Assembly: GCA_018889975.1 (NCBI GenBank)
Contig: CP076546.1
Coordinates: 1 to 64,000 of the forward strand
Direction: 5' to 3'
From: Bacillus sp. NP157
Lineage (GTDB): Bacteria > Pseudomonadota > Gammaproteobacteria > Xanthomonadales > Rhodanobacteraceae
Length of the DNA: 64,000 bases
Numbering within the stretch: position 1 is the first letter of the stretch; each line of letters starts with the position of its first letter. This document shows positions 1 to 64,000 of the stretch, in pieces. Both the position numbers and the translations under genes were made by a program. The notes under the pieces were generated by a model. It saw only the letters and a program-made list of their open reading frames with translations, was not told the origin of the DNA and ran no database searches.

Positions 1-367
1 GTGGCGACATGGCGTCCCCGACCGCCTGCAGCAGCGAGCGGCGGTCGTAAGGCTTGGCCAGGAAGGGCGCCAGGTCACCCAGTCGGTCGCACGCATGCAG
101 GGCGTCGCCGGAGACCACGACGCAACGCACGGGGTTGCCCGCGTTATGCAGCTCCCGCACGAGGTCGATCCCGTCGAGGCGGCCGGGCATGTTCACGTCG
201 GTGAGCACCAGCCCCACCTCAGGGTGATGGGACAGGGTGGCCAACGCTTCGTCCGCGCTCATCGCGGTAAGCACGGCGTATCCGGCGCTCTCGAGCACGA
301 AGCTGGTGATGTCGAGGACATTCTGGTCATCTTCGACCAGCAGGATGGGTGCACAGGCTGGGGGCAT
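1..367 (-). CDS. CheY-like response regulator receiver protein (partial, runs off left edge)
   Basis: A minus-strand reading frame starts at an ATG at 365-367 and is still open at base 1, so the C-terminus is missing. The product begins MPPACAPILLVEDD and shows a receiver fold: the acidic pair at about residues 13-14, the phospho-acceptor in LVLTDVNMPG (about D57), and the conserved lysine in FLAKPYD near residue 107. No output domain is visible in the part present, so it is either a stand-alone receiver or the first domain of a longer regulator. It is divergent from the histidine kinase at 511, which makes a partner relationship plausible but unproven. Another in-frame ATG lies at 409 and cannot be excluded. 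Confidence 0.85.
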   Translation of the reverse strand, partial: MPPACAPILLVEDDQNVLDITSFVLESAGYAVLTAMSADEALATLSHHPEVGLVLTDVNMPGRLDGIDLVRELHNAGNPVRCVVVSGDALHACDRLGDLAPFLAKPYDRRSLLQAVGDAMSP

Positions 368-510
368 GAAGCTCGTCCGTCGGTGCGATGGCCCAGACTC
401 TGGTCGCATGGCCGTCGCCGCGGCGTAAAAAATTCGCCTTGACAGAAAGCGCTTGCACAGCGCGTCATATCGGTATCACGGCCGTCGCAGCGGGCGGCCA
501 GGGGCGTGCC

Positions 511-1824
511 ATGGGTGAAGGGGAAGGGCGGTATCGACAGTTCGTCGAGGCCTCCGCCGACTGCATGAAAGAACTGGACCGCGACGGCGTGATCCGCTTC
601 GTCGCCGGGCTTGGCTGCGCATCGCTCGCCCCCGACGGCCCGGATCGGCTGCTCGGCCGGCGCTGGCTCGACCTGTGGCCCGCGGAAGCACGCGACATGG
701 TCGCCCGGCTGCTCGATCGCGCCGCCATGGGCGAGCGCGTCGACTTCGTCGGCCCCCGCCACACCGCCACCGGCATGTCGCGCTGGTGGGAAGTGATGAT
801 CGCGCCGGTGGTGGCGGACGACGCGCTGGACCATTACATCGTCATCAGTCGCGACGTCACCGAGCGGGTGGAACTGCAGGCGGCGCTGGAGTCGATCAAC
901 GAGGTGTTGCAGCAGCGCCTCAACGAAACGGTCGCGGGTTCCGCCACGGCGTCGACGCGCTACGGCACCCTGCTGGAACGCCTGGAAAGCGAGCACGGCG
1001 CGCGCCGCGACGCGGAGACCCTGCTGGCGACCACCAACGAGCAACTGGAGATGGCCAGCCGCGCCCGCGAACTGGCCGAGGCCTCGGCGCGCCAGGCGCA
1101 GAAGCAGCAGGCGATCGGCCAGCTGGTCAGCGGCATCGCGCACGACTTCAACAACATGCTGCAGACCGTGATCGTCAGCCTTTCCGGCCTGCAGGACGAA
1201 GCGGACGACCTGACCCCGCACCAGCGGCGGATGCTCACCTACGCCGTGGAGGGCTCGCGCCATGCCACGGCGCTGACCCGGCGCCTGCTCGCCTTCGCGC
1301 GCAACCAGCCCACCCGCCCCGAACCGATCGACCTGGGCGACCTGGTGGAAAGCTTCGCCGACTTCGCCCGCCACGGCATGGGCGGCCGGATCGGCATCGA
1401 GGTGCTGCGCCAGCCCGGCCCGCTGCCGATCTGGATCGACCGGCATGGCCTGGAGCAGGCGCTGATGAACGTCTGCCTCAACGCACGCGACGCGATGCAC
1501 GGGATGGGCAGCCTGGTGATCGAAGTGGGCGACCGCCTGGCCGACGACGGCGTGGAATCGCCGCTGCGCGACCGCGAGCCGGGCCGGCGGGTGTTCGTCT
1601 GCGTCGCCGACACCGGCGGCGGCATCCCCGAAGAGGTCCGCCAGCGCCTGTTCGAGCCGTACTTCACCACCAAGGAGGGCGGCTCGGGGCTCGGCCTCGC
1701 CCAGGTCTACGGCACCGTCGCGCAGGCCGGCGGCGGGGTCGAGATCGAGAGCGAGGCGGGAATCGGTACGCGTATTCGGCTGGTCTTCCCGAGGTACGCC
1801 GGAGCGCTTAACGACGCGACCTGA
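511..1824 (+). CDS. PAS-domain sensor histidine kinase, NtrB/hybrid-kinase-like transmitter
   Basis: The 437-residue product has a PAS-like sensor region (about 5-118), a long coiled coil (about 120-200), a dimerisation/phospho-acceptor box with H211 in SGIAHDFNNML, and an HATPase domain (about 310-430) with N box NVCLNARDAM, G1 ADTGGGIP and G2 GGSGLGLAQVYG. It should autophosphorylate on the histidine and signal to a receiver, most simply the divergent protein at 1-367. There are no transmembrane segments, so it is cytosolic. The ATG at 511 was chosen because an AGGGG sits upstream and the PAS homology begins there; the frame is open farther upstream. No receiver domain is attached, unlike many kinases with this type of H box. 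Confidence 0.9.
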   Translation: MGEGEGRYRQFVEASADCMKELDRDGVIRFVAGLGCASLAPDGPDRLLGRRWLDLWPAEARDMVARLLDRAAMGERVDFVGPRHTATGMSRWWEVMIAPVVADDALDHYIVISRDVTERVELQAALESINEVLQQRLNETVAGSATASTRYGTLLERLESEHGARRDAETLLATTNEQLEMASRARELAEASARQAQKQQAIGQLVSGIAHDFNNMLQTVIVSLSGLQDEADDLTPHQRRMLTYAVEGSRHATALTRRLLAFARNQPTRPEPIDLGDLVESFADFARHGMGGRIGIEVLRQPGPLPIWIDRHGLEQALMNVCLNARDAMHGMGSLVIEVGDRLADDGVESPLRDREPGRRVFVCVADTGGGIPEEVRQRLFEPYFTTKEGGSGLGLAQVYGTVAQAGGGVEIESEAGIGTRIRLVFPRYAGALNDAT

Positions 1825-1851
1825 ATCGTGTAGAAAACGTGACGAACACCC

Positions 1852-1878
1852 TCAACTTCGCGCCCCTTCGGCCGATAA
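1852..1878 (+). promoter_or_regulatory. Sigma-28 (FliA)-type promoter for motAB
   Basis: The sequence TCAACTTC at 1852-1859 is followed after exactly 11 bases by GCCGATAA at 1871-1878. The flagellar sigma-28 consensus is TAAAGTTT, 11 bases, GCCGATAA, so the -10 element is a perfect match and the -35 element a partial one. It lies 28 bases ahead of the motA start, with the Shine-Dalgarno GGAGGAAG in between. Expression as a late flagellar operon is the inference. Confidence 0.8.
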
Positions 1879-1905
1879 GGGAGCTGACTGGGAGGAAGTG
1901 AAGTC

Positions 1906-2760
1906 ATGTTGGTCATTATTGGTTCGATCATCGTCCTGGTCTCGGTGCTGGGTGGATACGTGCTCTCGCACGGCACCATGGGTGCGCTGTGGCAGCCGTA
2001 TGAGCTGCTGATCATCTTTGGCGCGGCCATTGGTGCGTTCATCAGCGCCAATTCCATGGAGATCGTCAAGGGCGCCGCCCGCGACGCGATGGGCCTGTTT
2101 AAGGGTCCCAAGTACAAGAAGCAGGACTACGTGGACCTGCTGTCCCTGCTGTATGACATCTTCACGAAGATGCGCAAGGACGGCCAGCTGGCCATGGAAG
2201 AACATATCGAGAACCCGGAAGCCAGTCCGTTGTTCTCCGCTTACCCGCGCCTGGTCGCGGAGCACCACCTGATCGACTTCATCACGGACTGCCTGCGCCT
2301 GATCGTCGGCGGCAGCATGGATCCGCACGAGCTCGAGGCACTGCTCGACGTCGAACTGGAAACCCACCACCACGAGGCCCTCGGTCCCGCCATGGCGGTG
2401 CAGAAGATGGCCGACGCGCTGCCGGGCTTCGGCATCGTGGCCGCGGTGCTGGGCATCGTCATCACCATGAAGTCGATCGATGGCGACGCCGCCGTGATCG
2501 GCGAACACATCGCGGGCGCGCTGGTCGGTACCTTCCTCGGCATCCTGCTCTCGTACGGTTTCATGGGCCCGCTGTCGGCGGCGATGGAAGCGCGCGCGAC
2601 CTCGGACGGCAAGGCCTTCGAATGCGTGAAGGTGGCGCTGCTGGCCAACCTGCGCGGCTACAACCCGATGGTGTCGGTGGAATTCGCACGCAAGTCGCTC
2701 ACCTCGTCCAGCCGTCCCACCTTCCAGGACCTGGAAGGCCACCTCAAGGCGGCCCGGTAA
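1906..2760 (+). CDS. motA: Flagellar motor stator protein MotA
   Basis: The 284-residue inner-membrane protein is of E. coli MotA type. Two N-terminal hydrophobic segments (about 1-20 and 30-50) are followed by a cytoplasmic region and a second pair of membrane helices (about 170-190 and 200-225), the third containing ALPGFGIVAAVLGIVITM with the conserved proline. With MotB it forms the proton-driven stator that turns the flagellar rotor. A strong ribosome binding site, GGAGGAAG, lies at 1891-1898. motB follows after 6 bases, so the two are one operon, apparently driven by the sigma-28-type promoter at 1852. Length is normal for the family. Confidence 0.96.
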   Translation: MLVIIGSIIVLVSVLGGYVLSHGTMGALWQPYELLIIFGAAIGAFISANSMEIVKGAARDAMGLFKGPKYKKQDYVDLLSLLYDIFTKMRKDGQLAMEEHIENPEASPLFSAYPRLVAEHHLIDFITDCLRLIVGGSMDPHELEALLDVELETHHHEALGPAMAVQKMADALPGFGIVAAVLGIVITMKSIDGDAAVIGEHIAGALVGTFLGILLSYGFMGPLSAAMEARATSDGKAFECVKVALLANLRGYNPMVSVEFARKSLTSSSRPTFQDLEGHLKAAR

Positions 2761-2766
2761 GCGACG

Positions 2767-3672
2767 ATGACCGAGCTCAAGCAAGTCATCATCGTCCGCC
2801 GGAAAAAGAAGGGTGGCCATGGCCACCACGGCGGCGCGTGGAAGGTGGCCTACGCCGACTTCGTCACGGCGATGATGGCGTTCTTCCTGGTGATGTGGCT
2901 GGTCGGCGCGGGCACCAAGCAGCAGCGCGCGGCGATCTCCGAATACTTCAAGAACCCGAGCCTGACCCAGGGCCAGTCGACCATGGCGCCTTCGGGCAAG
3001 ATGGGCCCGGGCGGCGCGAGCACCAGCATGATCAAGCTGGGTGGCGCGATGGACCTGCCCAAGGGGCCGGGCGACCAGGACAAGTTCGCCAAGCCGGCGC
3101 CGACCGCGGCCGACGTGGACAAGCAGGCCAAGGCGCAGGAAAAGAAGCGCCTCGAGCAGCTCATGAAGGACCTCACCGAGGCCATCGCGAGCAGCCAGGC
3201 CATGGCGCCGTACAAGGACCAGCTGCTGCTGGACATCACGTCCGAGGGCCTGCGCATCCAGATCGTGGACAAGCAGAACCGCCCGATGTTCGACACCGGC
3301 AGCGGTGCGCTGAAGCCGTACACCGTGCAGATCCTCCACGAGCTGGCCGGCTTCATCAACCAGGTGCCGAACCAGATCAGCATCTCGGGCCATACCGACA
3401 GCGCGCCGTATATCCGCGCCGACAGCCAGTACGGCAACTGGGAGCTTTCCGCCGATCGCGCGAATGCCGCGCGGCGCACGCTGACCGATGGTGGCATGCA
3501 GCCGGAAAAGGTCGCCCGGGTGGTGGGCCTGGCGGCTTCCGTGCCGTTCGACAAGGCGGATCCGGCGTCCGCGACCAATCGCCGGATCAGCATCGTGGTG
3601 ATGACCAATGAAGCGGCAAAGGCCGCGCTGTCGAACGAGACGGCGATGGCATCGGCGGGTGGCGCGAACTGA
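2767..3672 (+). CDS. motB: Flagellar motor stator protein MotB
   Basis: The 301-residue protein has a basic N-terminus, one membrane helix starting at about residue 25 (WKVAYADFVTAMMAF) and a C-terminal OmpA-like peptidoglycan-binding domain (about 150-275) with SGHTDSAPY and ANRRISI-type residues. D31 in the membrane helix corresponds to the proton-carrying aspartate (D32 in E. coli), so the channel should be proton- rather than sodium-coupled, as far as the overall MotB-like sequence shows. The linker between the two domains is rich in Lys, Gly and Ala. It is translated right after motA with a 6-base gap. Confidence 0.96.
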   Translation: MTELKQVIIVRRKKKGGHGHHGGAWKVAYADFVTAMMAFFLVMWLVGAGTKQQRAAISEYFKNPSLTQGQSTMAPSGKMGPGGASTSMIKLGGAMDLPKGPGDQDKFAKPAPTAADVDKQAKAQEKKRLEQLMKDLTEAIASSQAMAPYKDQLLLDITSEGLRIQIVDKQNRPMFDTGSGALKPYTVQILHELAGFINQVPNQISISGHTDSAPYIRADSQYGNWELSADRANAARRTLTDGGMQPEKVARVVGLAASVPFDKADPASATNRRISIVVMTNEAAKAALSNETAMASAGGAN

Positions 3673-3767
3673 CCTTCACGCGGCTTACGTGGTCCAGCCA
3701 CGCAGGTCACTTGAAACAGTCACCAACCCCCGTCAGTATCGGATGGACCAGGGGGAGGTACAACGCA

Positions 3768-3995
3768 GTGGAAAATCACAGCAAGTTCAGGGTTGTCGCG
3801 CGCGCAGTGAAGTTACAGGATGCCGCCGGTGACCAGGTCTACCGTTCCAGCTATCGGATCCTCGACCACATCGGCGAGGAGATCGAGACAGGCGCCGGCA
3901 CCATCGAGTTCACCGACGTCACCAGCGCGTATAACGAAGCCTTCGCCCTTGGACGCGAGCGGCTCCGCGAGTTGGCTACCGAAACCATTCAGTAA
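3768..3995 (+). CDS. Small conserved-looking protein of unknown function
   Basis: The predicted 75-residue protein starts at GTG 3768, chosen because GGGGGAGG at 3751-3758 is a strong, well-spaced ribosome binding site; an in-frame ATG at 3711 has none. It reads VENHSKFRVVARAVK and ends with an acidic, helical stretch. There is no signal peptide, cysteine or recognisable domain. It may be a small cytosolic protein of one beta sheet plus a C-terminal helix. It lies downstream of motB after about 95 bases and may or may not be co-transcribed. I do not recognise the family. Confidence 0.6.
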   Translation: MENHSKFRVVARAVKLQDAAGDQVYRSSYRILDHIGEEIETGAGTIEFTDVTSAYNEAFALGRERLRELATETIQ

Positions 3996-4047
3996 CAGCT
4001 CGCGCTTCGGCGCGTTTCGATGTTGCGGCTTCGCCGCCGTGCCTTTG

Positions 4048-4114
4048 ATTCGCGCGCAGGCGCGCTCCTACATGATTGCATCGAGCCATTGTAGGAGCGC
4101 GCCTGCGCGCGAAT
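4048..4114. repeat. Inverted pair of REP-like elements
   Basis: Two copies of the window's REP-like element face each other: one at 4048-4072 in the reverse sense and one at 4090-4114 in the forward sense, 17 bases apart. Together they form a long hairpin between two convergent genes, ending a few bases before the murU stop codon at 4118-4120. A role in transcript termination or mRNA end protection is likely from position; the element is one of twelve copies in the window. Confidence 0.85.
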
Positions 4115-4117
4115 GCT

Positions 4118-4792
4118 CTACCCAACGATCCCGCGCAACTCATCCAACTGCGCCGGGCTGCCGACGTTCCGCCAGAATCCGTCGAAACGCTCCCCCGACA
4201 GCCGCCCCGCGGCGATCGCCCGCCGGTACATCGGTGCGAGCTTGAACACCCCCGGCGTCTCGCCCGCGACCATTTCCGGCCGGTACACCCCCACGTTGCC
4301 GAACGTCAGCCGTTGCGCGCCTGCGGGCGCCTCCGCGTCGTGCAGCAGCCCATCGGCCAGCGCGAAATCGCCGGCCGGGTGGAAATCCGGATTGGGCACC
4401 ATCACCAGGTGCGCCACGCCCGCCGGTTCCCGCGGTAGCGCCGCGTAGTCGATATCGCTCCAGATGTCCGCGCTGACCACGATGAACGGGTCGCTGCCGA
4501 GCAGGGGCAGCGCCTTCAGCATGCCGCCACCGGTTTCCAGTGGGGTCGGGCCTTCGTACGAATAACGCAGGCGCACGCCCCAGCGCGATCCGTCGCCGAG
4601 CACGTCGGCGAACTGGTCGGCCAGGTGCGAGGTGTTGATCGCGATGTAACGCACGTCGGCCGCGGCCAGCTTTTCGATGTGATGCACGATCAGCGGTTTG
4701 CCGTGCACTTCGAGCAATGGCTTGGGCGTGGCGTCGGTCAGTGGCCGCATCCGTTCGCCACGGCCGGCGGCCAGGATCAGCGCGTGCCTCAT
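4118..4792 (-). CDS. murU: N-acetylmuramate-1-phosphate uridylyltransferase MurU
   Basis: The 224-residue protein is a sugar-phosphate nucleotidyltransferase: ILAAGRGERMRPLTD followed by TPKPLLEVHGKPL is the nucleotide-binding signature, and VVSADIWSD carries the metal-binding aspartate. In the MurU family the enzyme joins UTP and MurNAc-1-phosphate to give UDP-MurNAc, recycling cell-wall sugar around the fosfomycin-sensitive de novo step. Its start overlaps the stop of the kinase gene at 4789 by four bases (ATGA), which fixes the start and shows translational coupling. The kinase partner is the main reason to prefer MurU over other nucleotidyltransferases. Confidence 0.88.
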   Translation of the reverse strand: MRHALILAAGRGERMRPLTDATPKPLLEVHGKPLIVHHIEKLAAADVRYIAINTSHLADQFADVLGDGSRWGVRLRYSYEGPTPLETGGGMLKALPLLGSDPFIVVSADIWSDIDYAALPREPAGVAHLVMVPNPDFHPAGDFALADGLLHDAEAPAGAQRLTFGNVGVYRPEMVAGETPGVFKLAPMYRRAIAAGRLSGERFDGFWRNVGSPAQLDELRGIVG

Positions 4793-5802
4793 GCCGCGGC
4801 CGGCACGCGGATGTCGCGATCGCCGATCTTCGCGACGATCAGGTCGGCCAGCGGTGCGACGTCGGCGTGGCGCCGCGCGATGTCGAGCACGTACTGCAGC
4901 ACGCGCGGCATGTCGTTTAGGTAGCCCGGCTTGCCGTCGCGGTAGTAGAGACGGCAGAACAGGCCGAGGATCTTCAGGTGGCGCTGCAGGCTGCACATGT
5001 CGAACCAGCGGCGGAAGCGATCGGTGTCGACGGTCTCGTCGAGCAGGCGTGCATCGAGCAGGCGCAGGCGATAGCCCTCCACCCAGCCTTCCACGCGCTC
5101 GTTGTCCCACGTGACGTAGGCATCGCGCAGCAGCGAGGCGAGGTCGTAGGTGATCGGCCCGGACATCGCACCCTGGAAGTCGATGACGCCCGGCGAGCGC
5201 TCGCTGGTGATCAGCAGGTTGCGGCTGTGGTAGTCGCGGTGCATGAATGCACGCGGCTGCTCCGCGATGGCATGCAGGATCGCACCGAACGCGCCCTCGA
5301 CGACGTCCCATTCCTCGCACTCGACGAACGCGCCAAGGTGCTTCTGCAGGAACCACGTCGGCATGATCTCCATTTCCATGACCTGCCACTCGCGATCGAA
5401 CGCGGACAGGCCACGGGTGTCGACCTGCTTCTGCATGCGCAACAGCGCGTCGAGGGCGTCGGCGTACAACGCATCGGCGCTGTCGTCGTTGAGCTCGGGC
5501 AGGTAGGTGCGCGTACCGAGGTCCTCGATCAGCAGGAAGCCCTGCTCGAGGTCGGCCACCATCACCGTGGGCGTGTGCAGGCCGGCGTCGTGCAGGCGTG
5601 CGCCGATCTCCACCCAGGGCGCGGGGTTTTCTTTTTCCGGCGGCGAGTCCATGACGATGACCGGCTGGCCGTCGACATAGCCGCGCCAGTAGCTGCGGAA
5701 GCTGGCGTCGGCCGAGGCCGGTTCGAGGGCCAGCGCGGCTTCGCCGGTGGCATGGCGTGCCCACGCAAGGCGGGCGGCGGAACGGTCGGGGGATGCGGTC
5801 AT
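4789..5802 (-). CDS. amgK: Anomeric MurNAc/GlcNAc kinase AmgK (aminoglycoside phosphotransferase fold)
   Basis: The 337-residue protein has an APH-type kinase fold: the catalytic loop HRDYHSRNLL and the metal-binding segment GVIDFQGAM are clear in the C-terminal half, with an N-terminal lobe ending in LLIEDLGTRTY. AmgK phosphorylates MurNAc (and GlcNAc) at the anomeric carbon so that MurU, encoded next and overlapping by four bases, can make UDP-MurNAc. It is transcribed away from the amine oxidase gene at 5951 across a 148-base divergent gap. The third enzyme of the route, the phosphatase MupP, is not in this window. Confidence 0.88.
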   Translation of the reverse strand: MTASPDRSAARLAWARHATGEAALALEPASADASFRSYWRGYVDGQPVIVMDSPPEKENPAPWVEIGARLHDAGLHTPTVMVADLEQGFLLIEDLGTRTYLPELNDDSADALYADALDALLRMQKQVDTRGLSAFDREWQVMEMEIMPTWFLQKHLGAFVECEEWDVVEGAFGAILHAIAEQPRAFMHRDYHSRNLLITSERSPGVIDFQGAMSGPITYDLASLLRDAYVTWDNERVEGWVEGYRLRLLDARLLDETVDTDRFRRWFDMCSLQRHLKILGLFCRLYYRDGKPGYLNDMPRVLQYVLDIARRHADVAPLADLIVAKIGDRDIRVPAAA

Positions 5803-5950
5803 GCAGGCACGCGGAAGGTTCGAATCGAGTGAGCTTAGAACCTTTGCGCAGCGCTGTCATAGCACCACGCCGGTGCATCGTGCGATGGCAGTTGTTGTGC
5901 GACGCAACATGTGGCTACTCTGTGACATCGGGGTTGCGAAGGGGTGTGGC

Positions 5951-7558
5951 ATGGGGAGCGAAGACCCGGTTGCGTCGTTGAGCCGACGCGATCTGTTGCG
6001 CATGATCGGCATCGCCGGTGGCGGTGCGCTGATGTACCAGGCGATGAACAACCTCGGCTTCGCGGCTGAGTCGACCTATCGCCGTCCGCCACCGTTGCAG
6101 GGCTCGGGCAAGGGCGGCACGGTATTGATCCTGGGTGCGGGCCTGGCCGGCCTCGTCGCGGCCTACGAGCTGGGCAAGGCGGGCTACAAGGTGCAGGTGC
6201 TCGAATACAACGCGCGCGCCGGCGGCCGTAACTGGACCCTGCGTGGCGGCGACACCTACACCGAACTCGGTGGCCACGAGCAGACCTGTCGCTTCGACAA
6301 GGGGCTCTATTTCAATCCGGGGCCGTGGCGCATCCCGTACCACCACACCGGCGTGCTCGATTACTGTCGCCAGTTCGGCGTGCAGCTCGAGCCGTTCGTG
6401 CAGGTCAACCACAACGCCTACATGCATAACCCGGACGCGTTCGGCGGCAAGCCGCAACGCCTTCGCGCCGTCCAGGCCGACTGGCATGGCGGCATCGCGG
6501 AATTGCTCGCGAAAGCCTCCGGCAAGGGGGCGCTGGACGACGCGGTGACGAAGGAAGATCGCGAGATCCTGCTCGAATCGCTGCGTCAGTTCGGCGGACT
6601 GGACAGCGAATTCCGCTACGTCGCCGGCAGTGCCAGCAGCGAACTGCGCGGGTATGCGAAGGATCCCTCCGGTGGCCCGGACGGCAAGCCCGCGTTCTCG
6701 CAGCCGGTCGGCGTGTCGGACATCCTGAAGTCGGGGCTGTGGAAGCAGCTCGCGATGAGTTCGATGTACGAATACCAGACCACGCTGATGCAACCCGTCG
6801 GTGGCATGGACGCGATCGGCAAGGCGTTCGTCCGCGAGATCGGGCCCAGCGTGATCCGCTACAACAGCAAGGTCACCGCCATCGCCCAGGACGATCGCGG
6901 CGTGACCGTGACTTACGAAGACACCGCCAAGCCCGGGCAGGTGCAGACGGCGAAGGCCGACTGGTGCGTGTGTACGATCCCGCTTTCGATCCTCAGCCAG
7001 ATCCCGACCCAGGTGTCGGCGGAGAAGGCGGCGGCGATCGCAGCGGTGTCGTATTTCGCCTCGGTCAAGGTCGGCCTGCAGTTCAAGCGACGCTTCTGGG
7101 AAGAAGACGACCGGATCTATGGTGGCATCAGCACCAGCGATACGCCGATCGCGATGATCGGGTATCCCAGCCACGGCATCGGTACGAAGAAGGGCGTGTT
7201 GCTCGGCGCTTATGCCTGGGTCGGCGATGCGTACGAGTTCACGGCGCTGGATCCGGCCGCGCGCATCGCCAAGGCCGTTGAGTTCGGTAGCCAGGTCCAT
7301 CCGCAGTACAAGGCGGAATTCGAGAACGGCATTGCCGTGGCCTGGCACCGCGTGCCGTCCACGCTGGGTTGCTTCGGCTGGTGGACCGAGAAGACGCGGC
7401 AGCAGCACTACGCCAACCTGTGTTCGCTGGATGGGCGCATCGTGCTGGCGGGCGAGCATGCCTCGTACCTGCCCGCATGGCAGGAAGGCGCGATCCTCTC
7501 GTCGCTGTCAGCGATCGACCGCCTGCACCGCAAGGCGGTGGCCGGGGGTGCGGCATGA
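5951..7558 (+). CDS. Tat-exported flavin-dependent amine oxidase
   Basis: The 535-residue protein starts with a twin-arginine signal, SRRDLLRMIGIAGGG at residues 11-25, so it should fold with its flavin before export. A dinucleotide-binding Rossmann motif, LILGAGLAGLVAAYELGK at about 59-76, is followed by the flavin-monooxygenase/amine-oxidase signature with GGRNWTLRGG, and a C-terminal FAD contact GEHASYLPAWQEGA. The fold fits the amine oxidase or L-amino-acid oxidase family; the substrate cannot be read from sequence. It heads an operon with a cytochrome c (four-base ATGA overlap) and a secreted RidA protein, which suggests electrons go to the cytochrome and imine products to RidA. The ATG at 5951 follows a purine-rich GAAGGGG. 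Confidence 0.85.
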   Translation: MGSEDPVASLSRRDLLRMIGIAGGGALMYQAMNNLGFAAESTYRRPPPLQGSGKGGTVLILGAGLAGLVAAYELGKAGYKVQVLEYNARAGGRNWTLRGGDTYTELGGHEQTCRFDKGLYFNPGPWRIPYHHTGVLDYCRQFGVQLEPFVQVNHNAYMHNPDAFGGKPQRLRAVQADWHGGIAELLAKASGKGALDDAVTKEDREILLESLRQFGGLDSEFRYVAGSASSELRGYAKDPSGGPDGKPAFSQPVGVSDILKSGLWKQLAMSSMYEYQTTLMQPVGGMDAIGKAFVREIGPSVIRYNSKVTAIAQDDRGVTVTYEDTAKPGQVQTAKADWCVCTIPLSILSQIPTQVSAEKAAAIAAVSYFASVKVGLQFKRRFWEEDDRIYGGISTSDTPIAMIGYPSHGIGTKKGVLLGAYAWVGDAYEFTALDPAARIAKAVEFGSQVHPQYKAEFENGIAVAWHRVPSTLGCFGWWTEKTRQQHYANLCSLDGRIVLAGEHASYLPAWQEGAILSSLSAIDRLHRKAVAGGAA

Positions 7559-7968
7559 AGCGCGTGCTGGCCGTGTTCCTTGCCGTGGCCGCCCTGCCTG
7601 CGTTCGCGCAGGGTAATGATGCGGCCTTCCTCACCCGCGCGCAGTTCAGCCATGCCACCGGCGAACAGATCTTCACCCACGTCTGCCAGGCATGCCACAT
7701 GCCCGACGCTAAGGGTGCCGTCGGCGCGGGCCACTATCCGGCGCTGGCGTCGAATCTCAAGCTCGCTTCGGCCGCGTATCCCGCGGTGATGGTGATGAAC
7801 GGGCGTGGTGGCATGCCGCCGTTCGCCATGTTCCTCAGCGATGCGCAGGTGGCCGACGTGGTCAACTACGTGCGCACCCACTTCGGCAACCACTACACCG
7901 ACGCGATCACCGCCGAACAGGTCAAAGCTTTCCGCCCGCCCCCGGACAAAGACGAGAACGCCCAATGA
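7555..7968 (+). CDS. Periplasmic c-type cytochrome
   Basis: The 137-residue protein has a Sec signal peptide (about 1-18, ending PAFAQG), one haem-binding CQACH, and a likely axial methionine in GRGGMPPF. It is a class I, single-haem cytochrome of a normal size. Its start overlaps the stop of the amine oxidase gene by four bases, and its stop overlaps the start of the RidA gene, so the three are translationally coupled. The simplest role is to take electrons from the exported flavoenzyme and pass them to the respiratory chain; this is inference from context. Confidence 0.9.
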   Translation: MKRVLAVFLAVAALPAFAQGNDAAFLTRAQFSHATGEQIFTHVCQACHMPDAKGAVGAGHYPALASNLKLASAAYPAVMVMNGRGGMPPFAMFLSDAQVADVVNYVRTHFGNHYTDAITAEQVKAFRPPPDKDENAQ

Positions 7969-8465
7969 CTAACCTACGCCGCTCCCTCGCCCTGGCCGCC
8001 GCCACCTGCCTGCTCGCCGCACCGGCGTTCGCCGCCGAGGTCGTGCGCCACAAGATCCCCAACAGCACCTTCCCGATCTCGGCCGCGGTAGAAGTGCCCG
8101 CGGGCAAGACCCTCGTCTTCCTGAGCGGTGCCGTCGCGCCCGTGGCCGATGCAAACGCGCCAAAGGATTCGCCGCAGGCCTATGGCGATACCAAGACCCA
8201 GACCGCCGGCGTGCTCACCTCGATCGAGAAGCAGCTCAAGGGCATGGGGCTGACGATGGGCGACGTGGTGAAGATGCAGGTCTTCCTCGTCGGCGACCCC
8301 GCCAAGGGCGGCAAGATGGATTTCGCCGGCTTCATGGCCGGCTACACCCAGTTCTTCGGTACGGCGCAGCAACCGAACCTGCCTTCGCGCAGCGCCTTTC
8401 AGGTCGCCGCACTGGCCAGTCCGAATTACCTGGTCGAGATCGAGGTCACTGCGGTCCGTCCCTGA
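7965..8465 (+). CDS. Secreted RidA/YjgF/Rid-family protein
   Basis: The 166-residue protein has a signal peptide (about 1-23, AAPAFAAE) in front of a Rid-family domain of about 130 residues. Typical elements include VFLSGAVAP, QTAGVLTSIEKQLKGMGLTMGDVVKMQVFLV in outline, and the ending RSAFQVAALASPNYLVEIEV with the arginine that binds the carboxylate of imine substrates in RidA. Most RidA proteins are cytosolic and hydrolyse reactive enamines or imines. An exported version in the same operon as an exported amine oxidase suggests clean-up of the oxidase's imine product in the periplasm. It overlaps the cytochrome gene by four bases. Confidence 0.87.
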   Translation: MTNLRRSLALAAATCLLAAPAFAAEVVRHKIPNSTFPISAAVEVPAGKTLVFLSGAVAPVADANAPKDSPQAYGDTKTQTAGVLTSIEKQLKGMGLTMGDVVKMQVFLVGDPAKGGKMDFAGFMAGYTQFFGTAQQPNLPSRSAFQVAALASPNYLVEIEVTAVRP

Positions 8466-8490
8466 AAAAAACCCGGCTTGCACGCCGGGT
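8464..8490 (-). terminator. Rho-independent terminator for the TonB-receptor gene
   Basis: A 7-bp stem (ACCCGGC at 8471-8477 with GCCGGGT at 8484-8490) has a six-base loop. On the minus strand it is followed by seven T residues (8470 down to 8464). Its orientation fits the minus-strand receptor gene, whose stop is at 8556, rather than the plus-strand ridA-like gene ending at 8465. Confidence 0.8.
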
Positions 8491-8555
8491 CGAGCAAAGC
8501 CTCGAAAGAGGGGAGATGCGCCGCGCGGTGGGAGGGCCACGCGGCGCGATTGCGA

Positions 8556-11500
8556 TTACAGGTCGTAGCGCACCGAGAAACGGAAGTAGCGCGGTGCGGT
8601 ATACGAATTGGCACGCTTATAGGTAGCCACGGGGACGCCGGCGGCGTTCTCGCCGACTTCGATGACGCTGGTTTCGCGTTGCTGGCTGAACACGTTGAAC
8701 ATGTCCATGTTGAAACCAAGCTTGTGGTGCGCGAAGGCGGGGCGCCATTCGGCACCCACGTTCAGTTGCTCGGTCCACGGCAGGCGGCCGCGTGAGCCGC
8801 GCGGAGAGACCTTGCCGTCGCAGTAGAAGTACGAGGCGCCGTACTGGATCGGATCGCCGGGTGCGAGGCCGATGCAGTTCACCGGGCGGCCCGAGGCGAC
8901 CACCATGTTCGCGCTGAACAACCACTCCGGGGTCATCTGGTAGAAGCCATACGCCTTGAACTGATGCGTGCGGTCGTTCGGCAGCGGGCCGTTCGCGCCG
9001 ACCATGATCTCCGGTGCATCCCAGTCCTGGGTGACCGAGGGATCGCGCTGGCCGATGTCCGACTTGAGCATGCCCTCGGAGTTGCCGTAGCTGCGCGAGA
9101 ACACGTAGTCGAACTTCGCGTACCACTTCTCGTCGAACTGTTTCTCTGCGTAGAGGTTCAGTGCGTAGTACTTGCGCTTCAGGTCGGGGAAGCCGATGCC
9201 GTTGTTGGTGAAGTCGGCCTTGGTCAGCGTCACGTCGCGGAAGTTGCCGTTGCCGTCCATGTCGACCTGGAAGGTGTTGTTCTTGCCCGGGTTGAACAGG
9301 TAGCAGCCGGAGATCGCCGCGTTGCTCATGTCGACGCCGTTGCGGGTGCCCCAGTTCTCGAAGGCGCGCGAGTCGCAGAAGTCGTCGATCGAGCTCTTCA
9401 GCTTGCGATGGGTCGCCTTCGCGCCCACCACCCAGTCGCTGCCCAGCTGCTTGTCGAAGCCGAGGATGTATTCGTCCTGGTAGTACGCATCCATGCCCTT
9501 GGCGGCAATCGTCCGTGCATCCGGGTTGGTGCCGTCGTGGCCGTTCGAGGCGTACTCGCGGCCGATCGGGGTGAAGCCGTTCGGCATGCCGGTGACGGGG
9601 TCGATGCTGTCGAACGTGCCGAACTGGCGCAGGAAGTAGGAGCCGGAGGCGGCGCGGATGGCCACGTTCGAGGGGATGGCCAGGTGGTAGCGGCCGGCAT
9701 TACCGTAGACCTTGAGCGACGAATCGCCGAACACGTCCCAGGTGAGGCCGAGTCGCGGCGCCAGCTGGTGGCGCTGCTTGACGTAGACGTCGCCCGCGCC
9801 GTTGACGTTCTTGAACTGTTCGTTGCGCAGGCCGATGTAGGCCATCCAGCGGTCGTTGACCTGCCAGCGGTCTTCGATGAACTGCGCCTCCTGCACCGTC
9901 TTCACGTTGGACGCCGCGTAGTAGTAAACGCGCTGGACGTAACGCGTGGTGCCCTCGGGGAACAGCACGTCCGGGTAGCCATCGATGGTCCCGTTGGCCG
10001 GCGCGTTGCCGTAGCTCCAGTAGTACGCACCGCCGTTCGCACGGCCGGCGTCCGGGCCCTCGTAGGAGTTGCCCGAGAACGACTCCAGCGTCTGGTTGTC
10101 GAGGCCGGCGCGCAGGTCGTGGTCGCCCAGCTGGTACTCGACGTCGAGGCGCCAGCCGTGGGTCTTGTCTTCGGCGCCCGGCGCGAGCAGCTGGCCCTGC
10201 AGGTAGCAGTTGGCCGGGAAGGTGGCCTTGCCGTTGTCGTTGAAGCTGCCGGTGATCAACGGGCACTCGCCGCCGGCCGAGTTCACCGTCTGCACGTGTT
10301 TCGTCGTGCTGTTGCCGTACAGGGCGTTCACCGTCAGGTTGTCGGTGAGGTAGCCGGTGTATTTGCCGATGTAGACGTCGCCGCCCGGGGTGGCGCCGGC
10401 CGTGCCGTAGTTCTTGTTGTACAGCGAGCCGCGATACGCGCCGCGCTGGCCGGTGGCGTAGCTATAGCCGTAGATGTCGTTCTGTTCGGTCGTCTTGTCG
10501 CTGAAGCCGGTCAGTTCGAGCAGGTGGTTGTCGCTGATGTTCCAGTCGATCTTCGCGAGGTAACGATTCGTCTTCGTCGTGTATTCGGTGGCGGTCGCCG
10601 ATGCCGTCGAGCCGCGGGTGAAGCCTTCGGTGCGGATGAAATCGCCGGTGGCATACAGGAACAGTTTGTCCTTGACCAGCGGGCCGCTGATGTAGGCGGA
10701 ATACTCGGTCGACCAGCTCTTGTTCTTCGTCCGGTCCTGGTACAGCTGGCCGTTGGTGAGGTAAATGTCCCGCGGGTCGGCGCGCACGGCCTCGGGGGTG
10801 TAGAGCACCTGGCCACCCGCTTTCCACGTGTTGCCGCCGCGCTTGGTGATCATGTTGACCACGCCGCCGGTGGAGCGCCCGTACTCTGCGCCATAGCCGC
10901 CGGTGAAGATCTGCTGCTGGTCGATCGCGTCGTAGGGCAGGCTGGTGAGGCCCAGGCCGGTGAGTGCGTTGGTCACGGCATAGCCGTTGACGTAGTACTG
11001 GTTTTCCGCCGCCGAGGCGCCGCCGAACGAGGGCACGTTGCCGTAGCGCGAATCGCCGCCGACCGCGCCTGGCGCAAGCAGCGCGGCCGAGGTCACGTCG
11101 CGTGCGATGGGCAACTTCTGCAGCTGCTCGGCCGTCAGCACGGTGCGCGAGTCGACCGACGAGACGTCGATCGAAGGCAGGGTGTTACCGGTGACCTGGA
11201 TGCCTTCCAGCGTGGAGGCATTCGACGCCGAGGCCGCTTCGCTGGCGAACGAGACGTCCGTGCCCGAGCCGATCTGCACCGAGACGTTTTCGCGCGTGCT
11301 GATGGTGGCGCCGTCGCGTCGCACCGACACGTTGTAGCGACCGACCGGCAGCGACGAGGCGCGGTAGCGACCGTCGGCATCCACCGCGATGTCGCGGGTG
11401 AGCCCGGTGTCCACGTTCTGCAGGTGGACGCTGTTGCCCTGATCGGCGGCGACGCGACCGAACAGGACGCCCGACGCGTTGGACTGTGCCATGGCCGTGC

Positions 11501-11576
11501 CCGTGGCGGCGAGACCGAGCGCCAGTGCCAGTGCGGTGTGGCGCAGGAACGGACGGGCGGAGTGGTTTTTCGACAT
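8556..11576 (-). CDS. Oar-like TonB-dependent outer-membrane receptor
   Basis: The 1006-residue protein has a signal peptide (about 1-30, GTAMAQ), an N-terminal carboxypeptidase-regulatory-like beta domain (about 33-110), a plug domain (about 125-245, including the conserved GGYGAEYGRSTGGVVN) and a long beta-barrel region ending in aromatic FRFSVRYDL, the usual outer-membrane insertion signal. It is of the Oar/OmpA-related receptor class, used for uptake or processing of large substrates; the ligand is unknown. It stands alone as a single gene with its own promoter and terminator. The leader upstream is about 140 bases and GC-rich. Confidence 0.9.
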   Translation of the reverse strand: MSKNHSARPFLRHTALALALGLAATGTAMAQSNASGVLFGRVAADQGNSVHLQNVDTGLTRDIAVDADGRYRASSLPVGRYNVSVRRDGATISTRENVSVQIGSGTDVSFASEAASASNASTLEGIQVTGNTLPSIDVSSVDSRTVLTAEQLQKLPIARDVTSAALLAPGAVGGDSRYGNVPSFGGASAAENQYYVNGYAVTNALTGLGLTSLPYDAIDQQQIFTGGYGAEYGRSTGGVVNMITKRGGNTWKAGGQVLYTPEAVRADPRDIYLTNGQLYQDRTKNKSWSTEYSAYISGPLVKDKLFLYATGDFIRTEGFTRGSTASATATEYTTKTNRYLAKIDWNISDNHLLELTGFSDKTTEQNDIYGYSYATGQRGAYRGSLYNKNYGTAGATPGGDVYIGKYTGYLTDNLTVNALYGNSTTKHVQTVNSAGGECPLITGSFNDNGKATFPANCYLQGQLLAPGAEDKTHGWRLDVEYQLGDHDLRAGLDNQTLESFSGNSYEGPDAGRANGGAYYWSYGNAPANGTIDGYPDVLFPEGTTRYVQRVYYYAASNVKTVQEAQFIEDRWQVNDRWMAYIGLRNEQFKNVNGAGDVYVKQRHQLAPRLGLTWDVFGDSSLKVYGNAGRYHLAIPSNVAIRAASGSYFLRQFGTFDSIDPVTGMPNGFTPIGREYASNGHDGTNPDARTIAAKGMDAYYQDEYILGFDKQLGSDWVVGAKATHRKLKSSIDDFCDSRAFENWGTRNGVDMSNAAISGCYLFNPGKNNTFQVDMDGNGNFRDVTLTKADFTNNGIGFPDLKRKYYALNLYAEKQFDEKWYAKFDYVFSRSYGNSEGMLKSDIGQRDPSVTQDWDAPEIMVGANGPLPNDRTHQFKAYGFYQMTPEWLFSANMVVASGRPVNCIGLAPGDPIQYGASYFYCDGKVSPRGSRGRLPWTEQLNVGAEWRPAFAHHKLGFNMDMFNVFSQQRETSVIEVGENAAGVPVATYKRANSYTAPRYFRFSVRYDL

Positions 11577-11899
11577 GCAAAGCCCCTACCGGGCCCTCGT
11601 GGGAAGGGCCCCTTGAGTGATGACGGGTTGTTGCGGGCCCCATGGGGGAAGGCCCGTGCGAGGCACCCGGCGTGCGGCCTTTCGCTTACCCCCGCGAAGG
11701 GCCGCCCGTTGGCGGGCGCATGTCGGTTCTATGACAGGAAATTACGAGCGTCAATGCGACGTGAACGACGCAACGCATGGCTCGCGTCGAAGAAAGCCGC
11801 TTGATTCAAGGCACTTGCGGACGTTGCGTCGCGTGCGTCGGAACGCAGAAGGCCCGGGAAATTCCCGGGCCTTCGCAGGTTGCAATGTTGAGACACCAC
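11577..11899. other. Intergenic region with receptor promoter, structured leader and amt terminator hairpin
   Basis: No gene is supported here. On the minus strand a sigma-70-like promoter reads TTGACG at 11754-11749, a 17-base spacer and TAGAAC at 11731-11726, which would start the receptor transcript near 11719. The resulting leader of about 140 bases contains several strong GC hairpins, for example around 11632-11660 and 11697-11718. The remaining part, 11755-11899, holds the hairpin after the ammonium transporter gene. Confidence 0.5.
11849..11873 (-). terminator. Hairpin after amtB, probable terminator
   Basis: A perfect 12-bp inverted repeat, AAGGCCCGGGAA against TTCCCGGGCCTT with a one-base centre, lies 27 bases past the amtB stop. 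The T run after it on the minus strand is short, so it may be a weak or Rho-assisted terminator. Confidence 0.5.
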
Positions 11900-13700
<1,801 letters not shown>

Positions 13701-13724
13701 AGGGTCGGCCCATGATGGTGCCTT

Positions 13725-15077
13725 TCACGCCTGCGCTTCGATGCCCATCGGCAGGGTGACGCGTACCCGCAGCCCGTCGTTATCGCTGGCTTCCAGGGCA
13801 ATGTCGCCGCCATGGCCGCGTACGGCCGAACGCACGGCGGCCAGGCCCAGGCCCACGCCGCCGGTCTGCCGGTTGCGCGAGGCCTCGATGCGGAAGAACG
13901 GGCGGAACACCTGCTCCTTCAGTGCGTCGGGGATGCCGGGGCCATCGTCGTCGACGACGATCTCCACCGAACCGGCGCTGGCATCGAGCCGGATCGCGGC
14001 ACGCGTGCCGTACTTCACCGCGTTGTCGACGAGGTTCGCGATGGCGCGGCGCAGGGTGAGGGGGCGGCCGACGTAGGTGACGTGGGGGCCGGCGTCGAAG
14101 ACGACGTCGTGGCCGGCGTCGCGGAAGTCGTCGACCACGGTGGCGATCAGTTCGGAGAGATGGAAGCGCGTTGCCGGTTCGTGCGCACTGTCGTCGCGGA
14201 AGAAATCCAGTGACGCGTCGACCATCGCCTGCATCTCGTCCACGTCGCGGAACAGCTTGCGCTGTTGCTCGTCGTCCTCGATGAACTCGCCACGCAGGCG
14301 CATCCGGGTGAGCGGTGCGCGCAGGTCATGCGAAATGGCGGCCAGCATGGTGGTGCGATCGGCGACGTAACGCTGCACGCGCGCCTGCATCTCATTGAAC
14401 GCTTGTCCGGCCAGGCGTATCTCGATGGGACCCGTCGCCTGCATCGGCGGCGCGTTGACATCGGTGCCGAAGCGCTGCGCCTGGCGGGCGAAGCGTTCCA
14501 TCGGCCGGGCCAGCCGGCGGCTCGCCAGCGCGGCGACGAGCAGGCTGCAGACGATGGCGAAGGCGCCGGTGAGCAGCGTGCGTTCCATCGGACGCAGGCC
14601 CCAGCTGCGCTGCGGCGCGATGAAGCGTACCCAGGAGCCGTCCGACAGCGAGATGGCCAGTCCATAGGTGGTTTCGCGGTGGCCGTGCAGGTCGATGTCG
14701 CCGGGCTCGTAGGCAAGGATGCGTGCGGATGGACGGCCAAGCAGGCCGCGCACCTTGGCGCCGCCCGCGCGGAAGCCGGTGGCTGCGTCGATCGGGATGG
14801 GCAGCGCCGCGTCGTCCGGGAACCACGTGGTGGTGTACACCTCGTTGCTTGCCGTGGCCGCCAGCCGCGGACGCCACGCGCGCGGCGAGCCGTCGAGCAC
14901 GCGCGCCACGCCGACGACCTGGTCGATCAGGCCGATCTCTTCCAGCCCGGGCTTGGCCCAGACCCCGGCAAACGCGGCGAACGCGGCATTCATGCCGGCG
15001 GCAACGATCACGGCCGCGACGATGTTGATCGCGAACCAGCGGCCGATCGTGTCGGATGCCCAGCGATACAGGCGCAT
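13725..15077 (-). CDS. Membrane sensor histidine kinase, EnvZ-like
   Basis: The 450-residue kinase has two membrane helices (about 15-37 and 165-185) around a periplasmic sensor of about 125 residues, then a HAMP linker (about 185-240), a phospho-acceptor box AAISHDLRAPLTRMRLR and an HATPase with NLVDNAVKYG, DDDGPGIP and GGVGLGLAAVR. The order and short linker fit EnvZ-type kinases. Its start overlaps the stop of the response-regulator gene by three bases, so the two form one operon. The signal cannot be told from sequence. Confidence 0.92.
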   Translation of the reverse strand: MRLYRWASDTIGRWFAINIVAAVIVAAGMNAAFAAFAGVWAKPGLEEIGLIDQVVGVARVLDGSPRAWRPRLAATASNEVYTTTWFPDDAALPIPIDAATGFRAGGAKVRGLLGRPSARILAYEPGDIDLHGHRETTYGLAISLSDGSWVRFIAPQRSWGLRPMERTLLTGAFAIVCSLLVAALASRRLARPMERFARQAQRFGTDVNAPPMQATGPIEIRLAGQAFNEMQARVQRYVADRTTMLAAISHDLRAPLTRMRLRGEFIEDDEQQRKLFRDVDEMQAMVDASLDFFRDDSAHEPATRFHLSELIATVVDDFRDAGHDVVFDAGPHVTYVGRPLTLRRAIANLVDNAVKYGTRAAIRLDASAGSVEIVVDDDGPGIPDALKEQVFRPFFRIEASRNRQTGGVGLGLAAVRSAVRGHGGDIALEASDNDGLRVRVTLPMGIEAQA

Positions 15078-15781
15078 CACAGGCGCTCGACGCTGGCGGA
15101 GAACATGTAGCCGACGTTGCGCACGGTGCGGATGATGTCGGGGTCGCTGGGGTCTTCTTCGATCTTGCGGCGCAGCCGGCTCACCTGCACGTCGATGCTG
15201 CGGTCGAAGGCTTCGTGGCGCGGCCCGCGCGACATGTCGATCAGCTGCTCGCGGGTGAGCACGCGCCGCGGATGTTGCGCGAACACGACCAGCAGTTCGA
15301 ACTCCGCGCCGGACAGCGGCGTCAGCGTGTGGTCGGACGAGCGCAGTTCGCGGCGCACGATGTCGAGCCTCCAGCCGCTGAAACCGAGCATCGGCGAATG
15401 GCTGGCCGCGGCGGCCGGTGCCTCGCTGCGGCGGAGCACGGCGCGTACGCGGGCGAGCAGTTCGCGGGCATCGAACGGCTTGGTCACGTAGTCGTCGGCG
15501 CCCAGCTCCAGGCCGACGATGCGGTCGGTCGCCTCGACGACGCCAGTGACCATGATGATCGCCGTGCCACCGGCGGCGTGCAGTCGCTTGCACAGGCTGA
15601 AGCCGTCTTCGTCGGGAAGCATCACATCGAGGATGACCATGTCGTACCGGCCGCGTGCGAGGCGCGCGTCCATCTCGGCACCCGTGGCGGCGGTGTCGGC
15701 CTGGAAGCCGTGACGCTGGAAGAATCGCTGGAGGAGGGAGCGAATTTCGTCGTCGTCGTCCACGATGAGGAGGTGCTGCAT
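15077..15781 (-). CDS. OmpR-family response regulator
   Basis: The 234-residue protein has a receiver domain (about 1-120) with the acidic cluster VDDDDE, phospho-acceptor D52 in VILDVMLP, and K in YVTKPFD, followed by a winged-helix DNA-binding domain (about 135-230) with the usual SIDVQVSRLRRKIEEDP. It is encoded just before, and overlapping, the EnvZ-like kinase gene. ATG 15781 gives a standard-length protein; a longer open frame upstream overlaps the divergent mlaA region and is unlikely to be translated. Confidence 0.93.
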   Translation of the reverse strand: MQHLLIVDDDDEIRSLLQRFFQRHGFQADTAATGAEMDARLARGRYDMVILDVMLPDEDGFSLCKRLHAAGGTAIIMVTGVVEATDRIVGLELGADDYVTKPFDARELLARVRAVLRRSEAPAAAASHSPMLGFSGWRLDIVRRELRSSDHTLTPLSGAEFELLVVFAQHPRRVLTREQLIDMSRGPRHEAFDRSIDVQVSRLRRKIEEDPSDPDIIRTVRNVGYMFSASVERL

Positions 15782-15949
15782 GCGAGGCCCGGTTCGTTCT
15801 GTGCAGGCTCCGTTATAGCCGCTCAGGGCGCGCCGCGGTCGTTTGTTTCCGCCGTGAAACATTGTGAACGGCCGGACGCAAACTGGAAAAACACCGGACG
15901 CAGCGAGTGGCGACTCTCGACGGTACCGCCCCCCGCCGAGTACCGCACG

Positions 15950-16780
15950 ATGCCGATCGCAAGCCGCGCCACCGTTCCTTCCGCCGACCTGGCCCTCCGT
16001 CGCCGCCGTCCCCCGGCATGGCGCAGCGGCATGGTGGCGGTCACCTTGCTGGCGGCCTCGGGCTGCTCGCACGAGGTTAAGAGGGCCCCGCAGCAGCCTA
16101 CTGTCGCGGCGCCGGCCCGGGACGAGCCGATCAACCGGACCGTGTTCGCGTTCAATCGTGGCCTGGACCGGGTGCTGTTACGCCCGGTGGCCCGCGGTTA
16201 CTCGCACCTGCCGGCGCCCGTGCGCAGCGGCGTGCGCAACTTCTCGCAGAACCTGCGCGAACCGATCGTCTTCGCCAACGACCTGCTCCAGGCCAACTCG
16301 CTGCGCTCGCTGAACACGGCGGGCCGCTTCGTCGTCAACAGTACGGTCGGCGTCGTCGGCATCTTCGACGTCGCCAGCCACTGGGGCATGCCGCGGCATG
16401 ACGCGGACCTCGGCCAGACCTTCGGGGTGTGGGGCATCGGGCCCGGGCATACGGTGGAGCTGCCGCTGTTCGGGTCGTCCAACGTGCGCGACTCGGTCGG
16501 CCGGATCCTCACCCTGGCGTTCAACCACCTGGGCGACAACTCGGACACTGTCTCGACGCTCAACACGGCGGCGACCGTTGGTGGGATCGTCGACGGTCGT
16601 GCGCGTGCCTTGCCTTTCACCGATCGCCTCGAACAATCGCCCGACTACTACGCGGCATTGCGCGACAGCGCCGCTGCACGGCGCACGCTGCTGGTGGAGG
16701 ATGGCCGCCGCGGCGACGTCCACGCCGTCGAAGCCGCGGGCGAAGGCCGTTCGGCCACGGGCCTGCCGGTCAACCCCTGA
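15950..16780 (+). CDS. mlaA: MlaA/VacJ outer-membrane lipid-asymmetry lipoprotein
   Basis: The 276-residue protein has a lipoprotein signal ending in the lipobox LAASGC (about residues 34-39), then the MlaA domain: DEPINRTVFAFNRGLDRVLLRPVARGY, REPIVFANDLLQ, FVVNSTVGVVGIFDVA, and GQTFGVWGIGPGHTVELPLFG-type residues. MlaA sits in the outer membrane next to porins and removes misplaced phospholipids from the outer leaflet. Other mla genes are not nearby. The basic N-terminal stretch before the signal is longer than usual, and a later ATG at 16031 would give too short a signal peptide. Confidence 0.92.
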   Translation: MPIASRATVPSADLALRRRRPPAWRSGMVAVTLLAASGCSHEVKRAPQQPTVAAPARDEPINRTVFAFNRGLDRVLLRPVARGYSHLPAPVRSGVRNFSQNLREPIVFANDLLQANSLRSLNTAGRFVVNSTVGVVGIFDVASHWGMPRHDADLGQTFGVWGIGPGHTVELPLFGSSNVRDSVGRILTLAFNHLGDNSDTVSTLNTAATVGGIVDGRARALPFTDRLEQSPDYYAALRDSAAARRTLLVEDGRRGDVHAVEAAGEGRSATGLPVNP

Positions 16781-16790
16781 GGCCGCCACC

Positions 16791-17000
16791 ATGTCCGCCC
16801 AACTGCTCTGTGACACGGCGCGCGTGCTCGCCGAAGCCAGCCATATCGAGCCCGACCGCGCACGGCGGCGGGCGTGGTTCACCGACGACCCGATCGCGGC
16901 GCTTGGCTATCGCACGGCGGAGGACCTGGTCGAGGCCGGTGAAACTTCGCGCCTCATCGCCATGATCCAGGCGATACGGGCTTACGAGCGCGGCGGCTGA
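16791..17000 (+). CDS. Small protein resembling the C-terminal domain of Xre/MbcA/ParS-type antitoxins
   Basis: The 69-residue protein starts 10 bases after mlaA. It reads WFTDDPIAALGYRTAEDLVE followed by SRLIAMIQAI. That pattern (a tryptophan or proline turn, a glycine, then a helix and a final amphipathic helix) resembles the toxin-binding domain DUF2384, but without the N-terminal helix-turn-helix. No RES-type toxin gene is adjacent, so it is not a usual toxin-antitoxin pair. The family call is tentative. Its end overlaps the convergent cupin gene by 19 bases. Confidence 0.55.
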   Translation: MSAQLLCDTARVLAEASHIEPDRARRRAWFTDDPIAALGYRTAEDLVEAGETSRLIAMIQAIRAYERGG

Positions 17001-17404
17001 TCGTTCGTGGTCAGGTGGGTGTCGCCGGCATCGACGACGAACACCGCCAGCAGCTTCGCCGGCTCGGTGTTGCTGGCATTGCGGCTCACCGAGTGGTGCG
17101 CGCCGGGTTCTTCATAGAAGCTCTCGCCCGCCTTGTACGTGTGCTCACCGCCACCGTTGACCTCGCTGACGATGCTCCCGGAGACGACATAGGCGTAGAT
17201 GAAGGCCGAGCCGGCATGGTGGTGCGGGGCCGACGAGGCGCCTGGCGGATAGACGACCTCGACGGCGGTGAGCTTCTTGCCCGGGACGTTGGGCAGGTCG
17301 CGGGAGAAGTTCACGCTGACCGTCTCGGTCGGCGGCAACGGCGTCGTCGCCTGGGCGGCGAGGGGGAGCAGGAAGGCGAGCAGGGCGGGGAGATAGCGGG
17401 TCAT
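16982..17404 (-). CDS. Secreted single-domain cupin protein
   Basis: The 140-residue protein has a signal peptide (about 1-19, PLAAQAT) and one cupin domain. The metal-binding residues are visible in SSAPHHHAGSAF and in the second motif around YEEPGAHHSVSRN. Proteins of this kind often bind a metal and a small acid or sugar; no reaction can be assigned. It is convergent with, and overlaps by 19 bases, the small protein gene ending at 17000. The ATG at 17404 is the start that gives the signal peptide. Confidence 0.82.
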   Translation of the reverse strand: MTRYLPALLAFLLPLAAQATTPLPPTETVSVNFSRDLPNVPGKKLTAVEVVYPPGASSAPHHHAGSAFIYAYVVSGSIVSEVNGGGEHTYKAGESFYEEPGAHHSVSRNASNTEPAKLLAVFVVDAGDTHLTTNDQPPRS

Positions 17405-17493
17405 GGGCGGGCTCCGGTAGGTAGCCGGCAGCATGCGCCGGCGCCGGTACAGGCGAAAGCACCAGGAATGGCGTAATCCCGTGTACCAAGGCA

Positions 17494-17517
17494 ATCGCGC
17501 GCAGGCGCGCTCCTACA
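17494..17517 (-). repeat. REP-like element
   Basis: A single copy of the window's REP-like palindromic element lies in the reverse sense between the cupin gene and the suf promoter. Confidence 0.75.
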
Positions 17518-17563
17518 AGGAGCGGGTGCAGGTGTTCGGGCAGGGGGGCGCGCGGGCGTTGCG

Positions 17564-17607
17564 TTGCAATATCGGGGTGGAAACAGTACCATTTTGGTCC
17601 GGTTTCC
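17564..17607 (+). promoter_or_regulatory. suf operon promoter with overlapping palindromic operator
   Basis: A sigma-70-like promoter reads TTGCAA at 17564-17569, a 17-base spacer and TACCAT at 17587-17592. Over the -10 box lies a 29-base palindrome, 17579-17607: outer arms GGAAAC and GTTTCC, and inner arms ACC at 17588-17590 and GGT at 17596-17598 around ATTTT. An Rrf2-type repressor bound here would block RNA polymerase, so self-repression by the first gene, sufR, is the likely logic. Confidence 0.65.
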
Positions 17608-17624
17608 CAATTCCCCCCCTGCCG

Positions 17625-18073
17625 ATGCTTCGCGTCAGCCGACTTACCGATTACGCCACCGTGGTGATGACCGTCATCGCCACGCATCCTGTCGACGTTC
17701 TGAGCACTGCCCAGATCGCCGAAGAGGCGCGCCTGGAGTTGCCGACGGTGTCCAAGCTACTGAAGCTGCTCGGACATGCCGGCCTGGTCGACTCGTTCCG
17801 TGGCGTGAATGGTGGTTACCGCCTGGCCCGCCCGGCCGAGGCGATTAGCCTGGCCGACATCGTCGAAGCGCTGGAGGGGCCCATCGGCCTGACCGAATGC
17901 AGCGTCGCCCAGGGCCACTGCGAGCGACAGTCGCAGTGTGGCGTCAGCGGTAGCTGGCGCTCCGTCTCCGGGGCCATTGACGGCGTGCTGCGCGGCATGA
18001 CCCTGGCACAGATGCTCGCCGGGCGCCCCACGGCGCCGGCAAAGGGCGCGGCTGACACCGCGCAGGCAAACGC

Positions 18074-18077
<4 letters not shown>
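17625..18077 (+). CDS. sufR: SUF system Rrf2-family transcriptional regulator
   Basis: The 150-residue protein is an Rrf2 winged-helix regulator: [15 protein letters not shown], the recognition region [17 protein letters not shown], and the wing [11 protein letters not shown]. Three cysteines, C92, C99 and C105, stand in the spacing used to hold an iron-sulfur cluster, so it probably senses cluster supply as IscR does. It is the first gene of the suf operon and overlaps sufB by four bases. The palindrome over its promoter at 17579-17607 is the natural candidate operator. Confidence 0.9.
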
Positions 18078-19552
<1,475 letters not shown>

Positions 19553-19555
19553 GCG

Positions 19556-19963
19556 ATGGGTATCGCGGGATCCGCCCCGGGCCTTTCCGACCTGCGCGCG
19601 CTGCTCGCCGCGCTGGATCCGGAGCTCGACCCGGTGCCGAAGCGTTTTATCCATGTGTCGCACGAGCGTGCACGCGAGCGCATGCTCGATGCACTGATGA
19701 TGTTCCGCGAGGCCGAAGGCAGCACCCTGATCGTCGACGTGGTCGAGGACGATGCCGGCGGCGATCGCATGCTGTGGGCGCAGATCACGTTGCGCGTGCA
19801 GTCCAGCCTTACCGCGGTCGGCATGATGGCCGCCGTTTCCGCCGCGCTCGCAAAGCGCGGCATTCCCTGCAACCCGGTTTCCGCGTTCCTGCACGATCAT
19901 CTCTTCGTGCCGTGGGACCGCCGCGACGAAGCGCTCGACGCGCTCTCGCACCTGACGCCCTGA
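19556..19963 (+). CDS. ACT-domain protein within the suf operon
   Basis: The 135-residue protein lies three bases after sufB and overlaps sufC by one base. The first half is a short alpha/beta region. The second half has the ACT-like pattern LTAVGMMAAVSAALAKRGIPCNP in outline, followed by a last strand VSAFLHDHLFVPW, like CASTOR/ACT-type small-ligand binding domains. It is not one of the known Suf assembly factors. Its place, translationally coupled between sufB and sufC, suggests it tunes the pathway, perhaps by binding an amino acid such as cysteine; this is inference only. Confidence 0.72.
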   Translation: MGIAGSAPGLSDLRALLAALDPELDPVPKRFIHVSHERARERMLDALMMFREAEGSTLIVDVVEDDAGGDRMLWAQITLRVQSSLTAVGMMAAVSAALAKRGIPCNPVSAFLHDHLFVPWDRRDEALDALSHLTP

Positions 19964-20769
19964 TGGACAGCACCGCCATGCACATGCTCACGATCGACAA
20001 CCTCCATGCCCGCGTTGAAGGCAAGGAGATCCTTAAAGGCCTTTCGCTTGCCGTGAAGCCCGGCGAAGTGCACGCCATCATGGGGCCGAACGGCGCGGGC
20101 AAGTCCACGCTGGGCAACGTGCTCTCCGGGCGCGACGGCTACGAGGTCAGCGAAGGTTCGGTGACCTTCGACGGCCGCGACCTGCTGGCGCTGGAGCCGG
20201 AAGAGCGCGCCGCCATCGGTGTGTTCCTCGCGTTCCAGTACCCGGTCGAGATCCCGGGGGTGAACAACACCTACTTCCTGCGTGCCGCGCTGAACGCGCA
20301 GCGCAAGTTCCGCGGCGAAGACGAGCTGGATTCCATGCGCTTCCTGAAGCTCGTGCGCGAAAAGCTGAAGATCATGCAGATCTCCGACGAGCTGCTGCAC
20401 CGCGCCGTCAACGAAGGCTTCTCCGGCGGCGAAAAGAAGCGCAATGAGATCTTCCAGATGGCCGTGCTCGAGCCGAAGCTGGCGATCCTGGACGAAACCG
20501 ATTCGGGTCTCGACATCGATGCCCTGAAGCAGGTCGCCGAGGGCGTCAACGCCCTGCGTTCGCCGGAGCGTTCGTTCATCGTCGTCACCCATTACCAGCG
20601 CCTGCTCGACTACATCGAGCCGGACTTCGTGCACGTGCTGGCCGGTGGCCGCATCGTGGAGAGCGGTGACAAGTCGCTCGCCCTGAAGCTCGAAGCCGAA
20701 GGCTATGCCTGGCTCGCCGATAAGCATCCGCACCTGCGCAAGGCCGACCTGGCCGGAGCGCCGGCATGA
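19963..20769 (+). CDS. sufC: Fe-S assembly ATPase SufC
   Basis: The 268-residue protein is an ABC-type ATPase with Walker A GPNGAGKST, the SufC-specific signature FSGGEKKRNE, Walker B AILDETDSGLD and the switch histidine in VVTHYQRLL. It powers cluster assembly on SufBD. The first ATG at 19963 overlaps the previous stop codon. The in-frame ATGs at 19978 and 19984 would give a length nearer the family average and may be the true start. Confidence 0.96.
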   Translation: MDSTAMHMLTIDNLHARVEGKEILKGLSLAVKPGEVHAIMGPNGAGKSTLGNVLSGRDGYEVSEGSVTFDGRDLLALEPEERAAIGVFLAFQYPVEIPGVNNTYFLRAALNAQRKFRGEDELDSMRFLKLVREKLKIMQISDELLHRAVNEGFSGGEKKRNEIFQMAVLEPKLAILDETDSGLDIDALKQVAEGVNALRSPERSFIVVTHYQRLLDYIEPDFVHVLAGGRIVESGDKSLALKLEAEGYAWLADKHPHLRKADLAGAPA

Positions 20770-22091
20770 CCAGCGCGCCGTCCCCGTTCGTGCGGGCGGC
20801 ACTGGATGCCGCCTCGGGCGTGGCCGCGTCGGGCATCGCCTGGCTGGATGCCGCGCGCCAGGAAAACCTGCAGGCCTTCGCCAAGTCGGGCCTTCCCGAA
20901 GGCCGCAACGAAGCGTGGAAATACACCCCGTTGCGTGCGCTCGCCCAGCGTGCGTTCGCGCTGGCCGATGCCGGCGTCGCTGCTGCCGCGTCGGTCGACG
21001 CCGCGCTGTTCGCCCTGCCGGGCGTCGACGGCGCCCGCGTGGTGTTCGTCGACGGCGTGTTCCGCGCCGACCTCTCCTCGCTCGATGCCGGTGATGGCGT
21101 CGAACTCGCGCCGCTGCAGGTGGCCCTCGCGGCGCAGCCGGAGCCGCTGCGCTTCGCGCTGGCCAACCGCTATCGCCGCGGTGCCGCCGACGCGTTCGCC
21201 CACCTGAATGCCGCGCTCGCCACCGACGGTGTCGTGCTGCGCGTGGCCGACGGCACCCAGGTCGCCCGGCCGGTCCACATCGTGCACGCATCAAGCGGTG
21301 CACAGGCCGACACGGCGTGGCACGCCCGCGTCCTCGTCGAGGCGGGGAAGGGCGCGCGCGTCGACGTCGTCGAGCACTTCGTGTCCGCGGGCGATGCCGC
21401 CCAGCTGGGCACCGTGGTCGCCGACTACGTGGCGCGCGAAGGCGCGACGCTGGGCCTGGCGATCGTCCAGGACACCTCGGCCACGACGACGCTGGTCCGC
21501 CGCGGCCATATCCGCCTGGATGCCGATGCCGCCGTGACCGTGCATGCGCTGGAACTGGGCGGTGGCCTGGTCCGGCATGAACTCACGGCCGACATCGTCG
21601 GCGACCGCGCGCGCTTCGATACCCGCGGCGTGTTCGCCCTTGCCGGTCGCCAGCACGTCGACACCCAGCTGGAAGTGCATCACAAGGCTCGCGATTCCGT
21701 TTCCGAAGCGCTCTGGCGTGGCATTGCCGACGGGCGCTCGCGTGGCGTGTTCCGCGGCGCGATCGTCGTCGCCGAAGGCGCGGACGGTACCGACGCTTCG
21801 CTGAGCAACAAGAACCTGTTGCTGTCCGCTTCGGCGGAAATCGATACCAAGCCCGAGCTGGAAATCTACGCCGACGAAGTGAAGGCGGCACACGGCGCCA
21901 CCATCGGCCAGCTGGACGACCGCTCGCTGTTCTACCTGCGTTCGCGCGGCATCCCGCTGGTCCAGGCGCGTAGCCTGCTGACCCTGGCGTTCTGCCGCGC
22001 CGCGCTGGAATCGCTCGGCAATGAAGCGCTGCGTGACCATCTCGGCGATCTGTTGGTGGCGCACCTGCCGACCAGCGTCGCCCACGACTAA
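20766..22091 (+). CDS. sufD: Fe-S assembly protein SufD
   Basis: The 441-residue protein carries the SufBD core: EAWKYTPLRAL at the N-terminus, and in the C-terminal half ASAEIDTKPELEIYADEVKAAHG in outline followed by RSRGIPLVQARSLL. It pairs with SufB in the SufBC2D scaffold. It overlaps sufC by four bases and is followed by sufS after 15 bases. Confidence 0.95.
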   Translation: MTSAPSPFVRAALDAASGVAASGIAWLDAARQENLQAFAKSGLPEGRNEAWKYTPLRALAQRAFALADAGVAAAASVDAALFALPGVDGARVVFVDGVFRADLSSLDAGDGVELAPLQVALAAQPEPLRFALANRYRRGAADAFAHLNAALATDGVVLRVADGTQVARPVHIVHASSGAQADTAWHARVLVEAGKGARVDVVEHFVSAGDAAQLGTVVADYVAREGATLGLAIVQDTSATTTLVRRGHIRLDADAAVTVHALELGGGLVRHELTADIVGDRARFDTRGVFALAGRQHVDTQLEVHHKARDSVSEALWRGIADGRSRGVFRGAIVVAEGADGTDASLSNKNLLLSASAEIDTKPELEIYADEVKAAHGATIGQLDDRSLFYLRSRGIPLVQARSLLTLAFCRAALESLGNEALRDHLGDLLVAHLPTSVAHD

Positions 22092-22106
22092 GCCCGGAGC
22101 CACGCC

Positions 22107-23354
22107 ATGAACGCCAGGGTCGACACCGCCCCCGCCCCGCTGGACATCGAGCGCATCCGTGCCGATTTCCCGCTGCTGTCGCGCACCGTGCACGGCAAGC
22201 CGCTGATCTACTTCGACAACGCCAACACCTCGCAGAAGCCGGTGTCGGTGATCGAAGCGGTGGATCGGCATTACCGCGAACACAACGCGAACGTCGCGCG
22301 TGCCGTCCACACGCTGGGCGAGGAAGCGACCGCGTCGTACGAAGGCGCGCGCGACGCGCTGGCGCGCTTCATCAATGCGCCGTCGCGCGACGAGGTGATC
22401 CTCACCTCCGGTACCACCCAGGCGATCAACCTGGTCGCCTACAGCTACGCGTTGCCGCGCCTGAAGCCCGGCGATGCGATCGTTACCACGGTGATGGAGC
22501 ACCACGCCAACATCGTGCCGTGGCAGCTGGTCGCCGAACGCACGGGTGCGACGGTGAAGGCGGCGCCGATCGACGCTAATGGCGAGCTGATCCTCGAGGA
22601 ATACTTCAAGCTGCTCACCCCCGAGGTGAAGCTGGCCTGCGTCGGCCACGTGTCGAACGTGCTCGGCACGGTGAACCCGGTGCGCGAGATTGCCCGCGAG
22701 TGCCGCAAGCGCGGGATCCCGCTGCTGGTCGACGGTTCGCAGGCCGTGCCGCATCGGCCGGTGGATGTGCAGGCGCTCGGCTGTGATTTCTACGCGATCA
22801 CCGGCCACAAGATGCTGGCGCCAACCGGCACCGGCGCGCTGTGGGCGAAGCGCGAGCACCTGATGGCAATGCCGCCATTCTTCGGCGGTGGCGAGATGAT
22901 CCGCGAGGTGCGCTTCGAAGGCACCGTGTTCGCCGACCCGCCGCACCGCTTCGAGGCCGGCACGCCGAACATCGCCGGTTTCGCTGGCATGAAGGCGGCC
23001 ATCGACTACATCCAGGGCATCGGTTTCGATCGCCTGCAGGCGCGCGAGCAGGAACTGCTTGCCTATGCCACCCAGGCCATCGAAAGCCTGCCCGGCGTGC
23101 GGATCTTCGGCACGGCGAAGGAAAAGGAACCGGTCATTTCGTTCCTGCTCGACGGCGCCCATGCCAATGACATGGCCACGCTGCTCGACCTGCAGGGCGT
23201 CGCCGTGCGCTCCGGGCATCATTGCGCACATCCGCTGATGCAGTGCTTTGGCGTGCCGGCCACGCTGCGTGCGTCGCTGGCGTTCTACAACACGACGGCC
23301 GAGGTGGATGGGTTCATCGAGGCGGTGGGGCGGGTGCGTAAGCTGTTGCTTTGA
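22107..23354 (+). CDS. sufS: Cysteine desulfurase SufS
   Basis: The 415-residue PLP enzyme is a group II cysteine desulfurase. K235 in ITGHKMLAPTG binds PLP, and C373 in VRSGHHCAHPL is the persulfide-forming cysteine. It supplies sulfur to SufBCD. No sufE or sufU partner is encoded in this window, so the sulfur relay protein must be elsewhere or lacking. The start has GGAG upstream. Confidence 0.96.
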   Translation: MNARVDTAPAPLDIERIRADFPLLSRTVHGKPLIYFDNANTSQKPVSVIEAVDRHYREHNANVARAVHTLGEEATASYEGARDALARFINAPSRDEVILTSGTTQAINLVAYSYALPRLKPGDAIVTTVMEHHANIVPWQLVAERTGATVKAAPIDANGELILEEYFKLLTPEVKLACVGHVSNVLGTVNPVREIARECRKRGIPLLVDGSQAVPHRPVDVQALGCDFYAITGHKMLAPTGTGALWAKREHLMAMPPFFGGGEMIREVRFEGTVFADPPHRFEAGTPNIAGFAGMKAAIDYIQGIGFDRLQAREQELLAYATQAIESLPGVRIFGTAKEKEPVISFLLDGAHANDMATLLDLQGVAVRSGHHCAHPLMQCFGVPATLRASLAFYNTTAEVDGFIEAVGRVRKLLL

Positions 23355-23372
23355 GGGGATAGGGGCACCGCG

Positions 23373-23485
23373 TTCGCGCGCGGGCGCGCTCCTACAGGGG
23401 GACGGCAATCGCGCGCGGGCGCGCTCCTACAGGGCTGCGGCGACCATGTGCGCGACTACCCTGTAGGAGCGCGCCTGCGCGCGAT
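23373..23485. repeat. Cluster of three REP-like elements
   Basis: Three copies lie between sufS and the acetyltransferase gene: two reverse copies at 23373-23396 and 23407-23431 (with the variant core CGCGCGCGGGCGCGC) and one forward copy at 23462-23485. The last two can pair as a hairpin. They may partly separate sufS expression from the two genes downstream. Confidence 0.85.
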
Positions 23486-23511
23486 GCTTTTCCAGCGCTA
23501 GAATCCCCCGC

Positions 23512-24045
23512 ATGACCCCGAAACACACCTTCCGCTCCGCTACCCACGCCGACGCCGCCGTCATCGCGTCGCTGGTCGAGTCCGCCTACCGTGGCGACGC
23601 CAGCCGTGCCGGCTGGACCACCGAGGCCGATTTCCTGCTCGGCCGGCGCACCGACGTCACCGAGATCGAAGAGCTGGTCACCGGCCCGAACGGGCGCTTC
23701 GTGCTGTTCGAGCGCGACGGCATGGTCGGCGCGTCCTGCTACATCGAACACCAGGACGACACCTGCTACTTCGGCATGTTCTCGGTGCATCCGCCGTTCC
23801 AGGGCAGCGGCATCGGCCGCCTCGTGATCGAAGAGGTGGAACGCATCGCCCGCGAGGAATGGCAGTGCCGCCGCGTGGAAATGACCGTCATCGACATCCG
23901 CGCCGAACTGATCGCGTGGTACGAGCGCCGTGGCTACGTCCGCACGGGCCGCACCAAGCCCTTCCCGTACGGCGACGAGCGCTTCGGCATCCCCCAGCGC
24001 GACGATCTCCGCTTCGAATATCTGGTGAAGGAGCTGGTCGCGTGA
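23512..24045 (+). CDS. GNAT-family N-acetyltransferase
   Basis: The 177-residue protein is a GNAT enzyme. The acetyl-CoA binding motif A is visible as FSVHPPFQGSGIGRLVIEEV and motif B as LIAWYERRGYVRTGR. The acceptor substrate is not predictable. It is separated from sufS by the REP cluster and overlaps the Rieske gene by four bases (GTGA), so these two are coupled. Confidence 0.88.
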   Translation: MTPKHTFRSATHADAAVIASLVESAYRGDASRAGWTTEADFLLGRRTDVTEIEELVTGPNGRFVLFERDGMVGASCYIEHQDDTCYFGMFSVHPPFQGSGIGRLVIEEVERIAREEWQCRRVEMTVIDIRAELIAWYERRGYVRTGRTKPFPYGDERFGIPQRDDLRFEYLVKELVA

Positions 24046-24356
24046 ACGGCTGGATCCGGGTCGGTACCCGCAGCGAGCTCCTCCCCGGCGAATTCCGCGT
24101 AGCCTGGGACGGCGACACGGCCATCGCCGTCTACAACATCGACGGCGACCTCTACGCCATCGAAGACGTCTGCACGCACGACGGCGGCGAACTGGCCGGT
24201 GGCCCCGTGCTCGGCTTCGAAGTCGAATGCGTCCGCCACGGCGCGCGCTTCGACCTGCGCACAGGCGAGGTCACCTGCCCGCCGGCGTACGAGCCGGTCA
24301 CCGTGTTCCCGGTGCGGGAAGCCGACGGCGCCATCTGGACCCGCGACGACCGCTGA
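24042..24356 (+). CDS. Rieske-type [2Fe-2S] ferredoxin-like protein
   Basis: The 104-residue protein has the two Rieske ligand boxes, CTHDGG and CVRHGARF, which place two cysteines and two histidines around a [2Fe-2S] cluster. It looks like the small non-haem oxygenase ferredoxin or NirD-like subunit often found at the end of suf operons in this group. The GTG start at 24042 overlaps the previous stop. It could be an electron carrier or a client of the Suf machinery. Confidence 0.88.
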   Translation: MNGWIRVGTRSELLPGEFRVAWDGDTAIAVYNIDGDLYAIEDVCTHDGGELAGGPVLGFEVECVRHGARFDLRTGEVTCPPAYEPVTVFPVREADGAIWTRDDR

Positions 24357-24432
24357 TCGATCGCGCCGGCCTATGGCGCGCAAGGGCTTCCGGCCCTAAG
24401 CTGTGCGCGCGCCAATCGTTACCGGGGAATCC

Positions 24433-25212
24433 ATGCCAGTCGTCGACCGCAAGCGCGTCGTGATCGCGTTCGCCGTCCTGTTCGCCCTTTACCAGGGGGC
24501 GGTGGGGATCGGCGGGCATGTGTTGCACAGCCAAACGGTGTCCGGCGTGTTCCTCGTGGCCATGCTCGCCGCGGCCTGGCCGCTCGGGCGCTGGCTCGGC
24601 TTCAAAGGCTACGACGCCTACGCGCTGGAGTGGCGCCGCAGCACCGCGCTGCTGCTGAGCGGCGGGGTGGTCCTCGCCCTCCTGCTGAAATACGTCACCG
24701 TCTGCGTCGGCATGGCCCTGGGCGTGTATATCGCGCGGGCCCCGGATACGACGGCCGCGGCAGCCATGTCGTTCGCCACCACGCTGCCCATGGCCTTGCT
24801 GGTCACCTTCGTCCCGTCCGTCGCCGAAGACCTGCTGACCCGCGGCTTCATCTACCGGGCGACCCGGCTCGCGTGGACACCATGGCTGTTCGTGGCCGTG
24901 TCCGCCGTGGTCTGCCTTCTCAACCACGTCGGCCGCCTGGGCCATGGCCCGGGCGAATGGGTGATGTTGCTGTGCTTCGGGCTTGCGTATGCGACGGCGG
25001 TGGTGCGCACGGGCTCGCTCTGGCTCGCCGTGGGCCTGCACTGGGGCTGGAACCTTGCCAACCAGCTGATCGACACCGTCTTGCCCTACGACATCGCCTC
25101 GCCGGGCTGGTCGCCCTTCCTGTCGGGCGCAGCGCACCTGGTGATGCTCGGCGTGTTGTTCGCCATCCCGACCAACCTCGAAGGCGACGATCTCCACGCG
25201 GATCCCGCCTGA
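24433..25212 (+). CDS. CPBP-family intramembrane metalloprotease
   Basis: The 259-residue protein has about seven or eight hydrophobic segments. The CPBP (Abi) motifs are EDLLTRGFIYR (the glutamate pair and arginine, with D in the second position) and a later HWGWNL. Family members are membrane proteases related to Rce1. The ATG at 24433 follows GGGGAA. Substrates are unknown, and the gene stands alone. Confidence 0.85.
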   Translation: MPVVDRKRVVIAFAVLFALYQGAVGIGGHVLHSQTVSGVFLVAMLAAAWPLGRWLGFKGYDAYALEWRRSTALLLSGGVVLALLLKYVTVCVGMALGVYIARAPDTTAAAAMSFATTLPMALLVTFVPSVAEDLLTRGFIYRATRLAWTPWLFVAVSAVVCLLNHVGRLGHGPGEWVMLLCFGLAYATAVVRTGSLWLAVGLHWGWNLANQLIDTVLPYDIASPGWSPFLSGAAHLVMLGVLFAIPTNLEGDDLHADPA

Positions 25213-25247
25213 CGCAGGGCGGCCCGCACGGCCTCGACCGCATCCGC

Positions 25248-26012
25248 TCAGAAGTGGACGACGAAGGCCAGCGTGGTGGTGAGCTGGCGCCGCGCGCCGA
25301 AGTCGCGCACCAGCGGGCTATCGGCCGCGTTGCCGTAGAGGCGGGCATACGACACTGCCACGGCGAAGCCGGTTTTTTCCGAGGTCGGCACGAAGGCGTC
25401 GTACTCGAGGTTGGCCGAATGCCAGCCCGCGCCAGGCTGGTAGGGCGCGGTGCCGATGGCCTGCGCTTCGCCCGGCGTCACACCGAAGAAGCGGTTCATG
25501 CCCGCGCCGTTCATCCCTTCCACCTGCAATTCCAGCGAGTGCTGGATGTACCAGACATCCGGTAGCTGCCAGTCCGCATACAACGCCGCATAGGCACCCG
25601 CGCCGCTGGTGTCGTGGGCGAGGTGCGTGCCCACGCTGAATTTCTTCGTGAACGCGTATTCGAGGTAGCCGCCGCCCTGCCAGCGCGGCGACAGCGATGC
25701 GACCTTGCCGCCCAGCCGCGGCCCGAGCTCGTTATGCGTGCGGCCCCACAGCCAGTTGCCATACAGGCCACCGTGCCAGTGCTCGCCGTGGATCAGGTCG
25801 ATGGTGAGGCCGTCGGTCGTCGACAGTTCGCCGACGCCGGGCAGCTCGATGTCGATGTAAGGCACCGGCTGGTTGCGCGTGTCCTTCGAACCCTGCCACG
25901 CGGGCATGCGCTGTACGCCCGCCCCGAATGCATAGGTCGGGGCGTCGTCGTCGGCATGCGCGGCAGGGCAGGCAGCGAGCGCAAGAATCAGGCAAAGGCA
26001 CGTACGGCGCAT
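25248..26012 (-). CDS. MipA/OmpV-family outer-membrane protein
   Basis: The 254-residue protein has a signal peptide (about 1-20, CPAAHAD) and an outer-membrane barrel pattern with alternating strands and a terminal phenylalanine (LAFVVHF). Segments such as YAFGAGVQRMPAWQGSKD and DGLTIDLIHGEHWHGGLYG match the MipA/OmpV family, first described as MltA-interacting scaffolds. The physiological role here is not evident. Confidence 0.82.
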   Translation of the reverse strand: MRRTCLCLILALAACPAAHADDDAPTYAFGAGVQRMPAWQGSKDTRNQPVPYIDIELPGVGELSTTDGLTIDLIHGEHWHGGLYGNWLWGRTHNELGPRLGGKVASLSPRWQGGGYLEYAFTKKFSVGTHLAHDTSGAGAYAALYADWQLPDVWYIQHSLELQVEGMNGAGMNRFFGVTPGEAQAIGTAPYQPGAGWHSANLEYDAFVPTSEKTGFAVAVSYARLYGNAADSPLVRDFGARRQLTTTLAFVVHF

Positions 26013-26143
26013 GCGTAAGAAAGCGGCGGCGGAGGCCGGATGGTGCCATACGGTGCTTACAAGTTGCTTTCACCAAAGGGAAAGGGATCGGAAAGGATTT
26101 GCTCCTAGCCTTCGCAACATCTCGGACACCGGCTCTTTTCGAC

Positions 26144-26860
26144 GTGCTGACTTCGCCTGCCTGGAACATCCTTTGCGACTTCGACGGAACGATTGCCGTG
26201 GAAGACGTCATCGACTCGCTGCTCGATCGTTACGGCCGTCCCGGCTGGGAAGTGCTCGAGCGCGACTGGCGCGCCGGCGTGATCGGTTCGGCCGTCTGCA
26301 TGGCTGGCCAGGTCGCACTGCTGGACATGAGCCATGCCGAGCTCACGACGCACCTTGACGGCCTGCACATCGACCACGGCTTCGCCGCCTTCGTGAAGTC
26401 GACGATCGAGCTGGGCATCCCCATGGAGATCGTCAGCGACGGCCTCGACCATGCGATCCACGCGATCCTGAAGAACCACGGCATCGACAGCCTGCCCACC
26501 GTCGCCAACCGTCTGCAGCAGTCCGGCCCGCGCGAGTGGAACCTGACCTCGCCATTCAGCGCCGACGGCTGCCGCAGCGGCACCTGCAAATGCGCCCGCG
26601 TCGAACATGCGCGTACGCGCGGCGGCAAGACGCTGCTGATCGGCGACGGCGCATCGGACTTCTGCGCCGCCGACCGCGTCGACTTCGTCTTCGCGAAGAA
26701 CCGCCTGATCGAACACTGCCGCGCCGCCGGCATTCCCTATGCGCCGATCGCCAGCTTCGACGAGGCGCTCGCGCTGCTCCCCGACCTGCTCGACGGCCGC
26801 CTGCCGCCGAAGACCGTCCTGCCCACCTCCGTGCCGAACACCGTGGAACTGCCTGCATGA
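26144..26860 (+). CDS. HAD-IB (MtnX-like) phosphatase
   Basis: The predicted 238-residue protein has the HAD nucleophile motif LCDFDGTIAVEDV, a later EIVSDGLD and the metal-binding LLIGDGASDFCAA, in the layout of MtnX- or SerB-like phosphatases. A cysteine-rich insert, DGCRSGTCKCARVEH, is seen near residue 140. The start is uncertain: no ATG precedes the first motif in the divergent gap, so GTG 26144 is chosen, while TTG 26099 lies just after AAAGG. The stop overlaps the aminotransferase start by four bases. Confidence 0.78.
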   Translation: MLTSPAWNILCDFDGTIAVEDVIDSLLDRYGRPGWEVLERDWRAGVIGSAVCMAGQVALLDMSHAELTTHLDGLHIDHGFAAFVKSTIELGIPMEIVSDGLDHAIHAILKNHGIDSLPTVANRLQQSGPREWNLTSPFSADGCRSGTCKCARVEHARTRGGKTLLIGDGASDFCAADRVDFVFAKNRLIEHCRAAGIPYAPIASFDEALALLPDLLDGRLPPKTVLPTSVPNTVELPA

Positions 26861-28260
26861 ACATCCTGTCCCGCAACCCCGATATCGTGATCGACGACGC
26901 CGCCCTGCTGGCCGACGAAGCGAAGTACTGCTCGTTCGGCGACACCGTGCATTACGTCGATCCGCCGAAGATCTTCCGCCATGCGGAAGGCAGCTACATC
27001 TACGACAGCGAGAACGTGCCGTTCCTCGACCTGCAGATGTGGTACTCGGCCGTGAACTTCGGCTATGGCAACAAGCGCCTCAACGATCGCCTGAAGTCGC
27101 AGATCGACCTGCTCCCGCAGGTGGCCAGCCAGTACCTGCACCAGGGCAAGATCGAGCTGGCCAAGACGATCGCCGTGGATGCGAAGAAGAAGTTCGGCCT
27201 GGACGGTCGCTGCCACTTCAACGTGGGCGGCGCGCAGGCGGTGGAAGATTCGCTGAAGCTGGTGCGTAACGCGCGCGGCGGCAAGAGCCTGATGTTCGCC
27301 TTCGAAGGCGGCTACCACGGCCGTACGCTGGGCGCCTCGTCGATCACCTCCAGCTATCGCTACCGCCGCCGCTTCGGCCACTTCGGCGAGCGCGCGCAGT
27401 TCATCCCGTTCCCGTATCCGTTCCGCCGCCCGAAGGGCATGACCCCGGAAGAGTATTCCGACGCCTGCGTGCGCCAGTTCGAGCGCCTGTTCGAAACCGA
27501 ATACAACGGCGTGTGGGATCCGAAGGTGGGCGAGGCCGAATACGCCGCGTTCTACGTCGAACCGATCCAGGGCACGGGTGGCTACGTCATCCCGCCGAAG
27601 AACTTCTTCATCGACCTGAAGAAGGTGCTCGACAAGTACGGCATCCTGATGGTGGTCGACGAAATCCAGATGGGCTTCTGGCGCACCGGCAAGCTGTGGT
27701 CGATCGAGCATTTCGGCGTGACGCCGGACGTGCTTGTGTTCGGCAAGGCGCTGACCAACGGCCTGAACCCGCTGTCCGGTATCTGGGCGCGCGAAGAGCT
27801 GATCAACCCGACCATCTTCCCGCCGGGTGCCACCCACTCCACGTTCAACTCGAACCCGCTCGGCACCGCGCTGGGCCTGGAAGTCATCCAGATGGGTTAC
27901 GAGCTGGATTACGAGACCAGGGTTGCGGAGAAGGGTAAGCACTTCCTCGACGGCCTGCGCGACCTGCAGAAGCGTCACAAGGAGATCGGCGACGTGGACG
28001 GCCTCGGCCTCGCGCTGCGCGCGGAGATCTGCACCGACGATGGCTTCACGCCGAACAAGGCGCTGCTCGACCGCATGGTCGACATCGGCCTGGCCGGCGG
28101 CCTGACTCACGAAGGGAAAAAGATCGGTCTCGTGCTCGATGTCGGCGGCTGGTACAAGAACGTGATCACGTTCGCGCCGTCGCTCGACATCAGTCACGAC
28201 GAAATCGACCTCGCCATCGCGTTGCTTGACCAGCTGCTCACGCTGGCCAAGCGCGGCTGA
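26857..28260 (+). CDS. Class-III PLP-dependent aminotransferase
   Basis: The 467-residue enzyme has the class-III hallmarks: FEGGYHGRTLGASS, EPIQGTGGYVIPP, the PLP-contacting aspartate in LMVVDEIQMGFWRTG, and K297 in VLVFGKALTNG, with a threonine in GATHSTFNSNP. Relatives include 4-aminobutyrate, diaminobutyrate and ornithine aminotransferases. It is coupled to the HAD phosphatase upstream (ATGA overlap) and followed after 20 bases by an acyltransferase-like gene. The substrate is open, probably an omega-amino compound. Confidence 0.9.
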   Translation: MNILSRNPDIVIDDAALLADEAKYCSFGDTVHYVDPPKIFRHAEGSYIYDSENVPFLDLQMWYSAVNFGYGNKRLNDRLKSQIDLLPQVASQYLHQGKIELAKTIAVDAKKKFGLDGRCHFNVGGAQAVEDSLKLVRNARGGKSLMFAFEGGYHGRTLGASSITSSYRYRRRFGHFGERAQFIPFPYPFRRPKGMTPEEYSDACVRQFERLFETEYNGVWDPKVGEAEYAAFYVEPIQGTGGYVIPPKNFFIDLKKVLDKYGILMVVDEIQMGFWRTGKLWSIEHFGVTPDVLVFGKALTNGLNPLSGIWAREELINPTIFPPGATHSTFNSNPLGTALGLEVIQMGYELDYETRVAEKGKHFLDGLRDLQKRHKEIGDVDGLGLALRAEICTDDGFTPNKALLDRMVDIGLAGGLTHEGKKIGLVLDVGGWYKNVITFAPSLDISHDEIDLAIALLDQLLTLAKRG

Positions 28261-28280
28261 CATTCCGGGTTGGTATTCCG

Positions 28281-29345
28281 GTGGCGTTCGTGAACCAGCT
28301 CGAGCCGGATGCGCTGCTCGAGCATTTCGGGCGCCATCCACCCCACGGGTTCACCCCGATCCGTGGGACGGATGGCGCACCGCTTTTCATCGCTCCCTTC
28401 GACCTCATGACCACGGCGGACGATGACCTGCGCAAGCGCGTGGCGTCGTTGCCCCTGCAGCGGCTGCTCAAGCGGCTGTTGACCGTGCGAACGTGCTTCG
28501 CCGGCACCACGGTGTCGGAGTACGCTTTGTTCAATGGCGCAAGCCATCCCGCCGCTGTTGCCCAGGATCTCGTACAGCGGCAGGGCCGCCAGCATCCCTT
28601 GCTGGTCGTCAAGGACCTGGCCCTGGATTCGCCGCTGACCTCGCTGGCCGAGCGCTCGTGGACGGCACGCTTCGTTGACGCGGCACGCAATGCCGGCTTC
28701 ATCATCATCGAAGGCCAGGCGCTTGCCTACGTCCCCATCGACTTCGCCTCCATCGATGAATTCCTTGGCCGGCTTTCGGCATCGCGCCGGAAGAACCTGA
28801 GGCGCAAGCTGCGCTCGCGTGCGCAGCTGGATGTCGAGGTGCTGCCCACGGGCGTCGCGTTCACCGACGATGCCGTGGTCGATGCCTACTACGCGCTGTT
28901 CGAGAACGTCTACGCACAGGGCGACGTCCAGTTCGACAAGCTTTCCCGCGACTTTTTCGCGGCCACCCTGCGCACGCGTGGCGGGGTGGTATTTACCTAT
29001 CGGCATGCTGGCCGCCTGATCGGCTGGAACCTCTGCTACGAGCATGGCGGCAAGCTGCTCGACAAATACGTCGGCTTTGCCTATCCGGATGCGCGCGAGT
29101 TCGACCTCTACTTCGTCAGCTGGTTCGTGAACCTGGAATACGCGCTCGAGCGTGGCCTCAGCCACTATGTGGCTGGCTGGACCGATCCCGCGGTGAAGGC
29201 GAGCCTCGGTGCGACCTTCCATCTCACCCGGCACGCGGTCTACCTGCGCAACCCGATCCTGCGCGCCGTGCTCGCGCGCTTCGCACACCATTTCGAATCC
29301 GACAGCCACTGGGCCACCGATGACGCAGCCATCCATCGTCCTTGA
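28281..29345 (+). CDS. FemAB-like/peptidogalycan-type GNAT-fold protein
   Basis: The 354-residue protein resembles FemAB or peptidogalycan-biosynthesis GNAT-fold proteins: ASRRKNLRRKLR, a central YYALFENVYAQGDVQFDKLS, and LIGWNLCYEHGGKLLDKYVG in outline. Such enzymes add an amino-acyl or acyl group to an amine. It starts at GTG 28281, 20 bases after the aminotransferase, and ends 26 bases inside the next gene. In context it may acylate the amine made by the aminotransferase. Confidence 0.75.
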   Translation: MAFVNQLEPDALLEHFGRHPPHGFTPIRGTDGAPLFIAPFDLMTTADDDLRKRVASLPLQRLLKRLLTVRTCFAGTTVSEYALFNGASHPAAVAQDLVQRQGRQHPLLVVKDLALDSPLTSLAERSWTARFVDAARNAGFIIIEGQALAYVPIDFASIDEFLGRLSASRRKNLRRKLRSRAQLDVEVLPTGVAFTDDAVVDAYYALFENVYAQGDVQFDKLSRDFFAATLRTRGGVVFTYRHAGRLIGWNLCYEHGGKLLDKYVGFAYPDAREFDLYFVSWFVNLEYALERGLSHYVAGWTDPAVKASLGATFHLTRHAVYLRNPILRAVLARFAHHFESDSHWATDDAAIHRP

Positions 29346-30183
29346 CCTCGACGGTTCCGTCGGGAGCCTGCCGGGCGGTGTCGTGCTGCCCCTGCGCGAG
29401 CACGAGGAGGGCGTCCGCTTCGGCTGCTCGCTGCGGCGCATGCGCAAGGTCGCCCGGTTGCTCGATCAGTCGATGCCACGCGACCACGGCACGGTGTTCC
29501 TGGGCAGTGGCGACTTCCATCACCTGACCTGGCCGCTGGTGGAGCGGGTGCCGGGCCACCAGGCCTTCGACGTGGTGGTGCTGGACAACCATCCGGACAA
29601 CATGCGCTTTCCCTTCGGCGTGCATTGCGGTTCGTGGGTGCGCCGGGTGGCGATGCTGCCTCGGGTCAGCCACGTGCACGTCATCGGGATCACCTCGCAG
29701 GACATCGGCCGCAGCCATGCATGGGAAAACTACCTGGGCCCGCTGCGCGCCGGGAAGCTCACCTACTGGTCGCATGCGGTGGACGTGGCATGGGCCGGGC
29801 GGCTTGGGCTGGGCAGCGCGTTCCGCTCGTTCGGTACGTCGGCGGCGATGGTCGATGCCTTCACCTCGACCCAGTCGCGCGCCGGCAAGCCGGTGTACCT
29901 GTCGATCGACAAGGATGCCTTCGCGCCCGACGTGGCGATGACCAACTGGGACCAGGGCCAGCTGAGCGAAGACGGCGGCGCGGCGATCGTGCACAGCCTG
30001 CGCGGGCGAATCCTCGCCAGCGACATCACCGGCGACATTTCCCGCTATACGTACAAGGCCTGGTGGAAGCGCCGGCTCAGCGCGATGGACGAGCAACCGG
30101 AGATCGATCCGCAGCGCCTGCGTGGCTGGCAAGACCAGCAGCACGCACTCAACCTGCGCCTGCTCACGGCGATCCACGCCTGA
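29320..30183 (+). CDS. Arginase/ureohydrolase-fold protein
   Basis: The 287-residue protein keeps metal-ligand patterns of the ureohydrolase fold: D89, H91 and D93 in LDNHPDNMRF, and D197 and D199 in LSIDKDAF; GSGDFHH near residue 66 could supply the histidine. The rest differs from true arginases and agmatinases, and the usual DP after the last ligand pair is missing, so the reaction may be another amide or guanidine hydrolysis. It overlaps the FemAB-like gene by 26 bases and is the last gene of the four-gene run from 26144. Confidence 0.75.
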   Translation: MTQPSIVLDLDGSVGSLPGGVVLPLREHEEGVRFGCSLRRMRKVARLLDQSMPRDHGTVFLGSGDFHHLTWPLVERVPGHQAFDVVVLDNHPDNMRFPFGVHCGSWVRRVAMLPRVSHVHVIGITSQDIGRSHAWENYLGPLRAGKLTYWSHAVDVAWAGRLGLGSAFRSFGTSAAMVDAFTSTQSRAGKPVYLSIDKDAFAPDVAMTNWDQGQLSEDGGAAIVHSLRGRILASDITGDISRYTYKAWWKRRLSAMDEQPEIDPQRLRGWQDQQHALNLRLLTAIHA

Positions 30184-30196
30184 CGCCTTACGTGGC

Positions 30197-31450
30197 TCAA
30201 GCGGGCTGGCGCAGGGCAAGCACGGCGTTCAGGCCGCCGAAGGCGAACGAGTTGCTCAGCGCGGCGCGCACGCGCATGCGCCGTGCCTCGCCCACCACGA
30301 CGTCGAGGTCGCACGCCGGGTCGCGATCCAGGAAGTTCGCCGTCGGCGGGACGATGCCCTCGCGCAGCGCGCCCAGCGTAGCGACCAGTTCCAGCGCGCC
30401 AGCGGCACCCAGGGCGTGGCCATGCATGGACTTGGTCGAGGTCACGGCGATGCGTCCGGCGTGGGTACCGAAGGCGGCATGGATCGCACGCGTTTCCGTG
30501 ACGTCGTTCGCCGCCGTGCCGGTGCCGTGTGCGTTGATGTGGTCGATGTCGCCCGGCGCCATGCCGGCGTCGGCGAGCGCAGCCTGCATGGCGATGGCCG
30601 CCCCGTCGGACGAGGGCGCCACGATGTCGCCGGCATCCGAACTCATGCCGACGCCGGCCAGCTCGGCGAGCGGCGAGGCACCGCGACGCCCGGCATGCGC
30701 CGCGGGTTCGATCACGAACATCCCCGCGCCCTCGCCGAGCACGAGGCCTCGTCGCTGCTCGCAGAACGGCCGGCAGGTGTCGTCGGCGAGCACCCGCATC
30801 GCCTCCCAGGCGCGCAGCACGGCATAGCCGAGGCAGGCCTCCGAACCACCCGCGATGACAACGTCGGCCATGCCGGCGCGGATCAGCAGCGCGGCCTGTG
30901 CGATGGCGTGGTTGGCCGATGCGCAGGCACTGGTGACGGCGAACACGGGCCCCTTCGCGCCGAATGCGGTGGCGATGTGGCTGGCGGGTGCGCTTGCCAT
31001 CGAGCGGACGATGCTGAGCGGATGGACACGCACCGCCCCCTCGGCGTACAGCCTGCGGCTTTCTTCGTCGCGGCTGGTTTCGCCACCCACGCCGGTGCCC
31101 ACGATCACGGCGATCCGCGTCGGCGCCACGGTGGATATATCGAGCCCGGCCTGTGCGACGGCTTCCCGTGCGGCGACGAAGGCGAACTGGGAAACCCGGT
31201 CCATCAGGGCCAGCGAGCGCGCATCGATGGAGGCGGCCGGATCGAACCCGCGCACCTGGGCGGCGACGTGCACGCGTAGTTCCGCGGCCCGCGGGTGTTC
31301 CAGCGCACCGATGCCACTACGGCCTGCCACGAGGCCCTGCCAGAACGTCGGTGCGTCGTGGCCGAGTGCGCCGATCGCGCCCATGCCGGTGATGACGACG
31401 GCCGGTCGTGAACCACGTGGCACGGGTGCGTACGGGCTGGCGCTGGCCAT
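30197..31450 (-). CDS. Beta-ketoacyl-ACP synthase, FabF-type
   Basis: The 417-residue protein is a condensing enzyme with the full C-H-H triad: C176 in VTSACASANHA, a histidine in NAHGTGTAAND and a histidine in KSMHGHALGAAG. It is of KAS II/FabF type, but sits with its own acyl carrier protein instead of a fab cluster, which points to a dedicated acyl product, not general fatty acid synthesis. Its start lies two bases downstream of the acpP-like gene's stop. It converges on the arginase-fold gene with a 13-base gap. Confidence 0.92.
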   Translation of the reverse strand: MASASPYAPVPRGSRPAVVITGMGAIGALGHDAPTFWQGLVAGRSGIGALEHPRAAELRVHVAAQVRGFDPAASIDARSLALMDRVSQFAFVAAREAVAQAGLDISTVAPTRIAVIVGTGVGGETSRDEESRRLYAEGAVRVHPLSIVRSMASAPASHIATAFGAKGPVFAVTSACASANHAIAQAALLIRAGMADVVIAGGSEACLGYAVLRAWEAMRVLADDTCRPFCEQRRGLVLGEGAGMFVIEPAAHAGRRGASPLAELAGVGMSSDAGDIVAPSSDGAAIAMQAALADAGMAPGDIDHINAHGTGTAANDVTETRAIHAAFGTHAGRIAVTSTKSMHGHALGAAGALELVATLGALREGIVPPTANFLDRDPACDLDVVVGEARRMRVRAALSNSFAFGGLNAVLALRQPA

Positions 31451-31452
31451 GG

Positions 31453-31722
31453 TCAGGCGGCGTGGGCGGGTGGATCGTTCGCGGTGGCCACGGCGGCTTC
31501 CACCGCATCGATCAGGTTCTGCAGGCTTTCGTTGTCCCCGCGACCCTGGTCGTCCGCCAGCTGGATGCCGAAGGCCTCCTCGATCTCGAACACGATCTCG
31601 ATGGCCTCGAGGGAGTCTACGTCGAGGTCCTTCAGCGTGGTGGCGGTGGTAAGCGTCGAGCGATCCTTGCCGCTCTGCTTTGCAACGATATCCAGGACCC
31701 GAGCTTCGACGGCAGCGTTCAT
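31453..31722 (-). CDS. Dedicated acyl carrier protein
   Basis: The 89-residue acidic protein has the phosphopantetheine attachment motif DVDSLEAIEI with S37. It differs from housekeeping AcpP at both ends, with a C-terminal Ala/Pro tail. It is the first gene of a two-gene unit with the ketosynthase at 30197-31450. Confidence 0.9.
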   Translation of the reverse strand: MNAAVEARVLDIVAKQSGKDRSTLTTATTLKDLDVDSLEAIEIVFEIEEAFGIQLADDQGRGDNESLQNLIDAVEAAVATANDPPAHAA

Positions 31723-31847
31723 GGTGGCCTCCCCGGCAAGATGGGCCGGCGCCCGGCAAACCCGCCGTGCGGCCCAGTGAAAACCACTCTAGGCCGCGTG
31801 GCTTTTCCGGAGCTTTCGGGGCGGGTCCATGCTGCCTCGGCCTATCG

Positions 31848-32285
31848 CTACGGCTTCGCTTCGCTATCGGCGATGACCAGGGAGGCGAGTGCCAGTAGCT
31901 GGGTCGCCTCATCGATACAGTCCCGAACGAGGGCGTCGTTGACCAGGTCACCCGAATAGCTGATGAGGTGGCGCTTCTTACGCAAGACGTCCAGGGTGAT
32001 CAGGGTCTCGCCGGAGATGGCGAGCGTCCAGGTCAGGCACTGGATGGCCAGCTGGTGATGGCCTGGCTGGTTCGACGACGAGCGCATCCCCTGGGCGGCG
32101 AGTGCCGCGATGGCAACGTGCATGATGCTGTTATAGGCAGCGTCGAAGCGCGTCTCGTTGCTGATGGCGGCCGACGATGCGTCGACCAGCGTTCGCCGCG
32201 CCGCAGTCATGGACTGCGCGATGTAGGCTGGATTAGGCGGAATCTGCTGGAGCCGTCCGATCGACACCAAATTGTCCAAGGTCAT
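31848..32285 (-). CDS. HEPN-domain protein, putative toxin of a HEPN/MNT pair
   Basis: The 145-residue all-helical protein lies directly after, and overlaps by 53 bases, a minimal nucleotidyltransferase gene, the usual order for HEPN/MNT modules. In such modules the HEPN protein is an RNase and the nucleotidyltransferase inactivates it by AMP transfer. The classical R-x4-6-H catalytic motif was not found; the nearest feature is RKKRHLISY near residue 110. ATG 32285 was chosen because GGAAG sits five bases ahead of it; a TTG at 32297 is also in frame. Confidence 0.7.
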   Translation of the reverse strand: MTLDNLVSIGRLQQIPPNPAYIAQSMTAARRTLVDASSAAISNETRFDAAYNSIMHVAIAALAAQGMRSSSNQPGHHQLAIQCLTWTLAISGETLITLDVLRKKRHLISYSGDLVNDALVRDCIDEATQLLALASLVIADSEAKP

Positions 32286-32853
32286 GTTCGCTTCCAAGCA
32301 CGAAGAGTTTCGGTTGGGCGATCACTTCGCAGAGGAAGGTATCGCCAGCCGTCACCTTCGCCTGAAACTCCGCATGGCTGTAGAGGCTTGGATTGACTTC
32401 GCGGGTAAGCATCGTCTGACACGCGTGTAGGGCAGCGACAAGCGAACGAAAGGACACGTCGCCGATGACCATGACGTCGATATCGCTCTGGGGAGTCGCC
32501 GAACCTTTCGCCGTTGACCCAAAGACGAATGCCGCCGTGATCAACGGTGCGAGGGGCGCGAGGTGGTCGCGCAACATGGCCGGGATACCGACGGTTTTCT
32601 GGAATATCGCCGTCAGCTCGCTGTAGACGCTGCACGCCGGATTCGCGCGATACAACACCTGATTGCCCTGGGCATCGCGGGTCAGTAGCCCGGCTTCTGC
32701 CAGCCGGGCGAGTTCGCGGTGCAGCGAGCCGGCGTGGGTGCCGGTTGCCCGGGCGATCTCGCGTACGTGCGATGGCGCGCCATCACGGAGATAGAGGTAG
32801 GCCAGCGCCTTCTGGCGCTGGCCGTCGAACAAGGCGTCGAGAACCGAGGTCAT
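32233..32853 (-). CDS. Winged-helix/minimal nucleotidyltransferase fusion, putative antitoxin
   Basis: The 206-residue protein has an N-terminal winged helix-turn-helix (about 1-75; HVREIARATGTHAGSLHRELARL) of ArsR or MarR type and a C-terminal MNT domain with GSTAKGSATPQSDIDVMVIG (about 112-131), the GS and DxD motif of pol-beta transferases. The fusion suggests that the antitoxin could both modify the HEPN partner and bind its own promoter. It is translated before the HEPN protein, with which it overlaps. Confidence 0.82.
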   Translation of the reverse strand: MTSVLDALFDGQRQKALAYLYLRDGAPSHVREIARATGTHAGSLHRELARLAEAGLLTRDAQGNQVLYRANPACSVYSELTAIFQKTVGIPAMLRDHLAPLAPLITAAFVFGSTAKGSATPQSDIDVMVIGDVSFRSLVAALHACQTMLTREVNPSLYSHAEFQAKVTAGDTFLCEVIAQPKLFVLGSEHDLGQFGVDRTAPADSA

Positions 32854-32893
32854 GTAGCGAATTTTGCTACAACCGTAGCGAAATAGGCTACGA

Positions 32894-33841
32894 CTACCAC
32901 CGTCCGATCAGGTGCTGGACCACCAGGCTGGTGGTGGCCACCGCCGCCCAGACGCCCAGGCCGAGCAGGATCGGGCGCGGCCCGGTTTTCGCCATGCGGC
33001 GCAGGTCGGCGGAAAGGCCGATGGCGGTGAGTGCGACGATGATCAGGCACTCGGCGATGAAGTGGATCGCCGGCAGGATCGCCACCGGGACCAGCCCTGC
33101 GGTGCGAACACCCGACGCGACCAGGAACCACAGGATGAACCAGGGGAAGATCTTCGCGAGGCTGAAGTCGCTGGCGCCGCTGCGCTTCTCGCGCCAGGCG
33201 ACGATCAACGCGATGCCGAGGCTGATCGGGATGATCAGCGTCGCGCGGGTGAGCTTGACGATGGTGGCGAAGTCGCCGGCGGCGTGGCTGTAGCTGTAAC
33301 CCGCGGCGACCACCGACGAGGTGTCGTTGATCGCGGTGCCGGCCCACAGGCCGAAGCCGAGGTCGGACAGGCCCATGGCGTGGCCGAGCAACGGGAACAG
33401 CAACACCGCCACGAGGTTGAACAGGAAGATGGTGGAGATCGCGAAGGCGGTGTCGTGCTCGTCGGGCTTGATGATCGGCACGATGGCGGCGATGGCCGAG
33501 CCACCGCAGATCGCCGTGCCCACGCCGATCAGCAGCTTCAGCTTGTCGTGCACGCGCAGCACGCGGCCAAGGATCCATGCGGCGAGGCCGGCCGCGGCCA
33601 CCGTGGCGAGGGTGACCGAGAGCGATTCCATGCCCGTCTTTGCCACCTGGTCGAGGCTGAGGCCGAAGCCGAGCGCGATGATCGACCACTGCAGCACCTG
33701 CTTGCCGGCGAAGCGGATGCCGGGCTGGAAGCGCGCTGACGGCGCGGCGAAGTGGCGAACGAGGATGCCGAGGACGATCCCGCAGACGGCGCCGCCCACC
33801 AGTGGCATCAGGTGGCCGAGGCCAAAGGCAACGGCGGCCAC
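32894..33841 (-). CDS. YeiH-family putative sulfate exporter, start uncertain
   Basis: The product is an integral membrane protein of about ten helices with family segments LQWSIIALGFGLSLDQVAKTG in outline, GVGTAICGGSAIAAI and GTAINDTSSVVAAG. YeiH-type transporters are often divergent from a LysR regulator, as here at 34002. The start is odd: the homology appears to begin around 33880, in SSLLPGILLALAV, but no ATG, GTG or TTG in frame precedes it within the gap. GTG 33841 would cut the first helix, and the next ATG, 34045, lies inside the LysR gene. A GTG at 33909 in another frame would fit if one base were inserted or lost in the C run near 33885. Confidence 0.8.
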   Translation of the reverse strand: MAAVAFGLGHLMPLVGGAVCGIVLGILVRHFAAPSARFQPGIRFAGKQVLQWSIIALGFGLSLDQVAKTGMESLSVTLATVAAAGLAAWILGRVLRVHDKLKLLIGVGTAICGGSAIAAIVPIIKPDEHDTAFAISTIFLFNLVAVLLFPLLGHAMGLSDLGFGLWAGTAINDTSSVVAAGYSYSHAAGDFATIVKLTRATLIIPISLGIALIVAWREKRSGASDFSLAKIFPWFILWFLVASGVRTAGLVPVAILPAIHFIAECLIIVALTAIGLSADLRRMAKTGPRPILLGLGVWAAVATTSLVVQHLIGRW

Positions 33842-33966
33842 GGCCAGCGCGAGGAGGATGCCTGGCAGGAGCGAAGACTCGGGGAGGGGGCAGCGGCAAC
33901 GGTAGACACTGGGAGGGCCTGTGCGAACGACCGGGCTATTGTCGATGCTCGCTATCGATAAGCATA

Positions 33967-33993
33967 TTGAAGATGATTGATCGGGTGTATAAA
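33967..33993 (+). promoter_or_regulatory. Possible promoter of the LysR gene, with almost no leader
   Basis: TATAAA at 33988-33993 lies nine bases before the ATG at 34002, with TTGAAG at 33967-33972 at a short 15-base spacing. There is no Shine-Dalgarno sequence. If this is the promoter, the message would be leaderless or nearly so. The AT-rich gap also holds ATCGAT at 33954-33959, which could be part of a LysR binding site. Confidence 0.35.
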
Positions 33994-34001
33994 TTTCACT
34001 T

Positions 34002-34892
34002 ATGCACTCGTTCAGTCCCCGCCAGCTCGAGGTTTTCGTCGACATCGCCACCACGGGCAGTGTCCGCGCGGCCAGTGAACGGCTGCACCTGAGCCAGCCG
34101 GCGGCCTCGATGGCGCTGGGCGAACTGGAACGACAGATCGGCGAGCCGCTGTTCGATCGCGAGCGCGGCCGCCTGCGACTCAACGACCGCGGCCGCAACC
34201 TGCTGCCCCTGGCCCGCGAGCTGGTGGAGCGCCATGCCGAATTCGCACGCACGGCCTCGGGCGAGGTCACGGCGCTTGCCGGCGAGCTGCGCGTGGGTGC
34301 GAGCAACACGGTCGGCAACTACCTCGTGGGTGACCTCGTCGGGCCTTTCGTCGACAACCACCCCTCGGTAGCCTTGCGCCTCACCGTCGCCAATACCGAT
34401 CGCATCGCCCAGTGCGTGCTCGACCACGATGTCGACATCGGTTGCGTGGAGGGCCCCGTCGCGCACGCGGCCATCGAAGCACGGCCATGGCGCGAGGATC
34501 GGCTGGTGGTCTGTGCACGGCCCGGGCATCCGCTCACCGCACGCAAGCGCCTCAGGCGGGCGGACTTCGCCGGCGAACGCTGGGTGCTTCGCGAGCGTGG
34601 TTCGGCCACGCGAGCGCTGAGCGAGCGGGCGCTGGCGGAGTTACCCGGGGGACGCACGGTGCTGGAGCTGGATCAGTCCGAGGCGATCAAGCAGGCGGTG
34701 ATCGCCGGGCTGGGTATCGCCTGCCTGCCCGAGGTCGCGGTTGCCGATGCGGTTGCGACGGGGCGGCTGGCGGTGTTGCCGACGCCGTTCCTCGACCTGC
34801 GTCGTACACTTTCGGTGTTGCTGCACCGGCAGAGGTACCGCGGGGCGGTACTGGACGCCTTCCTGGGGTCCAGCAGCATGCCAACGGCGTGA
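34002..34892 (+). CDS. LysR-family transcriptional regulator
   Basis: The 296-residue protein has the N-terminal LysR helix-turn-helix (FVDIATTGSVRAASERLHLSQPAASMALGELE in outline, residues about 12-45) and a type-2 periplasmic-binding-like effector domain (about 92-290). It is divergent from the YeiH-type exporter gene across about 160 bases, the normal arrangement for a LysR regulator and its target. The co-inducer is unknown; sulfite or a related sulfur compound is possible from the partner. Confidence 0.93.
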   Translation: MHSFSPRQLEVFVDIATTGSVRAASERLHLSQPAASMALGELERQIGEPLFDRERGRLRLNDRGRNLLPLARELVERHAEFARTASGEVTALAGELRVGASNTVGNYLVGDLVGPFVDNHPSVALRLTVANTDRIAQCVLDHDVDIGCVEGPVAHAAIEARPWREDRLVVCARPGHPLTARKRLRRADFAGERWVLRERGSATRALSERALAELPGGRTVLELDQSEAIKQAVIAGLGIACLPEVAVADAVATGRLAVLPTPFLDLRRTLSVLLHRQRYRGAVLDAFLGSSSMPTA

Positions 34893-34914
34893 ATCGCGCG
34901 CGGACGATCCTGCC

Positions 34915-35904
34915 TCAGCGCAGCACGCAGCGGTTCTTGCCGCCGCGCTTGGCCTCGTACATCGCCTCGTCCGCCGTCGACACCAGGCGGTCGTAGATGT
35001 CGCCCGGCTGGTACATCGTCACGCCGATGCTGGCGCCGATCTTCGCGGGAATGCGCAGGTCGGCGACGGTCAGCGTATAGGGCTCGGCGATCGCGTCGCA
35101 GAGCGCCTGGCAGCGGACCAGGGCGGCGGGACCATCGGTGGCGTCGTGCAGCAGCACGGCGAACTCGTCGCCGCCGAGGCGGGCGACGGTGTCGCTGCCG
35201 CGCGTGCGTGCGTCGACGCGGGCGGCGATCGCCTTCAGCAGCTCGTCGCCCGCGGCATGGCCGTGGCCATCGTTCACGCCCTTGAACCCGTCGATGTCGA
35301 TGTAGGCGAGGGCGAACGACGCACCGCCCGCGTTACCGGCCGCCAGCGCGGCTTCGAGCCGCTCGCGGAACAGCACGCGGTTGGGCAGGCCGGTGAGCGC
35401 ATCGTGCGTGGCCTGGTGGCGCACCAGCTGTTCCATCCGGGTGCGCTCGGCGACCTCGGTGGTGAGCTGCTGGTTGCGCAACGAGAGCTCGTCCAGCGCG
35501 TTCTGGAGCAACGCACGGGCGCGGTACAGCTCGAGGAAGATCTTCACCTTCGACTGCAGGATCACGTCGTCGATCGGCTTGGCGATGTAATCCACCGCGC
35601 CGGCCGTGTAACCGCGCATGCGATTGATATCGTCGGCGTAGGCGGCCGTGACGAAGATGATCGGCGTCTCGCGCAGGTGCTCGGTCTCCGAGATGATCTC
35701 GGCGACCTCGAAGCCATCCATCACCGGCATGTTCACGTCGAGCAGCACCAGCGCGAACTGATGGTCGAGGCACAGCGCGAGGGCATCGTTGCCGTTGGTC
35801 GCCTCGAAGATGTCCGCCTCGGTGCGTGCGAGCAGGCGACGCATGGCGACGAGGTTGGCGGGGGTGTCGTCGACGACGAGGATCTTGGGTCGTATCGGGG
35901 TCAT
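34915..35904 (-). CDS. Response regulator with GGDEF domain, diguanylate cyclase
   Basis: The 329-residue protein has a receiver domain (about 1-125; D56 in LVLLDVNMP, K in IAKPIDD), a short coiled coil (about 130-160) and a GGDEF domain (about 160-325) with an intact LGGDEF active site. The inhibitory I-site RxxD is present as RGSD, five residues before it, so product inhibition by c-di-GMP is likely. It should make c-di-GMP when phosphorylated. Its start overlaps the cheB stop by four bases, making it the last gene of the 40964-to-34915 run. Confidence 0.93.
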   Translation of the reverse strand: MTPIRPKILVVDDTPANLVAMRRLLARTEADIFEATNGNDALALCLDHQFALVLLDVNMPVMDGFEVAEIISETEHLRETPIIFVTAAYADDINRMRGYTAGAVDYIAKPIDDVILQSKVKIFLELYRARALLQNALDELSLRNQQLTTEVAERTRMEQLVRHQATHDALTGLPNRVLFRERLEAALAAGNAGGASFALAYIDIDGFKGVNDGHGHAAGDELLKAIAARVDARTRGSDTVARLGGDEFAVLLHDATDGPAALVRCQALCDAIAEPYTLTVADLRIPAKIGASIGVTMYQPGDIYDRLVSTADEAMYEAKRGGKNRCVLR

Positions 35905-36470
35905 GTCAGGCAAAGTTCGTTGAGTCGTTGCGCGATGGCATCGAGCGGAAGGCAGGCGTCTGCACCTGCGATGTCGAGGCCAGCGCGTGGCATCACGTCG
36001 GATTCGGCGTTGGCGGGGTCCTGCACGATGGCGTAACCACCGGCGCGACGGACGGCGAGCAGGCCTTTGGCGCCATCCGAATTGGCACCGGTCATCAGCA
36101 CCGCCACCAGGCCGTCTTTCCAGGCACCGGCCGCGGTTTCGAAGAGTACGTCGATCGAGGGCCGCGCGTAGGCGACCTTCGCATCCACGCTGAGGGAGAA
36201 GTGCGCATGCGGCTCGACCAGCAGGTGGTAGCCGCTGGGCGCGACATGGACCACGCCCGGGTCGGCCGGTGCGCGTTCGGCGGCCTCGGCGACGGGTAGC
36301 GCGGAATGCCGTGCCAGCAGTTCCACCAGCAGCGACACGTCGGACGAGCCGGTGTGGCAGCACACCACGATGGGCACGGCAAGGCGCGGGTCCAGCGCCG
36401 GCAGCACGTGCTGGAGCGCGGCAAGCCCGCCCGCGCTGCAGCCCATCGCGATGGCCACGCGCCGGCTCAT
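35901..36470 (-). CDS. CheB-type methylesterase lacking a receiver domain
   Basis: The 189-residue protein is the catalytic domain of CheB only. The triad is visible as S12 in GCSAGG, H39 in CCHTG and D132 in MTGANSDGA. Chemotaxis CheB normally has an N-terminal receiver; its absence, together with the neighbouring stand-alone CheR and a large hybrid kinase, suggests a non-chemotaxis signalling role. It overlaps cheR by four bases and the diguanylate cyclase gene by four bases. Confidence 0.9.
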   Translation of the reverse strand: MSRRVAIAMGCSAGGLAALQHVLPALDPRLAVPIVVCCHTGSSDVSLLVELLARHSALPVAEAAERAPADPGVVHVAPSGYHLLVEPHAHFSLSVDAKVAYARPSIDVLFETAAGAWKDGLVAVLMTGANSDGAKGLLAVRRAGGYAIVQDPANAESDVMPRAGLDIAGADACLPLDAIAQRLNELCLT

Positions 36471-37306
36471 CGCGCGAGCGCCCTCGCACCGGCGCCGCCG
36501 GCCTGGTAGATGCGCAAGCCCTGGTCGACGTCGGTGAAGCTGGCGGCGGCCGGGGAGAAATCGATGTTCTCGCGCGTACCCAGGCAGAGGAAACCGCCGC
36601 GGACCAGGCTGGAGCGGAACAGGCCGAGCGTGCGGTCCTGCAAGCTGTTGTTGAAGTAGATCAGCACGTTCCGGCAGAGGATCAGGTGCGCCTCGCAGAA
36701 CACTTCGTCGGTCACCAGGTTGTGGTTGAAGAAGGTGACGTTGCGGCGCAGCCGCTGGTCCAGCTTGATGAAGTCGTAGCGCGCGCTGTAGTAGTCGCTG
36801 AGCGACTTCTGGCCGCCTCCCTCAATGTAATTGCGCGACCAGTCGCGGGCGTCGCGGGTGGCGTAGATGCCTTCGCCGGCGACGGCGAGCGCGGCATCGT
36901 TGAAGTCGGTCGCGTAGATCCGGCTGCGTTCGTACAGGCCGGCTTCCTCGAGCAGGATCGCCAGCGAATACACTTCCTGCCCGTGCGCGCAGCCCGCCTG
37001 CCAGATGTTGATCTCGGGGTACGAGGCCAGCACGGGCAGCACCTTGTCGCGCAGCGCGCGGAACACCGGCGGGTCGCGGAACATCTCAGACACCGGCACC
37101 GACAGGCCTTCGATCACGCGGGTATCGAAGCCCGGCTCGTGCAGGACGCGGCGATTCAGCTCGCTGATCGTCCCGGTGTCGTGAGTGCGTACGAGCTGCT
37201 GCACGCGACGCTTCAGCGACGCCGGTGCGTATTCGCTGAAGTCGTGGCCGTGGCGCAACTGCATGGCGCGCACGAACAGCTCGATTTCGATGTCCTCGAC
37301 GTCCAC
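36467..37306 (-). CDS. CheR-type protein-glutamate methyltransferase
   Basis: The 279-residue protein has the CheR N-terminal helical domain (about 1-80) and the SAM-binding domain with WQAGCAHGQEVYSLAILLEE in outline and LILCRNVLIYFNN. It transfers methyl groups to glutamates on a receptor or on a kinase. It starts at GTG 37306, two bases upstream of the kinase stop at 37308, with AAGGAA ahead of it. No methyl-accepting receptor gene is in the window. Confidence 0.93.
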   Translation of the reverse strand: MDVEDIEIELFVRAMQLRHGHDFSEYAPASLKRRVQQLVRTHDTGTISELNRRVLHEPGFDTRVIEGLSVPVSEMFRDPPVFRALRDKVLPVLASYPEINIWQAGCAHGQEVYSLAILLEEAGLYERSRIYATDFNDAALAVAGEGIYATRDARDWSRNYIEGGGQKSLSDYYSARYDFIKLDQRLRRNVTFFNHNLVTDEVFCEAHLILCRNVLIYFNNSLQDRTLGLFRSSLVRGGFLCLGTRENIDFSPAAASFTDVDQGLRIYQAGGAGARALAR

Positions 37307-37307
37307 C

Positions 37308-40300
37308 TCAGTTCCTTGCCGGCAGCCACACGCGGATCATCGACAGCAGGCGGTCGACGTCGATCGGCTTGGACAGGTAATCGTTCGCGCCCGCTTCCAG
37401 GCACTTCTCGCGGTCGCCACGCATCGCCTTCGCGGTCAGCGCGATGATCGGCACCTTCGCCACCGCCGGCTTCGCACGGATCGCGCGCATGGTGTCGTAG
37501 CCGTCCATCACCGGCATCATGATGTCCATCAGGACCAGTTCCAGCGCGGGATCCTTGTCCAGCGCGTCGAGGGCCTTCTGCCCATCCTGCGCCATCACCA
37601 CGTCGACGCCCTTGCCGCGCAGCACCTTCGACAGGGCGAACAGGTTGCGCATGTCGTCGTCGACCAGCAGTACGCGGCGGCCGCGCAAGCCGGCTTCGTC
37701 GACGCCGGTGGCCGCGGTCGGCTTCTCGCTCGCCGGCACGCTGCCACCGTGGCGGATGGAGTGCAGGAACAGGCTGACTTCGTCGAGCAGGCGGTCGGGC
37801 GAGCGGGCCCCCTTCACTACGATGCTGTCGGTGTACTGGCGGATCTTCATGCTCTCCTCGCGGGAGAGGTCGCGGCCGGAATACACCACCACCGGCGGGG
37901 TATGCCCGGACTGCGACAGCCGCTCGAGGAATTCCATGCCGGACATGCCGGGCAGGCCGAGGTCGAGCACGATGCAGTCGTAGGCGGTGTCGTTGGTCTT
38001 CGCCAGGGCTTCCTCGCCACTGGCGGCTTCCTCGATCACCACGTTGTCGTCTTTCAGCAGCGTGCGCACGGCGGCGCGGGCGCTGCTGTCGTCGTCGACC
38101 ACCAGCAGGTGGCGCGTGCGGCCTTCGGCGAAGTGGAGCAGGCGGTCGAATGCCGTGCCGATCGATTCGCGGCTGACCGGCTTGGTCAGGAAGCCCACCG
38201 CGCCCAGCTCGAGGCCGCGGGTGGCGTCGTCGGTGGCCGAGATGAAGTGCACCGGGATATGCCGCGTGGCGACGTCGCCCTTCAGCCGCTCGATCACCGT
38301 CCAGCCATCCATGCCCGGCAGCATCACGTCGAGCAGGATGCCGGTGGGGCGGTACTGGCGGGCCAGCGCGAGGCCGGTCTCGCCGTCGGCCGCCGCGAGC
38401 ACGCGGTGGCCCTTGCGATGGATCATGTCGGCGAGGATGCGTGCGAACGCCGGGTCGTCCTCCACCACGAGGATGATGGTGTCGCCCGGACCGATCGCCC
38501 GGCGGTCGTCGTCGATGGATTCGGCGAGCAGGCCGGGCGACAGCGGCAGCGTCGCTTCGGCGGCGGCCTGTTCCAGCGGCACGGCCACGGCGCGCTGGCC
38601 GGTGTCCGGCGCAACCTCGGGAAGGAACAGGGTGAACGTGCTGCCACGGCCCACTTCGCTGTCCAGCACGATGTCGCCGCCCAGCAGCATGGCGATGCGG
38701 CGGGAAATGGCGAGGCCCAGGCCGGTGCCGCCGTACTGGCGGCTGGTGCTCGCGTCGACCTGTTCGAAGGCGTGGAACACGCGCTGGAACTTGTCGGGGG
38801 CGATGCCGATGCCCGAGTCGGTGACCGCGATGGCGATGGCGTGGGCCGCGTCCAGGCCGGCGGGCAGGGTGGTCCCCGCCGCCGGACGGCCGATGCGGGC
38901 GCGCACGCTACCGTTCGCGGTGAACTTGAAGGCGTTGCTCAGCAGGTTGTTGACCACCTGCTCGAGCTTGCCTGCGTCGGTGTTGATCGTGGCCGGCAGG
39001 CCGTCTTCCACCGTGATCTCGAACGCGAGTTTCTTTTCCTGCGCCACGTGGTTGAACGTGCGGCGCAGCGTGCGCGACAGGTCGGCCAGCGCGAAGTCGT
39101 CAGTCATCAACTCCATCTTGCCGGCTTCGACCTTGGACAGGTCGAGGATGTCGTTGATCAGGCGCAGCAGGTTGGAACCGGCATCGTGGATGATCCGCGC
39201 GGACTCGACCTGTTCGCCGGTCAGGTTCTCTTCGTCGTTGTCGGCCAGGCTGCGCGACAGGATCAGCAGGCTGTTCAGCGGCGTGCGCAGTTCATGCGAC
39301 ATGTTGGCCAGGAACTCGGACTTGTACTGGCTGGCGCGGGCGAGTTCCTCGGCCTTTTCCTGGGTCTCTTCCTGCAGCGCCTCGAGGGCGTCCTTCTGCT
39401 GGTTGAGGGTGACGCCCTTCTCGCGCAATTCTTCGTTCGACGCGTGCAGTTCCTCGGTCTGGACGCGCAGCTCTTCCTCCGACGCGATCAGGCGTTGCGA
39501 CTGCTCCTGCAGTTCGGCGGTTTTCGCGTGCAGCTCGCTGTTGGTGGCCTGGAGGGCGTCCTGCTGGCCGCGTAGCGCTTCCTCGGAGGCGCGCAGCTCG
39601 TCGGCCTGGCTCTGGGTCTTGTCGAGCAGGTCGCGGGTGCTGAGCGCGCGGGAGAGGTTTTCCAGCGACAAGGCGACGATCGGCACGAGCTCGTCGAGCA
39701 GGCGTTCCTGCAGCGAGGTGAGCTGGCTGAAGCTGGCGATCTCGATCACGCCGAGCAGGGCGTCGCGCGACTGCACGGGCACCACGGTGATGCTGCGCGG
39801 CGAGGCTTCGCCGGTGCCGGAGTGGATCCGCGTGTAGTCGTCCGGCACGTCCTGCAGGACGATCGTCTGGCGATTGGCGGCGGCCTGTCCGACCAGGCCT
39901 TCACCCAGCGCGTATTCGCTGGTGACGTGGCGGCGCTGGCGGAAGCCGTGGCTGCCGGCCAGCTCGAGCCGGCCGATGTCTTCGCGGAACAGGTAGAACA
40001 CGCCGACGCCGGCTTGCAGCGTGGTGACCAGCTCGGTCACCAGCACGTCGGCGAAGTCGCGGTAGGTCTCGCAGCCCTGCAGGCGATTGGACACGTGGGA
40101 GACGCTGGACTTCAGCCAGGTCTGCCCGGCCGTCTCGATCGACATCTCCTTGAACACCTGCAGCGCGCGGGCGATCTCGCCGATTTCATCGCGGCGCTTC
40201 AGCTGGCGCACTTCGATGCCGTGGTCGTGGTTGGCCAGGCGGGTCATCAGCTCGGTCATGCGCACCAGCGGGCGCGTGATCAGGCGGAAGGTCATCGCGA

Positions 40301-40964
40301 TCACCAGCGCACCGACCACGAGGCACAGCACCAGCGACAGGATGTCGATGGCGCGGGTGGTCGACAGCGTGGTATCGAGCGCGGCGTTGCGTTCGGTGAG
40401 CAGCACGCGCTCGGTCGCCGACATCTCGGCGACCAGCTTCTGGATCTCGGCCATTAGCACCGTGCGGCGGGCGAAGTAGTCGCGGCGGATCCCGTCGCGC
40501 GCTTCGGCGCCTTCGGCGGTCACGGACGAGCCGATCGCGCGCATGGGTTCCAGGCCATTCTTCAGCGCCTCGACCTTCCATCGATCGAGCATGTCCTGCA
40601 GGCGGTCGATGCGCGACTGCTGCAGGGGATTGTCCGCCGTGAGCCGGCGCAGGCTCGCCAGGCTGTTGACCAGTGCACGGTCGGCGCTCTCGAAATCCGC
40701 GTACTCGTTGTCCGACTGGTTCAGCATGAAGCCGCGCGCGGCGACCTGGCGCTGCTGCGCGTCGGCGCCCACCTCGCCCAGGGTCAGCAGCACCACGTAG
40801 GTGTGTTCGGACCAGGCCCGGGTCTCCGTTTCCCGGCCCAGCGAGACCAGGTTGGCGACGCAGGCCGCCACGAACAGGAACAGCAGGGCGCCAATGGCGA
40901 GGATGATCTTGCGCTGCAGGGGTTGGTCTGCGAGCCAGTGGTGCTGCTTTTCGGTAGAAGACAT
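37308..40964 (-). CDS. Hybrid sensor histidine kinase with HAMP, GAF and three receiver domains
   Basis: The 1218-residue protein has two membrane helices (about 19-41 and 207-228) around a helical CHASE3-like periplasmic region, a HAMP linker (about 229-280), a GAF domain (about 300-435), a long coiled coil (about 440-545), the H box with H557 in FLANMSHELR, an HATPase domain (about 665-785) and three receivers (about 829-945, 951-1068, 1096-1215; D879, D1001 and D1147). It starts the run kinase-cheR-cheB-GGDEF. The coiled coil could be the target of CheR/CheB methylation. ATG 40964 is the first good start. Confidence 0.93.
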   Translation of the reverse strand: MSSTEKQHHWLADQPLQRKIILAIGALLFLFVAACVANLVSLGRETETRAWSEHTYVVLLTLGEVGADAQQRQVAARGFMLNQSDNEYADFESADRALVNSLASLRRLTADNPLQQSRIDRLQDMLDRWKVEALKNGLEPMRAIGSSVTAEGAEARDGIRRDYFARRTVLMAEIQKLVAEMSATERVLLTERNAALDTTLSTTRAIDILSLVLCLVVGALVIAMTFRLITRPLVRMTELMTRLANHDHGIEVRQLKRRDEIGEIARALQVFKEMSIETAGQTWLKSSVSHVSNRLQGCETYRDFADVLVTELVTTLQAGVGVFYLFREDIGRLELAGSHGFRQRRHVTSEYALGEGLVGQAAANRQTIVLQDVPDDYTRIHSGTGEASPRSITVVPVQSRDALLGVIEIASFSQLTSLQERLLDELVPIVALSLENLSRALSTRDLLDKTQSQADELRASEEALRGQQDALQATNSELHAKTAELQEQSQRLIASEEELRVQTEELHASNEELREKGVTLNQQKDALEALQEETQEKAEELARASQYKSEFLANMSHELRTPLNSLLILSRSLADNDEENLTGEQVESARIIHDAGSNLLRLINDILDLSKVEAGKMELMTDDFALADLSRTLRRTFNHVAQEKKLAFEITVEDGLPATINTDAGKLEQVVNNLLSNAFKFTANGSVRARIGRPAAGTTLPAGLDAAHAIAIAVTDSGIGIAPDKFQRVFHAFEQVDASTSRQYGGTGLGLAISRRIAMLLGGDIVLDSEVGRGSTFTLFLPEVAPDTGQRAVAVPLEQAAAEATLPLSPGLLAESIDDDRRAIGPGDTIILVVEDDPAFARILADMIHRKGHRVLAAADGETGLALARQYRPTGILLDVMLPGMDGWTVIERLKGDVATRHIPVHFISATDDATRGLELGAVGFLTKPVSRESIGTAFDRLLHFAEGRTRHLLVVDDDSSARAAVRTLLKDDNVVIEEAASGEEALAKTNDTAYDCIVLDLGLPGMSGMEFLERLSQSGHTPPVVVYSGRDLSREESMKIRQYTDSIVVKGARSPDRLLDEVSLFLHSIRHGGSVPASEKPTAATGVDEAGLRGRRVLLVDDDMRNLFALSKVLRGKGVDVVMAQDGQKALDALDKDPALELVLMDIMMPVMDGYDTMRAIRAKPAVAKVPIIALTAKAMRGDREKCLEAGANDYLSKPIDVDRLLSMIRVWLPARN

Positions 40965-41064
40965 GCGCTGACCGGTAGTGGGCGGGGGCGGGCGTGGCAG
41001 CCCTAGGTAGTACAACGAATCCGTGTCGGCCTTCCATGGCCGACGGCACATTATCGGCAGCTGG

Positions 41065-41982
41065 CTAGCCGGCCTTAATGGCCCGGCGGCGCCAGAACGG
41101 CGCGACCAGCGTCCCCCGGCGGATGGCGACGGCGAGTAATACGGCTGTCAGGGTCGAACAGATGCACAGCGCGACCACCGAGGCCTCGGCACCGAATTCG
41201 CCGCCGGTGAGCCAGTCCGGCCCCTGCAGGCGCGAGGCGAGCCAGCCCTTGAGCTCGAAGCCGGAAACCGGGATCCCGTAGAACGGGCCCTGGGCGACGT
41301 TCCAGGCGGCGTGGACGCCCATGCAGATCCACAGCGAGCGGGTCACGTTATAGATCAGCCCGAACAGCAGGCCGGCCTCGAGGGCGATGGCCATGGCGCT
41401 CCAGGCGGTCGCATGCGGGTTCCAGATGTGCATGAAGCCGAAGAACGCGGCGGACAGCAGCAGGGAGATCCAGGTGCCCAGGCCCTCCTCGACGATCCGG
41501 AACAGCACCCCGCGGCTGATGATTTCCTCGCCCACGCCGGCGCCGACGCCGAGCACCAGGACCAGGCCCTTCCAGGGTACGTCCGCATTCGTGCCAGCCA
41601 CCGTATAGGCACCCAACGCCCAGAGCGCGCCGACCACCAGCGAGAACAGCGCGAAGCCGCCGAGCAGGCCGACCAGGACGTGGGGGACGAACTTGCGCGG
41701 GGCCAGCTCGTCCATCCTTCGGTTTTCGATGGCGCGAACGACCAGCCAGTAGGCCAGGACCACCGGCAGCAGGCGCGAGGCCTCGAGCAGGAAGGTGGTG
41801 TCGCCGAAGGCGATCTGGCCGTGCGGCAGGCCCAGCGCCAACCAGACCCGGTTGACGGTGAAGCCGATGGCCGCGGCCAGCACGGCGAAGGCCACGATGC
41901 GGCCGACCGGCGAACGCAGGATGCGCAGCGCGAGTGGGGTGACGGGCTCGGGCAGGGGTGCAACGGTATCTGTCGTCGTCAT
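41065..41982 (-). CDS. CPBP-family intramembrane metalloprotease
   Basis: The 305-residue protein has about eight hydrophobic segments and the motif EEIISRGVLFRIVEE (glutamate pair and arginine), followed by FGFMHIWNP and a later GVHAAWNVAQG with the two histidine motifs. It is the second CPBP protease of the window and not closely similar to the one at 24433. It faces away from the cNMP-binding oxidoreductase gene. The target is unknown. Confidence 0.87.
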   Translation of the reverse strand: MTTTDTVAPLPEPVTPLALRILRSPVGRIVAFAVLAAAIGFTVNRVWLALGLPHGQIAFGDTTFLLEASRLLPVVLAYWLVVRAIENRRMDELAPRKFVPHVLVGLLGGFALFSLVVGALWALGAYTVAGTNADVPWKGLVLVLGVGAGVGEEIISRGVLFRIVEEGLGTWISLLLSAAFFGFMHIWNPHATAWSAMAIALEAGLLFGLIYNVTRSLWICMGVHAAWNVAQGPFYGIPVSGFELKGWLASRLQGPDWLTGGEFGAEASVVALCICSTLTAVLLAVAIRRGTLVAPFWRRRAIKAG

Positions 41983-42125
41983 GGGCTCGGTCGGTTGGCG
42001 GATGCGCAGGCAAGTCTACGCAGGCATGATGGTGCACCGATACAAGATCATGCCGTCGCGCCACGGTATCGTCCCTGCCTCGGGGCGAACCGGCCCCATT
42101 GACCCCCGAATACAGCGGAGTGCCG

Positions 42126-43787
42126 ATGTCGAAGCCGCAAGACAACGATCCGTCGAGCCCGATGAACCGGACGGCGCAGACCTTCCCGCGGCTTGACGAC
42201 GACATGGCCGCCCGGGTCGCCCATTACGGGGTGGAGGAGCAGGTGCCGAAGGGCACGATGCTGTTCCAGCGCGGCCAGCGCCGGGTCGACTATTTCTTCG
42301 TGCTGGACGGCACCATCGAGGTCTATGACCTGGACAAGGACGGCCAGCCGCAGATCGTGGTCGTGCATGGCCGGCACCAGTTCACCGGCGAGGTGGACCT
42401 GTTCAGTGGCCGCCAGACGATGGTCAATGGCCGCACGGGTAGCGACGCACGGATCGTCCGGGTCGACCCGGCGCATTTCCGTCGGCTGGTAGCGGGTGAG
42501 CCGGACATCGGCGAGATCATCATGCGCGCCTTCATCCTGCGCCGGGTCGGCCTGATCCAGAGCGGGCAGGGCGGTGTGTGGCTGGCCGGCTCCGCGCATG
42601 CGGCCGATACGGTTCGCCTGCGCAGCTTCCTGATCCGCAATGGCTACCCGCACAAGTTGCTCGACACCGACATCGATGAAGACGCGCGGCACCTGATCGA
42701 AGGCTTCGGCCTGCAGCCGGACGAATGCCCGGTGGTGATCCTGCCGGATCGCCGCGTGTTGCGTTGCCCGACCACGACCGACCTCGCCGACGAGTTGGGC
42801 ATCACGATCGAGCTGGACAGCGAGCACGTCTACGACGTGGCGGTGATCGGCGCCGGTCCGGCCGGCCTCGCCGCCGCGGTGTATGCGGCGTCGGAAGGCC
42901 TGGACACCGTGGTGCTGGAAGCGCTGGCCCCGGGTGGCCAGGCCGGTACCAGTTCGAAGATCGAAAACTACCTTGGCTTCCCGACCGGCATTTCCGGCCA
43001 GGCGCTGGCGGGGCGTGCGCAGGTGCAGGCGATGAAGTTCGGCGCGCACATGGCGATCGCCCGTGAAGTGCGCAGCATGGATTGCGGCAGCCATCCGTAT
43101 CGTTTGCACCTGGATAACGATACGACGGTGACGGCGCGTTCGGTGGTGATCGCCACCGGTGCCCGCTATCGCAAGCTGGCCCAGGTGGATTACGAGCGTT
43201 TCGAAGGGCAGGGCATCCAGTACGCCGCCACGGCGATGGAGGCCACGCTGTGCGCGGGTGAGGAAGTGGTGGTGGTCGGCGGCGGCAATAGCGCCGGCCA
43301 GGCGGCGGTGTTCCTGGCGCGCACGGCGTCGCACGTGCATATCCTGGTGCGTGGCGAGGGGCTGGCGGCGACGATGTCGGATTACCTGGTGCAGCGCATC
43401 GCGCAGTCGCCGCGGATCACGTTGCATCCGTATTGCGAGATCGATCACCTGGATGGCGATGCGTACCTGCGTGAGGTGGGTTGGTATTGCATGCGTACGG
43501 AGGTGCAGGAGCGGCGCAAGGTGGCGAGCCTGTTCGTGATGATCGGCGCGGAGCCGAACACGGCGTGGCTGCAGGGTTGTCTGGACCTGGATAAGAAGGG
43601 TTTCGTGCTGACGGGGCGTGATGCGGATGGTTATGCGACGCCGTCGCCGTATGCGACGACGTTGCGTGGTGTGTTTGCGGTGGGGGATGTGCGTTCGGGT
43701 TCGGTGAAGCGGGTGGCGGCGGGCGTGGGCGAGGGTTCGGTGGTGGTCCACGCGATCCACCGCTTCCTGCATCCGTCACCGGTGTAA
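42126..43787 (+). CDS. Cyclic-nucleotide-binding / thioredoxin-reductase-like FAD oxidoreductase fusion
   Basis: The 553-residue protein has three parts. Residues about 20-150 form a cNMP-binding-like barrel (YFFVLDGTIEVYD, FTGEVDLFSGR). Residues about 155-225 look like a glutaredoxin or thioredoxin fold that has lost its cysteines (RSFLIRNGYPHKLLDTD, CPVVILPDRRVLRCP). Residues about 230-550 are an FAD/NAD(P)H domain of thioredoxin-reductase type (VAVIGAGPAGLAAAVYA; VVVVGGGNSAGQAA). The redox CxxC expected in the NADPH domain is absent; the matching place reads YAATAMEA. It may pass electrons directly to another acceptor. Start ATG 42126. Confidence 0.87.
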   Translation: MSKPQDNDPSSPMNRTAQTFPRLDDDMAARVAHYGVEEQVPKGTMLFQRGQRRVDYFFVLDGTIEVYDLDKDGQPQIVVVHGRHQFTGEVDLFSGRQTMVNGRTGSDARIVRVDPAHFRRLVAGEPDIGEIIMRAFILRRVGLIQSGQGGVWLAGSAHAADTVRLRSFLIRNGYPHKLLDTDIDEDARHLIEGFGLQPDECPVVILPDRRVLRCPTTTDLADELGITIELDSEHVYDVAVIGAGPAGLAAAVYAASEGLDTVVLEALAPGGQAGTSSKIENYLGFPTGISGQALAGRAQVQAMKFGAHMAIAREVRSMDCGSHPYRLHLDNDTTVTARSVVIATGARYRKLAQVDYERFEGQGIQYAATAMEATLCAGEEVVVVGGGNSAGQAAVFLARTASHVHILVRGEGLAATMSDYLVQRIAQSPRITLHPYCEIDHLDGDAYLREVGWYCMRTEVQERRKVASLFVMIGAEPNTAWLQGCLDLDKKGFVLTGRDADGYATPSPYATTLRGVFAVGDVRSGSVKRVAAGVGEGSVVVHAIHRFLHPSPV

Positions 43788-43848
43788 CGGCTGCAGCGGT
43801 TGCCGCTTCGCGGCCATGCCTGACGGCCTCCGGCCGAACCGCCGCCCT

Positions 43849-43871
43849 GTAGGAGCGCGCCTGCGCGCGAT
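43849..43871 (+). repeat. REP-like element
   Basis: A forward copy of the REP-like element lies just outside the outer arm of the nested inverted repeat. Confidence 0.8.
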
Positions 43872-43902
43872 GGTCGTCCGCGCGGCGCTCGTACCTGGCC
43901 GC

Positions 43903-43938
43903 AGGACAGCCCTCGGTGCCTACCCTCGCTGCTCAGAC
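43903..43938 (+). repeat. Outer inverted-repeat arm, left
   Basis: These 36 bases are repeated exactly, in reverse complement, at 44598-44633. The core AGCCCTCGGTGCCTACCCTC is shared with the inner arms at 44015-44045 and 44390-44420. Confidence 0.9.
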
Positions 43939-44014
43939 AGGTCCTCCGCGCTCGATAAGGTTGGCCGCAGCCGCGGCCCATGTACTTATTGCCCTACGGG
44001 CGCTCGCTTGTGCG

Positions 44015-44045
44015 GAACTCGCCTCGAGGGTAGGCACCGAGGGCT
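44015..44045 (-). repeat. Inner inverted-repeat arm, left
   Basis: These 31 bases are the exact reverse complement of 44390-44420. They carry the same core as the outer arms but a different flank, ending GAGGCGAGTTC instead of CTGCTCAGAC. Confidence 0.9.
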
Positions 44046-44115
44046 CTCTTCATCCGTGCCGCAAGCTGGGTGGGACAGCGACGCCGTTGGCATCCCCGAC
44101 GCAGCGGCGGCTCGT

Positions 44116-44138
44116 GTAGGAGCGCGCCTGCGCGCGAA
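44116..44138 (+). repeat. REP-like element
   Basis: A forward copy of the REP-like element lies inside the nested repeat region. Confidence 0.8.
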
Positions 44139-44316
44139 CAGCCAACAGCGCGGTGATGCAGGAGCGTGAGTCATCGTCCTTGCCGAATGCCTTCGAACCA
44201 AGTCGGAGACGTGCGCTGGTTTCATCGCTTCCATGAGCCATGAACAACGATGTGGTCGGGTGAACCGCTGGCCTGCATCAATCCATAGCCTCATTCGCCC
44301 GAAGCCATGCTGAGGG

Positions 44317-44341
44317 TTCGCGCGCGGGCGCGCTCCTACAG
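44317..44341 (-). repeat. REP-like element
   Basis: A reverse copy with the variant core CGCGCGGGCGCGC; it can pair with the forward copy at 44116. Confidence 0.8.
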
Positions 44342-44389
44342 GAGCCGGTGCTGCGGCTCTCCACCCCAGCTCACGTCAAGGTTGAAGAC

Positions 44390-44420
44390 AGCCCTCGGTG
44401 CCTACCCTCGAGGCGAGTTC
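44390..44420 (+). repeat. Inner inverted-repeat arm, right
   Basis: Exact reverse complement of 44015-44045. Confidence 0.9.
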
Positions 44421-44597
44421 GTGGCGGCGAGGGGGCCGGGCGGAAGAAGCCCGAAGGGGGCCGGCCACGATGGCCGGCCGTTCTTGCCGAGGCAGGATGC
44501 CGAGTCAAGAACCTCCGCCCGGCACCCGGTGCGCGGCCGTAGGCCAGATAGGAAACGGGCTGCGGAGCAGCCCCTCCTTTTCGCACGCCAGAACGCT

Positions 44598-44633
44598 GTC
44601 TGAGCAGCGAGGGTAGGCACCGAGGGCTGTCCT
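44598..44633 (-). repeat. Outer inverted-repeat arm, right
   Basis: Exact reverse complement of 43903-43938, 36 bases; it lies 56 bases from the end of the prfC gene. Confidence 0.9.
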
Positions 44634-44689
44634 GCGACCACGCCCGAGCGCCGCGCAGAGGTGCGTCACAGCGGCGCGCAGGCCTGGCG

Positions 44690-46291
44690 TCAGACTTCGA
44701 CGGAGGCGGCGTGTTCGCGGGTGGCGGAGAAGCGGACCTGGGGCCAGCGTTCCTGGGCGAGCTGGAGGTTGACGCGGGTGGGGGCGAGGTAGACGAGTTC
44801 GCCGGCGGCATCGATGGCGAGGTTGCCGGCGTTCTTCTCCTTGAATTCTTCCAGCTTCTTCGCGTCGTCGCAGTGGACCCAGCGGGCGGTCGCGACGCCG
44901 ACCTGTTCGAAGATGGAGTCGACGTTGTATTCGTCCTTGAGGCGGTAGGCCACGACGTCGAACTGCAGCACGCCGACGGCGCCGAGGATAAGGTCGTTGG
45001 ACATCAGCGGCCGGAAGAACTGGGTGGCGCCTTCTTCGGAGAGCTGGGCGAGGCCTTTTTGCAGGGCCTTCATCTTCATCGGGTCGCGCAGGCGTGCGCG
45101 GCGGAAAAGTTCGGGTGCGAAGTTGGGGATGCCGGTGAACGACAGGCCTTCGCCTTCGGTGAAGGTGTCGCCGATGGTGATGGTGCCGTGGTTGTGCAGG
45201 CCGATCACATCGCCAGGGTAGGCGCGTTCGACGATCTCGCGGTCGCTGGCCATGAAGGTCAGGGCGTTGGCGATGCGGACTTCCTTCCCGGTGCGGGTCT
45301 GCTGCATCTTCATGCCGGCGGTGTAGGTGCCCGAGCAGATGCGCATGAAGGCGACGCGGTCGCGGTGGGCCGGATCCATGTTGGCCTGGATCTTGAACAC
45401 GAAGCCGGTGAGCTTTTCTTCCGCCGGCAGCACTTCGCGCGACAGCGTGTCGCGCGGGCGCGGCGAGGGTGCGTGTTCGACGAAGTGTTCGAGCAGCAGT
45501 TCGACGCCGAAGTTGTTCACGGCGGAGCCGAAGAACACCGGCGTCTGCTTGCCGGCGAGGTAGCTTTCCACGTCGAACGGATTGGATGCGCCGAGCACGA
45601 GTTCCAGTTCGTCGCGTACTTCGGCGAGGGCTTCCTCGCCGATGCGTGCGGCGAGTTCCGGGTTGTCGAGGCCCTTGAAGATCGTCGAATCCTGGCGGGT
45701 GAAGTTCTTGCCCGGCTCGAAGATGTGCACTTCGTCGAGCAGCACGTGGTACACGCCCTTCAGGCGCGAGCCCATGCCGATCGGCCAGGTCACCGGTGCG
45801 CAGGCGATGCCGAGCACGGATTCCACTTCGTCGAGCAGGTCGATCGGCGAGCGGCCTTCGCGGTCGAGCTTGTTGATGAAGGTCATGATCGGCGTGTCGC
45901 GCAGGCGGCACACTTCCATGAGCTTGATGGTGCGTTCCTCGACGCCCTTGGCGCAGTCGATCACCATCAGGGCCGAGTCGACCGCCGTGAGCACGCGGTA
46001 GGTGTCTTCCGAGAAGTCAGCGTGGCCCGGGGTGTCCAGCAGGTTCACGATGGCCCCGTTGTACGGGAACTGCATCACCGAGGACGTCACCGAGATGCCG
46101 CGCTCCTTTTCCAGCGCCATCCAGTCGGACGTCGCGTGGCGGGCGGCCTTGCGGCTCTTCACCGAGCCGGCCATCTGGATCGCGCCACCGAACAGCAGCA
46201 GCTTTTCGGTCAGCGTCGTCTTGCCCGCGTCAGGGTGGCTGACGATGGCGAAGCTGCGCCGGCGGCGGGTTTCGGTGAGATGGCTGGACAT
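44690..46291 (-). CDS. prfC: Peptide chain release factor 3
   Basis: The 533-residue GTPase has the translation-factor G domain: [14 protein letters not shown] (G1), [12 protein letters not shown] (G2), [15 protein letters not shown] (G3) and [12 protein letters not shown] (G4), followed by the RF3 C-terminal domains. The switch region and length are those of RF3 and not of EF-G or the tetracycline-type proteins. It recycles RF1 and RF2 from the ribosome after termination. It appears to be a single gene. Confidence 0.96.
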
Positions 46292-46432
46292 GGCAAGGGT
46301 CGCTGGGGGCTAACCGGGCATTGTAGCAAGGAGAGGGGGTGGGGGATGGGAAGTGGGGGCGCCGGCCCATGCCCAGGGAGGACCGGCAGCGCCCATCCCT
46401 GCGCCCCACTTCCCAACTCCCATCTCCGGTAT

Positions 46433-47452
46433 TCAGTCCCCGCTGAACGCCCGCGCGAGCCAGTCCGGCACCGGAATCCCCTTTCCGCGCAGGAATCCCG
46501 GGTTGAACAGCTTCGCCTGGTAGCGCATGCCGCTGTCGCAGAGCACCGTCACCACCGTGTGGCCGGGGCCGAGGTGGCGGGCGAGGCGGATGGCGCCGGC
46601 GATGTTCACGCCGCTGGAAAGGCCGACGCAGTAGCCCTCGTGGTGGAGCAGGTCGTGGATTTCGGGGATCGACTCGGTATCCGGGATGGACCAGGCGAGG
46701 TCGATCGGGGCGTCGAGGAAATTGGCGGTGAGCCGGCCGTTGCCGATGCCTTCGGTGATCGAGCTGCCCTCGGCCTTGAGTTCGCCCGTGAGGACGTGGC
46801 TGGCCAGGGCGGAGCCGGCCGGGTCGGCGAGGGCCACCAGGATGCCTGCACGACGGGCCTTCAGTGCCCGGCCGACGCCGGCGATGGTGCCGCCGGTGCC
46901 CGAGGCGCAGGCGAAGCCGTCGACCCTGCCACCGGTCTGTTCCCAGATTTCCACGCCGGTGTGGGCTTCGTGCCACTCGCGGTTGGCCAGGTTGTCGAAC
47001 TGGTTGGCGAACCAGGCGCTGCCGGGCTCGCGTTCGTTCATCTCGGCGGCGAGGCGGCGGGCGGTGGCGGCGTAGTGGTTGGGGTCGGTCCAGGGCCCGG
47101 CTGGCACCAGGCGGACGTCCGCCCCGGCGGCACGCAGGGCATCGATCTTTTCGCGGCTCTGGGTGTCCGGCATGACGATGAGCGAGCAATAGCCCCGGCT
47201 GTTGCCCAGCAGGGCCAGGCCGATGCCGGTGTTGCCCGCCGTGCCCTCGACCAGGGTGGCCCCGGGCCGGAGCAGGCCCAGCCGCTCCGCGTCGTCCAGC
47301 AGGCCCAGTGCCGTGCGGTCCTTCACCGAGCCGCCAGGGTTGAGGAATTCGGCCTTGGCCAGGATCTCGCAGCCCGTGGCCTCCGAGGCCCGGCGCAGGC
47401 GCAACAGGGGAGTCTGGCCGATGCCGGCGCTGAGGGTGTCGTAGGTGGTCAT
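46433..47452 (-). CDS. PLP-dependent cysteine synthase family protein
   Basis: The 339-residue enzyme belongs to the cysteine synthase/cystathionine beta-synthase fold II family. K44 in LNPGGSVKDRTA binds PLP, VEGTAGNTGIGLAL contacts the substrate carboxylate, and CASGTGGTIAGVGRAL holds the phosphate. TAGNTG (not TSGNTG) at the asparagine loop and the C-terminal sequence differ from housekeeping CysK, so it may be a paralogue such as CysM-like or a cystathionine-type enzyme. ATG 47452 gives normal length. It is divergent from the methionine operon. Confidence 0.88.
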   Translation of the reverse strand: MTTYDTLSAGIGQTPLLRLRRASEATGCEILAKAEFLNPGGSVKDRTALGLLDDAERLGLLRPGATLVEGTAGNTGIGLALLGNSRGYCSLIVMPDTQSREKIDALRAAGADVRLVPAGPWTDPNHYAATARRLAAEMNEREPGSAWFANQFDNLANREWHEAHTGVEIWEQTGGRVDGFACASGTGGTIAGVGRALKARRAGILVALADPAGSALASHVLTGELKAEGSSITEGIGNGRLTANFLDAPIDLAWSIPDTESIPEIHDLLHHEGYCVGLSSGVNIAGAIRLARHLGPGHTVVTVLCDSGMRYQAKLFNPGFLRGKGIPVPDWLARAFSGD

Positions 47453-47698
47453 GGGGGTGATGTTAACTGCGGGGACGTGGATTCGTCGCTTTGTCCGGGC
47501 GAATGTCAGGCGGCCGCTGGCGCGGCCTGTGAGTCGGTCGATGGCGCGGCCTTTGGAACCGTGAATATTGGCTGCGCGGGCGCTGAATGTTTCGAAGGAA
47601 ACTGTCGCGCGCAGGCGCGATCCTACATTTACCGTTCGCAGCGGCCATGGGCCGCGTCTGCCAGGCCGCGCAAGCGGCCGACTCACGGCCATCCAGAT
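47453..47698. other. Divergent intergenic segment ahead of the methionine-operon control region
   Basis: No gene is supported. The segment contains one REP-like element (47604-47627) and GC-rich stretches such as GGCCATGGGCCGCG near 47643. The identifiable control elements of the methionine operon begin at 47699. Confidence 0.55.
47604..47627 (-). repeat. Variant REP-like element
   Basis: A reverse copy with one change in the conserved end (GCGCGATCCTACA instead of GCGCGCTCCTACA). Confidence 0.7.
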
Positions 47699-47714
47699 GT
47701 ATAGACGTCTATAC
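47699..47714. promoter_or_regulatory. Perfect 16-bp palindrome, candidate operator for the methionine operon
   Basis: GTATAGACGTCTATAC is a perfect palindrome ending five bases upstream of the -35 box. Its centre AGACGTCT equals the MetJ half-box known from enterobacteria. No metJ-type gene is in the window and many Xanthomonadales lack MetJ, so the binding protein is unknown. Confidence 0.55.
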
Positions 47715-47719
47715 GGCTG

Positions 47720-47748
47720 TTGACAGGCCATGGATCGGCGCGTATCGT
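47720..47748 (+). promoter_or_regulatory. Sigma-70 promoter of the methionine operon
   Basis: A perfect -35 box TTGACA at 47720-47725, a 17-base spacer and TATCGT at 47743-47748. The transcript would begin at about 47755, at or just inside the 5' end of the SAM-I riboswitch. Confidence 0.75.
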
Positions 47749-47750
47749 CG

Positions 47751-47871
47751 ATTCCACTCATCGAGACCGGCTGAGGGACAGGCCCTTTGAAGCCGGGGCA
47801 ACCTGCGGATTTCCGCGACGGTGCCAACTCCTGCGGTGCGTGGTTCGCCACGCAAGCCGATAGATGGGAAT
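47751..47871 (+). promoter_or_regulatory. SAM-I riboswitch
   Basis: The sequence has the SAM-I (S-box) core in the right order: GAGGGACAGGCCCTTTGAA at 47773-47791, GCCGGGGCAACC at 47792-47803, the P3 hairpin TGCGGATTTCCGC(G), and GGTGCCAACTCCTGC at 47820-47834, followed by P4 and a closing strand GATGGGAAT at 47863-47871. That strand pairs with ATTCC and CATC at 47751-47762 to make P1. SAM binding should switch off the homoserine/methionine genes. The expression platform to 47961 has no obvious U-run terminator, so control may be translational. Confidence 0.88.
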
Positions 47872-47961
47872 GTCCGTGCCGGTCGCGTTTCTTCGCGTCG
47901 CCGTGCAGGGCAGTCCGGCTACAGGTATCCGCAGGGCTCGAACCCGACTGGAACCCCGGAC

Positions 47962-48996
47962 ATGCCCGCAGAGCCCCTCACCGTGATCTCCCTCCCCGAA
48001 CAGGCCGTGGCCACCGCGCCGCGTGGCGCCGCCGATCTCACCGAGCAGCGTGGTACCCGCCGCGTGTCGTTCCTGCCCAAGTACGGCAGCGAGCCGGTGG
48101 CCGTGGATGTCCGCTACCTCTGGTGCGGCGCGCCCCACGCCCCCACGGTCGCCGTGCAGGGTGGCATCTCGGCCACCCGCGACGTCTGCGCCGGCCGCGA
48201 TCGCCAGGGCTGGTGGCAGGAGCTGGTCGGCCCCGGTTCGGCCGTCGACCTGGAGCATTGCCGGGTGCTTTCGATCGACTGGCTGGTGCCCGACGATGTC
48301 GAAGGCATCGATTCCATCTCCAGCGAGGACCAGGCCGCGGCGCTTGCCGCGCTGGTGGACGAACTCGGCATCGGTCGCCTGCATGCCTTCGTGGGCTCGT
48401 CGTACGGCGCCATGACGGGCCTGGCTTTCGCGGCCAACCACCCGGACAAGGTCGGTGCGCTGGTGTTGCTCGCCGGTGCCCATCGTCCGCACCCGCTGTC
48501 GACGGCGCAGCGCTCCGTGCAGCGCGGCATCGTCCGGCTTGGCATCGAGTCGGGCCGCACCGACGAAGCGCTGGCGCTGGCTCGCCAGCTGGCGATGACC
48601 ACCTACCGCGGCAGCGAGGAATTCTCCCGTCGCTTCGCCGCCGGCCCGGAACTGCGCGATGGCCGCTTCTATTTTCCGGTGGAGGATTACCTGGAGCACG
48701 CAGGCCGCCGTTTCGTCGAGCGCTTCGATCCGCTGCGTTTCCTCGCGCTGTCCGAATCGATCGACCTGCACGACATCGCCCCGGAGCGTGTCCACGCACC
48801 GACCACCCTGGTCGGCTTCCCGTCCGACCGTCTCGTGCCGCTGTCCGACCTGTGCGAATTGCAGCGTCGCATCGGCGGTACCGCCACCCTCGAAGTCGTG
48901 GATTCGCCGTATGGCCACGACGCCTTCCTCAAAGAAACCGTGCAGCTCGCCCCCGTGCTGCGTCACGCACTCAACGACTGTCGCGGAGACCGCTAA
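47962..48996 (+). CDS. metX: Homoserine O-acyltransferase, MetX family
   Basis: The 344-residue alpha/beta-hydrolase-fold enzyme has the nucleophile S147 in FVGSSYGAMTGL, an aspartate in VGFPSDRLVP and the histidine in SPYGHDAFL. It activates homoserine as the first committed step of methionine synthesis. MetX-fold enzymes use acetyl-CoA or succinyl-CoA; the latter is common in Xanthomonadales, but I cannot decide here. It is the first gene after the SAM riboswitch, and metB follows after two bases. Confidence 0.9.
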   Translation: MPAEPLTVISLPEQAVATAPRGAADLTEQRGTRRVSFLPKYGSEPVAVDVRYLWCGAPHAPTVAVQGGISATRDVCAGRDRQGWWQELVGPGSAVDLEHCRVLSIDWLVPDDVEGIDSISSEDQAAALAALVDELGIGRLHAFVGSSYGAMTGLAFAANHPDKVGALVLLAGAHRPHPLSTAQRSVQRGIVRLGIESGRTDEALALARQLAMTTYRGSEEFSRRFAAGPELRDGRFYFPVEDYLEHAGRRFVERFDPLRFLALSESIDLHDIAPERVHAPTTLVGFPSDRLVPLSDLCELQRRIGGTATLEVVDSPYGHDAFLKETVQLAPVLRHALNDCRGDR

Positions 48997-48998
48997 CC

Positions 48999-50195
48999 AT
49001 GACTCGTGAAACCCGCCTGTGTACCCGCGCCGTTCGCGCCGGCATTGAATCCGACACCCAGCATGGCGCCGTCGTGCCGCCGCTGCACCTGTCCACCAAC
49101 TATGCCTTCGAAGGATTCGGTCGCAAGCGCGCCTACGACTACTCGCGCAGTGGCAACCCGACCCGCGACCTGCTCGCCGAAGCGCTGACCGAGCTGGAAG
49201 AAGGCGCCGGTGCCGTGGTCACCAACACCGGTATGTCCGCGGTCGCGCTTGCGCTCGAGCTGGTCCCCGCGGGTGGCCTCGTGATCGCTTCGCACGATTG
49301 CTATGGCGGGACCTGGCGCCTGCTCGATGCATGGGCGAAGAAGGGCCGCTTCAGCGTCCGCTTCGTCAACTTCAACGATCCCACCGCGCTGGCCGATGGC
49401 CTGGCCGCGAAGCCGGCCCTGGTCTGGATCGAAACGCCGTCGAACCCGCTGCTGCGTATCACCGACGTGCGCCACGTGGCCCAGGCAGCGCATGCCGTCG
49501 GCGCGCTGGTGCTGGTCGACAACACCTTCCTGTCGCCGGCCTTGCAGCAGCCGCTGAAGCTCGGCGCCGACGTGGTGCTGCATTCCACCACCAAGTACAT
49601 CAATGGCCACAGCGACGTGGTCGGTGGTGCGGTGATCGCTGCCGATCCGGCCGTGGCCGAGCAGCTGAAGTGGTGGGGCAACTGCAACGGCCAGACCGGC
49701 TCGCCGTTCGACAGCTTCCTCACCCTGCGCGGCGTGCGTACGCTCGCCGTCCGCCTGCGCGCCCATGAAGAGAATGCACGTCGCGTCGCCGACCGCCTCG
49801 AAGGACACGAAGCCGTTGAGCGGATCTACTACCCGGGGCTGGCCTCGCACCCGGGCCATGCACTGGCGCAGCGCCAGCAGAAGGGCTTCGGCGCGATGCT
49901 GAGTTTCGAGCTTGCCGGTGGCGATGCCGCGATCGAAGCGTTCGTCGACGGGCTGCAGTACTTCTCGCTTGCCGAGTCGCTGGGCGGCGTGGAAAGCCTG
50001 GTGGCGCACCCGGCCACGATGACCCATGCGGCGATGGCGCCGGAAGCACGTCGGACGGCCGGCATCGCCGACAACCTGCTGCGCCTGTCGATCGGTATCG
50101 AAGACGGCGACGACCTGATCGACGACCTGGAAGCGGGCCTGACGCGTGCCGTGGCGGTCACCAAGGCTTCGTCGAAACGCAAGGTCGGCGCATGA
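48999..50195 (+). CDS. metB: Cystathionine gamma-synthase-type PLP enzyme
   Basis: The 398-residue enzyme belongs to the Cys/Met metabolism PLP family: YSRSGNPTRDLLAEAL, ETPSNPLLRITD, and K199 in HSTTKYINGHSDVVGGA, the PLP lysine. It joins the activated homoserine from MetX with cysteine (gamma-synthase) or with sulfide (O-acylhomoserine sulfhydrylase); the MetB role is preferred because of similarity in the core and operon partners. It overlaps the homoserine dehydrogenase gene by four bases. Confidence 0.88.
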   Translation: MTRETRLCTRAVRAGIESDTQHGAVVPPLHLSTNYAFEGFGRKRAYDYSRSGNPTRDLLAEALTELEEGAGAVVTNTGMSAVALALELVPAGGLVIASHDCYGGTWRLLDAWAKKGRFSVRFVNFNDPTALADGLAAKPALVWIETPSNPLLRITDVRHVAQAAHAVGALVLVDNTFLSPALQQPLKLGADVVLHSTTKYINGHSDVVGGAVIAADPAVAEQLKWWGNCNGQTGSPFDSFLTLRGVRTLAVRLRAHEENARRVADRLEGHEAVERIYYPGLASHPGHALAQRQQKGFGAMLSFELAGGDAAIEAFVDGLQYFSLAESLGGVESLVAHPATMTHAAMAPEARRTAGIADNLLRLSIGIEDGDDLIDDLEAGLTRAVAVTKASSKRKVGA

Positions 50196-51259
50196 GCGCC
50201 GTGGCGGTGTCACCCCTCGCTGCGCAGGCACCGCGTACCGCCGTCGTGCTGTTGGGCACCGGCGTGGTCGGCCGGGCGCTCCTGACCTTGCTGGCCACAC
50301 CCGCGGCTGACTCGCTGCGCCTCGTAGGCGCGGCCAATTCGCGCCGCCAGCACGTCTTCGCCGACGGCCTGCGCCCGGGCGACGTCGCCGACGCGCTGAC
50401 CCGCGCACGCGATGGCCGCGACAACGCGCCGTTACTCGCGGCGCTCGACGCCACGGGTGCGGCGCGCAAGGTGGTGATCGACGCGACCGCTTGTGCCATC
50501 GAAGCCACTCGCCATGCGGACTGGCTGACCCGGGGTTACCACGTGGTCACCGCGAACAAGGCGCTGGCTGGCGGCCACCTGCAGGGCTGGCGTGCGCTGC
50601 AGGCGGCGTCGTCCAGCGGCGCGGTCTATGGCGATGCCGCGACCGTCGGCGCGGGCCTGCCGGTGCTGTCCACCCTGCGCCGCCTGCGTCGCTGCGGCGA
50701 CAGCCTGCTCACCCTCGAGGGCGTGTTTTCCGGTTCGCTGTCGTGGTTGTTCAACCAGTACGATGGCTCACAGCCGTTCTCGGCACTATTGCGCGATGCA
50801 CGCCGTCTCGGTTTCACCGAGCCCGATCCGCGTTCGGATCTGTCAGGCGAGGACGTTGCGCGCAAGCTGTTGATCATCGCGCGCCATGCCGGCTTCGCCC
50901 TGGGTAGCGACGAGGTGGAAGTCGAGAGCCTCGTGCCCGAATCCCTGCGCGGTGTCGAGACCAAGGTGTTCCTCGATCGCCTCGAAGAGCTCGACGAGCC
51001 GCTGGCACGGCGCCACGCTCAGGCGAAGGCCAACGGCAAGGTGCTGCGTTACCTCGCCCGGCTGAACCAGCGTGGACGTGCACGCGTCGGCCTGGTCGAG
51101 GTGGGCCTGGATCATCCGGCCTCGCGGCTGTCGGGGACCGACAACCAGTTCGCGCTGACCACGACGCGCTATCACTCCACGCCGCTGGTTATCCAGGGGC
51201 CGGGTGCGGGTCCGGAGATCACGGCGCAGGCGTTGTTGGGGGATGTGCTGGGGCTCTGA
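50192..51259 (+). CDS. hom: Homoserine dehydrogenase
   Basis: The 355-residue enzyme has the NAD(P)-binding LLGTGVVGRALLTLL (about 20-34), VVTANKALAGG and the catalytic region GVFSGSLSWLFNQY and LGFTEPDPRSDLSGEDVARKLLIIAR in outline, with the active-site lysine after ARK. It lacks a fused aspartokinase and an ACT domain. It makes homoserine for MetX and completes a three-gene operon under the SAM riboswitch. Its last 41 bases overlap the convergent kinase gene. Confidence 0.94.
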   Translation: MSAVAVSPLAAQAPRTAVVLLGTGVVGRALLTLLATPAADSLRLVGAANSRRQHVFADGLRPGDVADALTRARDGRDNAPLLAALDATGAARKVVIDATACAIEATRHADWLTRGYHVVTANKALAGGHLQGWRALQAASSSGAVYGDAATVGAGLPVLSTLRRLRRCGDSLLTLEGVFSGSLSWLFNQYDGSQPFSALLRDARRLGFTEPDPRSDLSGEDVARKLLIIARHAGFALGSDEVEVESLVPESLRGVETKVFLDRLEELDEPLARRHAQAKANGKVLRYLARLNQRGRARVGLVEVGLDHPASRLSGTDNQFALTTTRYHSTPLVIQGPGAGPEITAQALLGDVLGL

Positions 51260-52583
51260 GCGAGGGCGCCGGCGGAAAGGTGACGCGGACCAGGGTGCCG
51301 CCGTCGCTGGCATCGAGGATGCTGGCGTGGCCCTTGTGGTGTGACATCACCTGTTGCACGAGGTGAAGGCCCAGGCCGGTACCCGAGGAGCGCGGGCGCA
51401 GTCGATGGAAAGCTTCGAACACCCGCTCGCGTTCGTCGGCGGGAATGCCCGCGCCGTTGTCTTCGACCTCGATCGTGCTGCCTTCGACGCGCACGGTGAT
51501 CTGCTTGCCGCCGTGTTCGACCGCGTTCTGGATCAGGTTGGTGAGCACGCGTTCGATGGCACCGGCGTTGCCGCTGATCGGCGCAGGCCGGTGGGTCACG
51601 ACTTCGATGGATTTGTCCGCGGCGATGAGCAGCGGGGCGAGGTCGGCGGCGACACGACGGGCGATGGCGGCGGGATCGATCGCTTCGAACGGCGCACCGT
51701 TCTCGAGCCGATGCAGGTCGAGCAGCTGTTCGGATAGCGTGGACAGGCGCGACACATCCGCCGCAAGGCCGCGCAAGGCGGGATCGCTGCTTGCTTCGAC
51801 CTTCATCCGCAGGATGGCGATGGGCGTGCGCAGTTCATGCGCGGCGGAGGCGATGAACCGGCGTTGTTGCTCATGGCCGTCGTCGAGTCGGCCGAGCGCA
51901 TCGTTCACCGCGCGAACCAGTGGCGTGATCTCCCGCGGCAGCTGGTCTTCCGGCAGGCGGATGCCCTGGCTTCCCACCTTGATGTTCTCGGCCTCGCGCG
52001 CCGTGCGTACGACGCCTGCCAGTGCGCGACGGACGATCCACGGTGTCGCGACGATGGAAACCAGCGCGAGGGCGAGGAACAGCGGAACGGCGATGAGGTT
52101 GGATGCGAGCGCGATCAGCAGCGTGAGCGGCCGCACGATGCCGTGCGCGGCGATCATCATGTTGCCGGCCGGCCCTGTCGCGTGCCGGACGACGGCGGAC
52201 GTCGTGTAGGGCGCCGACTTGCCGCGGAAATCCGCGGACGTGAAGGCATCGAGGTGGGGCAGTAGGGGGCGAAGTGCGTCGGGTACCGTGCCGTAGGTGA
52301 CGTACGATCCGTCGTCCAGTTTCGCGGCGAACCACAGGTCGGTGGAGTCCTTGCGCAGCTCGTCCAGTGCGGGCGTCTCGCGGACGACGGCGTGTCCTTG
52401 CGCGTCGCGGACGATGGCCTTCGCCGCCACGTGCACGAGCACGTCGTCGGCATACATGCCATTCACGCTCGAATGCAGGATCAGCAGTACCAGCACGCCG
52501 GCCGAGGCCACCAGGGTGAGGAACTGCAGGATGAGCGGCTGGACGATGAGGCGCGTCTTCAGCGAGAACGGGCGCCGGCTCAT
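51219..52583 (-). CDS. Membrane sensor histidine kinase, QseC/PmrB-like
   Basis: The 454-residue kinase has two membrane helices (about 13-35 and 152-178) around a periplasmic sensor of roughly 115 residues, a HAMP linker, the H box ASAAHELRTPIAILR, and an HATPase with NLIQNAVEHGG, EDNGAGIP and GTGLGLHLVQQV. It is coupled to the response regulator upstream by a four-base overlap. The C-terminus has a proline-rich tail. The end overlaps the homoserine dehydrogenase gene on the other strand. Confidence 0.92.
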   Translation of the reverse strand: MSRRPFSLKTRLIVQPLILQFLTLVASAGVLVLLILHSSVNGMYADDVLVHVAAKAIVRDAQGHAVVRETPALDELRKDSTDLWFAAKLDDGSYVTYGTVPDALRPLLPHLDAFTSADFRGKSAPYTTSAVVRHATGPAGNMMIAAHGIVRPLTLLIALASNLIAVPLFLALALVSIVATPWIVRRALAGVVRTAREAENIKVGSQGIRLPEDQLPREITPLVRAVNDALGRLDDGHEQQRRFIASAAHELRTPIAILRMKVEASSDPALRGLAADVSRLSTLSEQLLDLHRLENGAPFEAIDPAAIARRVAADLAPLLIAADKSIEVVTHRPAPISGNAGAIERVLTNLIQNAVEHGGKQITVRVEGSTIEVEDNGAGIPADERERVFEAFHRLRPRSSGTGLGLHLVQQVMSHHKGHASILDASDGGTLVRVTFPPAPSLRAPAHPPTTPAP

Positions 52584-53254
52584 GGCGTCGCCTTCAACAG
52601 ATAGCCGACCCCGCGGATAACGTGGATCTCGACCCCTGCCTCGGCGTCGGCGAGCTTGCGGCGCAGGCGCGACACATGCGAGTCCAGGCTGTTGGACTGG
52701 ATCTCGTCGTCGAAACCATAAACGGCCTCCTCCAGCGATTCGCGCAGCACGGTGCGGCCGCGTCGGCGGAGCAGGGCGGCCAGGACGCGGATCTCGCGAC
52801 GCGGCAGGTCCAGGCGCTGGCCACGGATGCTGGCCTCGCCGTGGGCGAGGTCGAAGACGAGATGTCCCACGGTGACTTCGTCGGCGGCCAGTTCGTTGGG
52901 CCGGCGTTGTATCGCGCGGATGCGGGCGAACAGCTCTTCCAGCTCGAACGGCTTGACCAGGTAGTCGTCGGCACCGGTATCGAGGCCGGCGACGCGGTCG
53001 GTCAGTTCACCGCGCGCGCTCAACACGATGATGGCTACGCCCGGGCAGTGGGCGCGTAGCACGGGGATCAGGCCGAGGCCGTCGCCGTCGGGAAGCGTGC
53101 GGTCCAGGAGCACCAGCTGGTGTGCACGCGCGCGGATCGCTTCGCTGGCGAGCGCCACGCTATCGACCCAGTCGACGATGAATTGCTCGCGCTCGAGCAC
53201 GCCGCGCATGGCGCCGGCGAATTCGACCTCGTCCTCGACCAGCAAGATTCTCAT
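52580..53254 (-). CDS. OmpR-family response regulator, QseB/PmrA-like
   Basis: The 224-residue protein has a receiver with VEDE at 7-9, D51 in VLLDRTLPDGDG and K in YLVKPFE, and a C-terminal winged helix with SLDSHVSRLRRKLADAE. It starts at ATG 53254 and overlaps the kinase gene. Direct repeats of TTGCGCC at an 11-base pitch in the divergent gap (53302 and 53313) could be its own operator. Confidence 0.92.
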   Translation of the reverse strand: MRILLVEDEVEFAGAMRGVLEREQFIVDWVDSVALASEAIRARAHQLVLLDRTLPDGDGLGLIPVLRAHCPGVAIIVLSARGELTDRVAGLDTGADDYLVKPFELEELFARIRAIQRRPNELAADEVTVGHLVFDLAHGEASIRGQRLDLPRREIRVLAALLRRRGRTVLRESLEEAVYGFDDEIQSNSLDSHVSRLRRKLADAEAGVEIHVIRGVGYLLKATP

Positions 53255-53301
53255 CAATTTGGCTCCTGCCCCAGCATAGCCGCAACCCTGCACGGCATGC
53301 A

Positions 53302-53400
53302 TTGCGCCAACGTTGCGCCGCACCCTGGCGGGCCTTGCAGGCGTTTCGAGCCGACCACCGCGGCCTGCCGCTGTCGGTGGCAGACGCCATGTTGGCGCAA
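53302..53400. promoter_or_regulatory. Candidate response-regulator operator repeats
   Basis: TTGCGCC occurs at 53302 and again at 53313, an 11-base spacing typical of tandem OmpR-family half-sites, and in reverse as TTGGCGCAA at 53392-53400. They lie in the divergent gap between the regulator gene and the small secreted protein at 53454. Confidence 0.45.
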
Positions 53401-53453
53401 CCTCACCCATGTTCCCTTACGCATACCCCGCCATGGCTAGAGGAGTGTGCACG

Positions 53454-53780
53454 ATGTTCAACACGACAGGTCGATCATTGATGCTGGCGGCCGCACTGGC
53501 CCAGTGCTGCCTCGTGGCATACCCGGGCGTCGCCAGCGCGCAGCGCTGGGCCGACCACCACGACGGCTGGCGTTCCGACCGCCAGCAGCGCGACCACGAC
53601 CAGTGGGAGCGCGACCGCGAGCGCAAGCGTCGTAGCGACGCGAAGCGCGACGGCGTGGTCGCGGGTGTCGTCGGCACCGCGGTGGTCGTCGGCATCATCG
53701 CCGCGGTCGCGAACGCGAAGAAAGACAACCGCCCGGACGAGTGCCGGGACGACTACGGCAACGTCTATCGCTGCCGCTGA
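53454..53780 (+). CDS. Small secreted, highly charged protein of unknown function
   Basis: The 108-residue protein has a signal peptide (about 1-29, GVASAQ), then an Arg/Asp/His-rich stretch (about 30-66; WADHHDGWRSDRQQRDHDQW), a hydrophobic Gly/Val/Ala segment (about 67-88) that looks like a membrane anchor or glycine zipper, and a short tail with two cysteines (DECRDDYGNVYRCR). AGAGGAG precedes the ATG. It is divergent from the two-component genes and may be one of their targets. No family is recognised with confidence. Confidence 0.7.
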   Translation: MFNTTGRSLMLAAALAQCCLVAYPGVASAQRWADHHDGWRSDRQQRDHDQWERDRERKRRSDAKRDGVVAGVVGTAVVVGIIAAVANAKKDNRPDECRDDYGNVYRCR

Positions 53781-53838
53781 CACAAGGCTGCGTGATGCAA
53801 GCCCCGTGATCTCCAACGTTTCCGAATGAGGTGAACCG

Positions 53839-54228
53839 ATGTTCAAGAGCATGCTTTTCGCGGCCTCGCTGGCCATTCCCGTAGCCGCCGGTGCCGCCAC
53901 CACGGATCCGCGCCAGGCGACCATCGACAGGAATTTCGCCGCCATGGATACCAATCACGACGGCAAGATCGACAAGGCCGAATACGCGGCGTTCCAGACC
54001 GCTCGCTTCGACCGCCAGGCGCAGTCGGTCGACGGTGCATTCAACGAACTGGACACGAACAAGGACGGCAAGATCAGCAAGGCGGAAGCCGCCGCCGTCC
54101 CCGCCATCGCGACCTACTTCGATGCGCTCGACATCAACAAGGACGGCTCGCTGTCGCGCGAGGAAATGCAGAAGGCGATTGTCGCCGCGCAGACCGCCGA
54201 GGCAGCTGATACGCCTGCTGCGAAGTAG
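53839..54228 (+). CDS. Secreted EF-hand protein with three calcium-binding loops
   Basis: The 129-residue protein has a signal peptide (about 1-20, VAAGAAT) and three EF-hand loops, DTNHDGKIDKAE, DTNKDGKISKAE and DINKDGSLSREE. Each loop has acidic residues at positions 1, 3, 5 and 12, so all three should bind calcium. It lies 58 bases after the small charged protein and may be co-transcribed. A calcium sensor or buffer in the periplasm is the likely role. Confidence 0.88.
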   Translation: MFKSMLFAASLAIPVAAGAATTDPRQATIDRNFAAMDTNHDGKIDKAEYAAFQTARFDRQAQSVDGAFNELDTNKDGKISKAEAAAVPAIATYFDALDINKDGSLSREEMQKAIVAAQTAEAADTPAAK

Positions 54229-54314
54229 TCTGTAGGCGATCCGGCGGATCGCGATGACGACGGGCCGCCATGCAGCGGCCTGTTTTCGTTTCCGGGGGCG
54301 TAGCGTAGCCGTCG

Positions 54315-54743
54315 CTACGCGGGCACGGCCGGATAGATATCGAGCGATAGCGAGAGGCCGAGGTCGGCCAATCGTTGCATCATTGCCGGTCTCAGCGATT
54401 CGCCGCCGCTGCGTTCAAGGAACCATCCAACGAAGAGTTCGAGATCCACGCCGTTGGCACGGAATTCGTCGAGGCGCTGCCGATGCGGTTCCAGCATGTC
54501 CAGGCATCGACCGATCGCGTCGGAGAGCCAGGCGCGTTCGGTCGGCAAGATCTTCAGGGCGATGTACGACTCGGTGCGGATGCCCTCCAGCGGCGTTCCG
54601 CGCGGCGTCGTCCGGGCTTCTCCAGCCTGCCACTGGGCGGAAGCGGGCAGGGATAAGGCCATCGCCAGGCTGCCGAGGTCACCAGCCGGGGCCGTGGCCC
54701 GAAGCGACACCGTGACCGTCATCGGGATATCGTCCTGCTCCAT
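54315..54743 (-). CDS. DUF4279-like protein
   Basis: The 142-residue cytosolic protein contains AWLSDAIGRCLDMLEPHRQRL in outline, and a VDLELFVGWFLERSGGESL stretch near the end, as in DUF4279 proteins, some of which act as immunity proteins next to polymorphic toxins. No toxin gene is adjacent here. It starts at ATG 54743, about 30 bases from the permease terminator. The family assignment rests on overall pattern only. Confidence 0.6.
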   Translation of the reverse strand: MEQDDIPMTVTVSLRATAPAGDLGSLAMALSLPASAQWQAGEARTTPRGTPLEGIRTESYIALKILPTERAWLSDAIGRCLDMLEPHRQRLDEFRANGVDLELFVGWFLERSGGESLRPAMMQRLADLGLSLSLDIYPAVPA

Positions 54744-54772
54744 TGCCGTGGATTTCCTTTGGCAGCAAAAGA

Positions 54773-54795
54773 AAAGGCGCCCCGTGGGCGCCTTT
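54773..54795 (-). terminator. Rho-independent terminator of the amino-acid permease gene
   Basis: On the minus strand the stem AAAGGCGCCC / GGGCGCCTTT is followed by TTTTCTTTT. It lies seven bases past the permease stop and separates it from the DUF4279-like gene. Confidence 0.85.
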
Positions 54796-54801
54796 CTCGT
54801 G

Positions 54802-56478
54802 TCAGTGGCGGCCGGTCGCCCGGTCGGCTTCATCCGCGCTGGGCGGCAACACCGGCTCGCTGCCGTCGCCTTCCTCGTGGTGGAAGCGCGCGGCCTCGAC
54901 CATCGGGGTGCGCCAGCCGGAAGCGACGCCCCAGAAGTAGAACACCGTGCCGAAGACGGCAACGAGGGCGAGGTCCCAGCCATACGGGATGTAATCGTGG
55001 CCACCGAAGGTCTTGCTGCCGGCCCACGAGATCGCGGCGATGACGGGCAGGTAGACGATCAGCCACCACGCACCCTTCAGGTGGCGCTGGAAGTCTTCCC
55101 AGCCGCTCTTGGCGGTGTAGTAGAAGTAGATCGGCAACGCGACGACCATCAGCAGGATGATTTCGCCGGTGAGCGGCCACTTCGCCCAGTACAGCAGCTC
55201 GGTGGCGAAGATGAAGGCCAGCGCGGCGAGGACCGGCAGGGCGGCGATGCGCAGCGGGCGCTTCAGTTCGGGCGCGGTGCGACGCAGGGTCATCACGCTC
55301 ACCGGGCCGGTGAGGTAGGAAATGATCGTCGAGACCGAGATCACCGCCGCCAGCGTGCCCCAGCCGCGGAAGAAGAACAGGAAGATGAAGCTCACCACGA
55401 GGTTGAGCCACATCGCCGGACGCGGGATGCCGAAGCGTGGGTTGATGTGGCCGAAGATCTTCGGCAGCTGCCCGTTGCGCTCCATCGCGTAGATCATGCG
55501 CGCGGTGGTGGCGGTGTAGGTGGCACCGGTGCCGCTCGGGCTGACGAAGGCGTCGGCATAGAGCAGGATCGCCATCCAGTTGATCATCAGCGCCGTGGCG
55601 AGCTGGGCGAACGGCGAGGCGTACTGCAGGCCGGCCCAGCCCTTGCCGAGCTGGTCGGGCGGCACCGCGCCGATGAAGGCGACCTGGAGCAGCACGTAGA
55701 CCACGGTGGCCAGCAGGATCGAACCGATCACCGCGAACGGCACGCTGCGGCCCGGGTTGCGTGCTTCGCCGGCGAGGTTCACCGGGCTCTGGAAGCCGTT
55801 GAAGCTGAAGACGATGCCCGAGATCGCCACGGCGGTGAGGATCGACGAGATGTCGATCGCGTGCGTGCCGCCATGCGCGCCGATGTTGAAGTTACCCGGG
55901 TTGTAGCTGGTGTACATCAGCGCGATGCCGGTGGCCGCCGGCACGACGAGCTTGAAGACGGTGATCGCCGTGTTGCTCTTGGCGAACAGCTTCACGCTCC
56001 AGAAGTTCAGGAAGAAATACACCATGACCAGGACGGCGGCGATGGCCAGGCCCGGATGGGTCAGTTCGCCATGGTCGGCGCCCGGCGCGACGTAGTACAG
56101 CTCCTTGGTCCACTGGGCCCATTCCCACGGCCAGGAGGCCATGTACTGGACCGAAGCCTCGGCTTCGACCGGGATCACCGAGACGATCGCGATCCAGTTG
56201 GCCCAGCCGGCGATGAAGCCGACCAGCGAGCCATGCGAATAGTGGCCGTAGCGCACCATGCCGCCGGATTCCGGGAACATCGCGCCCAGTTCCGCGTAGG
56301 TGAGGGCGATGAACAGGATGATGACGGCGCCGATGATCCAGGCGTAGACGGCGCCGGGGCCGGCAAGCTGGGCGGCATGCCAGGCGCCGAACAGCCAGCC
56401 TGAGCCGATGATCGAGCCCAGGCCGGTAAGCATCAGGGCGAAGGCGCCGACATCGCGGCGAATATGGTGATGGGACAT
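54802..56478 (-). CDS. APC-family amino-acid permease
   Basis: The 558-residue membrane protein has about 14 hydrophobic segments. The APC signature is seen as LGSIIGSGWLFGAW in the first helix and FSFNGFQSPVNLAGEARNPGRSVP in outline in the sixth. The substrate is an amino acid or amine. The C-terminal tail is acidic and soluble. ATG 56478 is preferred over an upstream start because the first helix begins soon after it. The gene is a single unit with its own terminator. Confidence 0.9.
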   Translation of the reverse strand: MSHHHIRRDVGAFALMLTGLGSIIGSGWLFGAWHAAQLAGPGAVYAWIIGAVIILFIALTYAELGAMFPESGGMVRYGHYSHGSLVGFIAGWANWIAIVSVIPVEAEASVQYMASWPWEWAQWTKELYYVAPGADHGELTHPGLAIAAVLVMVYFFLNFWSVKLFAKSNTAITVFKLVVPAATGIALMYTSYNPGNFNIGAHGGTHAIDISSILTAVAISGIVFSFNGFQSPVNLAGEARNPGRSVPFAVIGSILLATVVYVLLQVAFIGAVPPDQLGKGWAGLQYASPFAQLATALMINWMAILLYADAFVSPSGTGATYTATTARMIYAMERNGQLPKIFGHINPRFGIPRPAMWLNLVVSFIFLFFFRGWGTLAAVISVSTIISYLTGPVSVMTLRRTAPELKRPLRIAALPVLAALAFIFATELLYWAKWPLTGEIILLMVVALPIYFYYTAKSGWEDFQRHLKGAWWLIVYLPVIAAISWAGSKTFGGHDYIPYGWDLALVAVFGTVFYFWGVASGWRTPMVEAARFHHEEGDGSEPVLPPSADEADRATGRH

Positions 56479-56639
56479 GATGACTCCGGTCGGACGGACC
56501 GGGGGTTCCCCGGCCCAGGGCGGCACAAGAGCCGGATGATGACAGCCCGGGGCCCCTGTGTCAGCCAGCGCACGCCCCTTGCCCAAACCACCTTCACATC
56601 GATATACACTGACCGATGCGGTAAGGAAGAGGGGTTCGG

Positions 56640-57020
56640 ATGCGATCGAAGCTAGTCGTCAACGGCATATGGCTCGCTGCCATATCGGTATGCGGCATTG
56701 CCGCAGCCGAGACGCCGTGGAGCGACAAGGGCCGGCAGATCGATTCGGAGTCATATGACCGTACTGCCAAGGGTTTTTACTTCACCCTGTACCCTGGCGA
56801 AGACCCGGTCGAATCGGTGCGGCGCTGCGCCATAACCATGCGCGAACTGGGGCATCTCGCCTCGGTTTCGTGCTTTGCCTATACCAGCAAGCAGCGCTTC
56901 GACACCCGCAAGGGCAAGCTCCGCATCTGCTACACGGCCGTGGCCAACTGGTGGGGCCAGGACGAACCCGTCCGCGTCGAGACGGTTGAGCGCCTGCCCA
57001 GGGCCTGCCCCGCCAAATAA
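56640..57020 (+). CDS. Small secreted protein of unknown function
   Basis: The 126-residue protein has a signal peptide (about 1-22, GIAAAE) and a mature domain with four cysteines (CAITM, SCFAYT, ICYTA, ACPAK), which could form two disulfides. AAGGAAGAGGGG lies ahead of the ATG. It ends 13 bases before the convergent serine dehydratase gene. No family was recognised. Confidence 0.7.
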   Translation: MRSKLVVNGIWLAAISVCGIAAAETPWSDKGRQIDSESYDRTAKGFYFTLYPGEDPVESVRRCAITMRELGHLASVSCFAYTSKQRFDTRKGKLRICYTAVANWWGQDEPVRVETVERLPRACPAK

Positions 57021-57033
57021 ACGGGGCGCCCCC

Positions 57034-58416
57034 TCAGCACTCGATAACGTTCACCGCCAACCCGCCGCGCGAGGTTTCCTTGTACTTGTCCTTCATGTCG
57101 CGGCCGGTGTCGCGCATGGTGGCGATGACCTTGTCCAGCGACACGTGGTGCTTGCCGTCGCTCTTGAGCGCCATGCGGCTGGCGTTGATCGCCTTCACCG
57201 CGCCCATCGCGTTGCGCTCGATGCAGGGGATCTGCACGAGGCCGCCGATCGGATCGCAGGTGAGGCCCAGGTTGTGCTCCATGCCGATCTCGGCGGCGTT
57301 CTCCACCTGGGTGACACTGCCGCCCAGTGTCGCGGCGAGGCCACCGGCGGCCATCGAGCAGGCGACGCCGACCTCGCCCTGGCAACCCACCTCGGCACCG
57401 GAGATCGAGGCGTTTTCCTTGTAGAGGATACCGATGGCGCCCGCGGTGAGCAGGAAGGTGATGACGCCATCTTCCGAGGCGTTCGGGCAGAAATGCCGGT
57501 AATAGTGCAGCACGGCGGGGACGATGCCGGCCGCGCCGTTGGTCGGCGCGGTCACCACGCTGCCACCGGCGGCGTTCTCTTCGTTGACCGCCAGCGCGTA
57601 CAGGTTCACCCAGTCGAGGATGGTCAGCGGATCGCGCAGGGCGGCTTCGGGCTGGCCACGCAGTTCGGCGGCCATGGCCGGTGCGCGGCGATTCACCTTC
57701 AGCCCGCCGGGAAGCACGCCCGGCGAACGCAGGCCGCGTGCCACGCAATCCTGCATCGCTTTCCAGATCTTCAGCAGGCCGGCGCGCGTTTCCGCTTCCG
57801 GGCGCCAGATGCTTTCGTTGTGCATCATCAGCTCGGCGATGCTGAGCTGGTGTTCGGCGCACAGCGCCAGCAGCTGGTCGCCGGTGGAGAACGGGAAGGG
57901 CTGCTCGCTGGTATCGGCCACGATGCGGTCTTCCGCCGCCTCGTCCGGGTTGACTACGAAGCCACCGCCGACCGAGTAATAGTCGCGGGTGGCCAGCTCG
58001 TTGCCGGCAGCGTCGTACGCGGAGAAGCGCATGCCGTTGGTGTGGAACGGGAGCTTCTGGCGTTTGTTGAAGACCAGGTCGGCTTTTTCGTCGAAGGCGA
58101 TCTCGTGCCGGCCGAGGATGCGGATGCGCTTGCTGGCGCGGATGCGCTCCAGCGTGGCCGGGATGCTGTCCGGATCGACGCGGTCGGGCCATTCGCCTTC
58201 GAAGCCGAGCAGGACGGCCTTGTCGGTGCCGTGGCCGCGGCCGGTCATCGCCAGCGAACCGAACAGTTCGCAGCGCACCCGCGCCACGCGTTCGAGCACG
58301 CCTTTCTCCTCCAGCCAGTGCTCGGCAAAGCGCGCGCCTGCGCGCATCGGACCGACGGTGTGCGACGAAGACGGGCCGATGCCGATCTTGAAAAGGTCGA
58401 AAACGCTGACTGCCAT
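57034..58416 (-). CDS. sdaA: L-serine dehydratase, single-chain [4Fe-4S] type
   Basis: The 460-residue enzyme begins [24 protein letters not shown], the N-terminal signature of the bacterial iron-sulfur L-serine ammonia-lyase, and carries cysteines in [17 protein letters not shown] and [14 protein letters not shown] that hold the [4Fe-4S] cluster. It turns L-serine into pyruvate and ammonia. The product is a full-length one-chain enzyme, not the split alpha/beta form. The suf operon in this window could supply its cluster. Confidence 0.96.
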
Positions 58417-58492
58417 GGCTGGAGTGGGGTTGGCTATGGGGAATAGCCGGCTATTCTACGCCCGACGGCCCCGCCACCCCATACACCACCGC

Positions 58493-58714
58493 ATGCAAGC
58501 ATTCACACTCTTCCAGCGCGACGACTGCCACCTCTGCGACCAGGCACTTGGCCTGCTCGCCAGCGTGCGTTTCCCGGAGTTCTCCTCCGTGTGGATCGAT
58601 GACGACGAGGCGCTGGAAGCGCGCTACGGCGCGCGCGTGCCCGTGCTGCGCCGCAGCGACGGGCTGGAACTGGACTGGCCGTTCGATGCCGAAGCCCTCA
58701 AGGAACTCGTGTAG
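58493..58714 (+). CDS. Glutaredoxin-like small protein
   Basis: The 73-residue protein has a thioredoxin fold of the DUF836 type with CHLC at residues 12-15 and a proline-containing turn ARVPVLRR. It could act on mixed disulfides. Its stop codon TAG at 58712-58714 lies inside the REP-like element, that is, the element supplies the stop. Confidence 0.82.
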   Translation: MQAFTLFQRDDCHLCDQALGLLASVRFPEFSSVWIDDDEALEARYGARVPVLRRSDGLELDWPFDAEALKELV

Positions 58715-58873
58715 GAGCGCGCCTGCGCGCGAATTGGGGTGGGTGGAACAAACCAGACTGACCGCTATATCGTTCTGGAACAACCCGGAATGACCGCTAG
58801 ATCGTTTCAGAACAACCCAAGCTGACCGCTACACCGTTCCATTGGCTTTTCGCGCGCAGGCGCGCTCCTACAG
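58710..58873. repeat. Inverted REP pair enclosing a three-unit tandem repeat
   Basis: A forward REP-like copy (58710-58734) and a reverse copy (58849-58873) face each other. Between them lie three direct repeats of 32 bases: 58745-58776, 58777-58808 and 58809-58840. The units share GAACAA, TGACCGCTA and TCGTT-type positions and differ elsewhere. There are no spacers, so this is not a CRISPR array. Confidence 0.85.
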
Positions 58874-58892
58874 AAGCGGTCGCACGTGCGGT

Positions 58893-60239
58893 TTATTTGC
58901 GCAGGCGCGCCAGGATTTCTTCGCGCGCTTCGCGCAGGATCGAATCGCGGTCGAGGCTGGCGACGACGTCGGCGACGGCGCGCTTGGCGCCTTGCTCGCC
59001 CCAGGACTTGCCGGCGACGAGGTAGCGTTCCGCGGCGCGGCCGATCAGCACGGTGGCGTACCAGCCCAGCGCGCCCTGGGCGGCCGCGGTGACCACGATC
59101 GACAGGCCGCCGCTGATGCCCTTGAGCGCGGACGCGACCAACTGCACGCCCCAGACCGCGCCCATCAGCGCGGCCAGCTGGGTGCTGATGACCGCGACGA
59201 GGCGTCCGGATTCCGCGCGGGTGAGTGGCAGGCCGTAAACCCGGCTTAGCTGCACCACCATGGCCGCGTCCAGGCCGCCGGCGAGCAGCAGATCGGCCAC
59301 CGGGATCGGATTCAATGCCACCGCGACCGACTTCGCGATGCAGTACTGGCGGATGACGCCGCTGGCGGCGTCGCGACGGGTGGCCGCGATGCGTGCGCTG
59401 ATCTGGTCGGTGAGCTTGCCGGCGAACAGGCCGGCATGGATCGCGGAGAGCGCCTTGCCTTCGCGCTCGGCGATGGCGACCAGCCGGGCCTTGAGCGCGG
59501 CGACGTCGGCTTCGCGCGGTTCGCTGCGTCGCTGTTCACGGCCGAGTGCGTCGACCTCGACGACCAGTCGCGGTGCCGGCCGCGCCGCCACGGCGAGGAC
59601 GTCCTCGCGACGCACCAGGCCATTGGCATGTTCGCGCAGACGGTCGAGCAGGCCGTCGCGTTCGTCGTCGGCGTATCGATCGGACTTGTTGAGCACCAGC
59701 AGCAACGGCCGGCTGGTCGCGGCGAGCGTGCGCAGGGCGTCGCGTTCTTCGCGGGTGAGGTCGCCGTCGGCGACGAAGACGATCAGGTCGCTGACTTCGG
59801 CCACGTCGAAGGCGAGCTTTTCGCGCGCTTCGCCACCGAGTTCGTTGATGCCCGGCGTATCGATAAGGACCAGGCCGGCATGCGCCGCTTCATCGAGGCG
59901 CACCGCGTCGGCTTCGGTGGTCGTGCCGTGCAGCACGCCCATGGCGAAGGCGTCGCGCCCGAGCAGGGCGTTGCCCAGTGCCGACTTGCCCGCGGAGACG
60001 CGGCCAAAGACAGCCACGTGCAGTTCTTCGCGCTCGATCCGCTCGAGCATGTCTTCCACGCGGCGGAAATCCGCGGCCATCGCCGCGCGAACATCCGCGG
60101 GGATGGCCGGATCGTCGAGCAGGCCGCGCAGGCTGGCGCCCACGGCACCGCCACGCGTGTCCGCCGCGGGCGCGTCGACGCGGCCTCGGCGGAAGCGGCC
60201 GGCGAAGCCGCGCAGGCGATCGCGCCAGCCTTCGGTCAT
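58893..60239 (-). CDS. DUF697-type GTPase
   Basis: The 448-residue protein has a GTPase domain with G1 GRVSAGKSALGNALLG (about 79-94), G3 LIDTPGINELGG and G4 LVLNKSDRYADD, and a C-terminal helical region with hydrophobic stretches (VALNPIPVADLLLAGGLDAAM) as in DUF697 proteins. It probably acts at the membrane. It is the last gene of a run of five on this strand, three bases after the YceI gene, and is a distant relative of the GTPase at 62100-63554. Confidence 0.85.
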   Translation of the reverse strand: MTEGWRDRLRGFAGRFRRGRVDAPAADTRGGAVGASLRGLLDDPAIPADVRAAMAADFRRVEDMLERIEREELHVAVFGRVSAGKSALGNALLGRDAFAMGVLHGTTTEADAVRLDEAAHAGLVLIDTPGINELGGEAREKLAFDVAEVSDLIVFVADGDLTREERDALRTLAATSRPLLLVLNKSDRYADDERDGLLDRLREHANGLVRREDVLAVAARPAPRLVVEVDALGREQRRSEPREADVAALKARLVAIAEREGKALSAIHAGLFAGKLTDQISARIAATRRDAASGVIRQYCIAKSVAVALNPIPVADLLLAGGLDAAMVVQLSRVYGLPLTRAESGRLVAVISTQLAALMGAVWGVQLVASALKGISGGLSIVVTAAAQGALGWYATVLIGRAAERYLVAGKSWGEQGAKRAVADVVASLDRDSILREAREEILARLRK

Positions 60240-60242
60240 CGC

Positions 60243-60803
60243 TTACTTCGGCTGCAGGTTGAGCGTGCCGTTGACCAGCACTTCGTCGGCGATCGTCGAC
60301 GTGTCCTTGTACTGGCCGCTGCCCACGCCGAAGTCGAGGCGCTTCAGGGTGCCGGTGACCGACAGGCGTGCACCGCCAGCGGCCGGGTTGAACACGACCT
60401 TCAGCTGCAGCGGCTTGGTCACGCCATGCAGGGTGAGGTTACCGTTGGCGATGACGTCGCCCTTGGCGTCCTTGCTGAAGCCGGTGGTGACGTAATGCGC
60501 CTTGGGAAACTTCGACGTGTCGAAGAAGTCCGCGGTGGGCAGCGCGCTGTCGCGGTCGCCGTCGCCGGTCTTCGCGGTCGCGACGTCCACGGTGACGTCG
60601 AACTTCGCCGTGGCGACGTTCGCCGGGTCGTAGCTGATGGCCGCATCGAACTTGCCGAACGAGCCGTCGAACTGCTGGCCCTGGAACTTGCCGCTGAAGC
60701 CGAGCGTGCTACCCGGGCCGACCTTGTAATCCGCCGCGGTGGCGGCAAGCGGCAGGGCGAGCGCGAGGGCCAGCGCGGTCAGGCGGCGAACGGACGGGAT
60801 CAT
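60243..60803 (-). CDS. YceI-family periplasmic protein
   Basis: The 186-residue protein has a signal peptide (about 1-23, LAATAAD) and a YceI lipocalin-like beta barrel (YKVGPGSTLGFSGKF, then TVDVATAKTGDGDRDSALPTADFFD in outline, and LTLHGVTKPLQLKVVF). Family members bind isoprenoid lipids such as polyprenols or quinones. Its start overlaps the cytochrome b561 stop by four bases, a pairing known for YceI genes. Confidence 0.93.
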   Translation of the reverse strand: MIPSVRRLTALALALALPLAATAADYKVGPGSTLGFSGKFQGQQFDGSFGKFDAAISYDPANVATAKFDVTVDVATAKTGDGDRDSALPTADFFDTSKFPKAHYVTTGFSKDAKGDVIANGNLTLHGVTKPLQLKVVFNPAAGGARLSVTGTLKRLDFGVGSGQYKDTSTIADEVLVNGTLNLQPK

Positions 60804-61384
60804 GGCGTGTCTCCGGAAGGGGTGGGGGTGTTTCGCTTCGCACGTCCGAACGGGAGCATGCGCCGCAGGGTGTCGTCACGGTCGATGAAGTGGTGTTTCA
60901 GCGCGCCGCCGACATGGGCGACCAGCACCAGCAACAGCAGCCAGAACAGGTAGACGTGCACCGTGCCGAGCAGGTTGGACAGGTCTTCGTTCTTGTCGAC
61001 CAGCGCCGGCAGGTTGAACTGCTTGAAGTACTGCAGCGGGAATCCGTGCGCCGAGTTGAAGGCCCAGCCGCTGAGCGGGATCGACACGATCAACACATAC
61101 AGGAAGCCATGCACCACGTGCGCGGCAAGCTGTTGCCAGCGTGGTGCGGGCTCGTCCGGCGGGCGCTTGTCGATCGCGCGCCACAGCAGGCGCAGCAGGA
61201 ACAGCGCGAGCACGGTCAGGCCGATCGACTTGTGCAGGGCGAACATGTTGATCTTGTTGAGCGACGGCTTAAGGCCGTCCATCCAGAAGGCGAACGCGCC
61301 ATTGCCGAGGATCAACAGCGCCATCAACCAGTGGAAGGTCTTGGCGACGGTGCTCCAGCGGGTGGGCTCACTGCGCGTGGGCAT
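60800..61384 (-). CDS. Cytochrome b561 family protein
   Basis: The 194-residue protein has four membrane helices with histidines for two b haems, for example in TVAKTFHWLMALL, FALHKSIGLTVLALF and LAAHVVHGFLYVL. Such proteins move electrons between quinol and an acceptor, and are often encoded next to YceI. ATG 61384 is preferred; it overlaps the upstream YceI gene by 17 bases. Confidence 0.92.
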   Translation of the reverse strand: MPTRSEPTRWSTVAKTFHWLMALLILGNGAFAFWMDGLKPSLNKINMFALHKSIGLTVLALFLLRLLWRAIDKRPPDEPAPRWQQLAAHVVHGFLYVLIVSIPLSGWAFNSAHGFPLQYFKQFNLPALVDKNEDLSNLLGTVHVYLFWLLLLVLVAHVGGALKHHFIDRDDTLRRMLPFGRAKRNTPTPSGDTP

Positions 61385-61994
61385 CGGGGGTGTCCTTGTC
61401 GTGGCTGGCGGGCGCGTCGGCACCGCGGATGGCTTCGATTTCCAGCCAGACCGACACCGGGGTGCCGATCGAGCCGGTGTTGGATGTCATGCCGAACGTC
61501 GTGCGGTCGATGACGATGTTGGAGGAAAAGCCGGCCGTGGTGTGCAGCCCGTAGATCGTCTTGCCGACCCGGTTGACCCTGAAGGGCAGGTCGAGCGGGC
61601 GGGTGATGCCGCGCAGGGTGAGCTTGCCGTGCACCACGCCTTCCTCGTCGCTGCGCTTCTCCACCGAGTCGCTGGTGAAGCGCGCGGTCCGTCCGCGATC
61701 CGCATCGAGCAGGCTGCTGCCACGCACGGCCTTGTCCCAGTCCGGATCGCCCATGTCGACCGACGACAGGTCGACCGTGGCATCCACCGAGGAGGCCGGC
61801 CAGTTGTCCGGATCGAAGCGGATCGTGCCGTCGGTGATGCGCAGGCGGCCGAACGAGCGGGAAAAACCATTGTGGTCCACGTTGAATACCACGGCGCTAT
61901 GCACCGGATCGATCCGGTACACCTGGGGTGACGCATGGGCAGTGCCGGTCCATGCAGCGAGGACGAGCATGCCGGGAAGGAGGGCGTGGCGCAT
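61368..61994 (-). CDS. YceI-family periplasmic protein, second copy
   Basis: The 208-residue protein has a signal peptide (about 1-22, TGTAHAS) and the YceI barrel: YRIDPVHSAVVFNVDH, VDATVDLSSVDMGDPDWDKAVRGSSLLD in outline, and KLTLRGITRPLDLPF. It is quite different from the first YceI and has an extra Asp/His-rich tail. ATG 61994 was chosen over 62012 because it has GGAGCAGG upstream. It is followed by cytochrome b561 with a 17-base overlap. Confidence 0.92.
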   Translation of the reverse strand: MRHALLPGMLVLAAWTGTAHASPQVYRIDPVHSAVVFNVDHNGFSRSFGRLRITDGTIRFDPDNWPASSVDATVDLSSVDMGDPDWDKAVRGSSLLDADRGRTARFTSDSVEKRSDEEGVVHGKLTLRGITRPLDLPFRVNRVGKTIYGLHTTAGFSSNIVIDRTTFGMTSNTGSIGTPVSVWLEIEAIRGADAPASHDKDTPDAHAQ

Positions 61995-62099
61995 TGTGGG
62001 AACCTGCTCCATCACGGGGCCAGGTGGGCGGCCGGTGGGAAAGAGTGTGGCCGACGGCGCCGGCCTTGTCAGCCTGCGCGCCGCGAACGGATCGTTCAC

Positions 62100-63554
62100 T
62101 CAGCGATGGCGCAGGGCATCCGTGGTGAGTTCCGCCAGCTGGCGCAACCGGTTGCCCCGGGTGTCGTCGAGCAATTCACGCATGCGCTCCGCGGCCGTGG
62201 CCTGGTCCAGCTCCTGCCGCTCGGCGAGGGTGGCGGCCAGCGCCTTGCCCAGGCTGTCGAAGATCAGCGCGTAGGCAAAGGCGTGCAAGACGCCGCCGCC
62301 CAGCGTGCCCAGGCCCGGGAACGCCTTCAGCGCGTTGCCTGCCACGGCCAGCACCACGGACGTGCCGGTTCGCAAGGTCATGCGTACCTGGCGGAGCAGG
62401 CCTTCGATTTCCACGTCGGTGATACGCACGTTGTAAACCGCCGCCAGCGCGCGGACCATGCCCGTGGCCAGGGCGCCCTGGATCACCAGGTCGGTGCCGG
62501 GGGCCACGGCGGCCATCGCGCCGACGATCGCCCGGCGTGCATAGCGCGCGACGATGCGTTCGGCTTCTGCGGCGCGCTGGGCCTGTTCGAGCACGGCGGT
62601 GCGCTCGTGCAGCCCGGCGAGCACCGCGTTCTCCCGCGCGGGTTCCAGCGCCGTGGGGCCCGCCGCCAGCAACCGGCGCAGCGCGGCGATGAGTTCGTCG
62701 ACCTGGGGCTTGCGCCGGCGCCGCACGTCTTCGCTGCTGCCGTCGGCCAGGCGCCGGGTGAACTGCTCTTCGCCACCCGCGCTCAGCATCACGATCGCAT
62801 CGGGCACGCCATCCGCATGCGCATGCAGGTGGCGCAGGATCTGTGCACGTTCGTCGTCGTGCCACTGGTCGGCCTTGTTGACGGCGAGCACCAGCGGCTT
62901 GCCGAAATCGCCGAGCCAGCGCAGTTCGCTTGCCTGCGCGCGGGTCAGGTCGCCGGCGCAGACGTAGACCACCGCGTGTGCGCGCAGCGCTTCTTCGCGG
63001 GCCATCCGCTCGCGTGAATCGCCGTCGGCTTCGGCCGTGCCGGGCACGTCGGCCACCGTCCAGGCCTGGCCATCCGGTGCGTTGCCTTCGAAATGCCCGA
63101 CCACGCGCGTGGTGCCACCGCGTGCATCGCTGTGCACCGTCGCGCCGGGCACCAGTGCGGCGACCAGCGCGGACTTGCCCGTGGATATCTCGCCGAACAC
63201 GGCAATGTAAAGGCGTTCGCTGCCGCGACGATGATCGAGTTCGGTCAGTTCGCTGCGAAGTTCCTCAACACCGGGTGCATCTTCGCGCAGGGCCGATAGC
63301 CGTACTTCGAGGCTGGGTCGGTCCGGTGCCTGAATGGGCGCGCGTGGTTTGCGCGGCCGCAACCACCAGATGCCGGCGGCGACGCCTGCGCACAGCAAGG
63401 CCAGCAGCAACGTGCCGAGGAGCCAGCGCAGGCCCTCCGGCAAACCCATGAAGCGCTCGGCCAGGGCCAGCGCACGCTCCAGCGTGGCGAAGGAGAGCCA
63501 GGCCAGGGCGGCGATGCCGATGGCCGCGACGAGCAGGCGGAGTCGGGATGACAT
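62100..63554 (-). CDS. Membrane-anchored DUF697-type GTPase
   Basis: The 484-residue protein has two N-terminal hydrophobic segments (about 6-24 and 42-64), a GTPase domain with G1 GEISTGKSALVAAL, a DVPGTAEADGD switch (with valine where DTPG is usual) and NKADQWHDDER as G4, and a C-terminal DUF697-like helical part. It begins the five-gene run and lies 105 bases ahead of the second YceI gene. Its match to the GTPase at 58893-60239 is in layout more than in sequence. Confidence 0.84.
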   Translation of the reverse strand: MSSRLRLLVAAIGIAALAWLSFATLERALALAERFMGLPEGLRWLLGTLLLALLCAGVAAGIWWLRPRKPRAPIQAPDRPSLEVRLSALREDAPGVEELRSELTELDHRRGSERLYIAVFGEISTGKSALVAALVPGATVHSDARGGTTRVVGHFEGNAPDGQAWTVADVPGTAEADGDSRERMAREEALRAHAVVYVCAGDLTRAQASELRWLGDFGKPLVLAVNKADQWHDDERAQILRHLHAHADGVPDAIVMLSAGGEEQFTRRLADGSSEDVRRRRKPQVDELIAALRRLLAAGPTALEPARENAVLAGLHERTAVLEQAQRAAEAERIVARYARRAIVGAMAAVAPGTDLVIQGALATGMVRALAAVYNVRITDVEIEGLLRQVRMTLRTGTSVVLAVAGNALKAFPGLGTLGGGVLHAFAYALIFDSLGKALAATLAERQELDQATAAERMRELLDDTRGNRLRQLAELTTDALRHR

Positions 63555-63682
63555 GCCCGCATTCTAGGGCTAGCGATCAGCGAAGGCCTACATGAACACG
63601 TGGGCGCCGCCATCTCGGCCCCGCGCTGACTGCATGCCATCATCGTCTTCACATTCAGGACATCGGCGTAGGCAGTCACGTC

Positions 63683-64000
63683 ATGACGAGATGGATTCTC
63701 GCAGCGATCGCATACGCGGCGCTCGTTTTTAAACCCGTACACGCCGGCATGCCGCCGGTGCCCACCCCGCAGTTCCGTAGCTACGGACTGCACGAAGGCC
63801 TGCCCAGCAGCAAGGTCAACGTGGTGGTGCAGGATGCCCAGGGTTTCGTCTGGGTCGGCACCGCGTCGGGCCTTGCCCGGTTCGATGGCGTCTCGTTTAC
63901 TGTGCCTGCACTCGGGCAGGCAGGCGGCCAGTCCCTTCCCGGGATGGCGGTTTCCGCGCTCATGGTCGACCGCACCGCCCGGGTATGGATGGGTGGCCCC
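63683..64000 (+). CDS. Start of a two-component-regulator propeller sensor (partial)
   Basis: The frame from ATG 63683 is open to the window edge (106 residues). A signal peptide (about 1-22, KPVHAG) is followed by YGLHEGLPSSKVNVVVQDAQGFVWVGTASGLARFDG in outline, and MVDRTARVWMGG, the repeats of a periplasmic seven-bladed sensor propeller. The full protein is likely a large sensor kinase or GGDEF-type regulator, which the window does not show. Confidence 0.85.
   Translation, partial: MTRWILAAIAYAALVFKPVHAGMPPVPTPQFRSYGLHEGLPSSKVNVVVQDAQGFVWVGTASGLARFDGVSFTVPALGQAGGQSLPGMAVSALMVDRTARVWMGGP

Follow-up and report, generated by a model that had tools for sequence, protein, structure and literature searches.

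The lao-cccA-ridA cluster of Gluconacetobacter diazotrophicus PAL5 (GDI2456-2455-2454) was found by Tn5 mutagenesis in 2016 (PMC5053998). According to the excerpt of that report used here, lao was hit by two Tn5 insertions, after which IAA was no longer detectable and indolic compounds were down by approximately 96%, the lao mutants left tryptophan in the medium, and the route from tryptophan to indolepyruvate and IAA was found to depend on the operon. The Tn5 insertions in lao lowered the transcripts of all three genes in RT-qPCR, and complementation is not reported in the excerpt; hence, the published phenotype is that of the operon and not of each of its genes. It was suggested in the same work that the cytochrome and RidA assist the L-amino-acid oxidase (LAAO). 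Earlier ccm mutants of G. diazotrophicus, cited there, formed 5% of the wild-type IAA, and the cluster is stated to be conserved in Xanthomonas and Caulobacter (PMC5053998).

Other described systems share parts of this layout. NicA2/CycN and the Pnao dehydrogenases combine a Tat-exported flavin amine oxidoreductase with an operon-encoded, Sec-exported cytochrome c (PMC12224317, PMC12272882). Many Tat flavin amine oxidoreductases (FAOs) with an adjacent cytochrome c, from NicA2-related clades, are dehydrogenases, and the dihaem cytochromes of NicA2-like clade 1 reacted only modestly with their partners (PMC12224317); the words RidA and LAAO are absent from that paper. RidA and sometimes Rid3 genes are reported to cluster with genes of FAD amine oxidases (PMC4433059), and PSPTO_3006 and PFL_1385, both classed as Rid3, hydrolyse imines made by snake LAAO in vitro (PMC5619798). 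In Chlamydomonas, LAO1 with LAO2/RidA likewise joins an extracytoplasmic LAAO to a Rid protein and leads from tryptophan to IAA; this system is eukaryotic, however, it makes H2O2, and no cytochrome partner is mentioned in the excerpt of the source (PMC10805672). The same publication, which describes this periplasmic algal LAAO with its RidA protein, also cites lao-cccA-ridA.

The window (the whole stretch of 64,000 nucleotides that was analysed) carries, on the plus strand, three genes which ORFs and Pfam matches place in the same order as in the lao-cccA-ridA cluster: lao (5951..7558; 535 aa), a cccA-like cytochrome gene (7555..7968; 137 aa) and a rid gene (7965..8465; 166 aa). As claimed in the initial annotation of this DNA, the genes overlap by four bases each, both junctions being ATGA stop-start overlaps on that strand (7555..7558 and 7965..7968); the lao stop also lies inside an ATGA in L002-L022 and in many other loci. 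The window operon is a known kind of system. It shares with the G. diazotrophicus cluster the adjacent genes, a Tat LAAO (533 aa there), a cytochrome c and a RidA-family protein, as well as R. opacus LAAO as the reference enzyme and the proposed roles, the likeness of the window lao to GDI2456 being drawn through the published description of the latter. The differences are that the window copy resides in a Luteibacter-like genome, of another class, and that the third protein, called RidA there, is typed as Rid3 here (PMC5053998). The window operon also has the layout of the FAO cytochrome c dehydrogenases, a Tat signal plus an adjacent cytochrome c, but NicA2 and Pnao belong to another branch of the superfamily, whereas the window pairs an LAAO-type active site with a Rid partner. 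PSPTO_3006 and PFL_1385 (9bka, 9bkc) have the Rid3 subtype in common with the window, and near-identical proteins stand behind LAAO genes (PMC5619798); those LAAO loci, however, are without the cytochrome, and the PSPTO_3006 type is without a signal peptide as well. The system had been presented as little described, which does not hold: the same cluster with the same hypothesis, mutants and RT-qPCR data has been published (PMC5053998), and biochemical work has established, in NicA2/Pnao-related branches, Tat flavin amine dehydrogenases that use cytochrome c (PMC12224317). Both the anatomy and the idea of the operon are therefore already in print (PMC5053998, PMC10805672, PMC12224317). A literature search found no study in which an LAAO was assayed together with its cognate cytochrome, nor the Rid3 typing, acceptor exchange and Rid signal loss of lao operons.

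The longest lao ORF starts at a GTG (5747); ATG 5951 was chosen instead, since this is where relatives begin to align, and the twin-arginine motif comes after it. A search for sigma-70-like promoters detected no site upstream of the operon and one on the minus strand inside it. Divergent from the operon lie AmgK-like and MurU cell-wall recycling genes (4118-5802, minus strand), of which the MurU gene scores above its curated cut-off and the AmgK-like gene below its own. The convergent ORF downstream resembles a TonB-dependent receptor by eye and has no NCBIfam match at 1e-10. A terminator-like hairpin of 8 pairs with a T tail on the minus strand (8470..8491), located between the operon and this ORF, may serve the latter; it is a weak candidate, since the search gave two terminator-like sites where shuffled sequence gives 1.4 on average. 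The same genome encodes TatC and proteins for the assembly of cytochrome c.

The lao product matches Pfam Amino_oxidase (5.6e-52), and its N-terminus, SLSRRDLLRMIGIAGGGALMYQAM, reads by eye as a twin-arginine signal with SRRDLL followed by a hydrophobic stretch, the RR being invariant in 19/19 aligned sequences. In seven other LAAOs (L036, L139, L141, L144, L145, L147, L151) the Tat-like motif has KR in place of RR; the named loci among them are from Sphingomonadales or unclassified Pseudomonadota. The best PDB match of the lao protein is the R. opacus LAAO (2jae, 3.5e-86), followed by ancestral and snake-type (vertebrate-type) LAAOs, and no NicA2 or nicotine oxidoreductase chain is named among the 60 best of its 102 PDB matches. 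On this ranking the first reading, a generic amine oxidase, was dropped; the amine oxidase of the initial annotation is to be corrected to an L-amino-acid oxidase homologue. Residues R127 and Y421 align, as counted by hand, with 2jae chain residues 83 and 370, which we take to be Arg84 and Tyr371 in the numbering of R. opacus LAAO, and K373 aligns with a lysine common to the LAAOs in that PDB alignment. All three residues are invariant in 19/19 diverse aligned LAAO sequences and presumably represent the active-site positions of known LAAOs, the Arg and Tyr binding the carboxylate. With LAAOs nearest among the solved structures and the putative carboxylate-binding Arg/Tyr kept, the flavoenzyme is, as judged from its sequence, a homologue of L-amino-acid oxidases, and it would be expected to yield an imino acid, the substrate of Rid proteins.

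The second gene encodes an exported monohaem class I cytochrome c (Pfam Cytochrome_CBB3, 6e-13) with one CQACH haem site, and the Met of its GGMPPF motif is presumably the axial ligand, by resemblance. Its N-terminus, MKRVLAVFLAVAALPAFAQ, reads by eye as a Sec-type signal with an AxA motif. This cytochrome would be the electron acceptor of the lao enzyme.

The third protein (Pfam Ribonuc_L-PSP, 4.9e-17) starts with MTNLRRSLALAAATCLLAAPAFAAE, again a Sec-type signal with AxA as read by eye, so that the N-termini agree with the twin-arginine signal of the flavoenzyme and the Sec signal of the Rid protein proposed at the outset. Its two best PDB matches are the Rid3 chains PSPTO3006 and PFL1385 (9bka, 9bkc). 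It has R142 at the position of RidA Arg105, I38 at that of Tyr17, and Glu at both 158 and 160. Rid3 proteins are marked by Ile replacing Tyr17, with the equivalents of Arg105 and Glu120 kept (PMC4433059). Counting that of the window, 114 operon Rids were compared: R142 and E158 are each kept in 114/114 and the Ile at the Rid3 position in 112/114. The protein had been introduced as RidA. The assignment to the Rid family is borne out, and the substrate-binding arginine, whose absence would have told against the proposal, is present; by its best PDB matches and by I38, where RidA has Tyr17 (or Phe), the predicted subtype is Rid3 and not RidA. It is likely an imine hydrolase. Five other Rid-domain proteins are encoded in the window genome, one of which is RidA-like, carries GPYSQG and is without a signal (G000:C1:4449774-4450121). 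In L034 and L174 the Rid N-terminus contains a lipobox-like LTGC, and these two proteins are perhaps membrane-anchored lipoproteins.

To place the operon among its relatives, 151 LAAO loci were scanned, and 126 non-redundant LAAOs at least 43% identical over more than 450 residues were taken as close relatives. The cytochrome gene is next downstream in 124/126 of these, and cytochrome followed by Rid in 77/126, with L113, the contig of which stops 771 bases downstream, counted among those without adjacent Rid. The exceptions without a cytochrome downstream are L057, which has Rid and cytochrome upstream instead, and L117, the sole one of the 126 without a detected cytochrome. The L057 enzyme is a second LAAO copy of its genome (G211), in the order Rid-cytochrome-LAAO. 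In a search of 61 genomes of relatives, 45 match lao at E ≤ 0.001, many of them weakly; there are 25 places with an LAAO at least 63% identical, three second copies were left out, and all 22 places examined, the window's own included, keep the three-gene order, which goes beyond chance. The initial proposal of an exported oxidation unit in one operon with a dedicated cytochrome is upheld. The LAAO of G003, of the same genus code as the window genome, and that of the Luteibacter jiangsuensis locus L076 are identical, and the window genome very likely belongs to Luteibacter in the broad sense.

An even sample of the phylum gave an LAAO at E ≤ 1e-60 in 27/398 genomes. In 197 genomes of the family, LAAO was found in 58, Rid3 in 49 and both in 46 (Fisher p 6e-30, a guide only, as the genomes are not independent). 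Coordinates were compared in 11 of the 46 genomes, and in five of them (G485, G523, G534, G553, G579) Rid3 lies elsewhere; a Rid3 match is absent from 8/54 close-LAAO genomes of the sample, one of the eight having a partial LAAO, and three genomes have Rid3 without an LAAO match. Eight unlinked or LAAO-less Rid3 proteins were examined: each has a signal-like stretch at its start, and the 7-7.5 kb around their genes contain no LAAO or cytochrome of the lao-operon kind. Among the best 80 of 580 confirmed named loci (six of which repeat unnamed ones), the cytochrome is present in 79/80 and an adjacent Rid in 43/80. Within these 80, Xanthomonas has both in 6/6, Rhodospirillales have the cytochrome in 6/6 and an adjacent Rid in 0/6, and the one Caulobacterales locus has the cytochrome and no adjacent Rid. 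In the Lysobacterales, the cytochrome is found in 18/18 of these best-80 loci and an adjacent Rid in 14/18; even within Luteibacter, the adjacent Rid is missing in L. rhizovicinus (L082). Three Acetobacterales loci, with LAAOs about 60% identical to that of the window, have the cytochrome in 3/3 and an adjacent Rid in 1/3. The co-occurrence of the genes in relatives, whose absence would have told against the initial proposal, is seen, but adjacency of the Rid is not general. What is new here is that the cytochrome is nearly constant beside close LAAOs, that Rid adjacency is patchy, and that the Rid is sometimes encoded elsewhere in the genome; new as well are the more distant LAAOs with Rid3 and either a dihaem cytochrome or none, and the clade with signal-less Rids, both described below.

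LAAO copies are also carried by 37 plasmid records. An annotated cytochrome is next to the LAAO in 5/5 of those examined, and an annotated RidA-family gene follows it in 2/5 (Comamonas, Sulfitobacter; not Rhizobium, Mesorhizobium or Dinoroseobacter, with an incomplete gene table). On pDSHI02 of Dinoroseobacter shibae (L217; 3664-14232, one strand), LAAO and cytochrome are accompanied by a GMC oxidoreductase, a gluconate-dehydrogenase-like subunit, two c-type cytochromes, coxB, ctaD and an assembly gene, the last three preceding the LAAO-cytochrome pair on the same strand. This respiratory block is carried on a plasmid and includes terminal oxidase genes of its own; it has no adjacent Rid, and such terminal-oxidase genes stand beside no other LAAO locus compared. 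Of this block, the D. shibae dihaem cytochrome alone was matched elsewhere, at L048, L050 and L051.

Beyond the close relatives, eleven full-length LAAOs of 34-41% identity are without the monohaem cytochrome, and an adjacent Rid3 is kept in 8/11; LAAO matches more distant than these have neither partner. In three of the eight (L048, L050, L051) a dihaem cytochrome between LAAO and Rid3 replaces the monohaem one. Across 169 non-redundant LAAO rows, Rid is adjacent in 80/129 with a monohaem cytochrome, in 3/3 with a dihaem one and in 31/37 with none. A tree of these rows (FastTree, long branches flagged) gave 4 changes of acceptor type, 27 of Rid adjacency and 1 for the loss of the Rid signal, this single change resting on an analyst-assigned label for 12 rows. 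A strict three-gene unit was rejected, Rid adjacency being patchy (77/126; 27 changes) and acceptor type having 4 changes only.

In a Pseudomonas-like genus, LAAO is present in 27/119 genomes, and in 4/274 of a class-wide sample with the same query. Sixteen loci of this genus (L176-L191) have Tat-like LAAOs without a cytochrome, together with Rids that bear a signal; hence export does not require this acceptor. The Rids of five of them (L186-L190) are 88-93% identical to PFL_1385, and Rids 84.8-95.5% identical to PSPTO_3006 stand behind the LAAOs of L053, L056, L192-L194 and L196-L200, and also by the split LAAO L202/L203, so that proteins near-identical to each of the two assayed Rid3 proteins are encoded next to LAAO genes. 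Broken-looking LAAO genes occur in this genus, in two frames in G990 (L202/L203) and with an in-frame stop in L186 and L187, the adjoining Rid being still open. Rid3 is signal-less in L053, L056 and L192-L201 (11 genomes), of which L195 and L201 are only 68-69% identical to PSPTO_3006. On the Rid side the separation is clean: an uncharged hydrophobic N-terminal stretch scores at least 1.65 in 101 of the 114 adjacent Rids and at most 0.96 in 13, namely the 12 of this one clade and L116, where the Rid match is split over two frames. At least three charges in the 22-residue Tat stretch of the LAAO were counted in 9/12 partners of signal-less Rids versus 3/156 others (168 of 169 LAAOs parsed; of the three other charged ones, two, L093 and L149, seem to have been misplaced by the script). 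Neither mean hydrophobicity of the Tat stretch, which does not differ between the 12 and the 156, nor the longest uncharged run separates these LAAOs from the rest. The extra charges in the old Tat signal are thus only suggestive of a switch of compartment on the LAAO side; loss of the Rid signal is one event at most, and the partner LAAOs may be exported all the same.

Gene order, signal-like N-termini, family membership, conserved residues and co-occurrence are established for the window operon; from these we infer its substrate, the cytochrome as acceptor and the terminal oxidase. It is read, with a probability of about three in four, as a periplasmic L-amino-acid oxidation unit with its own cytochrome acceptor and a Rid3 protein clearing the imine. 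The Tat-exported, FAD-loaded LAAO would turn L-amino acids, plausibly tryptophan and further neutral amino acids, into 2-imino acids. Its reduced flavin would give up its electrons chiefly to the co-encoded cytochrome c, and from there they would enter the respiratory chain, so that the enzyme would act as a dehydrogenase and not as an H2O2-making oxidase. The co-exported Rid3 would speed the hydrolysis of the imino acids to 2-keto acids and ammonium at the site of production.

The step to the cytochrome is where a competing explanation fares best: a true periplasmic LAAO could use O2 and make H2O2, with an antimicrobial role or one in keto-acid decarboxylation, the cytochrome either scavenging peroxide or radicals or providing a minor route. 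The best-matched solved relatives are indeed named oxidases, the wider family includes cytochrome-free Tat LAAO-Rid3 pairs, and FAOs with a Tat signal and no cytochrome reacted fast with O2; but dehydrogenase behaviour was predicted more strongly by an adjacent cytochrome (PMC12224317), and the cytochrome adjoins nearly every LAAO of the clade, so that this explanation is considered unlikely. Less likely still is a role of Rid3 other than imine hydrolysis, as a subunit or chaperone of the LAAO, its adjacency being structural. A precedent, cited in PMC5053998, is the periplasmic LAAO complex of Chlamydomonas, in which a RidA-type protein is a non-catalytic subunit, but the catalytic Arg and a Glu are kept in all operon Rids, which, unlike an obligate subunit, are often non-adjacent or not found. 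A NicA2-like dehydrogenase of a non-amino-acid amine (biogenic amine or alkaloid) would follow the same gene logic of Tat flavoenzyme plus cytochrome c, but is highly improbable for an enzyme nearest to LAAOs with the invariant Arg/Tyr of presumed carboxylate role, given also that Rid3 proteins act on imino acids (PMC5619798) and that tryptophan stays in the medium of G. diazotrophicus lao mutants (PMC5053998).

Taking the periplasmic amino acid oxidation unit together with its relatives, we lean slightly towards a widespread class of respiratory L-amino-acid dehydrogenases, in which LAAO and Rid3 are combined with exchanged acceptors (monohaem c, dihaem c or none), once with terminal oxidase genes of their own, and in which the Rid would follow the compartment of the enzyme. 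If the LAAO reduces its cytochrome, many "flavin monoamine oxidase" annotations in Pseudomonadota would stand for periplasmic amino acid respiration, with the release of keto acids and ammonium and, where tryptophan is the substrate, of indolepyruvate, a precursor of auxin. The cytochrome-using dehydrogenases would then extend from nicotine-type amines to amino acids, and the Rid3 proteins, active in vitro, would gain a likely physiological job.
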